DNA of 64,000 nt, from positions 1,178,001 to 1,242,000 of the forward strand of contig NZ_CP141614.1 in the NCBI RefSeq assembly GCF_035593265.1, given 5' to 3'. The notes under the pieces are model-generated. The model did not search any database and was not told where the DNA came from. It worked only from the letters and a program-made list of their open reading frames with translations. Below are positions 1 through 64,000 of this stretch, in pieces (position 1 is the stretch's first letter; every line of letters begins with the position of its first letter). The stretch comes from Limnochorda sp. LNt (GTDB lineage Bacteria; Bacillota; Limnochordia; Limnochordales; Geochordaceae). The position numbers and the translations under genes were made by a program.

Positions 1-3000
1 CAGCCGCCGGTCATCGAGCAGATTGCCGCGCAGCCTTGGGCCGGCGCCGCGCCGCTGGAGGTGCACTTCTCGGCCCAGGTGCGAGACCCTGACGGGCAGG
101 TCGTCTCGGTCCTCTGGGATTTCGGCGACGGCAGCGACCCCGTCTCCGGCACGCTCGACGTGGTGCACGTGTACGAGGTCGAGGGGGAGTACGAGGCCAC
201 GTTGACCGTGGTGGACGACGAGGGCTTGACCGCCAGCGCCTCCGTCCCCATCGTCGTCCGCCCCCAGCCGTCCATCTCCGTGGAGCCGCCTTCCTTCAGG
301 GCCTTGGTCCGGGCCCACCGGATCCGCACCGAGACCCTCCGGATCGAAAACACGGGGGAGGCGTCGCTCGAGTACACCATCCGCGTCGAGACCTCTCAGG
401 GCACGGCGGCCGTGCCGGCGGAGGATCTGCCCCCATGGGAACCCGGCAGCAAGGAGGCCGTCGACCCGCGGGGCGGCCGGTTGCACCCCCAGGGCTTCGG
501 CGGGCCCGACGCGTTCGGCTACCTGTGGCGTGACAGCGACGAGGCCAGCGGCCCGGCCTTCGAGTGGGTGGAGATAAGCGGCGTCGGCACCCGTCTTCTC
601 CTCTCCGAGGACGGCTTTGAGAGCGTCGAGCTGCCCTGGCCCTTCCCCTTCTACGGCCAGGAGAAGCAGCACGTGGTCATCTCGGCCAACGGCTACCTGA
701 CGTTCGGCACGACGGGCGGGGACTACACCAACGACCCGATCCCGTCCTCCTCGACGCCCAACGACCTGCTCGCGGTCTGGTGGGACGACCTCAGCCCCCA
801 GCGAGGAGACGGGGCGGTCTACTACCACCACGATCCCGTGGGCGACCGGTTCATCGTCCAGTGGACCGACGTGCAGCGGTACCCCGGCCGGGGATCCCAC
901 ACGTTCCAGGCCATCCTGTATCCTGACGGCCGCGTCGTCTACCAGTACCTCGAGATGGCCTTCGGACAGCCTGGCGATGAGGCCTCGGCCACCGTCGGCA
1001 TCGAAAACGCCGACGGCACCGATGGGCTCGAGGTGCTGTTCAACGCAGCGGGCTACATCCACGATGGGCTCGCCATCGCCTTCTGGCCCTACCGGTGGCT
1101 GGCGGTGGAGCCGCAGGCCGGCACCGTGGAGCCCGGCGAGGCCGCCGACGTCGAGGTGGTCATGGACCTGACGCCCGTCGCTGGCGGCATCCTCAATGGG
1201 GTGCTGATCGTCGAGAGCAACGACCTGTCGCAACCCCAAGTCCGGGTGCCGGTGCAGGTGGAGGTGCTGGCCAACCAGCCACCGGTCATCGACGCGGCCG
1301 GCGTCAACCCGTCGCGGGGCCCCTTGGGCACCACGTTCCAATTCGTGGCCGCTGCCAACGATCCCGATGGCTCCATCGCCGACGTCTACTGGGACTTCGG
1401 GGATGGCAGCGGCCCCGTCCATGCCTTCGTGGCCACTCACGCCTATGCGAGCGAGGGCGTCTACACCGCCACCTTCACCGCTGTCGACAACGATGGGTAT
1501 CGCAGCTCGGCCAGCGTGACGGTGCGGGTGCAGCAGACCCCCCAGGCCCGCTGGGCACCCCGTCAGCTCTTCATGGAGGTGGCGGCCGGACAGTCGACGT
1601 CGGCGACGCTGACCCTGAGCAACGACGGAGCCGGCCCCCTGGTCTTCGGCTCGGCGGAGGAGGGGACCCGGTGGGTTGCCACGCCCGAGCGGCTCGTGGC
1701 CCCGCATGAGGTGCAAGAGCCCGACACCAGGACGGCCGAAGGGATGTACGCACCCAATCCGGACCCCGATCGCTCCCCCTGGCTGCCCGAGGCCGTGGGC
1801 GACGTCATCACCTCCTGGCCGGCTCCGGCGCCCATCGGCCTGGCTTGGGGCGTCGGCGTCAACTGGCGGACCGGGCATCTGGTCATCTCGGACCCTGATC
1901 TCCTGCAAGACTTCGTGGTGCCGCCCGACGGCAGCGCGCCGGTCGCGAGCTGGCCCACCCCGTGGGCGGGCGCCTGGCCTGGCGACATGGCCTTCGACGG
2001 CACGACCATCTGGCAGGTCAACGTGGGTGGCGACAACGGGCTGTACCGGCTCGATCCCATGACGGGCGAGGTGCTGGCATCCATCACCTCCGTGCCGTGG
2101 GGCATCTCGCAGCGCGGCCTGGCCTACGATCCGGAGACGGACACCTTCTTGGTGGGCGGCTGGAACGAGGACGTCATCTACCGCGTCGCGGGCCTCAGCC
2201 ACCCCAATCCCGGCACCCTCGTCGAATCCTGGTCGATGCCGGTGGGCATCGCCGGGTTGGCGTACCACCCCAACGCCGGCATCCTCATCGTGGCCAGCAA
2301 CGCGGCGCCCGACATGATCTACTTCGTGGACGTCGCGACCCGTACCACGGTGGCCCAGTTCCCGCACCCCGCCCAGGGCTCGTACGGGGGGGCCGGCATC
2401 GAACTCGACGCCGACGGTCGTCTCTGGGTGGCCTCGCAGACGGATAACCGCCTCTACCTGGTGGAGACCGGGCTGGGCCCTGTCTCGGGCTGGCTGCGCT
2501 GGCAGCCCGAGAGTGGCGAGGTGCCCCCTGGCGGGTCCATGGCCATCACGGTGACCGTCGACGCGTCGACGCTGCAGGTCGGCGAGCACCAAGGCAGCGT
2601 GGTGCTGACGACCAACGATCCCGAGCACCCGCTGATCATGGTGCCGGTCTCGGCTCGGGTGGCGGCGCCGCCGGTCATCGCCGAGGCCACGGCAGATCCG
2701 ACCCTGGGGGAGCCACCGCTCACGGTCCGCTTCCGGGCGGTCGTGATCCCCGGTGACTCGCCGCTGGCGACGACCCGCTGGTCGTTCGGCGACGGGAGCC
2801 GCGCCGACGGGCTCGAGGCCGAGCACACCTACACGAGCGAGGGTCGCTACGAAGCCACCTTCACCGTCGTCGACACGCTGGGCGGCACGGCATCGGTCAG
2901 CCTGCCCATCGAGGTGCGGCTCTTGCCGAGCCCCACGGTGGATCCGACGCGCATCGAGACCACCTTGACCGCGACCGGCGTCGAGAGCCACACGGTCTCC

Positions 3001-6000
3001 CTCGGCAACGTGGAGGGCAACGCACCCCTGGAGTTCCGGGTGCGGGTCCGGGAGGGAGCCGCGCCCGTCATCGCCCTGCCTCGCCGGGTGGGCACGGTGG
3101 CGGACCCTGACGCCCCCACGGCGCAAGGCCTCTACGAGCCGCTCGCGCCGGAGCTGGCCCAGCGCATCCGTGCCAACGTCCGGCCCGACGCGGTGGGGGA
3201 TGTGCTGGCAGCTTGGCCGCTGCCCGCCGAGATCGTCCTGGGCTGGGGCGTCGGCTACGACCAGACCAAGCTCTGGATCTCGGATCCCGAGCAGCGCAAG
3301 GACTTCTGGACGACCCCCGCGGGGCAGCTGGTGGGCAGCGTCGACACGCCGTGGGCGGGCTCGTGGCCGGCGGACCTGGCCTACGACGAGCGCCACGGCC
3401 TGATCTGGCAGGTCAACGTCGGCGGCGACAACGCGCTGTACGGGCTGGATCCGCAGACGGGTGAGGTCGTGGCCGTCATCGACGATCCACAGTGGAGCGC
3501 CGTCTCGCAGCGCGGCGTCGCCTACCGCGACGACAACGACACGCTGTACGTGGGCGGTTGGAACGAGGACATCATCTACCAGGTCAAGGGCCTCAGCTGG
3601 GACCAGCCCGGCCAGGTGCTGGCGGCCTGGAGCCTCTCGGGAGCCGGCATCAGCGGTCTGGCCTGGCATCCGGACGGCCTCCTGTGGGTCGCCACCAACT
3701 CGCCGGGTGACTACATCTACGGGCTCGACCTGGAGACCCTCGAGATCGTCTACCAGTTGCCCGGCCCGTCTGGCGGGGACTACCTGGGAGCCGGGCTCAC
3801 GCTGCACGAGGACGGCAACCTGTGGGCCGTCACCCAAGACAACATGGCCTACCTGATCAGCACCGAGATGCCCCTGCGCCGGGGCATCACGGTCGAACCC
3901 AGCTCGGGCATCGTGCCGCCGGGTGAGAGCCGAACGCTGACCCTCACCATCGACGCCGCCCAGCTGGGGCTGCCCGGGCAGGACGTGGCGAGCTACCTGG
4001 AGATCATGACCAACCATCCGTTGCAGCCGGTCCTGACGGTCGACGTGGTGACCCACATCCTGCCGGGCCCCTCCATCGAGGAGCTGACAGTCAGCCCCAC
4101 CCTGGGCGAGCCGCCACTGGAGGTGAGCGTCAGTGCCCGTGTGGCCGGGCCCGTGCATCCCATCGTCGACGTCTGGTGGGACTTCGGCGACGGCAGCGAG
4201 CCCGTGCACGCCCTGCGGGCCTCCCACGTCTACACGTCGGAGGGGACCTACGAGATCAGCCTGCACGCCGTCGACGCGGTGGGCGTGGAGACGGTGGCGC
4301 GACGCACCGTCGAGGTGCGCTATCTGCCCGTGCTGGAGGTGGAGCCCGCCTCCCTCGCGGCGCACCTGACCCAAGGGGAGCAGACCCAGCAGGTGCTGAC
4401 GGTGCGCAACGCGGGCGAGCGCCAGGCGATGAACTACTGGATCACCACGGCACCCAGCTTCTCGGGTGCACCTGAGTACCGGCGATTCGCCTCACGGCCG
4501 CGCGAGAAGGGCGAGGCGGAGCCTCGGGGCTGGCCCGTGACGTACGGGAGCGGTGGGCCCGATCAGTACGGTTACGTCTGGATCGACAGCCGGGACCCCG
4601 ACGGCCCCGGCTACGAGTGGGTGGAGATCCGCGACGTCGGCACGCCGGTCACGTTGGATGACGAGAGCGGCGTGGTGGTCGAGCTGCCGTGGAGCTTCCC
4701 ATTCTACGGCCAACTGAAGCAGCAGGTCGCCATCGCATCCAACGGCTACCTCACGTTCGGGACGGCGACACGCGGATACTGGACCAACACGCCCATCCCC
4801 GACCCTGCCCAGCCCAATGATCTCATCGCCCCCTTCTGGACCGACCTGGACCCGGGCCAGGCGGGCAGCGTCTACTACCACTACGACGAGGCCGGCGACC
4901 GGTTCGTCGTGGAGTACGAGGCGGTGCCCGAGTGGGGGCTGAGCGGTTCGGCCCACACGTTCCAGATCATCCTGCACCGTGACGGCAGCATCCTCTACCA
5001 GTACCGATCGCTCCAGGGCGACCTGACCAGCGTCACCGTCGGCATCGAGAATGCCACGGGCAGCGACGGCCTGCAGGTGGTCTACAATGCGCCCTATCTG
5101 GAAGATGGCCTGGCCGTGCTGCTCACGCCGGTAGGGCGGCTGGTGCAGGTGGCGCCCGAGGCGGGCTACCTGCTGCCCGGCATGGCCCAGGACGTCATGG
5201 TCACCCTCGGCGACCCCGCCGCCGCGGCCGGCCTGTACCGGATCAACCTCTTCGTCATGTCCGACGATCCGTTTCGGCCGCAGGTCGTCGTGCCGGTCAC
5301 CCTCGACATCAACGGCGTCCCCCAGGTGAGCATCCTCGCTCCGCAGGAGGGCGCCGTCCTGCAGGGGCCGGCGGAGGTGCGCTGGCGGGTGGACGACGAT
5401 GACGAGGTGAGCGTGGACGTGGCCTACAGCCCGGACGGCGGGGAGAGCTGGACGCCCATCGCCCAGGGGCTGACCGGCGTCGACCGGTTGCTGTGGGAGA
5501 CGGAGTCGGTGCCTGCTGGCGAGGGGTATCGGGTCCGGGTGACCGCCACCGACCTCGAGGGGCAGGTGGGCCACGCCGTCAGCGGGACGTTCGCGGTACA
5601 CCGGCCTCCGCAGGTGGCCATCCTGGCGCCGGAGGCGGGCAGCCTGCTGGCCCGTCCGCAGGCGGTCATCCGGTGGGAGGCCAGCGACCCGGAGGACGGC
5701 GACGACGTCGTCATCGATCTCCATTACCGGATCGGCGAAGGCGCCTGGCGGCGCATAGCCTTCAACCAGCCCAACACGGGGCAGTACACGTGGGACATCC
5801 GGGAGGTCCCGACCAGTGCCGAGGTGGCGCTGCGCCTCTCCGTGCGGGACCGGGAGGGCGGGTTGCGCCAGGTGGTGGTCGGGCCGCTGACGGTCACCGA
5901 TCTGCCCGTCGCGGACTTCCTCTTCGAGCCGCCCGACGGCATCACGACGGAGACGGACATCCGCTTCGTCGACCGTTCCACCGATCCCGACGGAGCCGTC

Positions 6001-7686
6001 AGCGGATGGCAGTGGTCCTTCGGCGACGGGGCCACCAGCGCCGAGCAGCAGCCGACGCACCGTTACGCGCAGGCCGGCATCTACGACGTGCGACTGGTGG
6101 TCGTCGACGACGTCGGGGCGGCCAGCGCTCCGGTGCGACAGACCCTGGCGGTGGGCGCGCCGGAGGCGCCCGTCGTGGGCTTCATCTACAGGGACACCGT
6201 GCCCGGTGAGGATACCCTGGACGCCATGGCGCTGGTGGGCCTGTGGGTGACCAAGTACGGCGACGGCACGCCACGGATCGCAACGGCGCGCTTCGACGGT
6301 GACCCGGTCGGCGGGGCCGGCTTCCAGGAGGTCGGGGGCTTCTTCGACCTGCATCTGGACGCGAGCGAAGGCGTCGCCGCTCTGGAGGGGCGCTGGCACT
6401 TTCCCGAGGACGTGGCACATCCGGAGTCGCTCATCCTGGTCTGGTACGACCCGCGGGCCGGTCGGTGGAACCGCGTCGAGCCGCAGAGACTGACCGTGGC
6501 ACCCGGCGGCGGGTACGGTGGCTACATCCGGTTCACCATCGACGCGTCGTCGACGCCTCGCATCGACCAGCTCGGGGGGACGCTCTTCGGCGGCGTCGTC
6601 AACCAGGCACCGGTCGCGGCGTTCGCCGTGGAGCCGGAGTCGCCGACGGTGCTCGACACCGTGCGATTCGTGGACGCCTCCTCGGACCCGGACGACAACC
6701 TGGTGGCGTGGGCCTGGGACTTGGGCGACGGTGCCACCAGCTCGGAGCGCAACCCCCAGCACCGCTACGCGCGCAAGGGCACCTACACGGTCCGGCTGAC
6801 GGTCACCGACGCCGCCGGTGAGGAGGCGACCGTCCAGCGGCTCGTCCAGGTGGTCAACGCGGCACCGATAGCGGCCTTCCGCCACGAACCGGAGGCGCCC
6901 ACCATCCTCGATACGGTCCGCTTCGTACAGGAGGCGACCGACCCGGACGGCGAGGACGACCTGGTGGCGTGGGCCTGGGACTTGGGCGACGGTGCCACCA
7001 GCTCGGAGCGCAACCCCGAGCACCGCTACGCGCGCAAGGGCACTTACACGGTCCGGCTGACGGTCACCGATGCGGACGGCGCGACGACCACGGCCCAGCG
7101 CGCGCTGCAGGTGGGCAACGTGCCGCCTCAGGTGCGCATCGTCGAGCCCAAGGCCGGCACGGTCTGGACGGGCATCCAGGTCATCGAGTACGAGGCGACC
7201 GACGCCGACGGCGATCCGCTCACCATCGCCTTCGACTACCGGCCGGCCGACGGCGGCGGCGAGTGGCAGCTCATCGCCCAAGAGCAGCCCAACGCCGGCA
7301 AGTTCGCCTGGCACACGGCGTCGGTCAAGCGAGGAGGGCGCTACGAGCTCCGGGTCACGGCCAGCGACGGCGAGGCGTCCGCCAGTGCCATCAGCGAGCC
7401 CTTCGTCGTCTCGGTGGTGGAGGGCCTCGTGACGCACGGCCCCAACCCGGCCCGGGACGCCGTCACGTTCTACTTCGACCTGGGCGAGCGATCGGGTGAG
7501 CTGCACGTCTTCCGCATCGATGGCCGGCCGGTGGCGCGGTGGCGCCTGGCCGACGGCACGACGAGCCTGGTCTGGGACCTCACCGACGCCGACGGGCGGG
7601 TGCTCGGCAGCGGCCTTTACCTCTACGTGGTCGTGACGGAGACGGGCGAGACGTCGGGCGTGCGCCGTCTGGTGGTGGAGCGGTGA
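1..7686 (+). CDS. Giant secreted PKD-repeat protein with FlgD-like C-terminal domain (5' end outside window)
   Basis: The frame is open from base 1, and the translated residues ahead of the first in-frame GTG at 61 already read as a PKD domain, so the true start lies upstream. About 2560 residues are visible. They contain PKD domains (WDFGDGS-type motifs near nt 115, 1390, 2780, 4175, 6015, 6715, 6975), two nidogen-like sheet domains (near nt 520-1100 and 4550-5140, both with SNGYLTFGT or ANGYLTFGT), and two SMP-30/NHL-like propeller modules (near nt 1790-2470 and 3190-3870, both with QVNVGGDN). The last ~85 residues, beginning GPNPARDAVTFYF, resemble the FlgD-like Ig domain used as a sorting tail in type 9 secretion substrates. 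The domains are typical of an extracellular adhesin or matrix protein; function is inferred. It lies directly upstream of a PorV-like gene, which fits a surface-export pair. Confidence 0.85.
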   Translation, partial: QPPVIEQIAAQPWAGAAPLEVHFSAQVRDPDGQVVSVLWDFGDGSDPVSGTLDVVHVYEVEGEYEATLTVVDDEGLTASASVPIVVRPQPSISVEPPSFRALVRAHRIRTETLRIENTGEASLEYTIRVETSQGTAAVPAEDLPPWEPGSKEAVDPRGGRLHPQGFGGPDAFGYLWRDSDEASGPAFEWVEISGVGTRLLLSEDGFESVELPWPFPFYGQEKQHVVISANGYLTFGTTGGDYTNDPIPSSSTPNDLLAVWWDDLSPQRGDGAVYYHHDPVGDRFIVQWTDVQRYPGRGSHTFQAILYPDGRVVYQYLEMAFGQPGDEASATVGIENADGTDGLEVLFNAAGYIHDGLAIAFWPYRWLAVEPQAGTVEPGEAADVEVVMDLTPVAGGILNGVLIVESNDLSQPQVRVPVQVEVLANQPPVIDAAGVNPSRGPLGTTFQFVAAANDPDGSIADVYWDFGDGSGPVHAFVATHAYASEGVYTATFTAVDNDGYRSSASVTVRVQQTPQARWAPRQLFMEVAAGQSTSATLTLSNDGAGPLVFGSAEEGTRWVATPERLVAPHEVQEPDTRTAEGMYAPNPDPDRSPWLPEAVGDVITSWPAPAPIGLAWGVGVNWRTGHLVISDPDLLQDFVVPPDGSAPVASWPTPWAGAWPGDMAFDGTTIWQVNVGGDNGLYRLDPMTGEVLASITSVPWGISQRGLAYDPETDTFLVGGWNEDVIYRVAGLSHPNPGTLVESWSMPVGIAGLAYHPNAGILIVASNAAPDMIYFVDVATRTTVAQFPHPAQGSYGGAGIELDADGRLWVASQTDNRLYLVETGLGPVSGWLRWQPESGEVPPGGSMAITVTVDASTLQVGEHQGSVVLTTNDPEHPLIMVPVSARVAAPPVIAEATADPTLGEPPLTVRFRAVVIPGDSPLATTRWSFGDGSRADGLEAEHTYTSEGRYEATFTVVDTLGGTASVSLPIEVRLLPSPTVDPTRIETTLTATGVESHTVSLGNVEGNAPLEFRVRVREGAAPVIALPRRVGTVADPDAPTAQGLYEPLAPELAQRIRANVRPDAVGDVLAAWPLPAEIVLGWGVGYDQTKLWISDPEQRKDFWTTPAGQLVGSVDTPWAGSWPADLAYDERHGLIWQVNVGGDNALYGLDPQTGEVVAVIDDPQWSAVSQRGVAYRDDNDTLYVGGWNEDIIYQVKGLSWDQPGQVLAAWSLSGAGISGLAWHPDGLLWVATNSPGDYIYGLDLETLEIVYQLPGPSGGDYLGAGLTLHEDGNLWAVTQDNMAYLISTEMPLRRGITVEPSSGIVPPGESRTLTLTIDAAQLGLPGQDVASYLEIMTNHPLQPVLTVDVVTHILPGPSIEELTVSPTLGEPPLEVSVSARVAGPVHPIVDVWWDFGDGSEPVHALRASHVYTSEGTYEISLHAVDAVGVETVARRTVEVRYLPVLEVEPASLAAHLTQGEQTQQVLTVRNAGERQAMNYWITTAPSFSGAPEYRRFASRPREKGEAEPRGWPVTYGSGGPDQYGYVWIDSRDPDGPGYEWVEIRDVGTPVTLDDESGVVVELPWSFPFYGQLKQQVAIASNGYLTFGTATRGYWTNTPIPDPAQPNDLIAPFWTDLDPGQAGSVYYHYDEAGDRFVVEYEAVPEWGLSGSAHTFQIILHRDGSILYQYRSLQGDLTSVTVGIENATGSDGLQVVYNAPYLEDGLAVLLTPVGRLVQVAPEAGYLLPGMAQDVMVTLGDPAAAAGLYRINLFVMSDDPFRPQVVVPVTLDINGVPQVSILAPQEGAVLQGPAEVRWRVDDDDEVSVDVAYSPDGGESWTPIAQGLTGVDRLLWETESVPAGEGYRVRVTATDLEGQVGHAVSGTFAVHRPPQVAILAPEAGSLLARPQAVIRWEASDPEDGDDVVIDLHYRIGEGAWRRIAFNQPNTGQYTWDIREVPTSAEVALRLSVRDREGGLRQVVVGPLTVTDLPVADFLFEPPDGITTETDIRFVDRSTDPDGAVSGWQWSFGDGATSAEQQPTHRYAQAGIYDVRLVVVDDVGAASAPVRQTLAVGAPEAPVVGFIYRDTVPGEDTLDAMALVGLWVTKYGDGTPRIATARFDGDPVGGAGFQEVGGFFDLHLDASEGVAALEGRWHFPEDVAHPESLILVWYDPRAGRWNRVEPQRLTVAPGGGYGGYIRFTIDASSTPRIDQLGGTLFGGVVNQAPVAAFAVEPESPTVLDTVRFVDASSDPDDNLVAWAWDLGDGATSSERNPQHRYARKGTYTVRLTVTDAAGEEATVQRLVQVVNAAPIAAFRHEPEAPTILDTVRFVQEATDPDGEDDLVAWAWDLGDGATSSERNPEHRYARKGTYTVRLTVTDADGATTTAQRALQVGNVPPQVRIVEPKAGTVWTGIQVIEYEATDADGDPLTIAFDYRPADGGGEWQLIAQEQPNAGKFAWHTASVKRGGRYELRVTASDGEASASAISEPFVVSVVEGLVTHGPNPARDAVTFYFDLGERSGELHVFRIDGRPVARWRLADGTTSLVWDLTDADGRVLGSGLYLYVVVTETGETSGVRRLVVER
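6700..7073 (+). repeat. Near-identical in-frame PKD repeat pair
   Basis: Bases 6700-6812 and 6961-7073 match at all but about three positions. The offset is 261 bp, exactly 87 codons, so the reading frame is kept. The third-codon-position identity shows a recent duplication or gene conversion of one PKD module, whereas the other PKD modules in this protein have diverged. Confidence 0.85.
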
Positions 7687-7742
7687 GGCGCGGAGCAGCC
7701 ATGGGTGGCTCAGCCGGGGGCGAGCACGGGAGAGGGGCATGC

Positions 7743-8669
7743 GTGACCATGCACAGCCTTGGCGAGATGGCGAGCCTCGAGCGGTCGCGTCCACTCGGCA
7801 GATGGCCTTCGGGCCAGCGCCTGGTGGTCACCCTGGCGGTCATCCTGGGGGTAGCCGCCGGGGCTGGCCCGGGGGCCCGGGCTTCGTACACGGGCACCGC
7901 CGCCTATCTGGACATCGGCATGGGGGCCCGCGCGATGGCCATGGGCGGGGCCTTCGTGGCCGTAGCCGACGATGCCACGGCACTCTACTACAACCCGGCG
8001 GGGCTGGCCGACGTGGGCCCGTGGCAGCTCGTCTCCTTCTACTCCAACCAGTACCAGGCCGCAGGGTACGGCGCCCTTGCTCTGGCCGGACGCGGACTGG
8101 GCGGCGGCGTGCAGTGGTTGCGGTCCTCCGGCATACCGGCGCGCGACGAGTACGGCAACGCGTCGGACGAGTTCGACATCTCCCAGACGGCGTGGCGTCT
8201 CGCCCTGGCGCGTGAGGTGGGGCCCATCGCCGTGGGGGCCGCCCTGGCCTACGCCTCCGACCGGTACCGGGAGACGTCAGGTAGCGGACTGACGGGAGAC
8301 GTGGGGGCTTTGATGGACGTGGGGTCGGTCCGCCTGGGCGTGGCCGCCCGGCACTTCTGGGGAGCCCGCACGTCCAGCACGGGCGTGCGGGAGCCCTTCG
8401 AGCCCCAACTGGTCGCGGGATTCTCGTGGCGGCTCGGCTCGCTGCTCACCGCCGCGGAGGTGGCCCTGAGGGGGCCCGTGCGAGCGGGGGCCGAATACCG
8501 GTTGGGCCCCCTGCTGGCCTTGCGAGCCGGGGCGTGGAGCGAGGACGGTTACCTCAATTGGAGTGCCGGGGTCGGGCTGGCCGTGGGCCGCGCCGCCATC
8601 GACTATGCGTACGCCGACGCCCGGGTGCTCGGAGGCTCCCACCGGCTGTCGCTCAGCTACGGCTTCTGA
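7743..8669 (+). CDS. PorV/UPF0164-like outer-membrane beta-barrel protein
   Basis: About 308 residues. A hydrophobic N-terminal segment ending near ARASYTG looks like a signal peptide. The mature start, with YLDIGMGARAMAMGGAFVAV and then DDATALYYNPAGLA, is the hallmark of the UPF0164/PorV/FadL-related barrel family; PorV carries substrates of the type 9 secretion system in Bacteroidota. Alternating hydrophobic stretches and glycines continue to the C-terminus (RLSLSYGF). The start is taken as GTG 7743, 5 nt after the purine-rich stretch GGGAGAGGGG; ATG 7749 is equally possible. It follows the giant PKD protein by 56 bp and is probably co-transcribed with it. The 3' end overlaps the convergent DUF1624 gene by 13 bp. 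Barrel identity is a family inference. Confidence 0.75.
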   Translation: MTMHSLGEMASLERSRPLGRWPSGQRLVVTLAVILGVAAGAGPGARASYTGTAAYLDIGMGARAMAMGGAFVAVADDATALYYNPAGLADVGPWQLVSFYSNQYQAAGYGALALAGRGLGGGVQWLRSSGIPARDEYGNASDEFDISQTAWRLALAREVGPIAVGAALAYASDRYRETSGSGLTGDVGALMDVGSVRLGVAARHFWGARTSSTGVREPFEPQLVAGFSWRLGSLLTAAEVALRGPVRAGAEYRLGPLLALRAGAWSEDGYLNWSAGVGLAVGRAAIDYAYADARVLGGSHRLSLSYGF

Positions 8670-9427
8670 AGGAGCCCCATGAGTCCGAAGAGGGCCAGCA
8701 AGACGGGCTGGTGGAGGAGGTAGACGACCAGCGAGTGGCGTCCCAGCCAGCAGACGGGGCGCCACACGCGCGGCGGTGGGGCGGGGGCAGGTAGCCACCG
8801 CCCCACGTGCGGCCCGCTCCACACCCCCAGCGCCACCGCTGCCATCCAGGGGAGCACCGGCCAGTAGTCGACGCTGTGGAAGGCCGGCGGCGTGATCCCC
8901 AGCGGCACCGTCCAGGCCCATCCCGCACCCGCGGCGAGCCGCCCCGCCACGAGTCCGGCTGCCGCCAGGGCCGCTGCCAGTCCGGTGCCGACGGCCCTCA
9001 GCCGCCACAGGACGGGCGCGAGCACGAGCGCCGTGCCGATGAGGTGGAGGATGCCGAACCGCACGTACGCGTCGCCCAGCCCCAGGCGGGTGGCCAGCGT
9101 GATGACCAGGGCCCATCCCCAGAGCTTGAGGCCTCTCGAGCGCCAGCGACGGTCCCGCTCCGATGCCGGCCAGCGGGCGGCCGCCAGCGCCATCGACACC
9201 CCCACGAGCCACAAGAAGAGGCTCCCGCCCGCTCGCGCCACCCATAGCCACGGCCCCCGGGTCATGTCGAGGCGCAGCAAGCCGAAGAAGCTGGCATCCC
9301 ACAGCAGGTGATAGATGACCATGCCGGCCACCGCCAGTCCGCGCAGGGCATCGAGCGCCCAGGCCCGCGCCTGCGCGGCCGTCGACTCCGGCCCGGCCGT
9401 CGCCGAAGTTCTCCTCGTGCCGCTCAC
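8657..9427 (-). CDS. DUF1624 / heparan-alpha-glucosaminide N-acetyltransferase-like membrane protein
   Basis: 256 residues with about seven hydrophobic segments. The first helix region (RAWALDALRGLAVAGMVIYH) and the C-terminal CWLGRHSLVVYLLHQPVLL are typical of the DUF1624/acyltransferase-3-like integral membrane acetyltransferases, which move acyl groups across the membrane onto sugars; the substrate here is unknown. The GTG start (9425-9427) has no visible ribosome binding site, and a -10-like TAGCAT lies only 6 nt upstream of it, so a leaderless mRNA is possible. Convergent with, and overlapping by 13 bp, the PorV-like gene. Confidence 0.7.
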   Translation of the reverse strand: MSGTRRTSATAGPESTAAQARAWALDALRGLAVAGMVIYHLLWDASFFGLLRLDMTRGPWLWVARAGGSLFLWLVGVSMALAAARWPASERDRRWRSRGLKLWGWALVITLATRLGLGDAYVRFGILHLIGTALVLAPVLWRLRAVGTGLAAALAAAGLVAGRLAAGAGWAWTVPLGITPPAFHSVDYWPVLPWMAAVALGVWSGPHVGRWLPAPAPPPRVWRPVCWLGRHSLVVYLLHQPVLLALFGLMGLLQKP

Positions 9428-9676
9428 CGTGATATGCTAGCGCCATCATCGGCCGGGTGGGCCGGGTGCGTCGCCTACCCCCTTCCGGACGGCCCTCCCC
9501 CTTCCCTCTCCGACTTCATCGGGGTCGAGTACCTGGAGGAGCGGTAGGCCACCTCGATAACCCCTCGGGTCGATGGGGGCAGGAAAAGGCACGGCGCCTG
9601 CGAACGTTGCGGTGCGCCGGCATCGCCCCGCGCCCGCGCACGGGGTGCGCCGGCGCGCGGAAGGAGGCGCGGGGCT

Positions 9677-12532
9677 GTGCCCTTGCCCTTCGTCGGGCGC
9701 CGAGGGGAGCTCGCCGGCTTGCGGGAGAGCCTGGCCGAGGCCGCCGCCGGTCACGGGCGACTGATCCTGGTGGGCGGGGAGGCCGGCATCGGCAAGTCGA
9801 CCCTCTTGCGGCGGGTCGCCTCTGCTGCCGACGGCTTCGCGCTGGCCTGGGGCCACTGCCCCGGCCCCGACGAGACGCCGCCGTACGGCCCCTGGACCGA
9901 GATCGTCGAGCGGCTGGCCGGGACCGGGCGCGGCGAGGCCGAGCATCTCCCTCCCCCGTTTGGGGCGGCCCCCGGCCACTGGACGCTCTACGAGCGAGCG
10001 GCGAGTCTGGGCCAGTGGCTGGCCAGCCGGGGCCGGCCCCTCTTGCTGATCGTCGAGGACATCCACTGGGCCGACCGGGGCAGCCTCGACCTGCTGCGGC
10101 ACCTGGCACCCAGGCTGCCCGCCTGGCCGGTGCTGGTGGCGGCGACGTATCGCACCGACGAGATCGGACGTCGCCATCCACTGTGGCAGCTCCTGCCCGA
10201 GCTGACCCGGTCGGGTGCGAGCCGGCTGTCGCTGGGGCTCCTCAGCCCCGAGGAGGTGACGGAGCTGGTGGCGGCGGCCCTGCCGGAGACCCCGGCGACC
10301 GAGGAGCTGGCGCGCTCGCTGTATGCCCGCACGGCGGGGCATCCCCTCTTCGTGGGCGAGCTGCTGGAGGAGGCGGCCCGCCGGGGCCGTGCCCTCCTGG
10401 TGGACGAGCCGTTGCCGCAGACCCTGCGCCAGGCCCTGGACGCCAAGCTGGGCCGGCTGCCTGACGAGGTCCGGGGGGTGCTGCTGGGCGCGGCCGTGAT
10501 CGGGGAGCGCTTCGGCTACGACCTGCTGGCCCGGGTGACGGAGGTGGAGGAGGAGCGCCTGGCCGAGGCCGTGGAGGCGGCGGTGGACAGCCACGTCATC
10601 GAGCCCGTCAGCGCGGACGGCTCGGTCTTCGCCTTCACCCACCCGCTCCTGCGGGAGGCCCTGATGGGAGGGCTGGTGGGAGGGCGCCGCCGCCGGTGGC
10701 ACCACCGAGTCGGCCAGGCTCTGCTGCAAGAGCCCGCGCCCGATCCCGACGCCGTGGCCTTTCACCTGACGCGGGCCGGGGACCCCCGGGCCTGGGCGTA
10801 TCTCGTCGCGGCGGCGGACCGCGCGGTGGAGCTGGGCGAGCTGCAGAAGGCACGAGCGCACCTGGAGCAGGCGCTGGGTCTGCTGGGGCCCGGCTCGTCG
10901 GGGCGAGGCGAGGTGCTGCTCAAGCTGGGGAACTGCCTCCTGTGGGAAGCGCCGGAGAGGGCGGCGTCCCTCTGGCGGGAGGCGGAGGAGGCGGCTCGGT
11001 CGGAGCCCGACCCGGCGGTCGCGGTGTGGGCCCGCCATCTGCTCGTCGAGCGGGTCCTCGCCCGGGAGCCTGCCGACTGGCGGGAGCGGGTGGAGTCGGT
11101 CATGGCCGAGCAGGCCGCGATGCTGTCCGAGCCGCGCTACCGCGCCCTGGAGCGCGACCTCTTCGGGCGCTGCCTGGGCGCCCCCAGGGCCGGGCTGCTC
11201 CTGGTCGAGAGCCTCGCCCTGGGGGGCGACCCCGAAACGGCCGCCCGGCAACTGGAGCAGCTGGCGGGCTCGGCATCCGCCGACGACCCGGACCTGCGGG
11301 AGAGCGTGATGCTGTTGCTGCTGCTGCGGGGCAGGCTGGACGAGGCCTCGGCGCTGTGCGGCAAGGCCGCCCGGGAAGCGCTCGAGACCCGTGACTACCG
11401 AAACGCCGTGCGGCTCAAGGCCATCCAGTTGCGGCTGGTGCTCATCGGCGGCGCGGAGCGGCCGGACGAGGTGGACGCCGTGGCGGCCGAGCTGCAAGCC
11501 CTCGAGTCGCAGGCGCGGCATCGGTCCGGCTACGCCTACCTGCCCGAGGGCCGGTCGCTGGCGGGTGTCTACCACTATTTCCGGGGAAAGTGGCAGGCTG
11601 CCTGGCGAGACGTCGTCGAGGCGGCCCGCCAGGAGATGGGCACCTACGGGGCCCCGCTGGCCTATCACGGGGCGTTGATGCTGCTGCAAGCGGGTGACGT
11701 CGCCGGGGCCCGGGCCCTGATCGACAGGGTGCCGCCACCGCGGCCCGACGCACCGGTGCCCCTCGGCAACTACCTGCTGGTGCTGCCCCATGCCTTGCGG
11801 GCGGAGGTGCACCTGGCCATGGGCGAGGTCGGACCGGCCCGGCGCTGGCTGGAGGCGGCTGAGCGGTGGCCCGCCTTGGGGGCCTCCCCCTTCTTCCGGG
11901 CGGTGGTGCGCCTGGCGTGGGCCCGCTACTACTGGAAGACGGGGAGCGGGGAGGCCGCGTGGCACGCGGCCGTCGAGGCGCTCGTGGATGCCCGCTCAGT
12001 CGGCTCCAGCCTGATCGCCATCCACGCCCACCGGCTGCTGGGCGAGCTGGCGGCGGACCGGCAGGACCTGGAAGCGGCTTCCAAGCACTTCGGGGATGCC
12101 CTGGAGCTGGCCCATCGGTGCCGCTTGCCCTTCGAGGTCGCCCTGACGCGGCTCGCCCGCGGGCGGTCGCTCGGCTCGACGCCCGACTCCCGGGAGGAGC
12201 TGCGGGCGGCCGTCGAGCTCTTCAGGCAGATGGGGGCGGAGCCTGCCGAGGCCATGGCGCGGGCGGCCCTGGCCAAGTGGGAGGAGGCGGGGGCGCGCCA
12301 CCCCGGGGCGGCCGCAGCATCGGCGGCGCGGCTGCCCGACCGTCTCACCCCCCGGGAGGCGGAGGTGGTGGCGCTGGTGGCCCTGGGCCTGACCGATCAG
12401 GAGATCGCGGCTCGCCTCTTCATCTCCCGCAAGACGGTGGACCGCCATCTGCGCAACATCTTCAACAAGACCCGGGTGCCCAACCGGGCGGCCCTGGCCG
12501 CCTATGCGACCCGCCACGGCCTCGCCGGATGA
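9677..12532 (+). CDS. LuxR-family ATPase regulator (LAL/MalT-type)
   Basis: 951 residues. N-terminal AAA ATPase with Walker A GGEAGIGKSTLLRR near residue 35 and Walker B LLLIVEDIHWAD near residue 120; a long helical, TPR-like middle rich in Ala and Leu; and a C-terminal LuxR helix-turn-helix starting LTPREAEVVALVALGL with ISRKTVDRHLRNIF. This is the classic layout of large ATP-binding LuxR regulators that sense a ligand and bind DNA as oligomers. Start GTG 9677 follows a strong AAGGAGG at 9661-9667. It stands alone: DUF1624 is divergent upstream and no gene was found directly downstream, so its targets cannot be read from context. Confidence 0.9.
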   Translation: MPLPFVGRRGELAGLRESLAEAAAGHGRLILVGGEAGIGKSTLLRRVASAADGFALAWGHCPGPDETPPYGPWTEIVERLAGTGRGEAEHLPPPFGAAPGHWTLYERAASLGQWLASRGRPLLLIVEDIHWADRGSLDLLRHLAPRLPAWPVLVAATYRTDEIGRRHPLWQLLPELTRSGASRLSLGLLSPEEVTELVAAALPETPATEELARSLYARTAGHPLFVGELLEEAARRGRALLVDEPLPQTLRQALDAKLGRLPDEVRGVLLGAAVIGERFGYDLLARVTEVEEERLAEAVEAAVDSHVIEPVSADGSVFAFTHPLLREALMGGLVGGRRRRWHHRVGQALLQEPAPDPDAVAFHLTRAGDPRAWAYLVAAADRAVELGELQKARAHLEQALGLLGPGSSGRGEVLLKLGNCLLWEAPERAASLWREAEEAARSEPDPAVAVWARHLLVERVLAREPADWRERVESVMAEQAAMLSEPRYRALERDLFGRCLGAPRAGLLLVESLALGGDPETAARQLEQLAGSASADDPDLRESVMLLLLLRGRLDEASALCGKAAREALETRDYRNAVRLKAIQLRLVLIGGAERPDEVDAVAAELQALESQARHRSGYAYLPEGRSLAGVYHYFRGKWQAAWRDVVEAARQEMGTYGAPLAYHGALMLLQAGDVAGARALIDRVPPPRPDAPVPLGNYLLVLPHALRAEVHLAMGEVGPARRWLEAAERWPALGASPFFRAVVRLAWARYYWKTGSGEAAWHAAVEALVDARSVGSSLIAIHAHRLLGELAADRQDLEAASKHFGDALELAHRCRLPFEVALTRLARGRSLGSTPDSREELRAAVELFRQMGAEPAEAMARAALAKWEEAGARHPGAAAASAARLPDRLTPREAEVVALVALGLTDQEIAARLFISRKTVDRHLRNIFNKTRVPNRAALAAYATRHGLAG

Positions 12533-13055
12533 AGGGTCGCGTCGGCGCTGCCCGGCCGTCGTGGGGAATTATCCGCATCCTCGCTCAATGGGGAACTCTC
12601 CCGATGTCGACGCCCGTCACCGGCCGGTACCCTGAGGACGCGACCTGCGACGGCTCCATCGGGTCATGGGCGCCGGCCGGGGGGTGGGGGTGCCGGCGTG
12701 CCGCCTCCGGCCGGCTACCGTGGCCTGGCGTCCGGCGGCCCCTTGGTCGCGGACGCAGCCGTCATCGGGTCTGCCCGGTGGAGGGGGCGACGCTCCGGCC
12801 GGGTGGGAGGAAGGGGGACGCCCGGTCGGAGCGGCCATCCTCTACGGACACGCGACGGCCCTCCCGCGTGCTTCACCCCGCACGGGCCGGCGGCGGGTGC
12901 GTCGGTCAAGCGCCTCTACCAACTCCAGCCGTCGGCGGCCGTGACCGGCCGCGGTCGCCCATGGCGGGGGCCTTGCAGCGTGCCTTCGAGGAGCTGGGAC
13001 GGACCTGCGATCCCGTGGCGGTGGCGCCGGGGAGGGGCCGTCGCGCGCCGGCCGC
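12533..13055. other. Gap without recognisable gene
   Basis: Open frames exist on both strands, but they are Arg/Pro/Gly-rich and look like GC-driven shadows. I see no RNA gene, no clear promoter and no conserved protein motif. Confidence 0.5.
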
Positions 13056-13286
13056 TCAGGGCCCGTCGAGGTAGTAGCCGCCGCCCTTGCCGCGCCGGAC
13101 CCGCAGGCGGTGGCTGCGGACCAGGTCGCTGGCCTCCTGGCGGATGTAGGCCGGGCTCGCCCGGAAGACCTGCGCCAGCCGCTGTGAGGAGACGGGCCTG
13201 GCGTAGCAGGCCCCATGGAGCCGCAGGTAGCGAAGGATGCCGTCCTGCACCGGGCTCAGCGGGCGCGGGGTGGACTCGGTCTCCAA
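13056..13286 (-). CDS. Small winged-helix DNA-binding protein
   Basis: 76 residues if it starts at TTG 13286. The protein has a winged-helix pattern: VQDGILRYLRLHG as the first helix, SSQRLAQVFRASPAYIRQ as the helix-turn-helix, and RLRVRRGKGGGYYL as the wing. The TTG start is chosen because GAGGGGAG lies just upstream on the minus strand; GTG 13304 is an alternative. The frame stays open for 87 more codons upstream, but those residues are low-complexity. The domain resembles DeoR/HTH-11-type helix-turn-helix proteins. Target unknown; the nearest candidate sites are the GATTC/GAATC repeats about 300 bp away. Confidence 0.55.
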   Translation of the reverse strand: METESTPRPLSPVQDGILRYLRLHGACYARPVSSQRLAQVFRASPAYIRQEASDLVRSHRLRVRRGKGGGYYLDGP

Positions 13287-13594
13287 CTGCGTCGCTCCCC
13301 TCACGTGGCTCGGCGGTGGCTCGGACGTCGGTGCCCCAGACGTCGGACGCGGCCGGTGGTCCGGTGAACCAGACAGAGCCGGCCCAGGTCGTCTCGATAG
13401 AGCTGCCATCCCCGCACCGAGATCCAGCTCAACCACCTCACGCGGCGAAAGGTGATCCAAGGCACGCTCGATCCCCCCGAGGTCGGCGAGAGCACCCCGG
13501 AAGCCCGGCCATCCTCCCTCCTGGAGGCCGGACACTACCCCCTTCATATTCTTCGGCGGGGGGCCGAGGGTCTCCTCCTCGAGGCACGGGCCTC

Positions 13595-13648
13595 GATTGA
13601 ATCCTGCGAGGCCGTCGGATTCGACTTGAATCGAGACGATCTTGAATC
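13595..13648. promoter_or_regulatory. Cluster of TTGAATC motifs and GATTC/GAATC inverted repeats
   Basis: TTGAATC occurs three times (13597-13603, 13626-13632, 13642-13648). Two of these sit in palindromes: GATTGAATC at 13595 and GATTCGACTTGAATC at 13618-13632. The patch is AT-richer than its surroundings and lies between the winged-helix gene and the uvdE remnant. It could be an operator; there is no direct support. Confidence 0.3.
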
Positions 13649-13723
13649 CTTCCGCGCCAGCCGGTACGTGGAGGCGTCGGGCGGGGATGGACGACGTCCT
13701 CGGTGCGCACGCTACCTGGCGCC

Positions 13724-14450
13724 ATGACCATGGGACTGGGCTTCGTCTCCATCTGCCTGTCGGAGCGAGACTGCTCTCCGGCCGGCAACGTGCGCGTCAC
13801 CGACATGGCCCGTCTCCCGGATCGGGAGGCCCGGCTTGGACTCATCCGACGCACGGCCGTGCGCAACCTCGACAACACGCTGCGGGTCCTGTGGTTCTTG
13901 AAAGGGCAGGGCCTGCAGCTCTACCGATTGGCCACTCAGCTGGTGCCGCTGGCCACCCATCCCGTGACCGAGGGATGGCCCTGGTGGGAGGGTCCCGAGA
14001 TAGGTCCCCGCCTGGCGCGTATCGGGGCCGTCGTCCGGGAGGAGGGGCTCCGGGTGAGCACCCATCCGCCTCAGGTGTGCGTGCTCAACGGCCCGGCAGA
14101 CCCTCCGCATCTGCCAGGTCGTCGGCGTCCCCATGGTCTTCGACTGGCACCACCATGTCTGCCGAAACGATGGAGAGGACTTCCAGGAGCTGTTGCCGTC
14201 GGTCTTCGCGACGTGGCGGGATCGGCCCCCCAAGGTGCACGTCTCGAGCCCCAGAGACCAACGGGAGCGCCGAGCTCACGCCGACTACGTCGATACGGGC
14301 TTCGTCGAGGAGTTCTTGCGGTACGCGGCCTCGTTGGGCGACGTGGACGTCATGGTGGAGGCCAAGGCCAAGGACCTGGCTGCACTGCGGCTCCGGGCCG
14401 ACCTTCCGGACCTCTTCGGCTCGCGGGCCGGGGTGGGATCCCCCCGGTGA
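13724..14450 (+). pseudogene. UV damage endonuclease (UvdE/UvsE) pseudogene with internal deletion
   Basis: The N-terminal half ([12 protein letters not shown] at 13724, then [15 protein letters not shown], then [13 protein letters not shown]) and the C-terminal half ([12 protein letters not shown] near 14133, [30 protein letters not shown]) are both clear UvdE. They lie in different frames and meet near 14098. Compared with Bacillus UvsE recalled from memory, roughly 75 residues between the HPxQ region and the TLxxC-VPxVFDxHH region are missing, including metal-site residues. One internal deletion that also shifts frame explains this. The encoded enzyme, which nicks DNA 5' to UV photoproducts, should be dead. 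An assembly error is less likely, because the missing length is large and the join is clean. Confidence 0.85.
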
Positions 14451-14529
14451 TACGGTATACTGGAGGCGCTCGCACATCGCCCGGCATGGCACCGGGCGTC
14501 CGTCGCCGCACCAGGGAAGGGGGATGGCC

Positions 14530-15111
14530 ATGGCGGCCAAGCGGATCCTGATGCTGGTGGGAGACTTCGTGGAGGATTACGAGGTGATGGTGCCCTTCCA
14601 GGCCCTGCAGATGGTCGGGCACACGGTGCATGCCGTCTGCCCGGGCAAGAGGGCGGGCGAGAAGGTGCGCACGGCCGTCCACGACTTCGAGGGCGAACAG
14701 ACCTACAGCGAGAAGCCGGGCCACAACTTCACCCTCAACGCGACGTTCGACGAGGTGCGGCCGGAGGATTACGACGCGCTGGTCATCCCGGGCGGGCGCG
14801 CCCCCGAGTACATCCGCCTCAACCCCGATGTGCTGCGCATCGCCCGCCACTTCGCCGACGCCGACAAGCCCATCGCGGCCGTCTGTCACGGGCTGCAGGT
14901 GCTGGCCACCGCGGGCGCGCTCAAGGGCCGCACATGCACGGGCTACCCGGCCGTGGGGCCGGACGTGACGGCGGCAGGGGGCGAGTGGGTCGAGCTGCCC
15001 GCAGACCGGGCCTACGTCCACGGCAAGCTGGTGACGGCGCCGGCCTGGCCGGCCCACCCGGAGTGGCTGGCCAGGTTCCTGGAGGTGCTCGGCACCCGGA
15101 TCGAACCGTAG
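14530..15111 (+). CDS. DJ-1/PfpI family protein
   Basis: About 193 residues. A Rossmann-like start ([20 protein letters not shown]) carries the family's early Glu. The nucleophile elbow is [13 protein letters not shown] with the expected Cys, preceded by [14 protein letters not shown]. These are family hallmarks of DJ-1/PfpI proteins, which include proteases, glyoxalase III-like enzymes and chaperones; the substrate cannot be told. Two in-frame ATGs exist at 14524 and 14530. The second has better spacing from AGGGAAGGGGG. A TATACT -10-like hexamer at 14456-14461 lies just after the uvdE remnant. Confidence 0.85.
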
Positions 15112-15300
15112 GATCAGCCGCAGGGTCGGCATTCGACCTGGGCGGCAGCGCGGGCGGCGCTCGAGGGCCCGGATGGGCAGGGGCGCCGCCTGTTCATCTC
15201 GAAAGCCCGTCCGGCTCACATTCGTTGGGGGCGGCGAGAAATCCGCCGGCTACGAGCAGGAGTCCTTGCACCACCTGCGATACGAGGAGGCGCAGCTGTT

Positions 15301-16275
15301 ATGGGACGGGTCCCCATCGTCGACACCCTGCAGCGGGTGCCCGGCGGCATGATGCTGATCCCGTTGCTGTTGGGCTCGGTGGTCCGCACCTTCTGGCCGG
15401 GCTTCCTGGGCCTGGGTTCCTTCACGTCGGCGCTGTTTCGCGACGGCGCTTTGCCTCTCATCGCGCTGCTGATCCTGGCGACAGGCGCGCAGATCAACGT
15501 GCGCCAGAGCGGTCGGGTGCTGGCCAAGACGGGCGTGGTGCTGATGGCCAAGACCGTGGTGCCGGCGCTGCTCGTCATCGCCTACGGGTACGCCTTTGGC
15601 CGCGAGGGGATCCTGGGCGTCTCGCTCTTGGCCGCCATGGTGGCCTTCGTCAACTCCAACGGCGGGCTGTGGCTGGCGCTGGCGACGCAGTACGGCGACG
15701 AGGAGGACCGGGGCGCCTACATCGCCAGCGCTCTCAACGACGGCCCCTTCTTCACCCTGGTCTTCCTGGGGCTGAGCGGGCTGGGCGCCATCCCGCTGGT
15801 CTACATCGTCGCCGCCGTCCTGCCGTTCGTCATCGGCTTCGTGCTCGGCAACCTCGACGCCAAGTTCGCCGACATGATGAAGCCGGCCTCAGCCATCACC
15901 GTGCCGTTCTTCGCCTTCGCGCTGGGCGCCGGCATCGACCTGCGCTCCCTGGCGGTCGGCGGCGTGACGGGGATCTGGCTGGGGCTGCTCGTCGCGCTGA
16001 TAACCGGCGCGCTGACGTACGGAGCCTACCGGTGGCTGCTGGGCGAACGCAGCGCCGTCGGCTTCGCCGCCGGCACCACGGCCGGCAACTCGGTGGCCAC
16101 GCCGGCCATCGTGGCCCAGGCCGATGCGTCGTTCGCCCCCTTCGTGGCGGTGGCGACGGCGCAGGTGGCGGCCGCCGTGCTGGTGACGGCCATCGTCACC
16201 CCGCTCATCACCCACTACCTCCACCGGAGGCTCCAGCGAGGCGCGGCGGGTCGGCCGGCCGGAGCCCGAGCGTGA
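15301..16275 (+). CDS. kdgT: 2-keto-3-deoxygluconate permease family transporter (KdgT)
   Basis: 324 residues and about ten hydrophobic helices. Family-typical stretches are TLQRVPGGMMLIPLLLGS at the N-terminus, AFVNSNGGLWLALATQYGD, and AGTTAGNSVATPAIVAQ near the C-terminus. KdgT proteins import 2-keto-3-deoxygluconate by proton symport; related members move other small sugar acids. GAGGAGG precedes ATG 15301 by about 11 nt. It starts an operon with a DUF1537 kinase, PdxA2 and a KDPG-type aldolase, so the imported substrate is probably a sugar acid. The next gene's ribosome binding site overlaps this stop codon. Confidence 0.85.
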   Translation: MGRVPIVDTLQRVPGGMMLIPLLLGSVVRTFWPGFLGLGSFTSALFRDGALPLIALLILATGAQINVRQSGRVLAKTGVVLMAKTVVPALLVIAYGYAFGREGILGVSLLAAMVAFVNSNGGLWLALATQYGDEEDRGAYIASALNDGPFFTLVFLGLSGLGAIPLVYIVAAVLPFVIGFVLGNLDAKFADMMKPASAITVPFFAFALGAGIDLRSLAVGGVTGIWLGLLVALITGALTYGAYRWLLGERSAVGFAAGTTAGNSVATPAIVAQADASFAPFVAVATAQVAAAVLVTAIVTPLITHYLHRRLQRGAAGRPAGARA

Positions 16276-16288
16276 GGAGGTGGCGGCC

Positions 16289-17601
16289 GTGGCCGAGAGG
16301 CGTGATAGGTATGCCGTCATCGCCGACGACCTGACGGGGGCGGGCGACACGGGCGTGCAGTTCGCCCGGGCGGGGTTGCGCACCCGTGCCCTGATGGGCG
16401 ACTGGAGCGCCCCGTCGGTCGAGGGGGCCGACGTCGTCGTCATCAACACCGAGAGCCGGGCCCTGGCACCCGAGGCGGCCTACGAGGCGGTGGCCCGGGC
16501 CGCGGCCCGGCTGCGGGCCGTGGAGGCCCGCCCTGTCTACAAGAAGATCGACTCCACGATGCGGGGGCCCGTCGGCGCCGAGGTGGACGCCGTGCTGGAC
16601 GTCTTCGAGCTGGCGATGGCCGTGGTCTGTCCTGCCTTCCCGGACAACGGGAGGGTCGTCGTGGGCGGCCATCTGCTGGTGGGAGGCCAGCCCGTGGCGC
16701 GGACGGCCATCGGGCGGGACCCGGTGGCGCCCGTACGGGAGAGCTTCCTGCCGGCGCTCCTGGGGTCGCAGAGCCGCCGTCCTGTCCATCATGTGGATCT
16801 CCGCATGGTCGAGCAGGGGGCCCGGCGGCTGGGCGAGCACCTGGCGACGCTGCGCCGGGAGGGCGGCTGCGTGGTGGCCGTCGATGCCCTCAACGACGCC
16901 GACCTGGAGACCATCGTCGAGGCGGTCGAGCCCATGCGGGAGAGCGTGCTCCTGGTCGGCTCGGCAGGACTAGCGCGTCCGCTGGCCCGGCAGCTGACCG
17001 TGGCACGAGCGGGAGCGGGCCAGACGAGGGATCGGGGCGGGCCGGTCGTGCTGGTGATGGTGGGGTCGGTCAACCCGGTCTCCCGAGAGCAGATGGCACG
17101 CCTCGCCGGGGCGAGGCAGACCGAGGTCGTCTCGCTGGACGTCGCCGCTGCCGTGCAAGACGAGGCGGCCTGGCAGCGGACCGTCGACCGCGCCCGGGAG
17201 CGCCTGCGGCAGGCGGCGTCGGCGGGTCGGACCGTCGTGCTCACCACGCCGGGCGAGCCGGCGGATGTCGAGGCAGCGCGGGGGCCGGGGCGGCCCGGGG
17301 GATGGAGCCCCGACAGGTGGCGCGCCGGGTGGCCGAGGCGCTGGGCGCCGTGGCGGTGGCTGCGCTGGACGAGGCGCCCCTGGCCGGGGTGGTGGTGACT
17401 GGCGGCGACACGGCGCAGGCGCTCCTGGACCTGCTGGAGGCTGACGGGATCGACCTCGTATCGGAGGTGCTGCCGGGCATCCCCTTCGGGACGGTCCACG
17501 GAGGCAGGCGCCCGGGGCTGCGGGTCGTGACCAAGGCGGGGGGATTCGGGGGGCCCGATGCGCTGGTGCAGGCCGCGACCTACCTGGCCGGGCTGCCCTG
17601 A
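16289..17601 (+). pseudogene. Four-carbon acid sugar kinase (DUF1537/DtnK-OtnK-like), frameshifted
   Basis: Both family domains are present but in two frames. The N-terminal part has YAVIADDLTGAGDTGVQFA and YKKIDSTMRGPVGAE; the C-terminal nucleotide-binding part has VVVTGGDTAQALLDLLEADG and VVTKAGGFGGPDAL. The frame changes at a run of five G at 17280-17284: adding one G would join EAAR to GAGAARGMEPRQVARRV and give about 437 codons, normal for the family. DtnK/OtnK enzymes phosphorylate D-threonate or D-erythronate. The frameshift may be a sequencing indel, a switchable tract or real decay. GTG 16289 is preferred (GAGGAGG 7 nt before); GTG 16280 is too close to that site. Confidence 0.75.
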
Positions 17602-17640
17602 GGGGCAGGAGCGGGCCGGGGCCAATCGGGGGGAGTGGCG

Positions 17641-18690
17641 ATGAAGGCAGACGAGCGGCCCCTGCTGGCCATCACCATGGGCGACGCCGCCGGCATTGGC
17701 CCCGAGATCATCGTCAAGGCCCTGGCGCGGCCGGACGTGCGGGCGGCGTGTCGTCCCCTGGTGATCGGGGACGTGGGGGTGATGGAGCGCCACCTGCGCT
17801 TCTGGCCGGCGGGTGCGAGCGCCGTGCAGCCGTCGGTGCGACCGATCGCCTCGCCGGAGGAGGTGGGGGACCCTTCACCCGGCACGATCCCGGTGCTGCA
17901 GCCAGGCCCGCCTCTCGGCCCGGTGGAGCCGGGCCGGCTGTCGGAGGAGGCCGGGCGCGGCGCCGTCACGTACGTCCAGGCGGCGGCGTCGCTGGCCCGG
18001 GAGCGGCGGGTGGCCGGCATCGTCACCGCCCCGCTCAACAAGGAGGCCATGCATCGGGCCGGCTACCGCTACCCTGGCCACACCGAGCTGCTGGCCGAGG
18101 CCTTCGGCGTGACCCGCTACTCGCTGGTGCTGTCGGCTCGGGGGCTCTTCGTCTTCCACGTCACGACCCACGTCTCGTTGCGTCAGGCCCTCGACCTCCT
18201 CACGGCTGAACGGGTGCTGGGGCAGATCCGCCTCGCGCACTTGCTGGCGGAGGCCCTGGGGCAGGGCGACCAGCCCATCGCCGTCGCCGCCGTCAACCCC
18301 CACGCGGGAGAGGGGGGCCTCTTCGGCACCGAGGAGCGGGACATCCTCGTCCCCGCGGTGGAGGCCGCCCGCCGCGAGGGGATCCCGGCCGTGGGCCCCC
18401 TGCCGGCGGACGTGCTGTTCCCCAAGGCGGCTCGGGGGGGCTACCGGTTCGTGGTGGCGATGTATCACGACCAGGGCCACGGGGTCTTCAAGAGCCTCTT
18501 CTTCGACGAGGGCGTCAACGTGACGGTGGGGCTGCCCGTCATCCGCACCTCCGTCGACCACGGGACGGCCTTCGACATCGCCGGGCAGGGCGTCGCCCAG
18601 GAGGAGAGCCTGGTGGCGGCCATCGACCTGGCGGCCCGGCTCGGACCCAAGTGGGAGCCCATCTGGCGGCAGGCCCGGGCAATGGGGTAG
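17641..18690 (+). CDS. pdxA2: 4-phosphoerythronate/4-phosphothreonate dehydrogenase (PdxA2 type)
   Basis: 349 residues, normal for PdxA. Visible motifs are LLAITMGDAAGIGPEII at the N-terminus, the metal-site histidines in YPGHTELLAE, TTHVSL and MYHDQGHGVFK, and TSVDHGTAFDIAG. PdxA oxidises 4-phosphohydroxy-threonine in vitamin B6 synthesis. PdxA2 paralogues next to DUF1537 kinases oxidise 4-phospho-D-threonate or -erythronate and release dihydroxyacetone phosphate. The neighbouring kinase and permease favour the catabolic role. ATG 17641 follows GGGGGGAG at good spacing. Confidence 0.85.
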   Translation: MKADERPLLAITMGDAAGIGPEIIVKALARPDVRAACRPLVIGDVGVMERHLRFWPAGASAVQPSVRPIASPEEVGDPSPGTIPVLQPGPPLGPVEPGRLSEEAGRGAVTYVQAAASLARERRVAGIVTAPLNKEAMHRAGYRYPGHTELLAEAFGVTRYSLVLSARGLFVFHVTTHVSLRQALDLLTAERVLGQIRLAHLLAEALGQGDQPIAVAAVNPHAGEGGLFGTEERDILVPAVEAARREGIPAVGPLPADVLFPKAARGGYRFVVAMYHDQGHGVFKSLFFDEGVNVTVGLPVIRTSVDHGTAFDIAGQGVAQEESLVAAIDLAARLGPKWEPIWRQARAMG

Positions 18691-18929
18691 GAGGCCGATG
18701 GCAGGGCCGCCCAGGCCGTCATGCACAGGCCGTGTCAACCCGCCACGACGTAGCAGTCGAGCACCGCGTCGACGGCGTCGAGCCGTTGGCAGCGTTGCTC
18801 CCCAAAGTTTACGGGCCCCACCCCTGACGGAAAGCGCCGCGGCGGGGCCCATCCTTCCCCCGGTCCCACCCTGGGGCAGGGAAGCGCCCGCTTCGCCGAG
18901 TACCTGCCGGTGGAGGGGTGGGCCGGCGA

Positions 18930-19574
18930 ATGTCGGAGCAACGAGCGGTTCTGGAGAAGCTTTCGCAAATCGGCATCGTCCCCGTGGTGCGTGTCAAGGA
19001 GCCGGCTACGGCGCTGCGGCTGGTGGAGGCACTGGTGGCCGGTGGGCTGCATGCCATCGAGATCACGTTCACCGTGCGGGGCGCCCCTGACGTCATCGCA
19101 GCGGTCGCCGAGCGTTTCCCCCAGGTCCTGGTGGGAGCCGGCACCGTACTGGACGAGCGCGGGGTCGAGCAGGCGGTGGGGGCTGGGGCGCGCTTCGTCG
19201 TCAGCCCCGGCACCGTGGATGCTGTGGTGCGGGCTGCAAGGGCGGCGGGCGTGGCGGCGATCCCGGGCGTGCTGACGCCAACGGAGGCTTTGCGCGCCCT
19301 GGACTTGGGAGCCGACGCCCTCAAGCTCTTTCCGGCCTCCACGGTGGGCCCCGGCTACCTCAAGGCGCTGCGAGCCGTCCTGCCGGACGTGATCTGGTGC
19401 CCGACGGGCGGCATCGACCTCGAGAGCCTGGACCCGTGGTTGCGGGCCGGGGCGGCCTTCGTGGGGGTCGGCAGCCCGCTCCTGGGCGACGTGGAGAAGA
19501 CGGGAGACTACCAGGGTGTCACCGAGCGAGCCCGGGCCTACCTCGACCGGCTGCGCGAGGTGCGGGCGGCGTAG
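18930..19574 (+). CDS. eda: KDPG/KHG aldolase (Eda family)
   Basis: 214 residues, normal for Eda. The catalytic features are the Glu in AIEITFTVRGAP, the Schiff-base Lys in ALKLFPAS, and the phosphate loop WCPTGGIDLESLDPW. Such aldolases cleave 2-keto-3-deoxy-6-phosphogluconate or keto-hydroxyglutarate to pyruvate plus an aldehyde. ATG 18930 is chosen over GTG 18918 because GGAGGGG at 18912 abuts the latter. It lies 239 bp after pdxA2; the spacer contains a GGGCCCC/GGGGCCC inverted repeat (18813-18850), so it could have its own promoter. Together with KdgT it could also serve a 2-keto-3-deoxygluconate branch, although no KDG kinase is seen. Confidence 0.88.
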   Translation: MSEQRAVLEKLSQIGIVPVVRVKEPATALRLVEALVAGGLHAIEITFTVRGAPDVIAAVAERFPQVLVGAGTVLDERGVEQAVGAGARFVVSPGTVDAVVRAARAAGVAAIPGVLTPTEALRALDLGADALKLFPASTVGPGYLKALRAVLPDVIWCPTGGIDLESLDPWLRAGAAFVGVGSPLLGDVEKTGDYQGVTERARAYLDRLREVRAA

Positions 19575-19604
19575 AGCCGCTCGCCCTCGTGGCCGGTACC
19601 GGCG

Positions 19605-19613
19605 TGCTATACT
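19605..19613 (+). promoter_or_regulatory. Extended -10 promoter element upstream of the MNT/HEPN pair
   Basis: TGCTATACT matches an extended -10 (TGnTATACT), 19 nt before the ATG of the MNT gene. No convincing -35 hexamer is visible. It lies in the short spacer after eda and would give the toxin-antitoxin pair its own promoter. Confidence 0.45.
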
Positions 19614-19632
19614 GGCGCCGGGACAACCGACG

Positions 19633-20121
19633 ATGCAAGCACATCGACAGCCCGGACGAGAAGCCATCCAGCACCTGCCGACCGTCCTGCGGCCCGGCAG
19701 CGAGCCGCTGCGGCAGCTGGCGTATGGCTACGGCCTGAGGCTGGTGATTCTCTTCGGCTCCCGGGCCAGGGGTGAGGCGGGCGTCACCAGCGATTTCGAC
19801 CTGGCCGTATCGATGACCGACCCCTACCGCCGGGCGTATGGCGAGCTCACCGAGGGGGAAGCTCACACCTTTCAGCGGCTCCACAGCGAGCTGCAGCGTA
19901 TGCTGGCGACGAGTCGCGTCGACCTGGTCTTGCTGGAACGAGCCGCCCCCTTGGTGGTGCATCGGGTTGTCCGAGACGGGATCCCTCTTTTCGAAGCCAC
20001 GCCGGGGGCGTTCGTGCGGTTGTGCGTGCGGGCCGTACAGATGATCGAGGACGCCCGGCCCATGCTCCAGGCCCAGCGGCGCTACTTGGCGCGCGTCTTC
20101 GGGCCAGGCGAGCCGTGGTGA
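19633..20121 (+). CDS. MNT-type nucleotidyltransferase (MntA-like antitoxin)
   Basis: 162 residues. The nucleotidyltransferase signature GSRARGEAGVTSDFD fits GS-x10-DxD exactly and follows LVILFGS. In MntA/HepT modules this protein neutralises the HEPN toxin by adding AMP groups to a tyrosine next to the toxin's catalytic site. The HEPN partner follows after 15 bp. The ATG at 19633 lacks a strong ribosome binding site. The C-terminal ~30 residues (VQMIEDARPMLQAQRRYL) are helical and may contact the toxin. The pairing and motif make the assignment firm; activity is inferred. Confidence 0.85.
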   Translation: MQAHRQPGREAIQHLPTVLRPGSEPLRQLAYGYGLRLVILFGSRARGEAGVTSDFDLAVSMTDPYRRAYGELTEGEAHTFQRLHSELQRMLATSRVDLVLLERAAPLVVHRVVRDGIPLFEATPGAFVRLCVRAVQMIEDARPMLQAQRRYLARVFGPGEPW

Positions 20122-20136
20122 CATGGGGTGGGAGCG

Positions 20137-20589
20137 GTGGTCGACGCGGCGGTCGTGGAGCGCAAGCTTCGAAAGCTCGCCGAGTACCTGCAGGAGCTCG
20201 AAGAGATCAAGCCGCCATCGTTCGACGCCTACGTCGGGTCACGGCTCGTCAGGCGGTCGGTCGAACGCCTGTTGCAGCTCCTGGTCGAGGTGGCCAGCGA
20301 CATCAACGCGCACATCATCGTGGGGCTGGGACACCCGGCGCCGGATGACTACTTCCAGGGCTTCATCCGGATGGGCGAGCTGGAGGTGCTGGCTCCGGAG
20401 CTGGCAGCCCGCCTCGCGCCTGCCGCCGGCGCGCGCAACATCCTCGTACATGAGTACGAAGCCATCGACGACCGTATCGTCTACGCGAGCATTCCCCGGG
20501 CGCTGGAGGACTTTCGAGCGTACGGACGCCAGGTGCTCGAGTTCCTCAACCGCACGAGTCCTGGCTCGCAGGCCACTCCGACCCCGTAA
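20137..20589 (+). CDS. HEPN-domain toxin (HepT/DUF86-like)
   Basis: About 150 residues. The active-site motif RNILVHEY fits R-x4-H-x-Y of HEPN ribonucleases, including the tyrosine that MntA modifies. The rest is helical, as in DUF86 (ERKLRKLAEYLQELEEI at the start, VEVASDINAHIIVGLG in the middle). HepT proteins are RNases that stop growth when not neutralised. Start GTG 20137 sits after GGTGGGAG; GTG 20128 is also in frame. It follows the MNT gene as a pair and precedes a DUF167 gene by 34 bp. Confidence 0.85.
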   Translation: MVDAAVVERKLRKLAEYLQELEEIKPPSFDAYVGSRLVRRSVERLLQLLVEVASDINAHIIVGLGHPAPDDYFQGFIRMGELEVLAPELAARLAPAAGARNILVHEYEAIDDRIVYASIPRALEDFRAYGRQVLEFLNRTSPGSQATPTP

Positions 20590-20623
20590 GGTCGAGGCGG
20601 ACTTCGTCGCAGGGGGGGCGTGC

Positions 20624-20938
20624 GTGTCCGACCAGCGTCATCCGGCACCCGCCTTCGCACGGCCCACGAAGGGCGGGGTGCTGCTTTCGGTGCGGCTGCA
20701 ACCGGGGGCGGCACGCTCCGAGGTGGCGGGCGTCCAGGGCGACGCTCTGCGGCTCAGGATCGCCGCTCCGCCGGTCGACGGCCGTGCCAACGACGCGGCA
20801 CGGGATTTCCTGGCCGAGCGGCTGGGCGTCCCCCGGTCGGCCATCGTCCTCACCCGGGGCGCCACCGCTCGCCACAAGCTCTTCTTCGTCCAGGGCCTGA
20901 CCGTCGAGGCGGTGCGCGACCGGCTCTGCCGGCCGTGA
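20624..20938 (+). CDS. DUF167/YggU family protein
   Basis: 104 residues. Family motifs LSVRLQPGAARSEVAGV and RIAAPPVDGRANDA, plus FLAERLGVPRSAIVLTRGATARHKLF, are diagnostic of the YggU/DUF167 fold. The function of this widespread small protein is not established. GTG 20624 is the start because GCAGGGGGGG lies 6 nt upstream; the longer open frame upstream overlaps the HEPN gene and is non-coding. It may be co-transcribed with the toxin-antitoxin pair. Confidence 0.85.
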   Translation: MSDQRHPAPAFARPTKGGVLLSVRLQPGAARSEVAGVQGDALRLRIAAPPVDGRANDAARDFLAERLGVPRSAIVLTRGATARHKLFFVQGLTVEAVRDRLCRP

Positions 20939-21001
20939 CGCGACGCGGGGACGCCCTGACGGCGCCCATCCGCCGATGACCCCGAGCCGACGAGACTCGT
21001 G

Positions 21002-21049
21002 TTGAATACAGTTTGACTTAATCGTTTAGGATTCACTGAACGAAGTGAA
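21002..21049 (+). promoter_or_regulatory. Promoter and inverted-repeat operator before the GbsR-like gene
   Basis: TTGAAT (21002-21007), 17 bp, TTTAGG (21025-21030) forms a plausible promoter; TTGACT at 21013 is a second -35 candidate. Immediately downstream TTCACT (21032-21037) and AGTGAA (21044-21049) form a perfect inverted repeat around a 6-bp centre, the size used by MarR/GbsR dimers. The position just after the -10 fits autorepression. The patch is markedly AT-rich for this genome. Confidence 0.55.
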
Positions 21050-21095
21050 CGGTTTAGTCTGTGCATGGGAAAGCCCTCGAGGTGTGGGAGGCGCC

Positions 21096-21582
21096 ATGGA
21101 GCCGGACAGGGGCGCCCTGATGTCGGTCGTCGAGGAGATGGGGCTCCTCTTCGAGCAGTACGGCGCGAGTCGCATGATGGGCAGGGTCATCGGATGGCTG
21201 CTGGTGTGCGACCCGCCCGAGCAGTCATCGGCCGACCTGGCTCGCGCGCTGGTCGTCAGCAAGGCTTCCATCAGCATGGCCACGCGCGCTCGTCCACATG
21301 GGCATCATCGAGCGAGTGGCTCGTCCCGGCGAGCGCGGCGTGTACTTCCGCCTGCGGCCCGACACCTTCGGCACGACCATCATCGGCCTTCGGCTCGAGG
21401 CTTTGAGGCGCTTTCGGCAACTGCTGGAGCGAAGCCTGGCCACGGTGCAGGACGCCCCTGCGGCCCGGCGGAAGCGCCTTGAGGCAGCTCGCGTGCTGTT
21501 TACGTTCTTCGAGCGTGAGCTCGAGCGGATCCAGTGCCGCTGGGAAACAGGCGAATGGAAAGAAGGGGACAGGAGGGCGTGA
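21096..21582 (+). pseudogene. GbsR/MarR-family transcriptional regulator, frameshifted
   Basis: The N-terminal part (VVEEMGLLFEQYGASRMMGR, then SSADLARALVVSKASIS) and the C-terminal part (MGIIERVARPGERGVYF, then LRLEALRRFRQLLERSL) are one GbsR-like regulator read in two frames. The shift lies in the CG-dinucleotide tract at 21283-21289: restoring one CG unit gives the expected helix-turn-helix spacing and 163 codons. Start ATG 21096 follows GGGAGG. The stop is 1 bp before the start of an ABC permease, so this is the regulator of the envelope operon. The frameshift could be a sequence error, a phase-variable tract or a null mutation that derepresses the operon. Confidence 0.75.
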
Positions 21583-21583
21583 G

Positions 21584-22798
21584 GTGATCCTCATCCGCCT
21601 CGCCTGGCGCAATCTGTGGCGGCATCCGCGCCGCACCATCCTGCTGGGGCTGGCGGTCGCCTACGCGACCCTGGTCATCGTCTTCTTCTGGGGCTTCACC
21701 GATGGCTTCATCGACTCCATCCTGGTCAACCAGGGCCGCCTGCTCAGCGGCCCGGTGCTGATCGCGACCCCGGCCTACCAGGACGACCCCGATCCCGAGC
21801 ACGCGTTGCCGGACCTGGACTTTCTGGCCGCCGTGCAGGAGCATCCGTCGGTCCGGGGCGTCGCGGTCCGGCTGACCTTTCCGGTGCTGGTCAGCTCCCC
21901 GTACGCGTCGATGGGCACGGAGGCTCGGGGCGTCGACCCCGATGCCGAGCGGGCCGTCAGCCTGGTGCCGGACCGAATCGTCGAGGGCCGGATGCTCGCG
22001 ACACCGGGCGAGGCCGTGCTGGGAGCAGGCCTGGCCGAGCGGCTCGACGTGCGGCTGGGCGAGCGGGTCGTGGTGGACACCGCCTCGCTCGCGGGCCCGC
22101 AGGCGGCGGGTCTGGTGGTGGTGGGGCTGGTCCGTACCGGGCTCTCGACCCTCGACGACACCCTGGTCTGGGTGCACCTGGACGCCGCCCGGCGCTTGAC
22201 GGGGGTGCCGACCGGCACGGAAGTGGCCCTGGACGTGCCGCGTGGCCAGGAGGAGCCAGTGGCGGCCTCGCTGGGCGCCATGCTGCCCGCCGGCATCGGG
22301 GCCTACGGGCTTCGCCAGCGGATGGGCAGCCTCTGGGCCGATCTGCAGTCAGCCCGGGCCGAGGTGGTGGTCATCGGGCTCTTCCTCTCGGTCTTCGCCG
22401 CGCTGGCCGTCGTCAGCACGGTGGTGGTCAGCGTTCTGCAACGCACCCGGGAGTTCGGCGTGATGATGGCGGTGGGGATGAGCCCGCGCCAGGTCTCGAC
22501 GATGGTGGTCTGGGAGACCGTCCTCGCCAGCGCCCTCGGGTGGCTGGCCGGGCTGGTGGGAGGCTTCGCCCTGACTGCGCTGATGCAGCGGTACAACCTC
22601 CTGGGGCCGCTCTTCGGCCAGACGTTTGGCGACCTGTGGGCCCAGCTGGGGATCCCGGAGGAGATGTACACCATGACCCGGCCCGTCTACGCGCTGTATG
22701 CGTCCAGCACCGTGGCGGTGGCGGTCCTCTTCGCGCTGCTGGCGCCGGTGCGCCGGGTCCGGGCGCTGGATCCGGCGCGGGCGTTGAGGTCCGAGTAG
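21584..22798 (+). CDS. FtsX/LolE-type ABC transporter permease
   Basis: 404 residues. The N-terminus LIRLAWRNLWRHPRRTILLG and first membrane helix are followed by a large extracytoplasmic MacB-like domain, then three helices near residues 265-400, including QRTREFGVMMAVGMSPRQV, the cytoplasmic loop typical of LolC/E and MacB/FtsX permeases. GTG 21584 follows AGGAGG at 21571. This is the first of two permeases in an operon with a LolA-like carrier, an ATPase and a barrel protein. Known homologues extract lipoproteins or other cargo from the membrane rather than move solutes through it. Substrate here is unknown. Confidence 0.85.
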   Translation: MILIRLAWRNLWRHPRRTILLGLAVAYATLVIVFFWGFTDGFIDSILVNQGRLLSGPVLIATPAYQDDPDPEHALPDLDFLAAVQEHPSVRGVAVRLTFPVLVSSPYASMGTEARGVDPDAERAVSLVPDRIVEGRMLATPGEAVLGAGLAERLDVRLGERVVVDTASLAGPQAAGLVVVGLVRTGLSTLDDTLVWVHLDAARRLTGVPTGTEVALDVPRGQEEPVAASLGAMLPAGIGAYGLRQRMGSLWADLQSARAEVVVIGLFLSVFAALAVVSTVVVSVLQRTREFGVMMAVGMSPRQVSTMVVWETVLASALGWLAGLVGGFALTALMQRYNLLGPLFGQTFGDLWAQLGIPEEMYTMTRPVYALYASSTVAVAVLFALLAPVRRVRALDPARALRSE

Positions 22799-22815
22799 GG
22801 GGCGGGCAAGAGGCG

Positions 22816-23643
22816 ATGGCAGCTCGAGTCACGGCATGGCTGGCGATGGCGGGCTTGCTCGCCGGGGTGGCCGCGGCGCCCGTGGGGCCTCTCGGTGGGG
22901 CCAGGGTGGCACGGGCCGCCGAGGCGTCGGCGGGTGACGCCGAGGCCGTGCTGGACGCCATCCTCGACAACATGCGGGGCGGCGGCGTGGCGGCGACGCT
23001 GACGCTGTCGGTTTGGCGGGGCGACAGCGAGACCCGCTACCGGCTCGAGATCGTGTCGGACGGCCTGGAGCGCGCGCTGATGCGGGTGACCGAGCCTCCC
23101 CGGGAGGCCGGCCAGGCCTTCCTGCGGGACGGGGACAACCTCTGGGTTTACGTGCCGAGGCTGCGGCGCACGCTGCGGCTGCCTCCCAGCGGCAAGACGG
23201 ACCGGTTGCTGGGGTCGGACCTCGCGTACAGCGACCTGACGGGGCGAGACGCGGAGTCTGACTACGAGGCCGAGATCCTGGCGCGAACCGAACGCGATGT
23301 CACCCTGAGGCTGATGCCCAGGCCCGGCGCCCCGACGCCCTACGGCGAGGTGCGCCTGAGCGCGGCGCTGCCGCACCACACGCCGCAGGTCATGCTCTTC
23401 TTCGACCAGCGGGGGCAGGCCGTGCGCCGCATCGCCTTCGAGGGCTACGTCGAGGCCGAGGGGTACCGCGTGCCGACACGGGTCACGGTGGAGGACCTCT
23501 TGCGGGACGGCCACCGCACGGTAGTGGCGTACGAGCGTTACCGATTCGGGATCTCGCCGCCGGCGGCGTGCTTCACGTTGCAGGCGCTGGAGGGCGGCTG
23601 CCCGGTGCCGCTGGATGGCGGGGCGGCGGGTGGCCGGCCATGA
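22816..23643 (+). CDS. LolA-like outer-membrane lipoprotein-sorting protein
   Basis: 275 residues. The N-terminal hydrophobic stretch ending ARVARAAEA is a signal peptide with an AxA cleavage site. The body matches the LolA_like family: LDAILDNMRGGGVAATLTLS, REAGQAFLRDGDNLWVYVPRLRRTLRLP, and MLFFDQRGQAVRRIAFEGY. Relatives carry lipoproteins or lipids through the periplasm. The gene lies between two FtsX-type permeases, and its TGA overlaps the second permease start as ATGA, so the two are translationally coupled. A periplasmic carrier implies an outer membrane, unusual for a Bacillota-like genome. Confidence 0.8.
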   Translation: MAARVTAWLAMAGLLAGVAAAPVGPLGGARVARAAEASAGDAEAVLDAILDNMRGGGVAATLTLSVWRGDSETRYRLEIVSDGLERALMRVTEPPREAGQAFLRDGDNLWVYVPRLRRTLRLPPSGKTDRLLGSDLAYSDLTGRDAESDYEAEILARTERDVTLRLMPRPGAPTPYGEVRLSAALPHHTPQVMLFFDQRGQAVRRIAFEGYVEAEGYRVPTRVTVEDLLRDGHRTVVAYERYRFGISPPAACFTLQALEGGCPVPLDGGAAGGRP

Positions 23644-24860
23644 TGGCGCTGGCCTGGCGCAACGTGTGGCGCCGCAAGGGGCGGAGCCTCGCGGTGGCGA
23701 CGGCGGTCGGCGCCGTGGTCTGGCTGGCCCTCGTCTACTTCGGCCTGGTCGGGGCCGCGGGGACCGGCGTGTACCAGAGGCTGGTCGAGCAGAGTGGCCA
23801 CCTGCAGATCCGGGTGGCCGACTGGCGGGAGCAGCACGAGTTGCGCAGTCTGCTGGTGCCCGACGCGGCAGGCCTGGCGCGGCAGGTGCGAGAGGCGTTG
23901 CCCCAGGCTCGGGTGGAGCCCGTACTGGAGGTGCCGGCGCTCTTGTCGGGTGACAGCCGCTCGAGGGGCGTGGTGCTGGCGGGGCAGTCGCCGCCCGGTT
24001 GGTTGGAGGGGCGCTTGAGGGACGGGCGCTGGTACGACGCCGGCGAGCCTGATGCCATCGTGCTCGGTGCATCGCTGGCACGGGCCCTCGGCGTCGGCAT
24101 CGGCGACTGGGTCTACGCCTACGCGCCTGGCACCGAGGGCCTGGGGGCCGGCGCCTTCCGGGTGGTGGGCACCGTCGGCCTGCCCGATCCGGCGCTGGAG
24201 GTGCGCGCGGCCTATTTGCCCCTCGCTGCCCTGCAGGAGATGGCCGCGCCGGGGGCGGCCACGCGGCTGGAGATCGACGTCGGCATCGTCAGGCTGGCCG
24301 ATGACCCGCTCGTCGGACACCTGCGGGACGCCCTGGTGCAGGTCGTGGAGGGCCGGACCGCCTCCGGGCCCGCTCTGGTGGTGGAGACCTGGCGCACCCT
24401 CAACCCGGCCGCTGCGAGCCTGGTGGAGATGATCCGCCCCATGGCGGCCGTCGTCAACGCCCTCTTCTTCGTCATGGCGGGGCTGCTGGTGCTCAACAAC
24501 GTCTACCTGAGCCTGATGGAGCGCATCCGGGAGTTCGGCACCATCCTGGCCCTGGGCGCCAGCCGGGCCCGGGTGCTGGGGATGGTCATGCTCGAGAGCC
24601 TGCTGTTGACCGCGGCCGGCGGCGCGGTGGGGCTGGCGCTGGGGCTGGGTACGGTCGCGGCGCTTTCGGGTGGCTTCACCTATCCGTATTACGATCTCGA
24701 GCGCTGGGGGCTCCCGACGGTGCTCTACCTCCGTCTGGAGCCGGTGGACGTGGCGGTGACGGTGGCCTTTACGCTGGCGACGGCCCTGGTGGCGGCGCTC
24801 TGGCCGGGCTGGGTGGCAGCCCGGCTGGAGCCCGTCGAGGCCATGCGCTTTCGGGCATGA
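23640..24860 (+). CDS. FtsX/LolC-type ABC transporter permease (second)
   Basis: 406 residues. N-terminal helix after MALAWRNVWRRKGRSLAVAT, an extracytoplasmic domain, then C-terminal helices with YLSLMERIREFGTILALGAS and ARLEPVEAMRFRA at the end. Same architecture as the upstream permease but clearly divergent, so the two probably form a heterodimer like LolC/LolE. The start ATG 23640 overlaps the LolA-like stop; a second ATG follows directly. Confidence 0.85.
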   Translation: MMALAWRNVWRRKGRSLAVATAVGAVVWLALVYFGLVGAAGTGVYQRLVEQSGHLQIRVADWREQHELRSLLVPDAAGLARQVREALPQARVEPVLEVPALLSGDSRSRGVVLAGQSPPGWLEGRLRDGRWYDAGEPDAIVLGASLARALGVGIGDWVYAYAPGTEGLGAGAFRVVGTVGLPDPALEVRAAYLPLAALQEMAAPGAATRLEIDVGIVRLADDPLVGHLRDALVQVVEGRTASGPALVVETWRTLNPAAASLVEMIRPMAAVVNALFFVMAGLLVLNNVYLSLMERIREFGTILALGASRARVLGMVMLESLLLTAAGGAVGLALGLGTVAALSGGFTYPYYDLERWGLPTVLYLRLEPVDVAVTVAFTLATALVAALWPGWVAARLEPVEAMRFRA

Positions 24861-24898
24861 GGCGGCCCCGTGCATGAAGGGGTGGGGGAGGCATACCC

Positions 24899-25585
24899 GT
24901 GTCGGCGCTTCTGCGAGCCCGGCAGCTTCACAAGATGTATCGGACCGACGGGGTGGCGACGCCGGCGCTGCGAGGGCTCGACCTGGACGTCGAGGCCGGG
25001 GAGTTCACCGCCATCGCCGGCCCGTCGGGCAGCGGCAAGACGACGCTCCTCAATTTGCTGGGGGGCCTGGACCGCCCCACCTCGGGCGAGGTATGGCTGG
25101 GGGCCACGCGGCTCGACACGTTGAGCCGGGACCGGCTGGCCAGGCTGCGCCTGCAGGAGATCGGCTTCGTCTTTCAGTCGTACAACCTGCTGCCGGTCCT
25201 CTCCGCGCTCGAAAACGCCGCCTTCGTCCTGGAGCTGCGAGGCGTGGCGCGCCGGGAGCGCGAGCGTCGAGCCCTCGAGGCCCTGGCCAGCCTGGGGATG
25301 GCCGAGCTGGCCGACCGGCGCCCCAATCAGCTGTCGGGTGGCCAGCAGCAACGGGTGGCGGTGGCCCGCGCGCTGGCGGGCCGGCCCCGGATCATCCTGG
25401 CCGACGAGCCCACGGCCAATCTGGACACCGAGTCGGGGCTGGCGCTCATCGACCACATGCGCAGGCTCAACCGCGAGCAGGTCATCACCTTCGTCTTCAG
25501 CACGCACGACCCCCGCCTGCTGGAGCGGGTCGATCGGGTGGTGCGGCTCCAGGACGGGAGGATCGTGGCCGATGAGCGGCGCTAG
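24899..25585 (+). CDS. ABC transporter ATP-binding protein (LolD/MacB type)
   Basis: 228 residues. Walker A GPSGSGKTTLLNLLGG, Q-loop FVFQSYNLLPVLSA, signature LSGGQQQRVAVARAL, Walker B RIILADEPTANLD and switch His in VFSTHDPRLLERV are all intact. LolD-like proteins power LolC/E-type permeases. Start GTG 24899 with GGGGGAG upstream. The 3' end overlaps the barrel gene by 14 bp. Confidence 0.92.
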   Translation: MSALLRARQLHKMYRTDGVATPALRGLDLDVEAGEFTAIAGPSGSGKTTLLNLLGGLDRPTSGEVWLGATRLDTLSRDRLARLRLQEIGFVFQSYNLLPVLSALENAAFVLELRGVARRERERRALEALASLGMAELADRRPNQLSGGQQQRVAVARALAGRPRIILADEPTANLDTESGLALIDHMRRLNREQVITFVFSTHDPRLLERVDRVVRLQDGRIVADERR

Positions 25586-26594
25586 TGCGACCCGCCACGC
25601 TCTCTGGCGGGCCCGGGGTCTCCTCGCCCTGGCGGTCGGCCTGGCCGCCGCGGTGGGGCCGGCGCCGGTGGGTCCTGCCGGCGCGGCGGCCGAGGTCCGG
25701 TGGCGCCTGGCCGGGGAGACGGGCCTTGCCGCCACGTTGTCGTCGCCCTTGCCGCACCGGCTCGTGGTCGACGCCCGGGTCGAGGCAGCGGGGGGCTCGG
25801 GCTCCGTTGGATGGCGTCTCACGGCCGACGCTGCGCTGCCCGTCACCGTAAGCGGAGATGGACGGGCGCAGGTCGGCGACGTCGACTGGGCGCTCGAGGA
25901 GGCGACCGTTTCCTGGCAGAGGGACGCCTGGATGGCGAGCGCCGGGCGGGAGCGGTTGCCGCTGGAGGCAGCCCGCCTGCTCTTGCCCTTCGCCGTCGAG
26001 CCCGTCTCCCCGTCGGGTCTGCGGGTCGGCGTGTGGGGCGCTCGGCTCGCGTGCGCCGAGGGGCCGACCCGGTTGCGGCTGGCCGTCGTGGAAGACGTGC
26101 ACCACGCGGGGAGGGCCCTGCCGGTGGTCAGCGTGCGCCGCCAGGGTGGCGCCGCCGAGGTGGAGGGGCACGTCGCATGGACCGACGAGGGCGCCGCGCC
26201 GGTGGCGGGTGTGACGGCCAGCGGCCTGGTGCGGGACCTCGTCGTCTACGGCGAGCTCTGGCACGCACGCGACGGGCGCTACGTGGTCGGGGTCAGTGGC
26301 TTTTGGGGTGACGCGCTTTGGACGGTGGAGGCCGGTCGGGTGCTGTCGCCTGACGGCCTCGCGGTGCAGCCGATGGCCGCGGCCCAGGTGGGCTGGCAGC
26401 AGGGGCCTGACGTGGCCTGGACCGTCGGCTCCCAACTCCTCGTCGTCGAGGACGCGGTGCGTGCTCGGCTTCACGTCGAGCGCACCGCCCTGGCCGCCAG
26501 CCACGACTGGCGGGTCGTGACCTCCGTCTCCTCCACCCCCGACGCCCCGTCGTGGGCGGTCGGCCTCGGGTACCGGCATTACTGGGGGCTCTGA
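25572..26594 (+). CDS. Putative outer-membrane beta-barrel protein
   Basis: 340 residues with a signal-peptide-like N-terminus (hydrophobic run ending GPAGAAAEV) and then alternating polar/hydrophobic strands with frequent Gly, Trp and Tyr, ending VGLGYRHYWGL, as in outer-membrane barrels (compare DUF1302-like families next to Lol-like operons). I recognise no catalytic motif. ATG 25572 overlaps the ATPase gene. As the last gene of the operon it may be the outer-membrane acceptor or a cargo. The barrel call rests on composition and context. Confidence 0.55.
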   Translation: MSGASATRHALWRARGLLALAVGLAAAVGPAPVGPAGAAAEVRWRLAGETGLAATLSSPLPHRLVVDARVEAAGGSGSVGWRLTADAALPVTVSGDGRAQVGDVDWALEEATVSWQRDAWMASAGRERLPLEAARLLLPFAVEPVSPSGLRVGVWGARLACAEGPTRLRLAVVEDVHHAGRALPVVSVRRQGGAAEVEGHVAWTDEGAAPVAGVTASGLVRDLVVYGELWHARDGRYVVGVSGFWGDALWTVEAGRVLSPDGLAVQPMAAAQVGWQQGPDVAWTVGSQLLVVEDAVRARLHVERTALAASHDWRVVTSVSSTPDAPSWAVGLGYRHYWGL

Positions 26595-26697
26595 GGCGTC
26601 GGCCGACGGCCGGCATGCCCCGCCGATGACGCCTCTTTAGCGCTCCCCGTCGCCTCGCAGCAGGAACCGAGCCCCGGGCGTCGTAGGTCATCGTTCA

Positions 26698-26721
26698 GAA
26701 AAGGATTTCGACAACCTTTTC
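26698..26721 (+). promoter_or_regulatory. LacI-type operator candidate
   Basis: A 24-bp imperfect palindrome centred on a CpG: GAAAAGGATTTC then GACAACCTTTTC, with 10 of 12 positions symmetrical. A central CG with AT-rich arms is the usual shape of LacI/PurR/CcpA-family sites. It lies 20 bp before the lacI-like start, suggesting autoregulation and control of the whole operon. Confidence 0.55.
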
Positions 26722-26741
26722 AGAAGCCGATCTCGGGGCGG

Positions 26742-27896
26742 GTGCGGCAAGGATTGCAGAGCGTCTCGGTGCGGGATGTGGCCCGAAGAGCCGGCGTCTC
26801 GATAAGTACGGTCTCGCGGGTGCTGGGCGGGAGCGCGCCGGTCTCCGCCGAGTTGCGCGCGCGGGTGATGCAGGCTGTCGAGGAGCTGGGGTACCGCCCC
26901 AACGCGCATGCGCGGGGCCTTCGCCTTGGTCGGACGGGCATCATCGGCCTTCTGGTGCCCGACGTCTCCAACCCGTTCTTCGGCGAGCTGGCACGGGTCA
27001 TCGAGGTGAGCGCCAGCCGAGCCGGCTACAACGTCCTGCTTTGCAACAGCCAGAACGAAGCGGCGCGCGAGCGGCAGTACCTGGATCTCCTTCAGTCGCA
27101 GAGGGTGGACGGGCTGCTGGTGGTGGCCTCCAGTTTGCAGCGCTCGGACCTGGAGCGCTTCGGGCGGGCGACCGGCGCCAGGGTGGTGGCAATGGACCGC
27201 AAGATCGAGGGATTCGAGGGGCCCTGGGTGGGATCGGACCCGTTGCCGGGATGCCGTGAGGCGGTGGAACACCTCGTCGCACTGGGGCACCGGCGCATCG
27301 GGATCGTCCGTGGCCCGGTGGGGGTTCTCGCGAGCGAAGAGCGTTACCAGGCCATGGTGAGGGCCCTCGAGGAGCGCGGCCTCTCCCCCTCCCGAGCCTG
27401 GACCTGGGCCGGCGAGTACACGTTTGAGACGGGTGCTAGGGCCGGTGCCCGACTGGCCCGATGTCGTCCGGGTGAGCGCCCCACGGCGGTCATCTGCGGT
27501 AGCGAACTGGCCGCGTTCGGTCTGATTCAGGCGGTGGAGGAGGCGGGTCTTCGCGTGCCCGACGACCTCTCCGTCGTCGGGTACGACAACACGCCCTTCT
27601 CTGCGGTCTGTCGTCCCCCCTTGACCGTCATCGCGCAGCCCATCGAGCGCATCGGCCAGGTGGCGACCCGCACGCTGCTGCGCCTGCTGCAGGCGCCGCT
27701 GCGTCGCCAGCCCGAGCCGCTGATGCGCATGCCGGGGATGGGCGAGGCCCCTCGGCCCGCTCCTGGGGAGAGACGAGCCCGCAGCGTGGCCCTGCCGACG
27801 CGGCTGGTGGTGCGGCAGAGCACCACGGCAGTGCCATCGCCCGACGCCCCGACGCGTGGGAGACGAGGCGGATCGGATGGCGTCGGCCATGCATGA
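26742..27896 (+). CDS. LacI-family transcriptional regulator
   Basis: 384 residues. N-terminal helix-turn-helix VSVRDVARRAGVSISTVSRV, hinge helix ELGYRPNAHARGLRLGRTG, then a periplasmic-binding-protein-like sensor with LLVPDVSNPFFGELA, VDGLLVV and LSVVGYDNTPFSAVCRPPLT. It should bind a sugar or nucleoside ligand. The C-terminal ~50 residues after EPLMRMPG extend past the usual end and are Arg/Pro-rich. GTG 26742 starts it. Its 3' end overlaps the kinase gene by 20 bp, so it heads a sugar-utilisation operon. Confidence 0.9.
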   Translation: MRQGLQSVSVRDVARRAGVSISTVSRVLGGSAPVSAELRARVMQAVEELGYRPNAHARGLRLGRTGIIGLLVPDVSNPFFGELARVIEVSASRAGYNVLLCNSQNEAARERQYLDLLQSQRVDGLLVVASSLQRSDLERFGRATGARVVAMDRKIEGFEGPWVGSDPLPGCREAVEHLVALGHRRIGIVRGPVGVLASEERYQAMVRALEERGLSPSRAWTWAGEYTFETGARAGARLARCRPGERPTAVICGSELAAFGLIQAVEEAGLRVPDDLSVVGYDNTPFSAVCRPPLTVIAQPIERIGQVATRTLLRLLQAPLRRQPEPLMRMPGMGEAPRPAPGERRARSVALPTRLVVRQSTTAVPSPDAPTRGRRGGSDGVGHA

Positions 27897-28872
27897 CCGG
27901 GAAGCCCCCGTACTCGTGGCAGGCAGCATCAACGTCGACCTCCTGGTGGAGGTGCCGCACCTTCCGGTTCGCGGGGAGACGGTCGCAGCCCGGCGGCTGC
28001 ACCAGCAGGTCGGAGGCAAGGGGGCCAATCAGGCTGTCGCCGGCGCTCGAGCCGGCGCCCGAGTGGTGCTGTATGGATGCGTCGGCGACGACGTCTGGGG
28101 CGAGCGGGCCCTCTCCTATCTGCGCGAGGAGCAGGTCGAGACGGGCTTCGTGCGAGTGACGCCGGGGGAGACGACCGGCCTGGCCGTCATCACCGTGGAC
28201 AAAGATGGCCACAACACCATCGCCGTCGTGCCGGGGGCCAACGGGTCTCTGCCCGATTCGCTGCCTCCGGACTTGAGCGAGGCCATGCCATCGTTCGCGG
28301 CCGTGGTCGTGCAATTCGAGATCCCCTCCCCCGCGCTCGGGGCTCTTTACCGGCGGGTGGAGCAAGTGCGGTGCTCCCATGGGGTGAGAGCGCCGCGGCT
28401 GATCGTCAATCCGAGCCCGTTGGTCAGGCAGTCGCTCCCCGACCCCGGGTTGGCCGACCTCTTGATCGTCAACGAAGTCGAGGCGTCGGAGCTGAGCGGC
28501 GTGGACGTCGCCGATCCCCGACGGGCTGCTCTCGCCGCCCGGCGGTTGGCCGAGTCGGTGCGGCCGGGCGGGGCCGTCGTCGTGACCCTTGGCCCTCAGG
28601 GGGCGGTGGTCTGGGAGGTTTCGGGAGCGTGCTGGCACGTACCGGCCCTGCCCGTCAGGGCGGTGGACTCGACGGGAGCGGGCGACGTCTTCACGGGGGT
28701 GTTGGTGGCCGCGCTCATTTCGGGACGTGGCCTGGTCGCCGCCGCGCGGCTGGCCGTGGCCGCTTCGGGTCTGTGCGTGACACGCCACGGTGTCCAGCAG
28801 GCCATTCCCCGGCGAGCCGACATCGAGCGAGCGCTGGCACGAGTGCCCGGGCCGGTCTTGCTGGCAGAGTGA
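27877..28872 (+). CDS. PfkB-family sugar kinase (ribokinase-like)
   Basis: 331 residues. Ribokinase motifs: VAGSINVDLLVEVPHLPVRG at the start, the first PfkB signature VGGKGANQAVAGARAG, and the second signature DSTGAGDVFTGVLVAAL with the catalytic Asp; NPSPLV and IVNEVEA also match ribokinase. It probably phosphorylates ribose or a related sugar or nucleoside. The ATG at 27877 lies after GACGAGGCGG; GTG 27856 and ATG 27889 are alternatives. Together with RpiB downstream, ribose 5-phosphate would enter the pentose phosphate pathway. Confidence 0.88.
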   Translation: MASAMHDREAPVLVAGSINVDLLVEVPHLPVRGETVAARRLHQQVGGKGANQAVAGARAGARVVLYGCVGDDVWGERALSYLREEQVETGFVRVTPGETTGLAVITVDKDGHNTIAVVPGANGSLPDSLPPDLSEAMPSFAAVVVQFEIPSPALGALYRRVEQVRCSHGVRAPRLIVNPSPLVRQSLPDPGLADLLIVNEVEASELSGVDVADPRRAALAARRLAESVRPGGAVVVTLGPQGAVVWEVSGACWHVPALPVRAVDSTGAGDVFTGVLVAALISGRGLVAAARLAVAASGLCVTRHGVQQAIPRRADIERALARVPGPVLLAE

Positions 28873-28902
28873 GCAACTCCGTGACGGAAGGGGTGAGTCC
28901 GT

Positions 28903-30036
28903 TTGTCGTCGCCTGGTGAGAGCCGATTGTTCAAGAAGGTCTTCGGCTCCGTGGCCGCTGCCAACGTGGGCTCGGCCATGGGGGCCGCGGTCGAATGGGT
29001 GAGCGTACCGGGCGGAGGCTGGAAGGCCATCGAGGAGCAATTGGGTTGGGTGGACAGGTTCCTCCCATGGGTGCAACAGGAGCGCGACGTCCGCTACTGG
29101 AACAACAGCCCGCGGTTGCACTACCATCACGTCGACATGGCGCCGGGCATGACCGAGGATGGCGCCGAGCTGCGCTACTTGCTGGGTCTGGCCATCGCGG
29201 AGAAGGGCGATCGCATCACCGTCGACGAGCTCGCCGAGACATGGAGGCGTCACATCCCTCGGGATCGGATCGGCTATCTGTTCAATCCGCACATCAAGAT
29301 CCACCTGGATCGACTGCTCGCGGGCGACGAGACCTCGCGCATTCCGCCGCGTCTCATCGGTTCCATGACGCCCTGGCCCGGACTCGTCGATGCGGCGCAC
29401 ATGATCGGGCCCGTGGGCATCATCAACGCTTGCGATCCCGCACAGGCCGCGCTCGATGCCGCGGAGCTGTCGTACCTGCTGCAGCCTCCAGCAAGCGGCG
29501 GGGTGGAGGCGGCGCGTGTCGTCGCGGCCGCGACGGCAGCGGCCTTCTGGCCCGACGCCACCGTCGAGTCCATCATCGACGCCGCACGACAGTTCGTCTC
29601 CGTTCACACGCGAGAGATCATCGATGAGGCCCTCGAGATCGCGCGGCGATATCCCGACGTACGCGCCATCCGCGAGCCCCTTCGACGTCACTTCATGCCG
29701 ACCTATCCGTACGCGGATGGTGTCGAGACAGCTGAGGTGATGGCCCTGTTTTGGGTGACGAGGGGGGATGTGCGAGAGGGGATCATAGCAGCTACCAACC
29801 TGGGGCGTGATACGGACTGCATAGGCGGCATGCTGGGATCCATCTGCGGTGCTTTCAAGGGGATCGACGCGGTTCCCGCCGATTGGGTCGAGACGGTCCA
29901 GAGAGCCATCGACTCCAATCCCTACACGGTCCAGAGGCGTTCCATGAGAGATCTGGCGGAGGGGCTCACCCGTGCTGTCGTACGTCGCCGCGACGCGTTG
30001 CGCAGGCAGCTAGCGGCCATCGACAGCCTGGCGTGA
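28903..30036 (+). CDS. ADP-ribosylglycohydrolase-family protein
   Basis: 377 residues, TTG start with GGAAGGGG 9 nt upstream. The N-terminal glycine region (SVAAANVGSAMGAAVEW) and C-terminal metal motif NLGRDTDCIGGMLGSICGA match the ADP-ribosylglycohydrolase fold with its two-magnesium site. The usual TDDT motif is replaced by MTEDGAELRYL, so this belongs to a divergent branch. Classical members remove ADP-ribose from Arg, Asn or DNA. Here the operon with ribokinase, RpiB and a TRAP importer argues for a catabolic hydrolase acting on an imported ribosyl compound. Context suggests, but does not prove, that role. Confidence 0.8.
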   Translation: MSSPGESRLFKKVFGSVAAANVGSAMGAAVEWVSVPGGGWKAIEEQLGWVDRFLPWVQQERDVRYWNNSPRLHYHHVDMAPGMTEDGAELRYLLGLAIAEKGDRITVDELAETWRRHIPRDRIGYLFNPHIKIHLDRLLAGDETSRIPPRLIGSMTPWPGLVDAAHMIGPVGIINACDPAQAALDAAELSYLLQPPASGGVEAARVVAAATAAAFWPDATVESIIDAARQFVSVHTREIIDEALEIARRYPDVRAIREPLRRHFMPTYPYADGVETAEVMALFWVTRGDVREGIIAATNLGRDTDCIGGMLGSICGAFKGIDAVPADWVETVQRAIDSNPYTVQRRSMRDLAEGLTRAVVRRRDALRRQLAAIDSLA

Positions 30037-30070
30037 GCCATCGCTCCAACTTCAGGGGAGGGAACAGGGC

Positions 30071-31054
30071 ATGCAACGTCGACTGATGGTGACGGTGCTC
30101 CTATCCTTGATGGTGCTATCTGGCTTCCACGCGGTCGCCCAGGCCGGCACCATCACGGTGCGACTGCCACACTGCTGCTCGGTCGACAGCCACTTTCAGG
30201 CAGGTGCCGTGCGGTTTGCGGAGCTAGTCGAGCAGAAGACGAACGGGCGATTGCGCGTCAGCATCTTCCCGGGCGGGCAGTTGGGCCAGGAGACGGAGGT
30301 CATCCAGGCCGTACAGACGGGCGTGCTGGAGATGACCTTCATCGGTCACGATCCCCTCGCCCAGTTCGCCCCGATGGTGACCCTGTTGAGTCTGCCCTAT
30401 CTCTTCGAGAGTCACGACCAGGCCTTCCGCATCCTCGAAGGCCCCGTGGGCAAGGAGATCGAGAAGGAGCTGGCCCGCAGGAACCTCGTCGTCCTGGGCT
30501 GGGGGAACAACGGGGCACGGGTCTACACCAACAGTCGCCGCCCCATCGAGAGCCCGGCAGACCTGAGGGGCCTCAAGATCCGGAGCCCCGAGAACCCCAT
30601 CAATCTTGCCATTACCCGGGCGCTGGGAGGCACGGCGGTGGCCATCCCGTACGGAGAGGTGTACACGGCCATCCAGCAGGGTACCATCGACGGCCAGGAG
30701 AACGCGGTCATCAACATCTACCCGGCCAAGCTTCAGGAAGTCCAGCGATACATGTCCATGACGCATCATCTCCTCTCGTTCACGGTGTTGCTCGTCAACA
30801 AGCCCTTCTTCGACTCCTTGGATCGGGAGCTGCAGGCGGCCGTGCGCGAGGCCGCTGCTGAGGCCATGCGGTTCCAGCGTCAACACGTGGAGACATTGAC
30901 CGACAGGCTGGTCCAGGAGATGCAGCAGCAGGGGATGCAGGTGAACTGGCCGGATCTCGAGCCGTTCCGAGCTGCCACGCGCAGGGTGCACGAGGAGTAC
31001 GTAGGCAGGTTGATCCCGAGGGAGCTCTACGAGATGGTGCTGGATTCCCTGTGA
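30071..31054 (+). CDS. TRAP transporter substrate-binding protein (DctP family)
   Basis: 327 residues. Signal peptide MQRRLMVTVLLSLMVLSGFH ending AVAQA; mature start GTITVRLPHCCSVDSH; then VEQKTNGRLRVSIFPGGQLG, EMTFIGHDPLAQF, and the family's central DLRGLKIRSPENPI and GGTAVAIPYGEVYTAIQQGT. DctP proteins bind organic acids or sugar acids in the periplasm and deliver them to DctQM. GGGGAGGG precedes ATG 30071. It is 34 bp after the glycohydrolase gene. Confidence 0.92.
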   Translation: MQRRLMVTVLLSLMVLSGFHAVAQAGTITVRLPHCCSVDSHFQAGAVRFAELVEQKTNGRLRVSIFPGGQLGQETEVIQAVQTGVLEMTFIGHDPLAQFAPMVTLLSLPYLFESHDQAFRILEGPVGKEIEKELARRNLVVLGWGNNGARVYTNSRRPIESPADLRGLKIRSPENPINLAITRALGGTAVAIPYGEVYTAIQQGTIDGQENAVINIYPAKLQEVQRYMSMTHHLLSFTVLLVNKPFFDSLDRELQAAVREAAAEAMRFQRQHVETLTDRLVQEMQQQGMQVNWPDLEPFRAATRRVHEEYVGRLIPRELYEMVLDSL

Positions 31055-31115
31055 TCCCCGTGAGTGGGTGCCTGTTGCTCGGATAGCAAGCCGTGGAGAG
31101 GGAGCGGGCGAGCCG

Positions 31116-31595
31116 ATGACTCCCGTGCTGCGACTGTTGCGATGCGTCGTCGAGTGGCTGGTGATGGGCCTGACCGGCATGTTGGTGGTGACGGTGTCGG
31201 CCAACGTGTTCGCCCGCTACCTCTTCCTTTCGGGCCTGGTTTGGGCTGAGGAGCTCGCCCGGATCGGCTTCGTCTGGGTCGTCTTCCTGGGCGCCTATGT
31301 GGCGCTGACCCGCGGCAACCATCTGGCCATCCGCCTGGTCACCGACCGGGTGCCGGCCCGTCATCGCCGGGCCGTCAGGACCGTGAGCGGCTTGCTCATG
31401 CTGGCCTTCCTGGGAACCGTCGCCTGGTACGGGAGCGTGCTGGTCGCCCGGACGGTGGCGTTCGGCCGCGTCACGCCCATCCTCGGCATCTCGGCGGCGT
31501 GGGGTTACGCTGCCGTCCCTGTGTCGTCGGCCCTGATGTTCGTCCACGTGTTGCATCTCCTGTTGAGTGGGTCCGAAACGGATCAAGGCCAATAG
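31116..31595 (+). CDS. TRAP transporter small permease (DctQ)
   Basis: 159 residues with four membrane helices. Motif FLSGLVWAEELARIGFVWVVF is the DctQ signature around the second helix. It forms the membrane unit with DctM. ATG 31116 is chosen over the longer frame because the upstream residues are not hydrophobic. Confidence 0.88.
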   Translation: MTPVLRLLRCVVEWLVMGLTGMLVVTVSANVFARYLFLSGLVWAEELARIGFVWVVFLGAYVALTRGNHLAIRLVTDRVPARHRRAVRTVSGLLMLAFLGTVAWYGSVLVARTVAFGRVTPILGISAAWGYAAVPVSSALMFVHVLHLLLSGSETDQGQ

Positions 31596-31604
31596 GAGGG
31601 CTGG

Positions 31605-32903
31605 GTGCACAAGCCCATGTCGCTGGCCATTCTCCTCGGGACATTCTTCGCTCTGCTCGCGGCGGGGCTCCCCATCGCCTTCGCCCTCGGGCTGGCCTCA
31701 CTGGCGTACATGATCCTCTTCATGCCGGGCGTGTCGCTGACCATCATACCCCAGCACATCTTCGCGGGCGCAGACTCCTTCACGCTGACCGCGATCCCGT
31801 TCTTCGTACTCATGGGCGAACTCATGAACGCCGGCGGCATCTCCCGCCGACTCGTCGACTTCGCGCGCACCCTCGTCGGCCACTTGAGGGGGGGCCTTGG
31901 CCTCGTCTCCCTCGTCGCCAGCATGATCTTCGCCAGCTTCTCGGGGTCGGCCATCGCCAACGCGGTCGCCACCGGGTCCGTCACGATCCCCAGCATGATA
32001 CGCGCCGGCTATCCGCGGGCCCTGGCGGCGGCGATCGAGGGCTCGGCCAGCAGCCTCGGCGCCGTCATCCCGCCCAGCATCCCCATGATCGTCTACGGCA
32101 CCCTCGCGGGTGTCTCGGTGGGCGGGCTGTTTGCCGGTGGCTACGTGCCCGCGCTGCTCATGGGGCTTGGACTGGCCGTGGTCATCCGGGCCAAGGCCAA
32201 ACGGCTTGGCATCCAGGTGCAGGCCCGTGCTTCATGGGGGGAGATACTCCAGGCGCTGCGGGAGTCCGCGCTCGCCCTGCTGACGCCGGTCATCGTCATG
32301 GGGGGAATCCTCGGCGGGGTCATGACACCTACCGAGGCCGGAGCGGTCGGAGCCCTGTACACTCTGCTGATGGCGTTGCTTGCCTACAGGGAGCTCTCGT
32401 GGCGCGATCTGCCGAGGATACTGCTCAACACAGCCCTCCACACAGGGGTCGCCATGCTGGTGATGACGGTGGCGACCGCCTTCAGCTGGATCATGGCCTA
32501 CGAGATGATACCCAACCGTGTGGCCAGCGCGGTCCTATCCAGCATTCAACAGCCGTGGTTGCTCATGATCGCCATCGTCGCGCTCTTGCTGGTCATCGGC
32601 ACCTTCCTTGACACCATCTCGGCGCTGGTGATCCTCACACCGGTCCTGGTGCCCGTCGCGACGCGGGTCGGCATCGATCCTCTCTTCTTCGGCATCATCG
32701 TTACCATCGCTCTGACACTCGCGGTGCTGACCCCGCCCGTCGGCGTGGTGCTGTTCGTGACATCCAGTACAGCGGGCACCACCCTGGAGAAGACCAGCAG
32801 GGAGGTGCTGCTGTTCTTAGCCGTCCTGGTCGCCGGTACCTTGCTGTGTGCGGTGTGGCCCGACCTGGTGATGTGGCTGCCGAGACTGTTGGGCTTCCGC
32901 TGA
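31605..32903 (+). CDS. TRAP transporter large permease (DctM)
   Basis: 432 residues and about twelve helices. Signature stretches are PFFVLMGELMNAGGISRRLV, ASFSGSAIANAVATGSVTIP, and GVMTPTEAGAVGALYTLLMA. DctM provides the sodium-coupled translocation path. GTG 31605 follows AGGAGG at 31594, 9 bp after dctQ. Confidence 0.93.
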   Translation: MHKPMSLAILLGTFFALLAAGLPIAFALGLASLAYMILFMPGVSLTIIPQHIFAGADSFTLTAIPFFVLMGELMNAGGISRRLVDFARTLVGHLRGGLGLVSLVASMIFASFSGSAIANAVATGSVTIPSMIRAGYPRALAAAIEGSASSLGAVIPPSIPMIVYGTLAGVSVGGLFAGGYVPALLMGLGLAVVIRAKAKRLGIQVQARASWGEILQALRESALALLTPVIVMGGILGGVMTPTEAGAVGALYTLLMALLAYRELSWRDLPRILLNTALHTGVAMLVMTVATAFSWIMAYEMIPNRVASAVLSSIQQPWLLMIAIVALLLVIGTFLDTISALVILTPVLVPVATRVGIDPLFFGIIVTIALTLAVLTPPVGVVLFVTSSTAGTTLEKTSREVLLFLAVLVAGTLLCAVWPDLVMWLPRLLGFR

Positions 32904-32943
32904 GAGAGGCGGAGAGGGTCAGGCCAGGCGCGAGAAGAGGGGG

Positions 32944-33414
32944 ATGGACGTGCGAGTCGTGGTAGGCGGGGATCACGCCGGGTTTCCCCTGAAGCAGAAG
33001 GTGGTCGCACGGCTCAAAGCGTGGGGACACGACGTAGAGGACATCGGCACGTTCAGCGAGGAGCCTGTCGACTTCCCGGACGTTGCCGAGGCGCTGTGCC
33101 GGAGGGTGACCGCCGGGGAGGCCCAGCGCGGGATCCTGGTCTGCGGGACGGGCGTCGGTGCCGCCATCGCGGCCAACAAGTACCCTGGCATCCGTGCCGC
33201 CGTCTGTCATGACGTCTTCTCCGCCCACCAGTGCGTGGAGCATGACGATGTCAACGTGATGTGCATCGGCGCGTGGATCGTCGGCGAGATGCTTGCATAC
33301 GAACTGGTCGCGGCCTACCTGGTCGCGGTGCCGGATCAGGCTCCCGAGTTCCGGCGCCGCATCGCCAAGCTGCATGAGATGGAGAGCCGGTTGCGCCCAG
33401 CACCGGGTAGCTGA
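32944..33414 (+). CDS. rpiB: Ribose 5-phosphate isomerase B (RpiB/LacAB family)
   Basis: 156 residues. VVGGDHAGFPLKQKVVARL at the start and GILVCGTGVGAAIAANKYPG with the catalytic Cys are RpiB motifs, followed by VCHDVFSAHQCVEHDDVNVM. RpiB interconverts ribose 5-phosphate and ribulose 5-phosphate. The segment after DDVNVM reads CIGAWIVG rather than the usual SRVxG type, so a different pentose or hexose phosphate substrate cannot be excluded. Last gene of the TRAP operon. Confidence 0.88.
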   Translation: MDVRVVVGGDHAGFPLKQKVVARLKAWGHDVEDIGTFSEEPVDFPDVAEALCRRVTAGEAQRGILVCGTGVGAAIAANKYPGIRAAVCHDVFSAHQCVEHDDVNVMCIGAWIVGEMLAYELVAAYLVAVPDQAPEFRRRIAKLHEMESRLRPAPGS

Positions 33415-33468
33415 CGATTCAAAGGCGGCCCCGTCGCGTCAGGCAGCCGTGGAGATACCCGCTCCGGG

Positions 33469-34425
33469 GTGAAGGATGATGTCGCGCCCCGTCGAAACGG
33501 CTCCCAGGCTGGGGCGTCGAGCCGCCCCAGCCGATTCGCTGCTGGCAGGGTGGTGCGAGGCGTGGAGAGGGCGCCTTCGAGGGGGGCGGCGGAGGGGGCG
33601 GCGTCGTCGCCGAGTCTCGCGGCCACCAGAGCGCTGACCGGGCTCCTCATCGGCCTGGCCGGGGGCGGCCTGGGCAGTCTGGTGGGGCTGGGAGGCGGCG
33701 TCGTCATGATCCCGCTGTTGACGTCGTGGATGGGCTTGACGCAGCACGCCGCGCACGGCTCCAGCCTGGTGGCGGTCCTGTTCACCGCCGTCTCCGGAGG
33801 CGTCGGCTACGCGCGCCAGGGCGCCGTCGACCTCACCGCCGCCGTCGCGGTAGCGGCGTCGGCCATGCTGATGGCCAGGGTGGGGGCCCGGGCCAGCGGC
33901 CGCGTCTCGTCGGCCCGCCTGCAGGGGTACTTCGGCATGTTCCTGGTGGGCGTCTCGCTGCTCTTGCCCGTCAGCCGCTACGTGATGGCCCACGTCGACA
34001 CGGGCCTGGCACTGCCGTCCCTGCAGGTGGTGGCGGGCGGCCTCGTCATCGGGGTCATCAGCGGCTATCTCGCGGGCATGATGGGGGTCGGAGGCGGGGC
34101 CATCGTGGTGCCGGCCCTGGTGGTGGGGCTGGGCTTTCCCCAGCACCTGGCGCAGGGCACCTCGCTGATCCAGATGATCCCGACCGCCGTGTCGGGCACC
34201 TGGACCCACCACCGCCTCGGCCACATCCAGTGGCCCATCGCCCCGTGGCTGGGAGTGGGCGCCATCGCCGGGGGCTGGGTGGGGGCAACGGTGGCCGGGT
34301 GGTTGCCTTCGCCGACGCTGCGCTATGTCTTCTCGGCCTTCACGCTGCTGATGGGCGTGCACTACATCCGTCGCTCGCGCCGGGCGCTGGCGGCGGATGG
34401 CCGGGTAGCCGGCCGGACGGCGTGA
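33469..34425 (+). CDS. TauE/SafE family membrane exporter
   Basis: 318 residues, of which the first ~55 are a polar, Arg-rich stretch. The membrane part has about eight helices in two repeats, each with the family's glycine motif: GGGLGSLVGLGGGVVMIPLL and LAGMMGVGGGAIVVPALVVG. TauE/SafE proteins export sulfite, sulfonates or related anions. GTG 33469 is the first start; later in-frame GTGs near 33550 are possible because the N-terminal extension is atypical. Confidence 0.82.
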   Translation: MKDDVAPRRNGSQAGASSRPSRFAAGRVVRGVERAPSRGAAEGAASSPSLAATRALTGLLIGLAGGGLGSLVGLGGGVVMIPLLTSWMGLTQHAAHGSSLVAVLFTAVSGGVGYARQGAVDLTAAVAVAASAMLMARVGARASGRVSSARLQGYFGMFLVGVSLLLPVSRYVMAHVDTGLALPSLQVVAGGLVIGVISGYLAGMMGVGGGAIVVPALVVGLGFPQHLAQGTSLIQMIPTAVSGTWTHHRLGHIQWPIAPWLGVGAIAGGWVGATVAGWLPSPTLRYVFSAFTLLMGVHYIRRSRRALAADGRVAGRTA

Positions 34426-34477
34426 GGCGGCGCGCCAAGCCGGGCCGACAGGCCGACGGATGGACGGGGGAGACGAC

Positions 34478-34834
34478 ATGGGCGAGCGGCTGCAAGCCTT
34501 TCGTCAGTTCCGCCAGGAGATGAACGAGAAGATCCTGGCCTCCGACAACCTCGTCATCAAGCGGTTCTTCAACCTCGACACCCAGACCTACCAGGCCGGG
34601 GCGCTGCCCGTGCGGGTCAAGGAGATGCTGGGGCTGGTGGCGTCGCTGGTGTTGCGCTGCGACGACTGCATCACCTACCACCTGATCCGCTGCAAGGAGG
34701 AGGGCGTCACCCGGGAGGAGCTCTTGGAGGTGTTGGGCGTCGGGCTGGTGGTGGGCGGCTCCATCGTCATCCCCCACCTGCGTCGGGCCGTGGCCACCTG
34801 GGAGGAGCTGGAGGCGGAGCGAAGGCGGGCGTAA
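34478..34834 (+). CDS. Carboxymuconolactone decarboxylase-like (AhpD-type) protein
   Basis: 118 residues. The redox pair and following His lie in LRCDDCITYHLIRC, the CxxCxxxH signature of the AhpD/CMD fold, and LPVRVKEMLGLVASLVL is the preceding helix. Such small proteins are often thiol peroxidase partners. ATG 34478 follows GGGGGAG at 34466. Confidence 0.85.
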   Translation: MGERLQAFRQFRQEMNEKILASDNLVIKRFFNLDTQTYQAGALPVRVKEMLGLVASLVLRCDDCITYHLIRCKEEGVTREELLEVLGVGLVVGGSIVIPHLRRAVATWEELEAERRRA

Positions 34835-34879
34835 GGCCGGCCAGCGTTGCCCTTGGGTGCGACGGGCGCCGGCGGCTCG

Positions 34880-36772
34880 TCACCCGATCCTGAGCGAGAC
34901 GCGATAGCGCCGCAGCCAGGTGTCGAGCTGCACCAGGTAGGCCATCATCTGCGGGCCCGTCATGAGCTGCCCCCACCACGGCACGTCCAGCGCCCGCCCG
35001 TCGCCTTCCGCCAGGGCCCGGACTTGCCCCATGTCGACGAGCGGGAGCAAGGGCGAGGCAGGGTCGGCCAGGACCTGCTGCAGGCGGCGGCGCACGGCCG
35101 CGGCGTAGGCCGGGTGGTGCGTCTTGGGGTAGGGGCTCTTGCGCCGTGCCAGCACGTCGTCGGGCAGCACCCCCGCCAACGCCCGGCGCAGCAGTCCTTT
35201 GGGCTGTCCGTCGCACGTCTTCATGGACCACGGGGCGTTCCACACGTACTCCACCAGCCGGTGGTCGCAGTAGGGGACGCGGGCCTCGAGCCCCACCGCC
35301 ATGGTCATGCGATCCTTGCGGTCCAGCAGGGTCGGCATGAAGCGGGTCAGGCTGAGGTAGGCGACCTCCCGCAGGCGGGCCTGGTCGGGGGGTTCGCCCG
35401 CCAGCCGGGGCACCTCCTCCAGGGCCTCCCGGTAGCGCCGCTCCAGGTAGAGACGGGGCTGGATGGCCTCCGCCACGTCGGCGGCCAGCAGGCGCAGCCG
35501 GGCATCCAGCCGGCGGGTCCAGGGGAAGGCGTCGGCCCGCAGATCCTCCTCCCGCCAGAACCACGGATAGCCTCCGAAGATCTCGTCGGCGCACTCTCCC
35601 GACAGCGCCACCGTCGCCTCGCGCTTGACCTCGCGGGCGAAGAGCAGCAGGGACGCGTCGATGTCGGCCATCCCCGGCAGGTCCCGAGCGACGACGGCCT
35701 GATCCAGCGCCTCGACCAGCGCCTCGGCGCCGATGAGGACCCGTCGGTGGACGGTGCCGAGCCACGCCGACACCCGCTGGACCCACGGCCCGTCGGCGTC
35801 GGGCTGAAACTCGCTGGAGCGGAAGTGGCGATCGTTGTCCTCGTAGTCGACGGAGAACGTGCGCAGGGGCGGCAGGGCTCGCTCCCGGTAGACCCGGGCC
35901 GCCAGCGCGCTGATCCCGCTGGAGTCGAGCCCTCCCGAGAGGAGCGTGCAGACCGGCACGTCGGAGATCAGCTGCCGGCGCACGCTGTCCTCCAGGAGGC
36001 CCCGCACCGTGGCCACCGTGGTGCGCAGGTCGTCGGGATGAGGGCGGCTCTCCAGGGCCCAGTAACGCCGGCAGACCAGGCGCCCCTGGGGCTGCCGCAC
36101 CGGCCCCGACGAGCCGACGGGGACGTCCGGCTCGAAGCTGAGCCACCATCCGGGCTTCAGCTCGTGGACGCCCCGGAAGACGCCATGGCCAGGAGTGCGG
36201 GCCGGGCCCATCACCAGCACCTCGGCCAGCCCCTCGGCATCGACCTCGGGGGGCACGAGGGGGTGAGCCAGCAGAGCCTTGAGCTCCGAGCCGAAGAGCA
36301 GCCCGCCCTCCCGCTCGGCATAGAAGAGGGGCTTGACGCCCAGGCGATCGCGGGCCATGAAGAGGCGACGGGAGGCTTCGTCCCAGATGGCGAAGGCGAA
36401 GATGCCGTTGAAGCGCGCCAGGCAGGCAGGGCCCCACTCCACGTAGGCCAGCAGGAGGGCCTCGGTGTCGGAGTACCCCCGAAACCGCCATCCTCGGCTC
36501 GCCAGCTCGGCCCGTATCTCGTCGGTGTTGTACAGCTCGCCGTTGTAGACGATGACGTAGCGTCGGCCGTCACGGTCGCGCGCCATCGGCTGCTGGCCGC
36601 CCTGGGGGTCCAACACGACCAGCCGCCGGTGCGCCAGGACGGCGTGAGGGCTGACCCAGAGCCCGCATGCGTCGGGGCCGCGGCAGGCCAGCGTGGCCCC
36701 CATGGCCTCCACCTGCTCGCGCAGCCCGGTCAGGTCCCGCCCGAAGTCGACCCATCCTGCGACGCCGCACAT
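34880..36772 (-). CDS. asnB: Asparagine synthetase B (glutamine-hydrolysing)
   Basis: 630 residues. The mature N-terminus begins with the catalytic Cys (MCGVAGWVDFG). Glutaminase landmarks are ACRGPDACGLW, RLVVLD and YNGELYN. The synthetase PP-loop is LLSGGLDSSGISALAARV. The C-terminus contains LDRKDRMTMAVGLEARVPY and LLRRALAGVLPDDVLARRKSPY, all normal. It converts Asp plus Gln to Asn. Single gene; the IscU/SufU-like gene is upstream on the same strand with a 90-bp gap. Confidence 0.93.
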   Translation of the reverse strand: MCGVAGWVDFGRDLTGLREQVEAMGATLACRGPDACGLWVSPHAVLAHRRLVVLDPQGGQQPMARDRDGRRYVIVYNGELYNTDEIRAELASRGWRFRGYSDTEALLLAYVEWGPACLARFNGIFAFAIWDEASRRLFMARDRLGVKPLFYAEREGGLLFGSELKALLAHPLVPPEVDAEGLAEVLVMGPARTPGHGVFRGVHELKPGWWLSFEPDVPVGSSGPVRQPQGRLVCRRYWALESRPHPDDLRTTVATVRGLLEDSVRRQLISDVPVCTLLSGGLDSSGISALAARVYRERALPPLRTFSVDYEDNDRHFRSSEFQPDADGPWVQRVSAWLGTVHRRVLIGAEALVEALDQAVVARDLPGMADIDASLLLFAREVKREATVALSGECADEIFGGYPWFWREEDLRADAFPWTRRLDARLRLLAADVAEAIQPRLYLERRYREALEEVPRLAGEPPDQARLREVAYLSLTRFMPTLLDRKDRMTMAVGLEARVPYCDHRLVEYVWNAPWSMKTCDGQPKGLLRRALAGVLPDDVLARRKSPYPKTHHPAYAAAVRRRLQQVLADPASPLLPLVDMGQVRALAEGDGRALDVPWWGQLMTGPQMMAYLVQLDTWLRRYRVSLRIG

Positions 36773-36862
36773 CCCGGCCCCACCCGCCGACCGTGAGGAT
36801 CGTCGATGCGTCGACCATCCTACGCCGGGACCCGGGTGGGAGTGCGGGGCGCGCGGTGCCCC

Positions 36863-37390
36863 TCACGGGTCGTGAGGGATGCCGGGGCCGGCGGCCTCGC
36901 GGGCCCCTTCGCCCAGCACGATGCCGGGGATCTCGGGCGTCTCGCCGCCGGGGGGTGGGGCGGAGGGCAGCAGCACCCCGCCGTCCTGCAGCGCGCGCCG
37001 ACGCTGCCATGCCCGCACGGCTCCCTTGAGGGTCGCCAGCCCCAGGGTGGCGCAACGGGGGCGGGCCTTGACCACCTCGCTGCCCAGCAGCTGCTCCATG
37101 TGGTGGTAGTCCATCTCCAGGATGGCCTCGGCCGAGAGGCCGGCGCGGTGCACCTCGTCGAGCAGCATGGAGGCGCCGGCCTGACTCACGGTGCAGCCCT
37201 GGCCCTCCCAGCGGAGGTCCAGCAGGCGGTCGCCGTCCGCCTTGAGGTAGATGACCACCACGTCGCCGCAGCCGGGGTTGCCGCCCGGCATGGTGATGTC
37301 GGCATCCGGGATGGCCCCGAAGTGGCGCGGGCGCCGGAAGTGCTCCGCGATCCACTCCAGGTCCGGATGACAACCTTCGTCGATCGACAC
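36863..37390 (-). CDS. IscU/SufU-like iron-sulfur cluster scaffold
   Basis: 175 residues. Three cluster-ligand cysteines lie in GGNPGCGD, EGQGCTVS and RPRCATLG, and HFRRPRHFGAI matches the N-terminal helix of IscU/SufU. It builds Fe-S clusters on a scaffold. The spacing between the second and third cysteine is short: the ~20-residue insertion of Bacillus SufU appears absent, and about 45 extra Pro/Gly-rich residues follow the normal end. No sufBCDS or iscS is nearby; a rhodanese lies upstream on the same strand. GTG start at 37390. Confidence 0.82.
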   Translation of the reverse strand: MSIDEGCHPDLEWIAEHFRRPRHFGAIPDADITMPGGNPGCGDVVVIYLKADGDRLLDLRWEGQGCTVSQAGASMLLDEVHRAGLSAEAILEMDYHHMEQLLGSEVVKARPRCATLGLATLKGAVRAWQRRRALQDGGVLLPSAPPPGGETPEIPGIVLGEGAREAAGPGIPHDP

Positions 37391-37441
37391 GGCCCTGCCC
37401 CCGATCTCGTACGGCAGACGCCCTCCTGCCGCCGGCTCCGG

Positions 37442-38329
37442 TCAGCGCTCGATGGGCGCCCGCACCAGGTTGCCCCACTCCGTCCAGGAGCCGTCGTAGT
37501 TGCGGACCTTGTCGTAGCCCAGCAGGTACTTCAAGACGAACCACGTGTGCGAGGAGCGCTCGCCGATGCGGCAGTAGGCGATGATGTCCTGGTCCGGGCG
37601 CAGCCCCGCCTCCTGCTCGTAGATGCGGCGCAGCTCCTCCGCGCTCTTGAAGGTGCCGTCCTCGTTGACGGCCCGTGCCCAGGGCACGTTGCGGGCGCCG
37701 GGGATGTGGCCGCCCCGCAGGGCGCCCTCCTGCGGGTAGTCGGGCATGTGCAACAGCTCGCCCCGGTACTCCTGCGGCGAGCGCACGTCCACCAGCGGCT
37801 TGCCGGCCTCGATGTGCGCCTCGACGTCCTCCCGGAAGGCCCGGATGGCCGCGTCGTCACGGGAGCGCACCGGGTAGTCGCTGGGCGGATACTGGGGCAC
37901 CTCCCGCGTCAGGGGCCGCCCCTCGGCCTCCCACTTCTTGCGGCCGCCGTCCATGATGCGGCAGTCGGGGTGGCCAAAGAGCTTGAAGACCCAGAAGGCG
38001 TAGCAGGCCCACCAGTTGTTCTTGTCGCCGTAGAAGACCACCGTCGTGCGCTCGCCGATGCCCCTGGCCCGGCAAAGGCGGGCGAAGCCCTCGGCGTCCA
38101 GGTAGTCCCGCACCAGCGGGTCCTGCAGGTCGGTGTGCCAGTCGATCTTGACGGCGCCGGGGATGTGGCCCAGGTCGTAGAGGAGCACGTCCTCGTTGGA
38201 CTCTACGATCCGCACGTTGGGGTCGTCGAGGTGCTGGGCCACCCACTCGGTGGAGACCAGCGCCTCCGGGTGCGCGTAACCCTTGGTCTTGGCCAGCACG
38301 TCAGCGATGGGCTGGGTCAATCCAGACAC
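37442..38329 (-). CDS. Thiosulfate/mercaptopyruvate-type sulfurtransferase (two rhodanese domains)
   Basis: 295 residues with tandem rhodanese domains. The first has [20 protein letters not shown] and no catalytic Cys in its loop; the second has the active site [27 protein letters not shown] opens the second domain. It moves sulfane sulfur from thiosulfate or mercaptopyruvate. GTG start with AGCAGGGGG just upstream on the minus strand. It lies ~50 bp upstream of the Fe-S scaffold gene, so the two could be co-expressed. Confidence 0.9.
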
Positions 38330-38772
38330 CCCCTGCTGTCTCGATGGGACGGTGAGACCGGACGAGCCGCCGGCAGGCGGCGCACCCCACGTTGGCGGCG
38401 TCGCGGCGAAGCGGGTGCCGTACGGGCGCCGGGCGGGAGCCGGAGCGCTCCGGCCGTATGTGACAGGAAGGAGCCGGGCTGGCCGACGGCGGCGCGCGCC
38501 CCCACGGACGCCCTTCAGGCGCCTCTTCGCCGCCGGCTACAGATGCATCGACGCGGCGTGTGCCTCTCCGACCGCGCCGGACGGGCAGCGCCCTCCGGGC
38601 ACGGTCCAATCTCGATAGAGCGCATGACTATCGTTGCTATTGTTATTAGCGGAGGCGGCACCGGATGTCAAGCGACCCGGGGCCCATGCGGGGCCGGCGA
38701 CGGGGGCGGGGGGCGCGGGGACGGACGAGGGGCCATCGGGCGGCCGCCCCGCCGTGCCCCACGCGCAGGGGG
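38330..38772. other. Gap between glutamine synthetase end and sulfurtransferase start
   Basis: Most of the stretch is GC-rich with no convincing gene. Bases ~38622-38655 form an island far richer in A and T than the surroundings (ATCGTTGCTATTGTTATTAG), which is promoter- or operator-like and lies ~300 bp upstream of the sulfurtransferase start. I could not assign a specific site. Confidence 0.4.
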
Positions 38773-40233
38773 TCAGACGTCGAAGTACAGGACGAACTCC
38801 CACGGGTGCGGGCGGGTGGAGACGGCCAGGGCCTCCCGCTGTCGCTTGTAGGCGATCCAGAGGTCGATGAAGTCCTTGGTGAAGACCCCGCCCTTGAGCA
38901 GGAAATGGTAGTCGTCCTGCAGGGCCTCGAGTGCCTCCTCCAGCGAGCCGGGCAGCGACCGGATGCTGAGCAGCTCCGCCGGCGTCAGCGAGTAGAGGTC
39001 ACGGTCCACCGGGTCGCCGGGGTCGATACGGTTTTCGATGCCGTCGAGGCCTGCCAGCAGCATGGCCGCGAAGGCCAGGTACGGGTTGGCCGACGGGTCG
39101 GGCGGCCGGTACTCGATGCGCCGGGCGGCGGGCGCCTGGGAGTACATGGGGATGCGCACGGCGGCGCTCCGGTTGCGCTTGGAGTAGACCAGGTTGACGG
39201 GCGCCTCGAAGCCCGGCACGAGCCGCTTGTAGGAGTTGGTGGTGGGGCTGCACAGAGCGGCCAGCGCCCGGCCGTGAGCCAGCAGACCGCCGATGTAGTA
39301 CCGGGCCGTCTCGCTGAGGCCCGCATAGCCGTCCTTGTCGTAGAAGAGGTTGCGGCCGTCCTTCCACAGGCTCTGGTGCGTGTGCATGCCCGAGCCGTTG
39401 TCGCCGAAGAGGGGCTTGGGCATGAAGGTGACCGTCTTGCCGTGGCGGCGGGCGACGTTCTTGGCCACGTACTTGAGCATCATGACCCGATCGCCCATGG
39501 CCGTCAGGGAGGCGTAGCGCAGGTCCACCTCGGCCTGGCCCGCCGTGGCCACCTCGTGGTGGTGCGTCTCCACCGGCACGCCCAGGCTCTGCAAGGTGAG
39601 GGCGATGTCAGCCCGCACGTCCGAGACCGAGTCGACGGGCGGGACGGGGAAGTAGCCCTCCTTGTAGCGCGGGCGGTGTCCGGCGTTGGGCGTGTGGTCC
39701 CGGCCCGAGTTCCAGAAGCCCTCGTCGGAGTCGACGAAGTAGTAGCCCGAGTGCTGGTCCTGGTGGAAGCGCGCGCTGTCGAGGATGAAGAACTCGGCCT
39801 CGGGGCCCCAGTAGCTGACGTCGGCGATACCCGTCGCGCGCAGGTAGGCCTCCGCCTTGCGGGCGATGTAGCGCGGGTCCCGCTCGTACGGTCGCCCCGT
39901 CTCCGGGTCGCGCACCTCGCAGACGAGACTCAGCGTGCGGTGCGAGTAGAACGGATCGATGAACGCGGTGGCCAGGTCCGGCACCAGCAGCATGTCGCTC
40001 TCGTTGATGGCCTGGAAGCCCCGGATGCTGGAGCCGTCGAAGCCGAAGCCCTCCACGAAGGCCTGCTCCGTCAGCTGGTCGATGGGCACGTGGAAGTGCT
40101 GCCACTGCCCGGGCACGTCGACGAACTTGAGATCCACCATGACGACGCCCTGGCTGCGGGCCGCCTCGATGAGCTCCCGGGGCGAGGCGGCCTGGAGCGC
40201 AGCCGGGGATCGCCCTTCGATGACCACTGCCAT
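38773..40233 (-). CDS. glnA: Glutamine synthetase, type I
   Basis: 486 residues. Family motifs: [58 protein letters not shown], and [30 protein letters not shown] and the region around DRDLYSLTP, with Tyr at the adenylylation-site position, resemble the GSI-beta form. It makes glutamine from glutamate and ammonia. ATG 40233 is preferred over the upstream GTG because CAGGGGG sits 9-15 nt before it. A strong promoter with repeated TGACA motifs lies directly upstream. Confidence 0.95.
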
Positions 40234-40263
40234 CCAACCCACCCCCTGCACCTTTTGGCGCCT

Positions 40264-40292
40264 ATTGTATGACAGGAGGCGGAGGATGTCAC
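40264..40292 (-). promoter_or_regulatory. Promoter of glnA
   Basis: On the minus strand, GTGACA (40287-40292), 17 bp, TACAAT (40264-40269). This is among the best sigma-A-like promoters in the window. Confidence 0.65.
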
Positions 40293-40323
40293 GTCTGTGT
40301 CATGCAGATGGCATGTATACATG
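40286..40323 (-). promoter_or_regulatory. Candidate nitrogen-control operator of glnA
   Basis: Two TGACA direct repeats (plus-strand TGTCA at 40287-40291 and 40298-40302) are spaced 11 bp, one helical turn, and overlap the -35. An inverted copy lies at 40269-40274. A perfect 12-bp palindrome CATGTATACATG sits at 40312-40323. These could bind a GlnR/TnrA-type or other nitrogen regulator. No known consensus fits exactly. Confidence 0.4.
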
Positions 40324-40333
40324 AGGGCCGACG

Positions 40334-41176
40334 TCAGGTGCGCGGGCCGTGCAGGGGTAGGGAGGGGCCCGACGGCACGGACGTCCCGGCCTGCCGCAGC
40401 AGGGCTCGCAGCCACAGCACCAGCGCCACCACGTAGGTCATGTTGCCGTGCTCCCACATGACCCCCGCGCCCAGCTTCTGGTCGGCCAGCAGGCTCAGGC
40501 CGAAGGGCGGGCGCGTCCCGGCGTACGTGGCGTACATGGGCGTGTCGGCATAGGCCAGCGAGAAGCTCAGCAGCCAGTTGAGCACCATCGAGCCCAGCAG
40601 CATGGCGACCCGGGCCGGCGGCGCCGACCGCGACAGCGGAGGCGCCAGCATGATGGCCGACCAGAAGAGCAGGCCAGCGACGAGGGGCAGGATGTCTTGC
40701 AAGACCGCGACGACGGGCGAGCGCGTCGCAAGATCGGTCAGGATGCCGCACGCCAGCCGCAGCTCGCCGTGGCCCGCGGGCAGGGGCCAATGCCACAGGA
40801 GCAGGACCGCATTGTAGGCCCCGGCTGCCACCAGCGGGTGCAGCAGCACCGCACCCGCCCGCACCATGCCCGGGTGCGCGGCCAACCGGGCCCGGGCCTG
40901 TCGGGGGATGCCCGAGAGCAGCAGGGGCGGCGCCACCATCTGCAGCAGCATGTGCTGGATGACGTGCAGCAAGAAGGAGGAGGTATCCGCCGCCACGTGA
41001 AGCGGCGAGATCAGCGCCGTGAAGAGACCGCCCACGCCGGCCACGAAGCGCGCCGCCTCCCAGCCGGAGGGGCGCAGCTGCGGCAGGGCACGCAGATAGG
41101 CGTAAAGAGGCAGCAAGACCCACGCCACCGTATGGGGTTGCAAGGTCCAGCCCGAGCCGCCGCCCAGCGTGCGCAC
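40334..41176 (-). CDS. ctaG: Cytochrome c oxidase assembly protein (CtaG, caa3-type)
   Basis: 280 residues, about seven helices. Family features are ALISPLHVAADTSSFLLHV, IQHMLLQMVAPPLLLSG with the conserved HM pair, and DQKLGAGVMWEHGNMTYVV near the C-terminus. CtaG_caa3 proteins assist copper insertion into cytochrome oxidase. A SCO1 gene is divergently transcribed 181 bp away, which supports an oxidase-assembly pair. GTG start at 41176. Confidence 0.88.
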   Translation of the reverse strand: MRTLGGGSGWTLQPHTVAWVLLPLYAYLRALPQLRPSGWEAARFVAGVGGLFTALISPLHVAADTSSFLLHVIQHMLLQMVAPPLLLSGIPRQARARLAAHPGMVRAGAVLLHPLVAAGAYNAVLLLWHWPLPAGHGELRLACGILTDLATRSPVVAVLQDILPLVAGLLFWSAIMLAPPLSRSAPPARVAMLLGSMVLNWLLSFSLAYADTPMYATYAGTRPPFGLSLLADQKLGAGVMWEHGNMTYVVALVLWLRALLRQAGTSVPSGPSLPLHGPRT

Positions 41177-41357
41177 CCGCCCCTCATCCGCACGTCGGGA
41201 TCCACCACAACGTAGGCCGCGCCGGCCGTCTTGTCAACGGCCCGCGTTCCATGGGGGACGCCCGGCGCCCTGGCGAAATCCCGCGCCGCGGCCTATATTC
41301 TCATGGACATCACGTGCGGCCGCCGGCAGTCGGCGGCGGGGAGGCGCGGGCGGATCG

Positions 41358-41978
41358 ATGCGTGCGTGGAGGCGTCGGGCCGAATGGCTGGCGGTGGGCA
41401 TCCTGGCCGTGGGGGCGGTGGTCGCCTCCATCGTGTGGAGGCAGCCCCACCCCTTCGAGGGGCAACCCCTGGTGCCGCCGCGGCCGGCGCCGGCCTTCAC
41501 GCTGGTGGACCAGCACGGGCGGCCATTCTCGTCGGAGCAGCTGCAGGGCAAGGTGACGGCCGTCTTCTTCGGCTACACCTACTGCCCCGACGTCTGTCCG
41601 GCCACCGTGGCCATGTTCGCCCGGGCCCGCCAGGTGCTGGCACGGACGCCCGAGGCCGACTCGGTGCGCTTCGTCTTCGTCTCGGTGGATCCCGAGCGGG
41701 ACACGCCGGAGCGCCTGGCCCGCTACCTGCAGCCGGCCGGGCCCGACGTCATCGGCCTGACCGGCACGCCGGCCCAGGTGGAGCAGGTGGTGGCGGCGTG
41801 GGGCGTGACGGCCGAGAAGGTGCCCCTCTCCGCCGGGGATCCCGGCGCCTACACGGTGGCGCACACCGCCTCGGTGCTGCTGGTGGACCGGTCGGGCCGC
41901 ATCCGGGTGCGGCTGCCCTTCGGGAGTACGGCGGAGCAGCTGGTGCACGACATCCGGCAACTGCTGACCGAAGGCTGA
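41358..41978 (+). CDS. SCO1/SenC/PrrC family copper chaperone
   Basis: 206 residues. One N-terminal helix anchors it; the thioredoxin-fold domain carries the copper motif GYTYCPDVCPAT and the distal His in YTVAHTASVLLVD. VSVDPERDTPERLARYL is the family's next landmark. It delivers copper or electrons to the CuA site of cytochrome oxidase. Divergent from ctaG. Confidence 0.92.
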   Translation: MRAWRRRAEWLAVGILAVGAVVASIVWRQPHPFEGQPLVPPRPAPAFTLVDQHGRPFSSEQLQGKVTAVFFGYTYCPDVCPATVAMFARARQVLARTPEADSVRFVFVSVDPERDTPERLARYLQPAGPDVIGLTGTPAQVEQVVAAWGVTAEKVPLSAGDPGAYTVAHTASVLLVDRSGRIRVRLPFGSTAEQLVHDIRQLLTEG

Positions 41979-42213
41979 CCCCCTCTCGACAGGGCCGGGG
42001 CTCGCTTCCGCTCGCGCCCGGCGAGGCCCGTCGCCTGCGGGGGCCCCGGGCGTCACGTCTACGTCGAGCAGGACCCTTCTTCACGGCCGAGGTGCGATAC
42101 CGCGACGAGCCGGGGTCGAGCGCGGCGAGCGTGGGAGGGTGAGGGGGCGGCGCGTGGCCGAGCCCACGGGGCTGGCCCGGGCCGGCAGCGTCCGTGCGGC
42201 CCGGGCCCACCCC

Positions 42214-43062
42214 TCACCAGACGGCCAGCACCCGGCAGGGCCCGCCTGACGCGCCCCGCACCCGGGGCGCGCCGACGATGACGGTGGCGCCGGCCGGGGG
42301 GACCCGGGCCAGGTTGGCCAGGTTCTCCAGGCCGTAAAGGTTGGCTCCCAGCACCGTCAGGTGCACCTCGAAGCCGGTCGAGGGGCCGATGTCCAGGCTC
42401 AGGGTGTCGACCCCGATACCGACGATGTCGCGCTCGTGCACCAGCCACTGGGCCGCTTGGGGGCTGAAGCCGGGGAAGTGCATGGTGCCACTGGCGTCGG
42501 CGTTGCGGTAGGCGTCGGCGTCGCCGACCCGTGACTCCCACCCCGAGTGCATGCAGACGATGGCCCCGTCCGGGATCCGCCCGTAACGCGCCTCCCAGGC
42601 CATCAAGTCGTCCACCGTGACCCAGGCGTCCGGGTCACGGGCGGCCCGCTCGTGGATGTGGATCACGGCCAGTGGCGCGACGAGCCGCTCGGGCGGCACC
42701 TGGTCCAGGCTCCACACGCCGTCCCGGTCGACGAAGTGGACGGGCGCGTCGAAGTGGGTACCCGTGTGCTCCCCCAGGTCCCAGCGGTTCGCGTAGAAGC
42801 CGTCGCGGGCCACGGTGAAGAGGTTGGTCACCTTCATGGGCTCGAAGGATGGGAAGACGGGGAAGTCCGGGCTCAGGACGTGGGTGAGGTCCGCCACATT
42901 CTCGAACGACAGCCGTTGGGTCGCCGGCGCGGGCGATGCCGCCCGTGCCACGCCCCGAGACGCTGGCAACAGCGAGGCGGCCAGAGCTCCCGCCGCAGCC
43001 CCCAGGAGCTCCCGGCGGCTCAGGCGGGATGCCACATGCTCGACGACCGACGGAGCGCACAT
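42214..43062 (-). CDS. Secreted cyclase-family (kynurenine formamidase-like) hydrolase
   Basis: 282 residues. The N-terminus has a Tat-like signal SRRELLGAAAGALAASLLP. The metal motif is LGEHTGTHFDAPVHFVDRDG (HxGTHxDxPxH), diagnostic of the cyclase/formamidase family, followed by IVCMHSGWESR and GIGVDTLSLDIGPS. It should hydrolyse an amide or ester outside the cytoplasm; the substrate is unknown. A promoter lies immediately upstream. Confidence 0.88.
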   Translation of the reverse strand: MCAPSVVEHVASRLSRRELLGAAAGALAASLLPASRGVARAASPAPATQRLSFENVADLTHVLSPDFPVFPSFEPMKVTNLFTVARDGFYANRWDLGEHTGTHFDAPVHFVDRDGVWSLDQVPPERLVAPLAVIHIHERAARDPDAWVTVDDLMAWEARYGRIPDGAIVCMHSGWESRVGDADAYRNADASGTMHFPGFSPQAAQWLVHERDIVGIGVDTLSLDIGPSTGFEVHLTVLGANLYGLENLANLARVPPAGATVIVGAPRVRGASGGPCRVLAVW

Positions 43063-43100
43063 GCCGATCCACCCCCCCGTGGCGCGAAGATCTTGCCATG

Positions 43101-43129
43101 ATTCTCCATGAGGGGGTCGGCACGGTCAA
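43101..43129 (-). promoter_or_regulatory. Promoter of the cyclase-family gene
   Basis: On the minus strand TTGACC (43124-43129), 17 bp, GAGAAT (43101-43106), 39 bp before the start codon. Confidence 0.5.
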
Positions 43130-43184
43130 TACCATGCGAACGCGGGCGGCAGGCTGCAGCTCGGGCGGCGCCAACCGTTCGGGA

Positions 43185-43261
43185 TGGTGGGCGAGAAGGG
43201 AATCGAACCCCTGACCTCCACGATGTCAACGTGGCGCTCTCACCGACTGAGCTACTCGCCC
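43185..43261 (-). tRNA. tRNA-Val (anticodon GAC)
   Basis: Acceptor arms GGGCGAG (43255-43261) and CTCGCCC (43189-43195, minus strand) pair fully. The anticodon stem CCACG/CGTGG encloses loop TTGACAT with anticodon GAC. The T-loop is GTTCGATTC, and CCA is encoded (43185-43187). 77 nt. Confidence 0.95.
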
Positions 43262-43355
43262 ACCGTCATCCGGCCGGGCCGGTCGACGGCCGTCGGCCGA
43301 GACCCAGCATACCGCCCGGCGCCTCGGCCCGTCAAGGGCGCAGGGGAGCGCCCGG

Positions 43356-44681
43356 TCAGGCGGCGCCCCGGCGGGGCGCCTGCGCCACGGCCCGTGGAGC
43401 CACCCGCGTCTCCGGGGCCCGCCAGGCGAAGAGCAGGGCGACGGCCGCCAGCAGCGCCGCATTGAGCGTCAGGGCCCACGAGAGCCCCAGCCAGTCTGCC
43501 ACGGCCCCGGCCACCACCGGCCCCGCCACCATGCCTGCGTCCATGATGGTGCGGTAGAGGCCCATGCTGACGCCGAAGGCCTGAGGCGGCAGGATGTCGC
43601 TGACGTAGGCCGCGGGGGCCGGCCCTGCCACGCCCGTCCCCAGCCCCAGCACGGCGGCGGCCAGCACGTATTGCGGGTAGTCGTGGGCGCCCGTGAAGAG
43701 CAGCAGCGAGACCGCGCTCACCACGAGTCCTGGCACGATGGCCACCTTGCGGCCGTAGTGATCCACGACGCGCCCCGTCAGCACCAGGAGCGCCAGGTTG
43801 AGCACGGCGGCCACGGTCAGGGCCATCCCGATGCGGCTCTCCGACAGGCCCAGCTCGTTGCCGCCCATGAGCGGGATGACGGTACCCCGAGCCCCCGTAC
43901 GGGTGTAGGCGATGGAGAAGGCCACCAGGCAGACCAGCACGAAGTCGGCCCGCCGCAGCAGCCAGGTCGGCCCCTGGCCCTCGGTCGGACCAGCGTCGGG
44001 CTCCGGACGTCGCCGTCGCCGCGGAGCCGGCTGCGTCGCCTCGGCTCCGTGGCCCTCGGCGGAGGCCGTCCGCTCGGCCAGGGCTCGCTCGGCGGCCGCA
44101 CCGGGGACGGCCACGAGGGTCACCGCGGACGCCAGCACGGCCATCGCGGCGTAGGCCCAAAACGGCGAGGCCAGCCCGAAGTGCTCCGCCGTGAAGCCCC
44201 CGATGGTGGGGCCGAAGCTCTGCCCCACGAGCATGCTGCCCTGGTAGTAGCTCATCGTACGGCCCCGGAGCTCGGGTGGACTCACCCTGCCGACGAAGCT
44301 GTAGCCGGCCACCATGTAGAGGGCCGATCCGACTCCCTGCAACGCCCGCGCCAGCACCAGCAGCCAGAACCGGTCCACCACCGCTGCGGCCACCGACGCG
44401 CTGCCGACGATGAGACAACCGACCATCATGGTGGCGCGGGCACCGAGCCGGTCGGCGAGCCTGCCACCCGGGATGTCGACCAGGATGCGGGCCACGCCGA
44501 AGGCGCTCACCAGCAGCCCCACCACGGCCATGCCGACCCCGAAGGAGAGCCCGTACAGAGGCAGCACCGGGGAGACCAGGTTGCCACCGAGCATCAACAG
44601 CACGGTCGTGATGCAGACGCCGACGACCGAGGAGACGACACCGGTCTTGCCGGTCTGGAGCATACCTCGGGGGTTCGACAT
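43356..44681 (-). CDS. MFS transporter
   Basis: 441 residues with twelve predicted helices and a polar, charged central loop (after AAAERALAERT). The MFS motif between helices 2 and 3 is DIPGGRLADRLGARATM; the equivalent in the second half is TGRVVDHYGRKVAIV. It is a drug or metabolite efflux-type member; substrate unknown. ATG 44681 is the first start; ATG 44663 is an alternative. It lies just upstream of tRNA-Val on the same strand, with about 94 bp between them. Confidence 0.88.
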   Translation of the reverse strand: MSNPRGMLQTGKTGVVSSVVGVCITTVLLMLGGNLVSPVLPLYGLSFGVGMAVVGLLVSAFGVARILVDIPGGRLADRLGARATMMVGCLIVGSASVAAAVVDRFWLLVLARALQGVGSALYMVAGYSFVGRVSPPELRGRTMSYYQGSMLVGQSFGPTIGGFTAEHFGLASPFWAYAAMAVLASAVTLVAVPGAAAERALAERTASAEGHGAEATQPAPRRRRRPEPDAGPTEGQGPTWLLRRADFVLVCLVAFSIAYTRTGARGTVIPLMGGNELGLSESRIGMALTVAAVLNLALLVLTGRVVDHYGRKVAIVPGLVVSAVSLLLFTGAHDYPQYVLAAAVLGLGTGVAGPAPAAYVSDILPPQAFGVSMGLYRTIMDAGMVAGPVVAGAVADWLGLSWALTLNAALLAAVALLFAWRAPETRVAPRAVAQAPRRGAA

Positions 44682-45181
44682 CGCCCGGCCGAAGCCTCTC
44701 GCCGGAGGACGGCTTCAGCCCGGGGCACAGGCGATCGCGGCAGCCGACGGCAGAGCTGGCCCCCGTTGCAGGTCAGTTGGCGAACCGGCGGCGGCGACGC
44801 TTGAGGCTTCCCTGACCGGGAACGACGAAATGGGTAGGATTTCCTGGATATCTGTCGAAGCCAAGGCGCCGCAACGGGGGAGGGTAGTCGCGTGCTGCCG
44901 AAAGACCCATCCCAGACCGGCTGCACACCGGTGACGGTGCCCGGTGCCCCGCCCCGTGGGCGAAGGCTCGCCATCTCTCGTGGCCGCGTGCGCGCCGCCG
45001 GCGATTTGCGCGCATTGTCTCCGCTCGCGACGCGTGCCGTGCCAGTCAGCGGACGCTCGCGGTCCCCCCCCCAGAAGTTTCCAGATAGCCTGACTACCCG
45101 GCATCGTTTGCCCTCCTTACGCTCCTCTGGTCACGCCCGTGTGGCCCTCCGTCACCGTTCGTCGTTGGGGAGGTCTCGGTC
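44682..45181. other. Long gap between the divergent MFS and small-protein genes
   Basis: About 500 bp with no convincing gene on either strand. It should hold the promoters of both flanking genes, and a structured leader is possible. I looked for cobalamin, c-di-GMP and TPP riboswitch cores and did not find them. A run of eight C lies near 45065-45072. Confidence 0.4.
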
Positions 45182-45397
45182 GTGGAGTACCCCGATGTGG
45201 AGTCCATCGTCGATCGAGCGCGTCTATGCGCACTCCTGCGCGACTTGCTGGAGTCGTCCCAAACATGCTACACACCGGAAGACCTGCAATCCCTTGTCCA
45301 GCTGGTCCATGAGGAGATCCAGCTGCACCTGCTTTACACAGCCCGGCGCACGGTGGACTGGTTCAAGGCGCGCCGTTCGTCCGCCACGAACTCGTGA
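45182..45397 (+). CDS. Small helical protein of unknown function
   Basis: 71 residues: polar, helical (YPDVESIVDRARLCALLRDL, QSLVQLVHEEIQLHLLYT), one segment YTPEDLQSLVQLVHE. GTG 45182 has a clear GGGGAGG eight nt upstream, so translation is likely. I recognise no family. It lies 140 bp before the HD-GYP gene on the same strand, and the two could share a transcript. Confidence 0.55.
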   Translation: MEYPDVESIVDRARLCALLRDLLESSQTCYTPEDLQSLVQLVHEEIQLHLLYTARRTVDWFKARRSSATNS

Positions 45398-45537
45398 CGT
45401 CGCATCACATCACGACTTGCCGCCCCACAGAGGGAGACCGCTTCGAAAGGACCGGGCCCGACGCCACGCGGCTCTCGCCCTCTCGAAAGACTGAAGCCGG
45501 CAAAGACGCGACATGAGACCAGGGGAGGCTTGCGAGC

Positions 45538-46644
45538 GTGTTCATGCTATCGCTGGAAGACGTACGACCCGGCATGATCCTGGCGACCGACGTGGAGGTG
45601 GCCGGGCGTGCCATGCTTCGGAGCGGGGTGGTCTTGAGCTCCTATCACCTGCGGCGCCTGGCCGACCTCGGGGTGCGCACCCTGTACATCTGCCCGCCCA
45701 AGGCCCCTGTCCCCACGGGTCACGCGGCGAGCCGGCTGTTGGCGGAGCCGACCAAGGCCGAAGCGTTCCGAGTGGTCTGCCGCCAGCTCCGGCGAGTCGG
45801 GCGGGGGCTCGTCATCGAGGCCCGACCCGTCTTCGAGGCGGTGAAGGCCATCTTGCGCGATGCGCTGGCCCATCCGGGGGTGTTGGAGGAGCTCCAGGGG
45901 GTGCGGGCCGCCCACGACGTCTTGTTTGCCCATTCGGTGAGCGTCGCGGCCATGGCTGTCTTCCTCGGCCTCCACAGCGGCTGGGACCGCGCCGATCTGG
46001 TGGCGCTGGGGGTGGGGGCGTTGCTGCACGATGCCGGAAAGCCGCGCTTGCCCCGTCCGCTGTGGAGAAAGCCGGGCAAGCTCACCCCCGAGGAGTACCG
46101 CACCGTTCAGGCGCATACGTGGCTCGGCTTTGAGGCGATGCGCCGTCAAGGCGCCTTCGATGCTCGCTCCGCTCATGTCGCCTGGGAGCACCACGAGCGC
46201 TGGGACGGCTCAGGCTACCCGCGGGGACTTTCCGGCGACGCGATCCACCCCTTCGCCCGGCTGGTGGCCGTCGTCGACGTTTTCGATGCGCTGACCACCG
46301 ACCGACCGTACCGAGCGGCGCGGCGGCGGGATGCGGCCATTTCGTGGATCGCCGAGAGGGCCGGTCGTGATTTCGACCCCATCATGGTCCGTCGCTTCCT
46401 GGCCCGGATCGCTCCCTACCCGGTGGGATCCTGGGTACGGCTCAACACCGGGGAGCTCGCCCGGGTCGTCCGGGTCACGCCGGACCTTCCGGCCCGCCCG
46501 GTCGTGGAGGTGGTCGAAGGAGGCGAGGGCGTCATCGACCTCGAGCAGGACATGCATCGGCGAATCGTAGGACCTGCCGAGCTGGACCACGCGTGGTTCG
46601 AGTCGCAAGACGAGCGAGCATGCCGTACGAGTCGAGAGCGCTGA
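45538..46644 (+). CDS. HD-GYP domain phosphodiesterase-like protein
   Basis: 368 residues. An N-terminal DUF3391-like segment ([20 protein letters not shown]) precedes an HD-GYP domain with [15 protein letters not shown] (HD pair), [17 protein letters not shown] (HHExxDGxGYP) and [20 protein letters not shown] proteins hydrolyse cyclic di-GMP or related cyclic dinucleotides. The motif residues are all present, so it is probably active. The C-terminal ~75 residues carry a PilZ-like or SH3-like patch ([19 protein letters not shown]). GTG start with GGGGAGG 9 nt upstream. Confidence 0.9.
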
Positions 46645-46898
46645 CGGCATGATGGAGCGGGCAGCCCGCGGGTGCCCCGGTCTTCGCGGTCCATCTTCGA
46701 CGTTTCGAGGGCGAGCACCGCCGGAGGGGGACATGGCGACACCTGGGCACGGTACTTTTCGCGCAGTGGTGGCTGGCACCCCGCGGGCCGAGACGCGAGG
46801 CTCAGCGTTTGTCGATCCTTCATGCCAGCTTCACACTTTCCTCATCCGGCTCTCAGGATCCTTTGGGACGATACCCCCGGGAGTTGTGATCAGACGCC

Positions 46899-47147
46899 AT
46901 GATGGGATGGGGATTTGGCCCGGGTGGCTGGAGTGGTTTCGGCGGAGGCTGGTGGTTCGGAGGGCTCATGATGCTCGTCTTCTGGGCCCTGGTCATCGGC
47001 GGCATCGTATGGCTCGTGCGGGTGGTGACCGCGGGCGGCACCGGTGCGACCGAGCACAGCCGGGCCAAGGCGATTCCCGAGGAACGCTTCGCCCGGGGTG
47101 AGATTTCCGAAGAGGAGTTCCGCCGGATGCGGAAGGAGCTGCAGTAG
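46899..47147 (+). CDS. Small membrane protein with SHOCT domain
   Basis: 82 residues. A Gly/Trp/Phe-rich start (MMGWGFGPGGWSGFGGGWWF) is followed by one helix (LMMLVFWALVIGGIVWLVRV) and a C-terminal SHOCT motif, IPEERFARGEISEEEFRRMR. SHOCT modules are short oligomerisation tails often found on membrane proteins. ATG 46899 and 46902 are both possible. 55 bp before a Met-rich PepSY-like gene, probably one operon. Confidence 0.8.
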   Translation: MMGWGFGPGGWSGFGGGWWFGGLMMLVFWALVIGGIVWLVRVVTAGGTGATEHSRAKAIPEERFARGEISEEEFRRMRKELQ

Positions 47148-47202
47148 GGATGTGTCGTGACGGCCTGCTTCAGGCCACCGATTCAGAAGGGGTGCGAGTC
47201 GC

Positions 47203-47916
47203 ATGACGCGGCGCAGGCGGACCATTCTCATAACGCTTGGCATCACACTGGGAGCCGCGGCCCTCGCGGGCGGTGCAGCGGGGGCGATGGGCTGGTGGGG
47301 AGGGACGGCCGGCGGCCCCGGTAGCCCTTACGGGATGATGGGGCCGGGGATGATGGGGTACGGCGGCATGGATCACGGCATGATGGGCGGGTGGTGGTCG
47401 CAACCGCCCGTGCCGGGCGCCACCCCGCTCAGTGCCGAGCAGGTCGCCGAGCGGGTCCGAGCCATCCTGCCGCGGTGGGGCGAGCCGGGCCTGCGCGTGG
47501 GCCACGTCATGGAGTTCGACAACGGCTTTTACGTCGTCGTGGAGGGCACCGACGGCAAGGGAGCCTTCGAACTCCTGGTTGACCGATACGGTACGTGGGT
47601 TCACCCGGAGCCCGGCCCCAACATGATGTGGAACACCCGATACGGGCACATGGGCGCCTGGCAAAGGACCTCGGACACGCCGCCGGTTAGCGCCCAAGAG
47701 GCGCTGCGCCAGGCTCAGGGGTACCTGGAGCGCTGGATGCCGGGCACCACTGTGGGTGAACTGACCGAGTTTCCCGGCTACTACACCATCGACGTGACGA
47801 CCGGCGGTCGACCCTCCGGCATGCTGAGCGTCAACAGCTACACCGGCCAGGTCTGGTACCACACCTGGCACGGAGCGTTCCTCTCAGAGACCGAGGCGGA
47901 CAGGGATCACTCGTAG
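47203..47916 (+). CDS. Secreted PepSY-like protein with Met/His-rich segment
   Basis: 237 residues. Signal-anchor (RTILITLGITLGAAALAGG), then a methionine-rich stretch (YGMMGPGMMGYGGMDHGMMG), then two PepSY-like repeats starting LSAEQVAERVRAILPRWGEP and VSAQEALRQAQGYLERWMPG. The Met/His cluster resembles extracytoplasmic copper-binding segments. PepSY repeats are usually inhibitors or sensors in the envelope. AAGGGG precedes ATG 47203. A metal role is inference from composition. Confidence 0.7.
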   Translation: MTRRRRTILITLGITLGAAALAGGAAGAMGWWGGTAGGPGSPYGMMGPGMMGYGGMDHGMMGGWWSQPPVPGATPLSAEQVAERVRAILPRWGEPGLRVGHVMEFDNGFYVVVEGTDGKGAFELLVDRYGTWVHPEPGPNMMWNTRYGHMGAWQRTSDTPPVSAQEALRQAQGYLERWMPGTTVGELTEFPGYYTIDVTTGGRPSGMLSVNSYTGQVWYHTWHGAFLSETEADRDHS

Positions 47917-48200
47917 CGTGACCGGCGCGCTCGCCTGACTACGGGCAAAGACATGGACGCGGGCCCGACCGGGACCTTCCGACGGGCCCGCATGCTCGTG
48001 AGCGCGAGGGCGCCCTCGCCGGCCGGTTACGTGCACTACGCTTACCGGCCGCCCGGTACCGGCACCGTCACGCTGTTCCGCGGCCCCGAGCCCGGCGCGT
48101 ACGTGGCGGCGTTGGCCGAGGAGATCATCGCCTCCGGGAGACGGCAGTTGCTGCTCATGGACCGGGCGGGGTCGCTGGCGCTCGCCCGGCGCCGGGGGCG

Positions 48201-48623
48201 ACGGCGGCGCTGGTCCGCCGGGCGCTGGAAGGGCGGGCGGATGTCGATGCGGCTTATCTGTTCGGCTCCCAGGCCCGGGGCACCGCGCGCCGGAGAAGCG
48301 ACGTCGACGTGGCCGTGCTGTTCTCTGCCGGCCTCGACCCCGTCGAGCGCCTGGAACGCCGCCTGGACCTCATCGTCGCACTGGAGGACCGGCTGGCCAG
48401 GCCGGTGGACGTCGTGGACATGGAGAGCATCCCGTGCGTCCTGGCGCACCAGGTACTCAAACACGGCGTGCTGCTCTTCGATCGCAACCCGCGGCGGCGC
48501 ATCGCCGTGGAGGTGCGCCACCGCCGAGCGTACCTGGACGGACAGCGGTGGCGTGCGGCCTACTTCCGGGCCCTGGTGACCCGGCTGCAGGCAGACCGCC
48601 GGGAGGGGGATGCGCTGTGCTGA
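48201..48623 (+). pseudogene. Remnant MNT nucleotidyltransferase (second toxin-antitoxin locus)
   Basis: The frame reads AALVRRALEGRADVDAAYLF followed by GSQARGTARRRSDVD (GS-x10-DxD) and DVVDMESIPCVLAHQVLKHG, a full MNT core. No ATG, GTG or TTG is found in frame upstream of the catalytic motif: the position where ATG is expected reads ACG at 48201, and the reading frame used upstream (47953-48180) is a different one. Start-codon loss or an indel is likely. The tail (AYLDGQRWRAAYFRALVTRL) is intact and overlaps the HEPN remnant by 7 bp. Confidence 0.65.
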
Positions 48624-48808
48624 CGGATCCCGAACCCGTCCGGGCGCGCCTCGCACTTCTCGCCGAGTACCTCGGGGACCTTGAGGCGGTGCAGGATGCC
48701 TCGCTGGAGCAGTTCCTGGCCGACAAGAAGTTGCGGCGTTACGTGGAACGCACGCTTGGGCCGGCGGCCCGGTGGAGCCCGAACGAGGGGGACGCCCGTG
48801 GCTGGTGA
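48617..48808 (+). pseudogene. Truncated HEPN toxin (HepT/DUF86) remnant
   Basis: GTG 48617 with GGGAGGGGGA upstream. The first ~47 residues (RARLALLAEYLGDLEAVQDA and LEQFLADKKLRRYVERTL) match the start of HepT-type HEPN toxins. The sequence then turns into an unrelated tail that stops at 48808. The catalytic R-x4-6-H region is missing, so the toxin is inactive. Confidence 0.7.
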
Positions 48809-48863
48809 CCGCGGAGGGTAACTCGACACGTAGAGGTCGAGGTAAGGCCCGAACGGATGGACG

Positions 48864-49082
48864 GTGCTGCTCCAACTCGAGTCCGAGCTGCTCGACCAAG
48901 TACACGAGGTTAGCGGCGGTAGGGCAGGCGAGCCCTCGTTCCAGCTTGTGGAGCGCCGGGACACTGATCCGGTTGCCGCCAACGTCGGAAAGCGACCGCC
49001 CTTGGGCTACTCGAGCTTGACCCAACGGCTCGGCAAGCGTCCGTAAGAGTTCGCTCCGGCGAGTTAACTGCTCACCGCTCAC
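48864..49082 (-). pseudogene. XRE-type helix-turn-helix regulator, 3' part lost
   Basis: GTG 49082 with GGAAGGAGAG upstream on the minus strand. The translation is a complete HTH: ELLRTLAEPLGQARVAQGRS, LSDVGGNRISVPALHKLERG, AANLVYLVEQLGLELEQH. No stop follows where a small XRE protein should end; the frame runs on into the antisense of the HEPN remnant. The break point with the HEPN gene lies near 48760-48860. It may have been the regulator of the decayed toxin-antitoxin pair or of a separate gene. Confidence 0.55.
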
Positions 49083-49435
49083 GGAGTATCTCTCCTTCCC
49101 GGATAACAGGATCGCGTCGCGCTCCCCCAGAACCGATGGGACGGCGAGGGAGAGATAGGGGTGATGAGCGGTGACCAGATGTTGTCAAATGGCTGTGGTC
49201 TGCGACTTCATTTCCATAACCGCTTTCACAGCGTTAGCACCGTCGTCACTGCCTGGAGTGCATGGCTCCATCGACTCTATGTCGGATCATAGCGTGTTCC
49301 CCGATGGACCAGTATTGCCTCCTCCGCCCGCGGAAGTGCGTGCCGGGAGCGTGTCCTTGTGATGTGCCCGTCCGCCAGAATCTGTCAGTTCTCGTCCCGG
49401 AAGATTCTTTACTCAGACACGCTAGATGTGTATCG
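49083..49435. other. Gap upstream of decayed region
   Basis: About 350 bp of lower GC than the rest of the window. No recognisable gene, tRNA or repeat. It contains the start region of the XRE remnant on the minus strand. Confidence 0.4.
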
Positions 49436-49771
49436 GTGACAGTAGCGCAGGCGATTCTGGTCGCACTGGTCTCGGTTGCTATGCTGGCGGTTCTTCGGTG
49501 GCTAATCGAGGACGCCCGCAAGTGTGGGATGTCGGGTGGCCTCTGGGTGCTGGCAGTTCTTTTTGGCGGGGTAGCGCCACTCTTCGTCTACCTGGCCATC
49601 CGGGAGAAGCTCGGCTCTTTCCCGGAGCAATGGCCGGTCGAGTACCCGACGCCCGGAGTGACCCGTAGACGGGAGGTGCCTGGCAGAAGTGGATGCGGAT
49701 GTTGTAGATGCGCTCACCGATTCCGCCACGCGACTGCCTGCACTGATCGCCCGTGCGCGGTCAGGCTGTAG
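49436..49771 (+). CDS. Small membrane protein, unrecognised
   Basis: GTG 49436. Two hydrophobic segments, AQAILVALVSVAMLAVLRWL and GGLWVLAVLFGGVAPLFVYL, followed by a polar tail (REKLGSFPEQWPVEYPTP). The last ~35 residues overlap the start of the radical SAM remnant in another frame and look non-native, so the original protein may have ended earlier. No family recognised. Confidence 0.4.
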   Translation: MTVAQAILVALVSVAMLAVLRWLIEDARKCGMSGGLWVLAVLFGGVAPLFVYLAIREKLGSFPEQWPVEYPTPGVTRRREVPGRSGCGCCRCAHRFRHATACTDRPCAVRL

Positions 49772-50000
49772 CCGGGAGGGGTCGATAGTCGATAAGCTGC
49801 TGAGGGGAAGCTACATCGTAGAGCCCGATTTTGATGAGCTCGCGTACCTTGAGATGGTATACAACCGCGCCAAGTATGATCTGAGCTTCGCCGGATTGAC
49901 GATAGCGCCCACCCTCGACTGCAATTTCCGCTGTACGTACTGTTTCCAGGAAAAGCGCTCGTCCTATATGTCCGGCTGGCGGACATGGACGTCCGGCTGA
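49689..50000 (+). pseudogene. Radical SAM peptide-maturase, N-terminal fragment
   Basis: Reads VDADVVDALTDSATRLPALI, then VEPDFDELAYLEMVYNRAKY, then LTIAPTLDCNFRCTYCFQE, where CNFRCTYC is the CxxxCxxC [4Fe-4S] motif of radical SAM enzymes. The N-terminal pattern matches SPASM-type maturases of ribosomal peptides. The reading frame leaves the gene at about 49964, where the tandem duplication begins, and stops at 50000. Most of the barrel and the SPASM region are gone, and the N-terminus also seems shortened. No precursor peptide gene was found. Confidence 0.7.
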
Positions 50001-50342
50001 CCTACGGGCCGGCCGCCGTCATCTACGCCCTGGTGGCGCTGTTCGCGTGGCTCTATGAACCCGTCCGCCAGGCCAGGACCGTGGAGGCCGAACGGGCCTG
50101 ACCGCAAACAGCGGCAACTTTCATGGCCTGAAGACGACTCCCAGGCTTTCCGCTATATGTCCGGCTGGCGGACATGGACGTCCGGCTGACCTACGGGCCG
50201 GCCGCCGTCATCTACGCCCTGGTGGCGCTGTTCGCGTGGCTCTATGAACCCGTCCGCCAGGCCAGGACCGTGGAGGCCGAACGGGCCTGACCGCAAACAG
50301 CGGCAACTTTCATGGCCTGAAGACGACTCCCAGGCTTTCCGC
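49965..50342 (+). repeat. Perfect 189-bp tandem duplication
   Basis: 49965-50153 is repeated without mismatch at 50154-50342. Each copy contains a 38-codon open frame on the plus strand (49985-50101 and 50174-50290: MDVRLTYGPAAVIYALVALF, then AWLYEPVRQARTVEAERA), which looks like the membrane-anchored tail of a larger protein. Each copy also carries, on the minus strand, the last codons of the gene tail at 50310-50519. The left edge cuts into the radical SAM fragment. Confidence 0.95.
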
Positions 50343-50519
50343 GGTCTCCTCCAAGAAGCGTAACAGCGCCCGGCCTTCTGCACGCAGTTGTTCCACGACG
50401 GCCTGTGGTAACGGGCGGTACTCTGCTCCGGTCGCGGTGGGCCAGCAGCCGCGCAACTGCACCAGTACCGGATACACCGTCAACACCGCGAACGTGCCCA
50501 GCCCCAGGTATGCAACTCC
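50310..50519 (-). pseudogene. 3'-terminal fragment of an unrecognised gene
   Basis: Minus-strand open segment of 69 codons bounded upstream by a stop: VAYLGLGTFAVLTVYPVLVQ, LPQAVVEQLRAEGRALLRFL, EETAESLGVVFRP. Codon use looks coding (a membrane helix, then an amphipathic tail) but no start codon exists. The terminal ~33 bp are copied at 50121-50153 by the tandem duplication. It is probably the end of a membrane protein convergent with the plus-strand tail. Confidence 0.4.
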
Positions 50520-50826
50520 TCAGCAGGTTCGGTCCCGGCGCCCGAGTGTGGCTCACCATCGCCCGAGGCGCGGAGGCTCGGGACGTTGAGGCGACGCTGC
50601 CTCGACGTAACCCGTGCAGCGCGGGGGCGTTGGACGGTCCTCGCCTGTCGGTTGCGCTCGAAGCTAGAGTTTCACCACAGCGCCCGATCGGTCAGGAAGG
50701 GGGGCCGGAGAGCACAACGAACCTTCCTGCCGAAGCCACGCCAGCAGAAGTGCCGCCCTGAGTTGGCCGGTCAGGCGGCGTGTCCGCTTTTAGGTCTCCA
50801 ATCCACGTCAGAACGAGGAGGTTTGT

Positions 50827-50936
50827 ATGAGCCGAAAGAAGGACACGCAGAAGACCGCTGGGAGCACCGAGGCGGTCGGCAAAAAGTTCAAGGGATTCAC
50901 TGACGAGGAACGAGTCGCGATGAAGGAGCGTCTAGA
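50827..50936 (+). pseudogene. DUF1801-family gene, 5' part (interrupted by IS)
   Basis: Starts at ATG 50827 with GAGGAGG upstream. Encodes GKKFKGFTDEERVAMKERL and then runs into the insertion element at 50937. Joining it to the 3' part at 52784 restores an uninterrupted frame of 162 codons (KERL+[17 protein letters not shown]). Confidence 0.9.
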
Positions 50937-52777
50937 CGGAAGTTCAGGGGCTCGTAGTGGGCAGGACCCGCATAGCGGTGGGCATTCAAACAGGTTGAAC
51001 GCGTGCCAATGTAGCCAAGAGTATGGCCATACAGTATTGCCTCTGAGGTTGTCACATGCTACCATTGAGCCATGAGGCGCGTATCCAGTGCCATGCACAT
51101 CGAGACCATCCGCCGCCGGCAGGGCGACAAGGTCTACACCTACCACCTGCTGCGCCAGACCTACCGGGAAGGCGGCAAGGTGAAGCACCGGACCCTGGCC
51201 AACCTCTCCCACCTGCCGGAAGCCGTCCTGGAGCTGGTCCGGCGAGCTCTGCGGGGCGAGCCGGTGGCGCCGGTGCCGCAGACGGTGAAGATCCGCCAGT
51301 CCCGCCAGCACGGGGCCGTCGCCGCCGTCGTGGGCATGATCCGCCAGCTGGGCCTCGACCAGGTGCTCTACTCCCGCTCGGCCGACTGGGTGCGCGTGGC
51401 CCTGGCCGTCGTCGTCATGCGCATCCTGCGGCCCTCCTCCAAGCTGGGCGGGACCCTGTGGTGGACGACCACCACGTTGCCGCAGCTTCTGCGGTTGCCC
51501 CACAACGGCGAGGACGTCAACGACGTCTACCGGGCCATGGACGAGCTGCTCGCCCGTCAGGCGGCCATCGAGGCCAAGCTGGCGCGCCGGCACCTGACGG
51601 CCAACGCCCTCGTCTTGTACGACCTGACGAGCGTCTATCTGGAGGGCAAGACCTGCCCGTTGGCCCGCTTCGGGTACAACCGGGACAAGAAGCGGGGCAA
51701 GAAGCAGTTCTGCGTGGGGCTGCTCACCAACGACGAGGGCTGTCCGGTGGCCGTGGAGGTGTTCCCCGGCGACGTGGGGGATCCCGAGACGCTCCAGGCC
51801 CAGATTGCCCGGGTCCGAGCTCGGTTCGGCATCGAGTACGTCGTGTTCGTCGGCGACCGGGGTATGATCGTCAAGGCCCGGCTGGCCGATTTGGAGGCGG
51901 TGGGCTTCGGGTGGATCACGGCCCTGCGGGCCCCGGAGATCCAGAAGCTGCGGGATGAGGGGTTCTTTCAGCCGGGCCTGTTCGACCGGCGGGACCTGGC
52001 GGAGATCGCCGACCCCGAGCGGCCCGGGGAGCGGCTGGTGGTCTGCTACAACCCCCTGGTGGCCGAGGAGCGCCGGCAAAAGCGCGAGGCGCTGCTTGCG
52101 GCCACGGAGCGGGAGCTGGCCAAAATCGAAGCCCGGGTGCGCCGTCGCCGCCGCAAGCCCCTGACGGCCGACGAGATCGGGGTGGCCGTGGGCAAGGTGC
52201 TGGGGCGCTGGAAGGTGGGCAAGCACTTCCAGCTGGAGATCCGCGACGGCCACTTCGCCTTCCGGCGCAAGGAGGCCTCCATCGCCCGGGAGGCGGAGCT
52301 GGACGGGTTTTACGTGCTGCGCACCAACGTGCCGGCCGACCGGATGGAGCCGGCCAAGGTGCAGGCCACGTACAAATCGTTGCGGGCCCTGGAGCAAAAC
52401 TTCCGCACGATGAAAAGCGCCCTGGACCTGCGTCCGGTCTACCATCGGCTGGAGGACCGGGTGCGGGCCCACGCCTTTTTGTGCATGCTGGCGTTGTACG
52501 TGCGCTGGCACATGGAGCGGGCGCTTGAGCCCCTGCTGGCGGAGGACCCCCGTCAGTCCTTCGAGGGGCTGATGATGCAGCTGGAGACGCTGCAGCGCCA
52601 CACGGTCGAGGTGGCCGGTCAGGAAATCCAGATGCTCGGCGAGCCTGAGCCGCTGCACCAGCGGCTCTTTCAGTTGCTGGGGGTTCCCCTGGCGTAGCCA
52701 GAAGGGTGACACCTTGAATCACGACTTAGCCCCGCCACCACAAGGATTTGAGGGAAATAGGAAGCGATGAACTTCCG
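50937..52777 (+). mobile_element. IS1634-like insertion sequence
   Basis: 1841 bp. Terminal inverted repeats CGGAAGTTCA (50937-50946) and TGAACTTCCG (52768-52777) are perfect over 10 bp. Target duplication TCTAGA flanks it (50931-50936 and 52778-52783). It carries one transposase gene. The element sits inside a DUF1801-family gene. The intact repeats and duplication suggest a fairly recent insertion. Confidence 0.9.
51093..52697 (+). CDS. IS1634-family (DDE) transposase
   Basis: About 534 residues. N-terminal MHIETIRRRQGDKVYTYHLL and GGKVKHRTLANLSHLP are typical of IS1634 relatives. Catalytic landmarks are LYDLTSVYLEGKTCPLARFG (first Asp), VVFVGDRGMIVKARL (second Asp) and AELDGFYVLRTNVPADRM (the region of the catalytic Glu). 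The C-terminus contains YKSLRALEQNFRTMKSALDL. ATG 51093 fits the family start; ATG 51072 is an in-frame alternative. The gene is intact. Confidence 0.9.
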   Translation: MHIETIRRRQGDKVYTYHLLRQTYREGGKVKHRTLANLSHLPEAVLELVRRALRGEPVAPVPQTVKIRQSRQHGAVAAVVGMIRQLGLDQVLYSRSADWVRVALAVVVMRILRPSSKLGGTLWWTTTTLPQLLRLPHNGEDVNDVYRAMDELLARQAAIEAKLARRHLTANALVLYDLTSVYLEGKTCPLARFGYNRDKKRGKKQFCVGLLTNDEGCPVAVEVFPGDVGDPETLQAQIARVRARFGIEYVVFVGDRGMIVKARLADLEAVGFGWITALRAPEIQKLRDEGFFQPGLFDRRDLAEIADPERPGERLVVCYNPLVAEERRQKREALLAATERELAKIEARVRRRRRKPLTADEIGVAVGKVLGRWKVGKHFQLEIRDGHFAFRRKEASIAREAELDGFYVLRTNVPADRMEPAKVQATYKSLRALEQNFRTMKSALDLRPVYHRLEDRVRAHAFLCMLALYVRWHMERALEPLLAEDPRQSFEGLMMQLETLQRHTVEVAGQEIQMLGEPEPLHQRLFQLLGVPLA

Positions 52778-52783
52778 TCTAGA

Positions 52784-53159
52784 GGAGCTGAAGGCGCCTG
52801 CGCACCGCGGCTCACGAGCGGCCAAGGAGGACGGGGAGCGCGCGGTGCTCGCGAAGATCGAGGAGATGCCGGAACCGGATCGCACCATGGCCAAACGGAT
52901 CCATGCCATCATCAAAGCCAGCGCCGCAGAGCTCTCACCAAGACTCTGGTACGGGATGCCCGCGTATGCTGAGGACGGCGCGGTCGTCTGCTTCTTCCAA
53001 GGCGCGCACAAGTTTAAGACGAGATATGCGACGTTCGGCTTCACTGACGAGGCGAACCTCGACGAAGATGCCATGTGGCCGGTCGCCTTCGCGCTGAAGG
53101 AGTTGACTGCCGCCGAAGAGGCAAGGATCGGCGCGCTCGTGAAGAAAGCGGTAAGGTGA
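52784..53159 (+). pseudogene. DUF1801-family gene, 3' part (interrupted by IS)
   Basis: Continues the split gene: [20 protein letters not shown], then [80 protein letters not shown]. These are DUF1801/YdhG-like small proteins of unclear function. The bases 5' of 52784 belong to the target duplication and the IS end. Confidence 0.9.
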
Positions 53160-53421
53160 GGACGGATGCTGCCACTGGCCCCCGCCCTGGTACTGCCGAT
53201 ACCCCAGCCGGCTGCGCTTCGACGTGGCAGGCACCGACAATACGCCCAAGGCGCTTCGCCCAGCACGAACTGGACGTGGGCCTTGCCGGCTTGTCTACCG
53301 CGGCCAGCAGCTGGCCCGTGAGAAAAAGCAGCGCCACGGCAAGATTGGCAGGTGGAATGGCAAACGGAATGGCAGACAGCGGGTCGTGCCATTCCGGGTT
53401 TCGGCGAACCCTTGTGGTTAC

Positions 53422-53497
53422 TGGAGGCGGCGGCCGGACTCGAACCGGCGGATAGGAGTTTTGCAGACTCCCGCCTTAGCCCCTTGGCTACGCCGCC
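53422..53497 (-). tRNA. tRNA-Cys (anticodon GCA)
   Basis: Acceptor arms GGCGGCG/CGCCGCC pair fully; anticodon stem GGAGT/ACTCC with loop CTGCAAA, anticodon GCA; T-arm GCCGG TTCGAGT CCGGC; encoded CCA (53422-53424). 76 nt. Confidence 0.95.
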
Positions 53498-53545
53498 TCG
53501 GACTCCGCCCCCATGATAAGCCGGGGCGAGCCGGCCCGTCAACAG

Positions 53546-53571
53546 AAAGGGGGCTGCGAACAGCCCCCTTT
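53546..53571 (-). terminator. Intrinsic terminator-like hairpin
   Basis: AAAGGGGGCTG (53546-53556) and CAGCCCCCTTT (53561-53571) form an 11-bp perfect stem with a 4-nt loop. It lies between the spore-coat-like gene (ending 53617) and tRNA-Cys on the minus strand, so it probably ends the coat gene transcript. There is no long U run beyond the stem. Confidence 0.6.
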
Positions 53572-53616
53572 GCGGCTCTCGTCCCCGGACGCCAGCCCTG
53601 GCCGGCGACCGCCGGC

Positions 53617-53919
53617 TCAGTGCAGCGTGCCGCCGTCGCGTGCGTAGGTGACGCCGGCCGTGACCGGAGCGCCCTGCAGGTACTGGCGGACCCGCTGGAT
53701 CTGCTGGTGTTCGGCAGGGCCGGCCGGCAGGTACCAGCCCTTCTGCTCCGCAAGGCGGTACATCTCCCACTGGGCCGCCTCGCAAGACTGGCGCATCTGC
53801 GTCAAAGCGTTACGCAGATCGGGGTTGGAGCACTCGATGGCGGCCTTGGTCAGCCCGACGCACTGGTGCTTGAGCATGTCCAGCACGTCGGAGCCCATCT
53901 CCCTGTCCTGAAACGGCAT
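53617..53919 (-). CDS. Spore-coat-like (CotF-type) protein
   Basis: 100 residues. PFQDREMGSDVLDMLKHQCV, AAIECSNPDLRNALTQMRQS and YRLAEQKGWYLPAGPAEHQ follow the CotF/ferritin-like spore coat pattern (LxxxK at the start, NPxLR in the middle, KGWYxPA near the end). ATG 53919 is preferred (GAGAGGAG 9-16 nt upstream) over ATG 53928. Its presence implies sporulation. Confidence 0.75.
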   Translation of the reverse strand: MPFQDREMGSDVLDMLKHQCVGLTKAAIECSNPDLRNALTQMRQSCEAAQWEMYRLAEQKGWYLPAGPAEHQQIQRVRQYLQGAPVTAGVTYARDGGTLH

Positions 53920-53968
53920 GGCTCCCATCTCCTCTCCTCGTGGCCGGGCGCGGTTGGACGGTGGGCCC

Positions 53969-54154
53969 TCAGCCCAAGAACGTCATGAGGCGCTGGACGT
54001 TGTCGCTGGCCTGCCGGGCGAACTGCTCCACCCGCTGCTTGAGCTCGGGGTCCCGGCAGGCCTGAGAGTAGGCGTTGAGCTTCTCGACCGCCAGCTTCTG
54101 CTCGCCGATGATGTGCCGCAGGTCCTCGAGCTCCAGGGTGGTGAGGTGCGCCAT
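53969..54154 (-). CDS. Small coat-protein-like helical protein
   Basis: 61 residues: LTTLELEDLRHIIGEQKLAV, EKLNAYSQACRDPELKQRVE, RQASDNVQRLMTFLG. The KLxxY...CxDPELKxxxE pattern is that of short spore-coat-related proteins found beside CotF genes. Start ATG 54154 with GAGGAGG upstream; 49 bp before the CotF-like gene on the same strand. Confidence 0.7.
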   Translation of the reverse strand: MAHLTTLELEDLRHIIGEQKLAVEKLNAYSQACRDPELKQRVEQFARQASDNVQRLMTFLG

Positions 54155-54308
54155 CCAGGGACTCCTCCTCTCCGGTGTGGTCACTCGGCGCGGCTTCCGA
54201 CCGGTGCCGCCCGCTAGTATGCGCCGATGGGGGTTGCCAACATGAATCGGCTCCCCTCGGGGCATGCTGGCCAACGGCAGGCCGGCGAAGGCTTGCCGGG
54301 ACGAGAGC

Positions 54309-55280
54309 ATGATTCGACTGGGCGCGTGGCGACGACATCGACAACCCATCGGCCGGCGCCTGCACGAGATGGGCCGGTGGATGGACGGCCGTGGCTTTCG
54401 CCTCGAGGTCGACGAGGAGGCGGCGGGCGACTACGTCTTCTTCGTCTGCCGGGGAGGCCCCGACAGCCTGGAGGCGGCATGGACCCCCATCGTACGCTCG
54501 CAGCTGGCCTCGGCCATCGCGGAGCTCATGGTGGGGCCCATGGCGACCCGCTGGCTCACTCGCTGGCTGACGGTCGAGGCCCGGGCGCGGCGGTACTCGA
54601 TGGGCATCGGCGTCCGTGAGCGAGCCCTGCAGATGGCGCGCCAGCTGGTGGAGGCGCCGCCTCTGGAGGCGACCGTCTCCGTCGTTCCCCCGCCAGCGCG
54701 GGCGGCGGCCGGGGTGGGGCCTGGCTCCGGCGTGCCCGGCACCTCGACGCTGGCGGGCAACCTGGGCCGATGGCAGGCGCACCTGAGCCGATGCCTGCTG
54801 GAGGCCCTGACCGCGCATCCCCTCGTAGTCGTCGAGTCCGTCGCCTGCTTCCCGGCCCCCTCCTTCGTGGGGGCTCTGCGGCGGGCGGCGGCCGCCGTCG
54901 TGCAGGAGCTGGTGGCCGAACGCGAGGAGCACCGGGCGGCGCTACCCTGGCGCAGCCTCTGGATGGGACCACCGCCCCGGGCCTACGAGGTGCACCTCTT
55001 CCGGTCCGCCGACGGAGGTTACCAGTTGCTGGATCGGTGGGGGGAGCCCGCGGGCCGGCGCTGGCTGGGCGACGCCGCGCGCGAGGCTGCCTCGGAGGAG
55101 ACGGTGGTGGCGCACCTCGTCAGGCTGGGGCCCCGGCGGATCGTCCTGCACCTGTCGGAGGAGGCGCCTGTCCAGGCCGCCGTGCGGTCCGCCTTCCCCG
55201 GGCGCGTACACACCTGCCACGGCTGCCCCCGGTGCATGCTGGCGCGGCGAGGGCAAGAGGTGCCGGGCCCCTCCCGTTGA
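54309..55280 (+). CDS. ytxC: Putative sporulation protein YtxC-like
   Basis: 323 residues. Family features are weak but include a helical region with PLVVVESVACFPAPSFVGAL and ending VHTCHGCPRCMLARRG. Position supports the call: ytxC lies just upstream of thrS in Bacillus, as here with only a DUF445 gene between. A Pro/Gly-rich linker (residues ~125-150) and the CHGCPRC tail are unusual. Function in sporulation is not established even for the family. ATG 54309. Confidence 0.5.
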   Translation: MIRLGAWRRHRQPIGRRLHEMGRWMDGRGFRLEVDEEAAGDYVFFVCRGGPDSLEAAWTPIVRSQLASAIAELMVGPMATRWLTRWLTVEARARRYSMGIGVRERALQMARQLVEAPPLEATVSVVPPPARAAAGVGPGSGVPGTSTLAGNLGRWQAHLSRCLLEALTAHPLVVVESVACFPAPSFVGALRRAAAAVVQELVAEREEHRAALPWRSLWMGPPPRAYEVHLFRSADGGYQLLDRWGEPAGRRWLGDAAREAASEETVVAHLVRLGPRRIVLHLSEEAPVQAAVRSAFPGRVHTCHGCPRCMLARRGQEVPGPSR

Positions 55281-55352
55281 GGGAGGCGGTGCATCCCAGG
55301 AGAGCCCGAGGCCGGCGCCGAAACGGCCGGGCGTGTGGGGAGGCACGACCCG

Positions 55353-55949
55353 ATGCCGTGGCGCTTGCTCATGCTCCCGCTGACGGCCGCCCTGGTAGGG
55401 TGGGTCACCAACGTGGTGGCCGTCCGTCTGCTCTTCCGTCCGCTGCGGCCCATCCGCGTCCCGCGGACCCCCTGGTCCATCCAGGGCGTCATCCCCCGGC
55501 GCCAGGGTGCCATCGCCACCAGCATCGGACGCCTGGTGGAGGAGCGGTTCCTGCAGCCCCGGGACCTGCTGGCCTCGGTCGACGGCTCGCTGCGGGTCGA
55601 GGTGGCCGCGGCGCTGGAGAACTACGTATCGCGGCGGCTGGACGTGGCCCTGCCGGCGTGGGTGCCGGCGGGGATCCGCTCGGCCGTCAAGCGCTACGCG
55701 GTCGACCGGATGCGTCGGGAGGCCGACGGAGCCCTCGACAGCGTCGTCGAGCGGCTGCAGCAGCGGCTCGCGTCCGAGTTGCGGGTGGGGTCGCTGGTAG
55801 CGGCGCGGGTCCGCCAGCTGGAGCTGGCCGACTTCGAGGCCTCGCTGCTGGGGGTCATCGGCTCCGAGCTGCGGTGGATCGAGGTCCTGGGCGCCATCAT
55901 GGGCTTCGCCATCGGCCTGGTGCAGATGCTCATCGCCTGGCCGTGGTGA
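55353..55949 (+). CDS. DUF445 family membrane protein
   Basis: 198 residues. The N-terminal helix LLMLPLTAALVGWVTNVVAV, followed by RLLFRPLRPIRVPRTPWSIQ and GVIPRRQGAIATSIGRLVEE, matches DUF445/YheB. The C-terminus has a second helix (EVLGAIMGFAIGLVQMLIAW). ATG 55353 is preferred over GTG 55335 because GGGGAGG lies between them. Function unknown. Confidence 0.85.
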   Translation: MPWRLLMLPLTAALVGWVTNVVAVRLLFRPLRPIRVPRTPWSIQGVIPRRQGAIATSIGRLVEERFLQPRDLLASVDGSLRVEVAAALENYVSRRLDVALPAWVPAGIRSAVKRYAVDRMRREADGALDSVVERLQQRLASELRVGSLVAARVRQLELADFEASLLGVIGSELRWIEVLGAIMGFAIGLVQMLIAWPW

Positions 55950-55973
55950 AGACGGAGGGCGCGGCCGCCCGGC

Positions 55974-56002
55974 TTGACGGGCTGCGAAGGCACCGGTAGG
56001 AT
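55974..56002 (+). promoter_or_regulatory. Promoter of the thrS T-box transcript
   Basis: TTGACG (55974-55979), 17 bp, TAGGAT (55997-56002). Transcription would start at about 56009, just before the T-box leader. Confidence 0.65.
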
Positions 56003-56008
56003 GGGGCC

Positions 56009-56333
56009 AAGTCGAGTCGAGAGCCGGCGATGAACGGGACGAGTAGGCAGGTCGTCCGGGGCGCCCAGAGAGCGACGGCCCCGTTCCGATGGGGCACGGG
56101 GCTGCAAGCCGTCGCCGCCCGCCCTGCCCAAGACCCCCCGGGAGCCGCGGCCCCAAAGGCCCACCTGGCGGACGCCGTCTCGTCGGGGGCCGAGTAGGAG
56201 CCGCCGGGCGGCCCGTTACAGCCTTCGAGCCACGAGAGGGCCGGCCGCGCCCTCGGGGCGGGCCGGCCAAGCGGGGTGGGACCGCGGGAGCCAGGGGCTC
56301 CCGTCCCGGCGGGGACGGGGGCCCTTTCCTTTT
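56009..56333 (+). promoter_or_regulatory. T-box leader (threonine) of thrS
   Basis: The leader contains GGGACGAGTA (stem I loop), CCAGAGAGCGACGG and GGCTGCAAGCCGTCG (stem I apex), a specifier ACC (56133-56135) in CAAGACCCCCCG, the T-box GCGGGGTGGGACCGCGG (56271-56287), and a terminator. Uncharged tRNA-Thr should bind the specifier and T-box and block termination. ACC is a Thr codon and the next gene is thrS. Specifier placement is my reading of the fold, not a computed structure. Confidence 0.8.
56295..56333 (+). terminator. Terminator of the thrS T-box
   Basis: GGGCTCCCGTCCC (56295-56307) pairs with GGGACGGGGGCCC (56312-56324), 13 bp with one G-U, loop GGCG, then TTTCCTTTT. The left arm overlaps the antiterminator region. 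Confidence 0.8.
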
Positions 56334-56391
56334 GGATCCGCAGCCGAGGGACGATCACTCGAGCAGGAGGCAGGATGGAGGTCGGCGCACG

Positions 56392-58305
56392 ATGGCGCAG
56401 GTTTGGATGAAGTCACCGGACGGCCAGACCGTCGCCGTGGAGGCCCGGCCCGACGAACCGGTGCGGGCGGTCGCCGAACGGCTGGCGCCGGAGGCGGCCC
56501 AGCGGGCCGTGGTCGCGCGTCTGGGCGGCACCCTGGTGGATCTGGCACACCCCGTGGGCGAGGGCGGGCAACTGGAGCTGTTCGACCCGTTCTCGCCCGT
56601 GGGGATCGACGTGGTGCGGCACAGCACCGCCCACCTGATGGCGCAGGCGTTGCAACGCCTGCTGCCGGGCACGCGGCTCGCCATCGGCCCCACCATCGAG
56701 GACGGCTTCTACTACGACGTGGCGCCCTCCCGGCCGCTCTCCGCCGACGACCTGCCGGCCATCGAGGCCGAGATGCGGCGGATCGTCCAAGAGGACCTGC
56801 CCATCGTACGGGAGGAGATCCCGCGGGAGCAGGCCCTGGCGTTCTTCCGGGAGCGCGGCGACAAGTACAAGGTGGAGATCCTGGAGGAGCTGGACCAGCC
56901 GACGGTCAGCCTCTACCGGCAGGGGGAGTTCGTGGACCTCTGCCGCGGGCCCCACGTCCCCAGCACGGGAAGGCTGGGTCACTTCCGCCTGCTCAACCTG
57001 GCGGGCGCCTACTGGCGCGGCGATGCCCGCCGGGACCAGCTGACTCGCATCTACGGCACCGCCTTTCCCACGCAGGAGGCGCTGGAGGAGTACGTGCGGA
57101 TGCTGGAGGAGGCGGCTCGGCGGGACCACCGGCGCATCGGCCGGGAGCTGGGGCTCTTCTTGTGGGTGGACGAGGGGCCCGGCTTCCCCTTCTTCCTGCC
57201 CAACGGCGTCATCGTACGCAACGCCCTGGTGGAGTTCTCCCGGGCCGAGCAGCGCCGGCGCGGCTACCAGGAGGTGATGACCCCGCTCATCCTGCGTGAC
57301 ACGCTGTGGCGCCGATCGGGCCACTACGAGCACTACCGTGAGAACATGTACTTCACGGAGATCGAGGGCGAGAGCTTCGCCATCAAGCCCATGAACTGCC
57401 CGGGCGCCTACCTGATCTACTCGAGCGACGTGCGCAGCTATCGCGACCTGCCGCTGCGCCTGATGGAGTTCGGGCTGGTGCACCGCCACGAGCTGTCGGG
57501 GGTGCTCAACGGGCTCAAGCGGGTGCGGGCCTTCACGCAGGACGACGCCCACATCTTCGTACGGCCGGACCAGATCGCCGACGAGGTGATGGCCGTACTC
57601 GAGCTCATCGAGCACATGTACGGTGCCTTCGGCTTCCCGTACCGCATCGAGCTGTCGACCCGGCCCGAAAACGCCATGGGCTCCGAGGAGCTGTGGGAGC
57701 GCGCCACCCAGGCGCTGCGGGAGGCCCTCGACAAGAGCGGCCGTCCGTACCAGGTCAACGAGGGCGAGGGGGCCTTCTACGGGCCCAAGATCGACTTCCA
57801 CGTCCGAGACAGCCTGGGGCGGAGCTGGCAGTGCGGGACCGTCCAGCTCGACCTGATGGCGGCCGAGCGCTTCGACCTCACCTACGTCGGGGCGGACGGC
57901 CAGCGACACCGGCCCGTGGTCATCCACCGGGCGCTGTTCGGCAGCCTGGAGCGGTTCATCGCCGTGCTGGTGGAGCACTACGCCGGGGCGCTGCCGGTCT
58001 GGCTGTCGCCCGTGCAGCTGCGGCTCATCCCGGTGGCCGACCGGCACCGGGAGCGCGCGGAGGCGGTGGCCGCCGAGCTGCGTCAGGCGGGCCTGCGGGT
58101 CGAGGTGGACGGCCGCGACGAGAAGGTGGGCTACAAGATCCGCGACGCCCAGCTCAAGAAGATCCCGTACATGGCCGTCGTGGGCGACCGGGAGGTGGCG
58201 TCGGGCCAGCTGTCGGTGCGTCACCGCAGCGAAGGCGAGCTCGGGGCCATGAGCGTCGAGTCCGTCAAGCAGCGGCTGCTCCAGGAGATCCAGGCCCGCC
58301 GGTGA
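56392..58305 (+). CDS. thrS: Threonyl-tRNA synthetase
   Basis: 637 residues, normal. An N-terminal TGS domain (residues ~1-60), editing domain with HSTAHLMAQALQRLLPGTRL, catalytic core with NCPGAYLIYSSDVRSYRDLP (zinc Cys), LVHRHELSGVLNGLKRVRAF and TQDDAHIF, and anticodon-binding domain near the C-terminus (LIPVADRHRERAEAVAAELR). ATG 56392 follows GGAGG at good spacing. Controlled by the T-box leader. Confidence 0.97.
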   Translation: MAQVWMKSPDGQTVAVEARPDEPVRAVAERLAPEAAQRAVVARLGGTLVDLAHPVGEGGQLELFDPFSPVGIDVVRHSTAHLMAQALQRLLPGTRLAIGPTIEDGFYYDVAPSRPLSADDLPAIEAEMRRIVQEDLPIVREEIPREQALAFFRERGDKYKVEILEELDQPTVSLYRQGEFVDLCRGPHVPSTGRLGHFRLLNLAGAYWRGDARRDQLTRIYGTAFPTQEALEEYVRMLEEAARRDHRRIGRELGLFLWVDEGPGFPFFLPNGVIVRNALVEFSRAEQRRRGYQEVMTPLILRDTLWRRSGHYEHYRENMYFTEIEGESFAIKPMNCPGAYLIYSSDVRSYRDLPLRLMEFGLVHRHELSGVLNGLKRVRAFTQDDAHIFVRPDQIADEVMAVLELIEHMYGAFGFPYRIELSTRPENAMGSEELWERATQALREALDKSGRPYQVNEGEGAFYGPKIDFHVRDSLGRSWQCGTVQLDLMAAERFDLTYVGADGQRHRPVVIHRALFGSLERFIAVLVEHYAGALPVWLSPVQLRLIPVADRHRERAEAVAAELRQAGLRVEVDGRDEKVGYKIRDAQLKKIPYMAVVGDREVASGQLSVRHRSEGELGAMSVESVKQRLLQEIQARR

Positions 58306-58360
58306 GGCGGGATCGGCGGGCCCGACTGGGGCGGAGGCCCGGTGGGATGCGGGCGGGACG

Positions 58361-58390
58361 TTGACGGGGCTTCGCCGGGCGTGTTAGAAT
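58361..58390 (+). promoter_or_regulatory. Promoter of infC-rpmI-rplT
   Basis: TTGACG (58361-58366), 18 bp, TAGAAT (58385-58390), about 50 bp before the infC start. Confidence 0.7.
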
Positions 58391-58443
58391 CGCCCCGCAC
58401 CGTAGCTGAGCGGAATCCTCACGGGCTTCGCGGGGGTGGGATC

Positions 58444-59082
58444 ATCAAGCAAGAGCTTCGCATCAACGAGGAGATCCGGGCACGAGAGGTGCGGGTCATC
58501 AGCCCTGATGGCCAGCAGCTCGGGGTGTTGCCGGTGCGGGAGGCGCTGAGGCTCGCCCATGAGCGGCACCTCGACCTGGTCGAGATCGCGCCGCATGCCG
58601 ATCCGCCCGTCTGCCGGATCATGGACTACGGCAAGTACAAGTACGAGCAGAGCAAGAAAGAGCGCGAAGCCCGCAAGCGCCAGAAGATCGTCGACATCAA
58701 AGAGATCCGCATGAGCCCCAAGATCGAGGATCACGACTTCGACGTCAAGGCACGCTCAGCCGCACGGTTCTTGTCGGATGGCGACAAGGTCAAGATCACG
58801 GTGCGCTTTCGCGGACGGGAGATCGTCCACGCCGACCTGGCCAAGGAGATGCTGGAGCAGCTCGTCGCCAAGCTGGGCCCGCTGTGCACCGTGGAGCGCC
58901 CGCCCAGGGTGGAGGGGCGCGCCATGATCATGGTGCTGGCCCCCCGGACGGGGGGCGGCCAGACCGCCCAGGGCGGCAACGCCCAGCGTCCTGCTCCGAC
59001 GGCCGCGCCGAGCGCTGGTCCGTCGCAGGGGGCCGCCGCGCGTGCCGGCGCGAGCGTCAAGGTCGCTGCTGCAGAAGGGTGA
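58444..59082 (+). CDS. infC: Translation initiation factor IF-3 (non-canonical ATC start)
   Basis: About 212 residues. IF-3 motifs: QELRINEEIRAREVRVISPD, APHADPPVCRIMDYGKYKYE, KEIRMSPKIEDHDFDVKARS, KVKITVRFRGREIVH. The start is probably ATC 58444 (alternatively ATC 58441): GGGGGTGGG lies just before, no ATG, GTG or TTG is in frame nearby, and the only in-frame upstream start (GTG 58342) would lie ahead of the promoter. A rare start codon is the rule for infC and underlies its self-control. The C-terminal ~40 residues (Ala/Pro/Gly-rich) are an extension beyond the usual end. Confidence 0.9.
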   Translation: MKQELRINEEIRAREVRVISPDGQQLGVLPVREALRLAHERHLDLVEIAPHADPPVCRIMDYGKYKYEQSKKEREARKRQKIVDIKEIRMSPKIEDHDFDVKARSAARFLSDGDKVKITVRFRGREIVHADLAKEMLEQLVAKLGPLCTVERPPRVEGRAMIMVLAPRTGGGQTAQGGNAQRPAPTAAPSAGPSQGAAARAGASVKVAAAEG

Positions 59083-59093
59083 CGCAGAGCCAG

Positions 59094-59300
59094 ATGCCCA
59101 AGATGAAGACGCGCCGCAGCGCCCTCAAGCGCTTCAAGATGACCGCCAGCGGCAAGCTGCGCAGGCGCCACGCGTACCACAGCCACCTGCTGGGGCCCAA
59201 GCGGCCCGCGCGAAAGCGCCGGCTGGTCGGCGACGCCTTGGTCGCCGAGCGCGACGAGCGCCGGGTGCTGGGGCAGCTGCCGTACCGGCAGCACCTGTGA
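59094..59300 (+). CDS. rpmI: Ribosomal protein bL35
   Basis: 68 residues. PKMKTRRSALKRFKMTASGK and KLRRRHAYHSHLLG, with the closing RVLGQLPYR, are bL35 motifs. ATG 59094, 11 bp after infC. Confidence 0.95.
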   Translation: MPKMKTRRSALKRFKMTASGKLRRRHAYHSHLLGPKRPARKRRLVGDALVAERDERRVLGQLPYRQHL

Positions 59301-59344
59301 GAGACGGAGCTTGCGACTGACGGACGAGGAGGGCGACGGCTCGG

Positions 59345-59719
59345 ATGCCCAGGGTAAAGGGTGGGCCGTACACACGGCGGCGCCACCGCAAGATCGTCAA
59401 GCTGGCCAAGGGATACTGGGGCGCCCGGCATCGATGGTTTCGCATGGCCAACCAGTCGCTGCTCAAGGCGTGGAGCCATGCCTACCGTCACCGCCGGTTG
59501 CGCAAGCGTGACTTTCGACGCCTCTGGATCGTCCGCATCAACGCGGCGGTGCGCCCGCACGGTCTCACCTACAGCCGGTTCATGGCGGGGCTCAAGCGGG
59601 CCGGCGTCGCCATCAACCGCAAGATGCTGGCCGACCTGGCCGTGCGGGATCCGGAGGGCTTCGCCCGGCTGGTCGAGCGGGCTCGCCAGGCCCTCGCGGT
59701 GACGTCCCCGGCCGCGTAG
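59345..59719 (+). CDS. rplT: Ribosomal protein bL20
   Basis: 124 residues. [40 protein letters not shown] and [15 protein letters not shown]-type motifs mark bL20, which also represses this operon in many bacteria. 44 bp after rpmI. Confidence 0.96.
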
Positions 59720-59762
59720 TCTCCGCAGGCAAGCGGCCAGCGGTCGGCCTGCGGCATCTCCC

Positions 59763-60425
59763 ATGCGACGGCGTCGGCAACGGCAGTTCGTGGTGATCGG
59801 GCTGGGCGGCTTCGGCTCCAGCGTGGCGGCCACGCTCTACGAGCTGGGGCAGGAGGTCCTGGCGGCCGACTCCTCCGAGGAGCGGGTCCAGGAGATGGCG
59901 CCCTACGTCACGCATGCCGTCCAGGTCGACGCGACCGACGAGCAGGCCCTCAAGGCCCTCGGCATCCGCAACTTCGACGTGGCCGTCGTCGCCATCGGCG
60001 ACATCGAGGCCAACATCCTGGCCACCTCGCTGGTCAAGGGGCTGGGCGTACCCTACGTGGTGGCCCGCGCGGTCAGCGAGGTGCACGGGCGCGTCCTGGA
60101 GCGGGTGGGCGCCGACCGGGTCGTGCGGCCCGAGCGAGACATGGGCATCCGTGTCGCCCACACCCTGCTCTCGGGCAACCTCATCGAGTACGTCGAACTG
60201 ATCCCCGGCTACAGCGTGGTGGAGGTCATGGCGAGGGAGCCCTTCGTGGGCCGGTCCCTGAGGGATCTGGACCTGCGGGCCAAGTACGGCATCAACATCC
60301 TGGCCATCCGCCGCGGGGATCGGGTCCTGCCCGTGCCCAGCCCCGACACCGTCATCCAACCCGGTGACATCTTGCTCGCCATGGGTGAAGATGAGCGACT
60401 CGAGGAGCTCGAGGCCCTACCTTGA
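59763..60425 (+). CDS. KtrA/TrkA-type potassium channel regulator
   Basis: 220 residues. N-terminal RCK Rossmann domain (FVVIGLGGFGSSVAATLYEL, DSSEERVQEMAPYVTHAVQV, ILATSLVKGLGVPYVVARAV) and C-terminal RCK domain with EVMAREPFVGRSLRDLDLRA and VIQPGDILLAMGEDERLEEL. It should gate a KtrB/TrkH potassium channel; none is in the window. The C-terminus overlaps the methyltransferase gene by 35 bp. Confidence 0.9.
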   Translation: MRRRRQRQFVVIGLGGFGSSVAATLYELGQEVLAADSSEERVQEMAPYVTHAVQVDATDEQALKALGIRNFDVAVVAIGDIEANILATSLVKGLGVPYVVARAVSEVHGRVLERVGADRVVRPERDMGIRVAHTLLSGNLIEYVELIPGYSVVEVMAREPFVGRSLRDLDLRAKYGINILAIRRGDRVLPVPSPDTVIQPGDILLAMGEDERLEELEALP

Positions 60426-61239
60426 GAGTCCCCGCCATCCGCTCGTGAAGGAGCTGCGACGCCTGCTGAGCAGGCCGGCCGAGCGTCGCGCCCGGCGGCA
60501 GTGGGTCCTCGAGGGGGTGCGGCTCATCGAGGACGCGCAGCGGGCCGGGCTGATCGTGCGCCACTTGGTGGTGGCGCGGCGGCTGGTGGAGGCGCAGGAC
60601 GGCGACGGCGCCGTGGCCGCGCTCATGGCCGAGGTCGAGCAGAGGGGGGGCCGGGTGTCGCTCTGCAGCGATGGCATCGTCTCCCTGCTCGCCGACACCG
60701 CCCATCCCCAAGGCGTGGTCGCGCTCGTCGAGGGGGAGCTGCCGGCGCTGCCGTCTCCGGGACGGCTCGCACCGCCGGTGCTGATGCTGGCCGGCGTGCA
60801 GGACCCCGGCAACGTGGGGACCATCCTGCGCTCGGCTGCGGCCGCCGGGGTCGGCGCCGTCGTCTTGGATGCCGGATGCGCCGACCTCTCCCATCCCAAG
60901 GTCATCCGTGCCAGCGCCGGGGCCGTGTTTCGCGTGCCGGCGGCCCGGCTGACGGAGCCGGGGGCCCTCCCGACGCTGGCCCGCCAGCTGCGCGGCCGGG
61001 GCTGGCAGGTGCTGGGCCTGGAGGCGCACGGCGGCACGCCTTATCACGCCGTCGCCCTGGGCGGTCCGGTCGCGCTGGTGGCTGGCAGCGAAGCCAGGGG
61101 GATCGCCCCCGACCTGGCGGCCGAGTGCAGCGGCTTCCTGACCATCCCGCTGGCAAGAGGCATCGAGTCGCTCAACGTGGCCGCCGCCGTGGCGGTGGTG
61201 CTCTTCGAGGCGGCTCGCCAGCGCGCCGGCAGGGGCTGA
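60391..61239 (+). CDS. SpoU/TrmH-family RNA 2'-O-methyltransferase
   Basis: 282 residues. N-terminal substrate-binding domain (HPLVKELRRLLSRPAERRAR, WVLEGVRLIEDAQRAGLIV) and SPOUT domain with QDPGNVGTILRSAAAAGVGA, GSEARGIAPDL and IPLARGIESLNVAAAVAVVL. It methylates rRNA or tRNA ribose; commonly found next to pheST. ATG 60391 overlaps the preceding gene. Confidence 0.92.
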   Translation: MSDSRSSRPYLESPRHPLVKELRRLLSRPAERRARRQWVLEGVRLIEDAQRAGLIVRHLVVARRLVEAQDGDGAVAALMAEVEQRGGRVSLCSDGIVSLLADTAHPQGVVALVEGELPALPSPGRLAPPVLMLAGVQDPGNVGTILRSAAAAGVGAVVLDAGCADLSHPKVIRASAGAVFRVPAARLTEPGALPTLARQLRGRGWQVLGLEAHGGTPYHAVALGGPVALVAGSEARGIAPDLAAECSGFLTIPLARGIESLNVAAAVAVVLFEAARQRAGRG

Positions 61240-61277
61240 GAGAGCCTCCGCTGGCAAGGGCCGGCAGTCCCCCTCGC

Positions 61278-61307
61278 TTGTGTGGGCTCGTGGGGCCATG
61301 GTATAAT
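61278..61307 (+). promoter_or_regulatory. Promoter upstream of yqzL and the pheS leader
   Basis: TTGTGT (61278-61283), 18 bp, TATAAT (61302-61307). It precedes the yqzL-like gene and could also drive pheST, since I see no separate promoter before the T-box. Confidence 0.6.
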
Positions 61308-61354
61308 CGGCGCAGCCGCTAGAGCGGCCGTCGGCGCGGAGGGTGGGCTCCGTG

Positions 61355-61450
61355 ATGCTCACGGCTGACTTCTTCTGGAGGCTGTTCGAGGCCACGGGTT
61401 CCATCACCGCCTATCTGCTCTACCGGCAGCTCAAGAGCCTGACCCGGTAA
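61355..61450 (+). CDS. YqzL-like small protein
   Basis: 31 residues: MLTADFFWRLFEATGSITAY then LLYRQLKSLTR. FFWRLFEATGSxxAYLLYRxL is the YqzL family pattern, small proteins of sporulating Bacillota. GTG 61352 directly precedes ATG 61355; GGAGGGTGG at 61338 is the ribosome binding site. It is easily missed because of its size. Confidence 0.75.
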   Translation: MLTADFFWRLFEATGSITAYLLYRQLKSLTR

Positions 61451-61489
61451 GCATCGGTCACCGTCGACCGGTCGTCGTCGACCAATCTC

Positions 61490-61836
61490 CGCTGGCGTCA
61501 AAGGCGATGCGGAAGAGGAGTACCCGGATCCGCACCTTCCCAGGGAGGGGCCGGCCATAGACTGCGAGCCGCCCCGTAGGTCGTCCGGGGAAGTTCGCTT
61601 CCAAGCCGCGGTCTGAAAGCGCCCGGCTCGTGCCCCTGGGGGGCTCGAGCGGCGGTGCCAGTAGGATCGGCCGGGAGCTCCCGTTACAGAGCACGAGCCG
61701 CGGGCATCCGGCACGGGCGCCGGATGTCGGGCGGCGACGGCAACGAGTGGATGCCCCGACGGGGCGTCAACCAGGGTGGTACCGCGGGAAGCGGTTCTCT
61801 CTTCTCGTCCTTGGGAGAGCCGCTTCCCGCCTTTTT
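61490..61836 (+). promoter_or_regulatory. T-box leader (phenylalanine) of pheS
   Basis: Stem I landmarks GCGGAAGAGGAGTACCCGG and CAGGGAGGGGCCGGCC with CTGCGAGCCGCCCC; specifier TTC (61594-61596) in GGGGAAGTTCGCTTCCAAG, where CTTCC can close with GGAAG of the 5' side; T-box CCAGGGTGGTACCGCGG (61771-61787); terminator. TTC is a Phe codon and pheS follows. The 5' limit is approximate. Confidence 0.8.
61786..61836 (+). terminator. Terminator of the pheS T-box
   Basis: GGGAAGCGG (61786-61794) pairs with CCGCTTCCC (61820-61828), extended by an inner CTCTC/GAGAG, and is followed by TTTTT at 61832-61836. Confidence 0.8.
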
Positions 61837-61890
61837 ATCTGGGACCGTGCCGACACACGATCATGTCCGAGCAGAGGAGGTCGTGGCGCG

Positions 61891-62922
61891 ATGCCCTGGC
61901 CGGACACCCGCTACCTGGAGCAGCTGCGGGAGGCGGCGCTGGCCCGCATCGAGTCGGCGCCGGACGAGCAGGCCCTGGAGGCCGTGCGGGTCGAGCTGTT
62001 GGGGCGCAAGGGCCAGGTGACGACATTACTGCGGCAGCTGGGCCAGATCCCCGATCCCGAGGCCCGCCGCCAGGCCGGCCAGCACCTCAACCAGCTCCGG
62101 GAGGAGCTGGAGCAGCGGCTCGGCTCGCGCCAGCAGGCGCTCCGGCGCCGGGCGGTACGGGAGCGGCTGGCCAGCGAGCGCATCGATGTGACGCTGCCGG
62201 GGCGCGCGGTGCCCATCGGGCGGCTGCATCCGGTGACGCGCACGCTGGAGGAGATGCTGCGCATCTTCGTCGGCATGGGCTTCGAGGTGGTGGAGGGCCC
62301 CGAGGTGGAGCTCGACTACTACAACTTCCAGGCCCTCGGGATCCCCAAGGATCACCCGGCCCGTGACATGCAGGACACGTTCTACGTCACGGACGAAGTG
62401 GTGCTGCGGACCCACACCTCCCCCATGCAGGTGCGCACCATGCTGGCGCGTCGGCCGCCCGTGCGGGTGGTGGTGCCGGGCAAGGTCTATCGCAAGGACG
62501 CCGACGTGACGCACTCGCCCGTCTTCCACCAGGTGGAGGGTCTGCTGGTCGACGAGGGCATCCGCATGTCGGACCTCAAGGGGATGCTGAGCGCCTTCGC
62601 TCGCAGCCTCTACGGGCCGGACCGACCCGTGCGCTTCGTGCCCAGCTACTTCCCGTTTACGGAGCCCAGTGCCGAGATGTACGTCCAGTGCGGGATCTGC
62701 CGGGGAGCGGGCTGCCGGGCCTGCAAGGGGTCGGGGTGGCTGGAGATCCTGGGGTGCGGCATGGTGCACCCCCAGGTGCTGCGCAACGTGGGCTACGACC
62801 CCCAGCGCTACACGGGCTTCGCCTGGGGCATGGGGGTCGAGCGGATCACGATGCTGCGCTACGGCATCGACGACATCCGGCTCCTCTTCGAGAACGACCT
62901 GCGCTTCTTGCGTCAGTTTTGA
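61891..62922 (+). CDS. pheS: Phenylalanyl-tRNA synthetase alpha chain
   Basis: 343 residues. N-terminal coiled coil (EARRQAGQHLNQLREELEQR), then the class II core: MLRIFVGMGFEVVEGPEVEL, HPARDMQDTFYVTDEVVLRT, FHQVEGLLVDEGI, and MGVERITMLRYGIDDIRLLF. A four-Cys knuckle CGICRGAGCRAC lies before ILGCGMVHPQVL, as in Bacillus PheS. ATG 61891 with GAGGAGG upstream. Confidence 0.96.
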   Translation: MPWPDTRYLEQLREAALARIESAPDEQALEAVRVELLGRKGQVTTLLRQLGQIPDPEARRQAGQHLNQLREELEQRLGSRQQALRRRAVRERLASERIDVTLPGRAVPIGRLHPVTRTLEEMLRIFVGMGFEVVEGPEVELDYYNFQALGIPKDHPARDMQDTFYVTDEVVLRTHTSPMQVRTMLARRPPVRVVVPGKVYRKDADVTHSPVFHQVEGLLVDEGIRMSDLKGMLSAFARSLYGPDRPVRFVPSYFPFTEPSAEMYVQCGICRGAGCRACKGSGWLEILGCGMVHPQVLRNVGYDPQRYTGFAWGMGVERITMLRYGIDDIRLLFENDLRFLRQF

Positions 62923-62955
62923 CGGGCCATCCTGACGACGAGGAGGCAGACGACC

Positions 62956-64000
62956 GTGCGGCTACCGTTGAGCTGGCTGCGGGATCTGGTCGAGACGGAA
63001 CTGGACGCATCGCCGCTGGCGGACCGCCTGGTGGCAGCCGGCATCCCGGTCGAGGGCATCGAGCGCGCCGGCCATGAGCTGGCCGGCCTGGTCTGCGGCG
63101 TCATCGAGGCGGTCGAGCGCCATCCGCACAGCACCCACCTGCTCGTGGCGCGAGTCGACGTCGGGGGGCGCAGCCTGCAGGTCCTGACGGGCGCGCCCAA
63201 CACGCGGCCGGGGTTGCGCGTGGCGGTGGCGCCGGCGGGCGTCTACGTGGCGGGGCTCAAACGGGTCGTCCAGGCCCAGGAGATGGGCGGGATGCGCTCC
63301 GAGGCCGTGCTGCTCAGCCAGAAGGAGGCCGGCGTCGGCGAGGACGAGAGCGGGCTGTGGGAGCTGCCGCCGGAGGCCCTCGCGGGGGCGTCGCTGGCCG
63401 AGGCCCTGGGGCTCGACGACGAGGTCCTGGAGGTCGAGGCCTACCCCAACCGCCCCGACTGGATGGGCGTGGTGGGGCTCGCCCGGGAGGTGGCGGCCGT
63501 GCTGGGGCGACCGCTGCGGCTGCCCGCCGTCGACTACCCGGCGGGGCCCGAGCGGGCCGACGAGCTGTGCGACGTCGAGATCGCCTCCTTCGACGACTGC
63601 CCTCGCTACGTGGCGCGCATCATCCACGACGTGCCGCAGGGCCCCGTGCCCTGGTGGATCGCCAGGCGCCTCTACCTGGCGGGGATGCGCACCATCTCGC
63701 CCGTGGTGGACGTGACCAACTACGTGATGCTGGAAGCGGGCCAGCCGCTGCACGCCTTCGACCTGGAGCGGCTGGCGGGGCGACGGATCGTGGTGCGGCG
63801 GGCCCGAGACGGGGAGCGCATCACCACCCTCGACGGCCAGGAGCGGACGCTGGATGCCAGCATGCTGGTCATCGCTGACGCTGAGCGTCCGCAGGCGCTG
63901 GCCGGCCTGATGGGGGGCGCCGCCAGCGAGGTGTCGCCCACGACCCGGGTCGTGCTGCTGGAGTCGGCCACCTTCCACGGGGCCCTCATCCGGCGCACGT
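62956..64000 (+). CDS. pheT: Phenylalanyl-tRNA synthetase beta chain, N-terminal part
   Basis: 348 codons to the window edge, no stop reached. GTG 62956 with AGGAGG at 62941. RLPLSWLRDLVETELDASPL opens it; the tRNA-binding OB domain has LTGAPNTRPGLRVAVAPAG; then EAYPNRPDWMGVVGLAREVA and the B3/B4 domain with ISPVVDVTNYVMLEAGQPLH and AFDLERL. 33 bp after pheS. The rest lies outside. Confidence 0.95.
   Translation, partial: MRLPLSWLRDLVETELDASPLADRLVAAGIPVEGIERAGHELAGLVCGVIEAVERHPHSTHLLVARVDVGGRSLQVLTGAPNTRPGLRVAVAPAGVYVAGLKRVVQAQEMGGMRSEAVLLSQKEAGVGEDESGLWELPPEALAGASLAEALGLDDEVLEVEAYPNRPDWMGVVGLAREVAAVLGRPLRLPAVDYPAGPERADELCDVEIASFDDCPRYVARIIHDVPQGPVPWWIARRLYLAGMRTISPVVDVTNYVMLEAGQPLHAFDLERLAGRRIVVRRARDGERITTLDGQERTLDASMLVIADAERPQALAGLMGGAASEVSPTTRVVLLESATFHGALIRRT

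Follow-up and report, generated by a model that had tools for sequence, protein, structure and literature searches.

The nearest published operon to the locus described here is yegTUV of Escherichia coli, in which YegT resembles nucleoside:H+ symporters, YegU is similar to ADP-ribosylglycohydrolases (ARH) and YegV is a sugar kinase; this operon is repressed by GgaR (YegW), has no known function and has been linked to glycogen accumulation (PMC10819704). It shares with our locus the presence of a transporter, an ARH-family gene and a sugar kinase in one regulated operon. However, it contains an MFS transporter in place of the TRAP importer and neither an RpiB nor a PCC-domain gene, and YegU has unaltered TDDT/DTDT motifs and branches in the tree far from the ARH-family protein studied here. 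The latter has its fold and Pfam family in common with the ADP-ribosyl hydrolases DraG, ARH1, ARH3 and Tri1, but differs from them by its altered metal motifs, its scores below the DraG and Tri1 equivalog cut-offs and its location within an uptake operon. The importer shows the DctPQM architecture and the conserved arginine of TRAP systems for sugar acids and related acids. The isomerase retains the catalytic Asp, His, Cys, Thr and His of E. coli RpiB (ribose-5-phosphate isomerase B/allose-6-phosphate isomerase), whereas the phosphate site has lost arginines and the GGRH motif its His. A literature search found no paper joining an ADP-ribosylglycohydrolase with a TRAP transporter; matches for ARH, ribokinase and operon included papers on staphylococcal mec elements and one that is not about a catabolic ARH operon. 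This outcome supports the opinion of an earlier note on this DNA that a catabolic ARH served by a TRAP importer would be new or little described.

The window, i.e. the whole 64,000-nucleotide stretch analysed, belongs to a genome of 3.02 Mb in a single contig. Seven ORFs, all on the plus strand, follow each other head to tail between 26742 and 33414 (Table 1), and the family assignment of each was above the curated Pfam cut-off. In gene order, the intergenic distances are -41, 30, 34, 13 (61 if DctQ starts at its ATG), 9 and 40 bp, and the three adjoining TRAP genes each scored above their cut-offs, so that the tight seven-gene operon with one overlap proposed in the earlier note is borne out. 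A promoter scan gave no hit. The two terminator-like sites both lie within dctM, and their number corresponds to chance level.

Table 1. Features of the operon and of its putative operator, in window coordinates
Feature	Position	Strand	Evidence and remarks
32-bp inverted repeat, putative operator of the LacI regulator	26694-26725	.	16-nt arms, 13/16 pairs (81% complementary)
LacI-family regulator	26742-27896	+	Pfam LacI 69 bits and Peripla_BP_3; first gene of the operon
PfkB-family ribokinase-like kinase	27856-28872	+	Pfam PfkB 202 bits; 41 bp overlap with lacI
ARH-family protein, TEDG/GRDTDC subgroup	28903-30036	+	PF03747 ADP_ribosyl_GH 105.7 bits; TTG start; core gene of the module
DctP, TRAP solute-binding protein	30071-31054	+	Pfam DctP 294 bits; signal-like N terminus; R150, R171
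DctQ, TRAP small permease	31068-31595, or from ATG at 31116	+	Pfam DctQ 107 bits
DctM, TRAP large permease	31605-32903	+	Pfam DctM 388 bits
RpiB/LacAB-family isomerase	32944-33414	+	Pfam LacAB_rpiB 162 bits; altered phosphate-binding residues

The first gene codes for a protein with a LacI-type HTH and a sugar-binding domain, for which the closest NCBIfam models (CytR, PurR, CcpA and RbsR) all scored far below cut-off. Upstream of it, a palindrome matches the LacI-type operator that had been supposed to precede the operon and is a candidate site for this regulator. Its core pairs at 9 of 11 positions around a central CG (26699-26720), and a pattern scan found it once in the window, where none was expected; the repeat has a GC content of 34%, against 71% for the window. 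As the 64 kb contain 12 CG-centred sites of at least 9/11 and four sites of at least 13/16, a palindrome of this quality is only moderately rare, and the position just before lacI is the main argument for an operator. No operator common to the window and the related clusters was found. In two of these clusters, where the LacI genes lie downstream of dctM, similar TAAAC-type palindromes occur upstream of the ARH gene (L022:4365-4386, and at a distance of about 100 bp in L021). They are likely operators that differ from the one in the window, in line with the differing LacI proteins (32-38% identity).

The third gene product belongs to the ARH superfamily according to its PF03747 match (cut-off 26.2 bits) and its predicted structure (pTM 0.82, with low confidence at residues 33-83 and 143-162). 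The model aligned with ARH3 at a Z score of 28.9 (rmsd 3.6 over 296 residues) and with DraG, ARH1 and ARH3 at Z scores of 24-29, with Foldseek giving matches too, and these values make the ARH fold secure. The TDDT/DxDT signature of ADP-ribosyl hydrolases of the DraG, Tri1 and ARH3 type was not found in this protein. In its place are T84-E85-D86-G87 and D303-T304-D305-C306 (TEDG and GRDTDC), present in 10/10 close orthologues and shared by a sister clade from Clostridia, Spirochaetes and other Bacillota, whereas five aligned bacterial ARHs with normal motifs contain [TS]DD[TS] and RDxDT, and YegU contains TDDT and GDTDT. In the tree, the close and sister clades form one group against the ordinary ARHs, YegU included (support 100/99). 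None of the NCBIfam ADP-ribosyl hydrolase models was approached (29 bits against a cut-off of 337 for DraG, 25 against 490 for Tri1). Since the metal motifs of the whole clade are altered, ADP-ribose chemistry should not be assumed for it. The enzyme of this operon probably acts on a small glycoside and not on ADP-ribosylated macromolecules, although the TEDG change might also denote a reaction other than glycoside hydrolysis.

ARH orthologues with 69-75% identity are rare and patchily distributed. A scan of bacterial genomes yielded six contigs, from Sphaerochaeta, two other spirochaetes, Devosia and two Bacillota. Two further orthologues were found in the class to which the window belongs (3/73 genomes, counting its own) and one more in the Devosia family. 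At all nine loci with enough downstream sequence, the window included, the ARH gene precedes dctP, dctQ and dctM, and this unit thus occurs in same-class relatives, Spirochaetota, the Devosia family and Bacillota. The identity matrices of ARH, DctP and DctM correlate over the nine loci (r 0.84-0.92, Mantel p 0.0001-0.0004), which indicates that the module was inherited or transferred as a unit; for ARH and RpiB, r was 0.70 over six loci. This recurrence shows that the gene set did not come together by chance. The search for the same set in other genomes, suggested in the earlier note, therefore succeeded for ARH-DctPQM but not for the kinase, which adjoins the ARH gene only in this genome. Close ARH relatives were not found on plasmids, where there were only two remote matches (27-32%), and, as a point against the glycoside reading given below, the loci have no conserved gene for an aglycone. 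In L021, a same-strand run directly upstream of the ARH-TRAP genes (L021:11043-19501) comprises two aldehyde-dehydrogenase-type ORFs, an agmatinase and a polyamine-type ABC transporter, with a possible link to guanidino compounds.

DctP retains R150, R171 and the DGQEN stretch of solved TRAP receptors. R171 is invariant in six orthologues and aligns with the arginine of these receptors that contacts the ligand carboxylate (SiaP R147 type). The nearest solved structures are the TRAP receptors 4pdh, 4pak, 4ovq and 7bbr (Z ~30), which we take to bind sugar acids and related acids. Together with the conserved arginines, they make an acidic ligand the natural expectation for DctP. However, identity to the solved receptors is ~30% or less in the aligned structures, and their individual ligands can therefore not be transferred to DctP.

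An RpiB gene lies within the cluster in the window and in L004, L005, L007, L021 and L028. The window protein passed the RpiB equivalog model TIGR01120 marginally (140.2 against 138.65). Compared to E. coli RpiB, all six proteins keep the catalytic residues D9, H10, C66, T68 and H99, but R110 is replaced by W, K or Q, H134 by F, A or T, and R133 or R137 is lost, so that two of the three phosphate arginines (R110, R133, R137) are changed in each. In the window protein, W111, E135 and F136 replace R110, R133 and H134, and R139 stands at the position of R137. Most of these genomes encode further RpiBs, and the five non-cluster proteins have R110, R133, H134 and R137 intact. In three genomes, the other RpiB, which is of the housekeeping type, carries an additional N-terminal domain resembling low-molecular-weight protein-tyrosine phosphatases, with the motif VCSGNTCRS (G000:C1:240521-240949, i.e. 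L077, and L078 and L079). The arginines corresponding to R110, R133 and R137 bind the phosphate of the substrate in studied RpiB enzymes, the histidine of the GGRH motif aids substrate binding or ring opening (PMC4783025, PMC3755991), and free D-ribose was a further candidate substrate (PMC4783025). Given these roles, the cluster RpiB is unlikely to be a plain second ribose-5-phosphate isomerase. Against this, L004 and L007 have a Lys in place of R110, and window-type RpiBs have additional arginines close to R137, so that the phosphate may still be bound.

In L003, L006 and L022, and in seven loci of the sister clade, a gene with a PCC domain (PF03479) is found beside or near the ARH gene. Genome-wide, PCC genes are absent from all six genomes with a cluster RpiB and present in all four others. 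The exact probability of this split was 0.005 for the ten genomes and 0.012 for the nine fully covered loci, values that are suggestive only, because the genomes are related and the pattern was noticed before the test. Because the split runs within groups (the window and G065 in one genus; L003 and L004/L007 among the spirochaetes), it is less likely to result from simple descent. Four His and one Glu are invariant among ten PCC proteins (H...HxH...GHxE), a pattern that resembles a metal site. Their solved relatives are labelled as hypothetical or putative DNA-binding proteins, and we know of no enzymatic role of PCC-domain proteins.

The ARH genes of the sister clade also adjoin importers, of the TRAP type in L058, of the sugar ABC type in L056, L057, L093, L094 and L096 and of the peptide ABC type in L039, the ABC types being assigned by eye on the basis of the order of the ORFs and their N-terminal sequences. 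On one strand, L094:2270-11998 carries genes for a solute-binding protein, two permeases, ARH, PCC, a cupin, an aldehyde dehydrogenase, a xylulokinase (513.8 bits; cut-off 380) and a ketose-bisphosphate aldolase of class II, with a HAD-type protein. Judged from this content, L094 is a catabolic layout and the fullest version of the pathway. Two TEDG-type ARH genes lie in tandem with an adjoining PCC gene at L038:7753-9919. Ordinary, TDDT-type ARH genes were seen beside ribokinase, LacI and ABC genes (L061:1787-8848), beside ribokinase and ABC genes (L041:7489-15875), beside RpiB (L060:2-1408) and beside ABC genes (L040:911-8406), and these four loci are independent hints of nutritional ARHs. 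As catabolic-looking clusters thus occur with ordinary ARHs as well, and in view of yegTUV, this kind of operon appears to be already known but little understood, the window holding a variant form of it.

The reading we favour, tentatively and at somewhat less than even confidence, is that the LacI-controlled operon is a salvage unit for an anionic glycoside. DctPQM would import the glycoside, which the ARH-family variant would split in the cytoplasm into the sugar and an aglycone bearing the acid group. The aldose set free in this way would be turned into a ketose by the RpiB-like isomerase, or by the PCC protein in sibling clusters, either as the free sugar or in a form other than the usual 5-phosphate, and a kinase (of the PfkB type here, of the FGGY type in some sibling clusters) would deliver a sugar phosphate to central metabolism. 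We infer the glycosidic cleavage, the acidic ligand, the isomerization and the order of these steps from the features described above. FGGY kinases act mostly on ketoses or polyols, and their occurrence in some PCC clusters, such as L022 with its PCC gene, FGGY kinase and hexulose-phosphate-synthase-like protein, fits isomerization before phosphorylation there. A pentose, for instance ribose, could well be the sugar that is released.

Rather unlikely, but next in order, is the catabolism of a sugar acid of the aldonate or uronate type, in which the TRAP system imports the acid itself, the ARH-like protein has been recruited for another hydrolysis (of a lactone or an amide) and RpiB or PCC and the kinase process the acid-derived sugar. 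The acid-binding receptors nearest to DctP and the variant TEDG/GRDTDC motifs are consistent with it, as are the surroundings of L004, where sugar-acid-type genes such as KDPG-aldolase- and KDG-kinase-like ORFs were recognized by eye. However, to our knowledge the ARH family does not act on lactone or amide bonds, and the clustering of related, normal-motif ARHs with ribokinase suggests ribosides.

The earlier note started from a ribosylated or N-glycosidic compound, which would be imported, hydrolysed to ribose, phosphorylated by ribokinase (RbsK) to ribose 5-phosphate and isomerized by RpiB to ribulose 5-phosphate. All enzymes of this route are present in the window, whose RpiB passes its model. 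Most of the other genomes have ribokinase-like genes away from the cluster, and RbsK is encoded beside the more distant ARHs of L061 and L041. The kinase aligns with E. coli ribokinase (1gqt) over the GGKGANQ stretch and the DSTGAGD region, and N14, D16, G42, N46, E143 and D255, presumably the sugar-contact positions of RbsK, are identical in the pairwise alignment, which favours ribose. However, it reached only 239.7 bits against the cut-off of 299.65 of the ribokinase equivalog TIGR02152, and no homologue of it was found next to the ARH gene in the other ARH-TRAP loci. Moreover, the phosphate site of the cluster RpiB is altered, the genome encodes another, ordinary RpiB, and RpiB is missing or replaced by PCC in L003, L006 and L022. 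The order ribose, ribose 5-phosphate, ribulose 5-phosphate is consequently not supported, and this pathway as a whole is unlikely. The idea of glycoside salvage through a TRAP importer and a catabolic ARH survives, with the conservation of the unit, its neighbourhoods and the ARHs of sugar-uptake operons in its favour; the ribose-specific order finds no such support.

It is highly improbable that the ARH is not a pathway enzyme but a regulatory eraser of ADP-ribosylation controlling the importer or the isomerase, since, for all its structural match to DraG, ARH1 and ARH3, it scores far below the DraG and Tri1 cut-offs, its partners in sibling clusters are metabolic and no ADP-ribosyltransferase-like neighbour was recognized by eye in the clusters examined.

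Beyond the salvage of an anionic glycoside, a wider proposal, doubtful at present, would make the TEDG-type ARHs a new class of small-glycoside hydrolases and the PCC proteins, whose annotation is DNA-binding, metal-dependent aldose-ketose isomerases that replace a phosphate-blind RpiB, the sugar being isomerized before it is phosphorylated. The usual interpretation of ARH-family genes is that their products erase ADP-ribosylation, and a co-inherited module of ARH, importer and isomerase in unrelated phyla allows a nutritional role to be tested on a defined case. From the alternation of RpiB and PCC, likewise, a specific function can be proposed for the bacterial PCC domain and put to the test.
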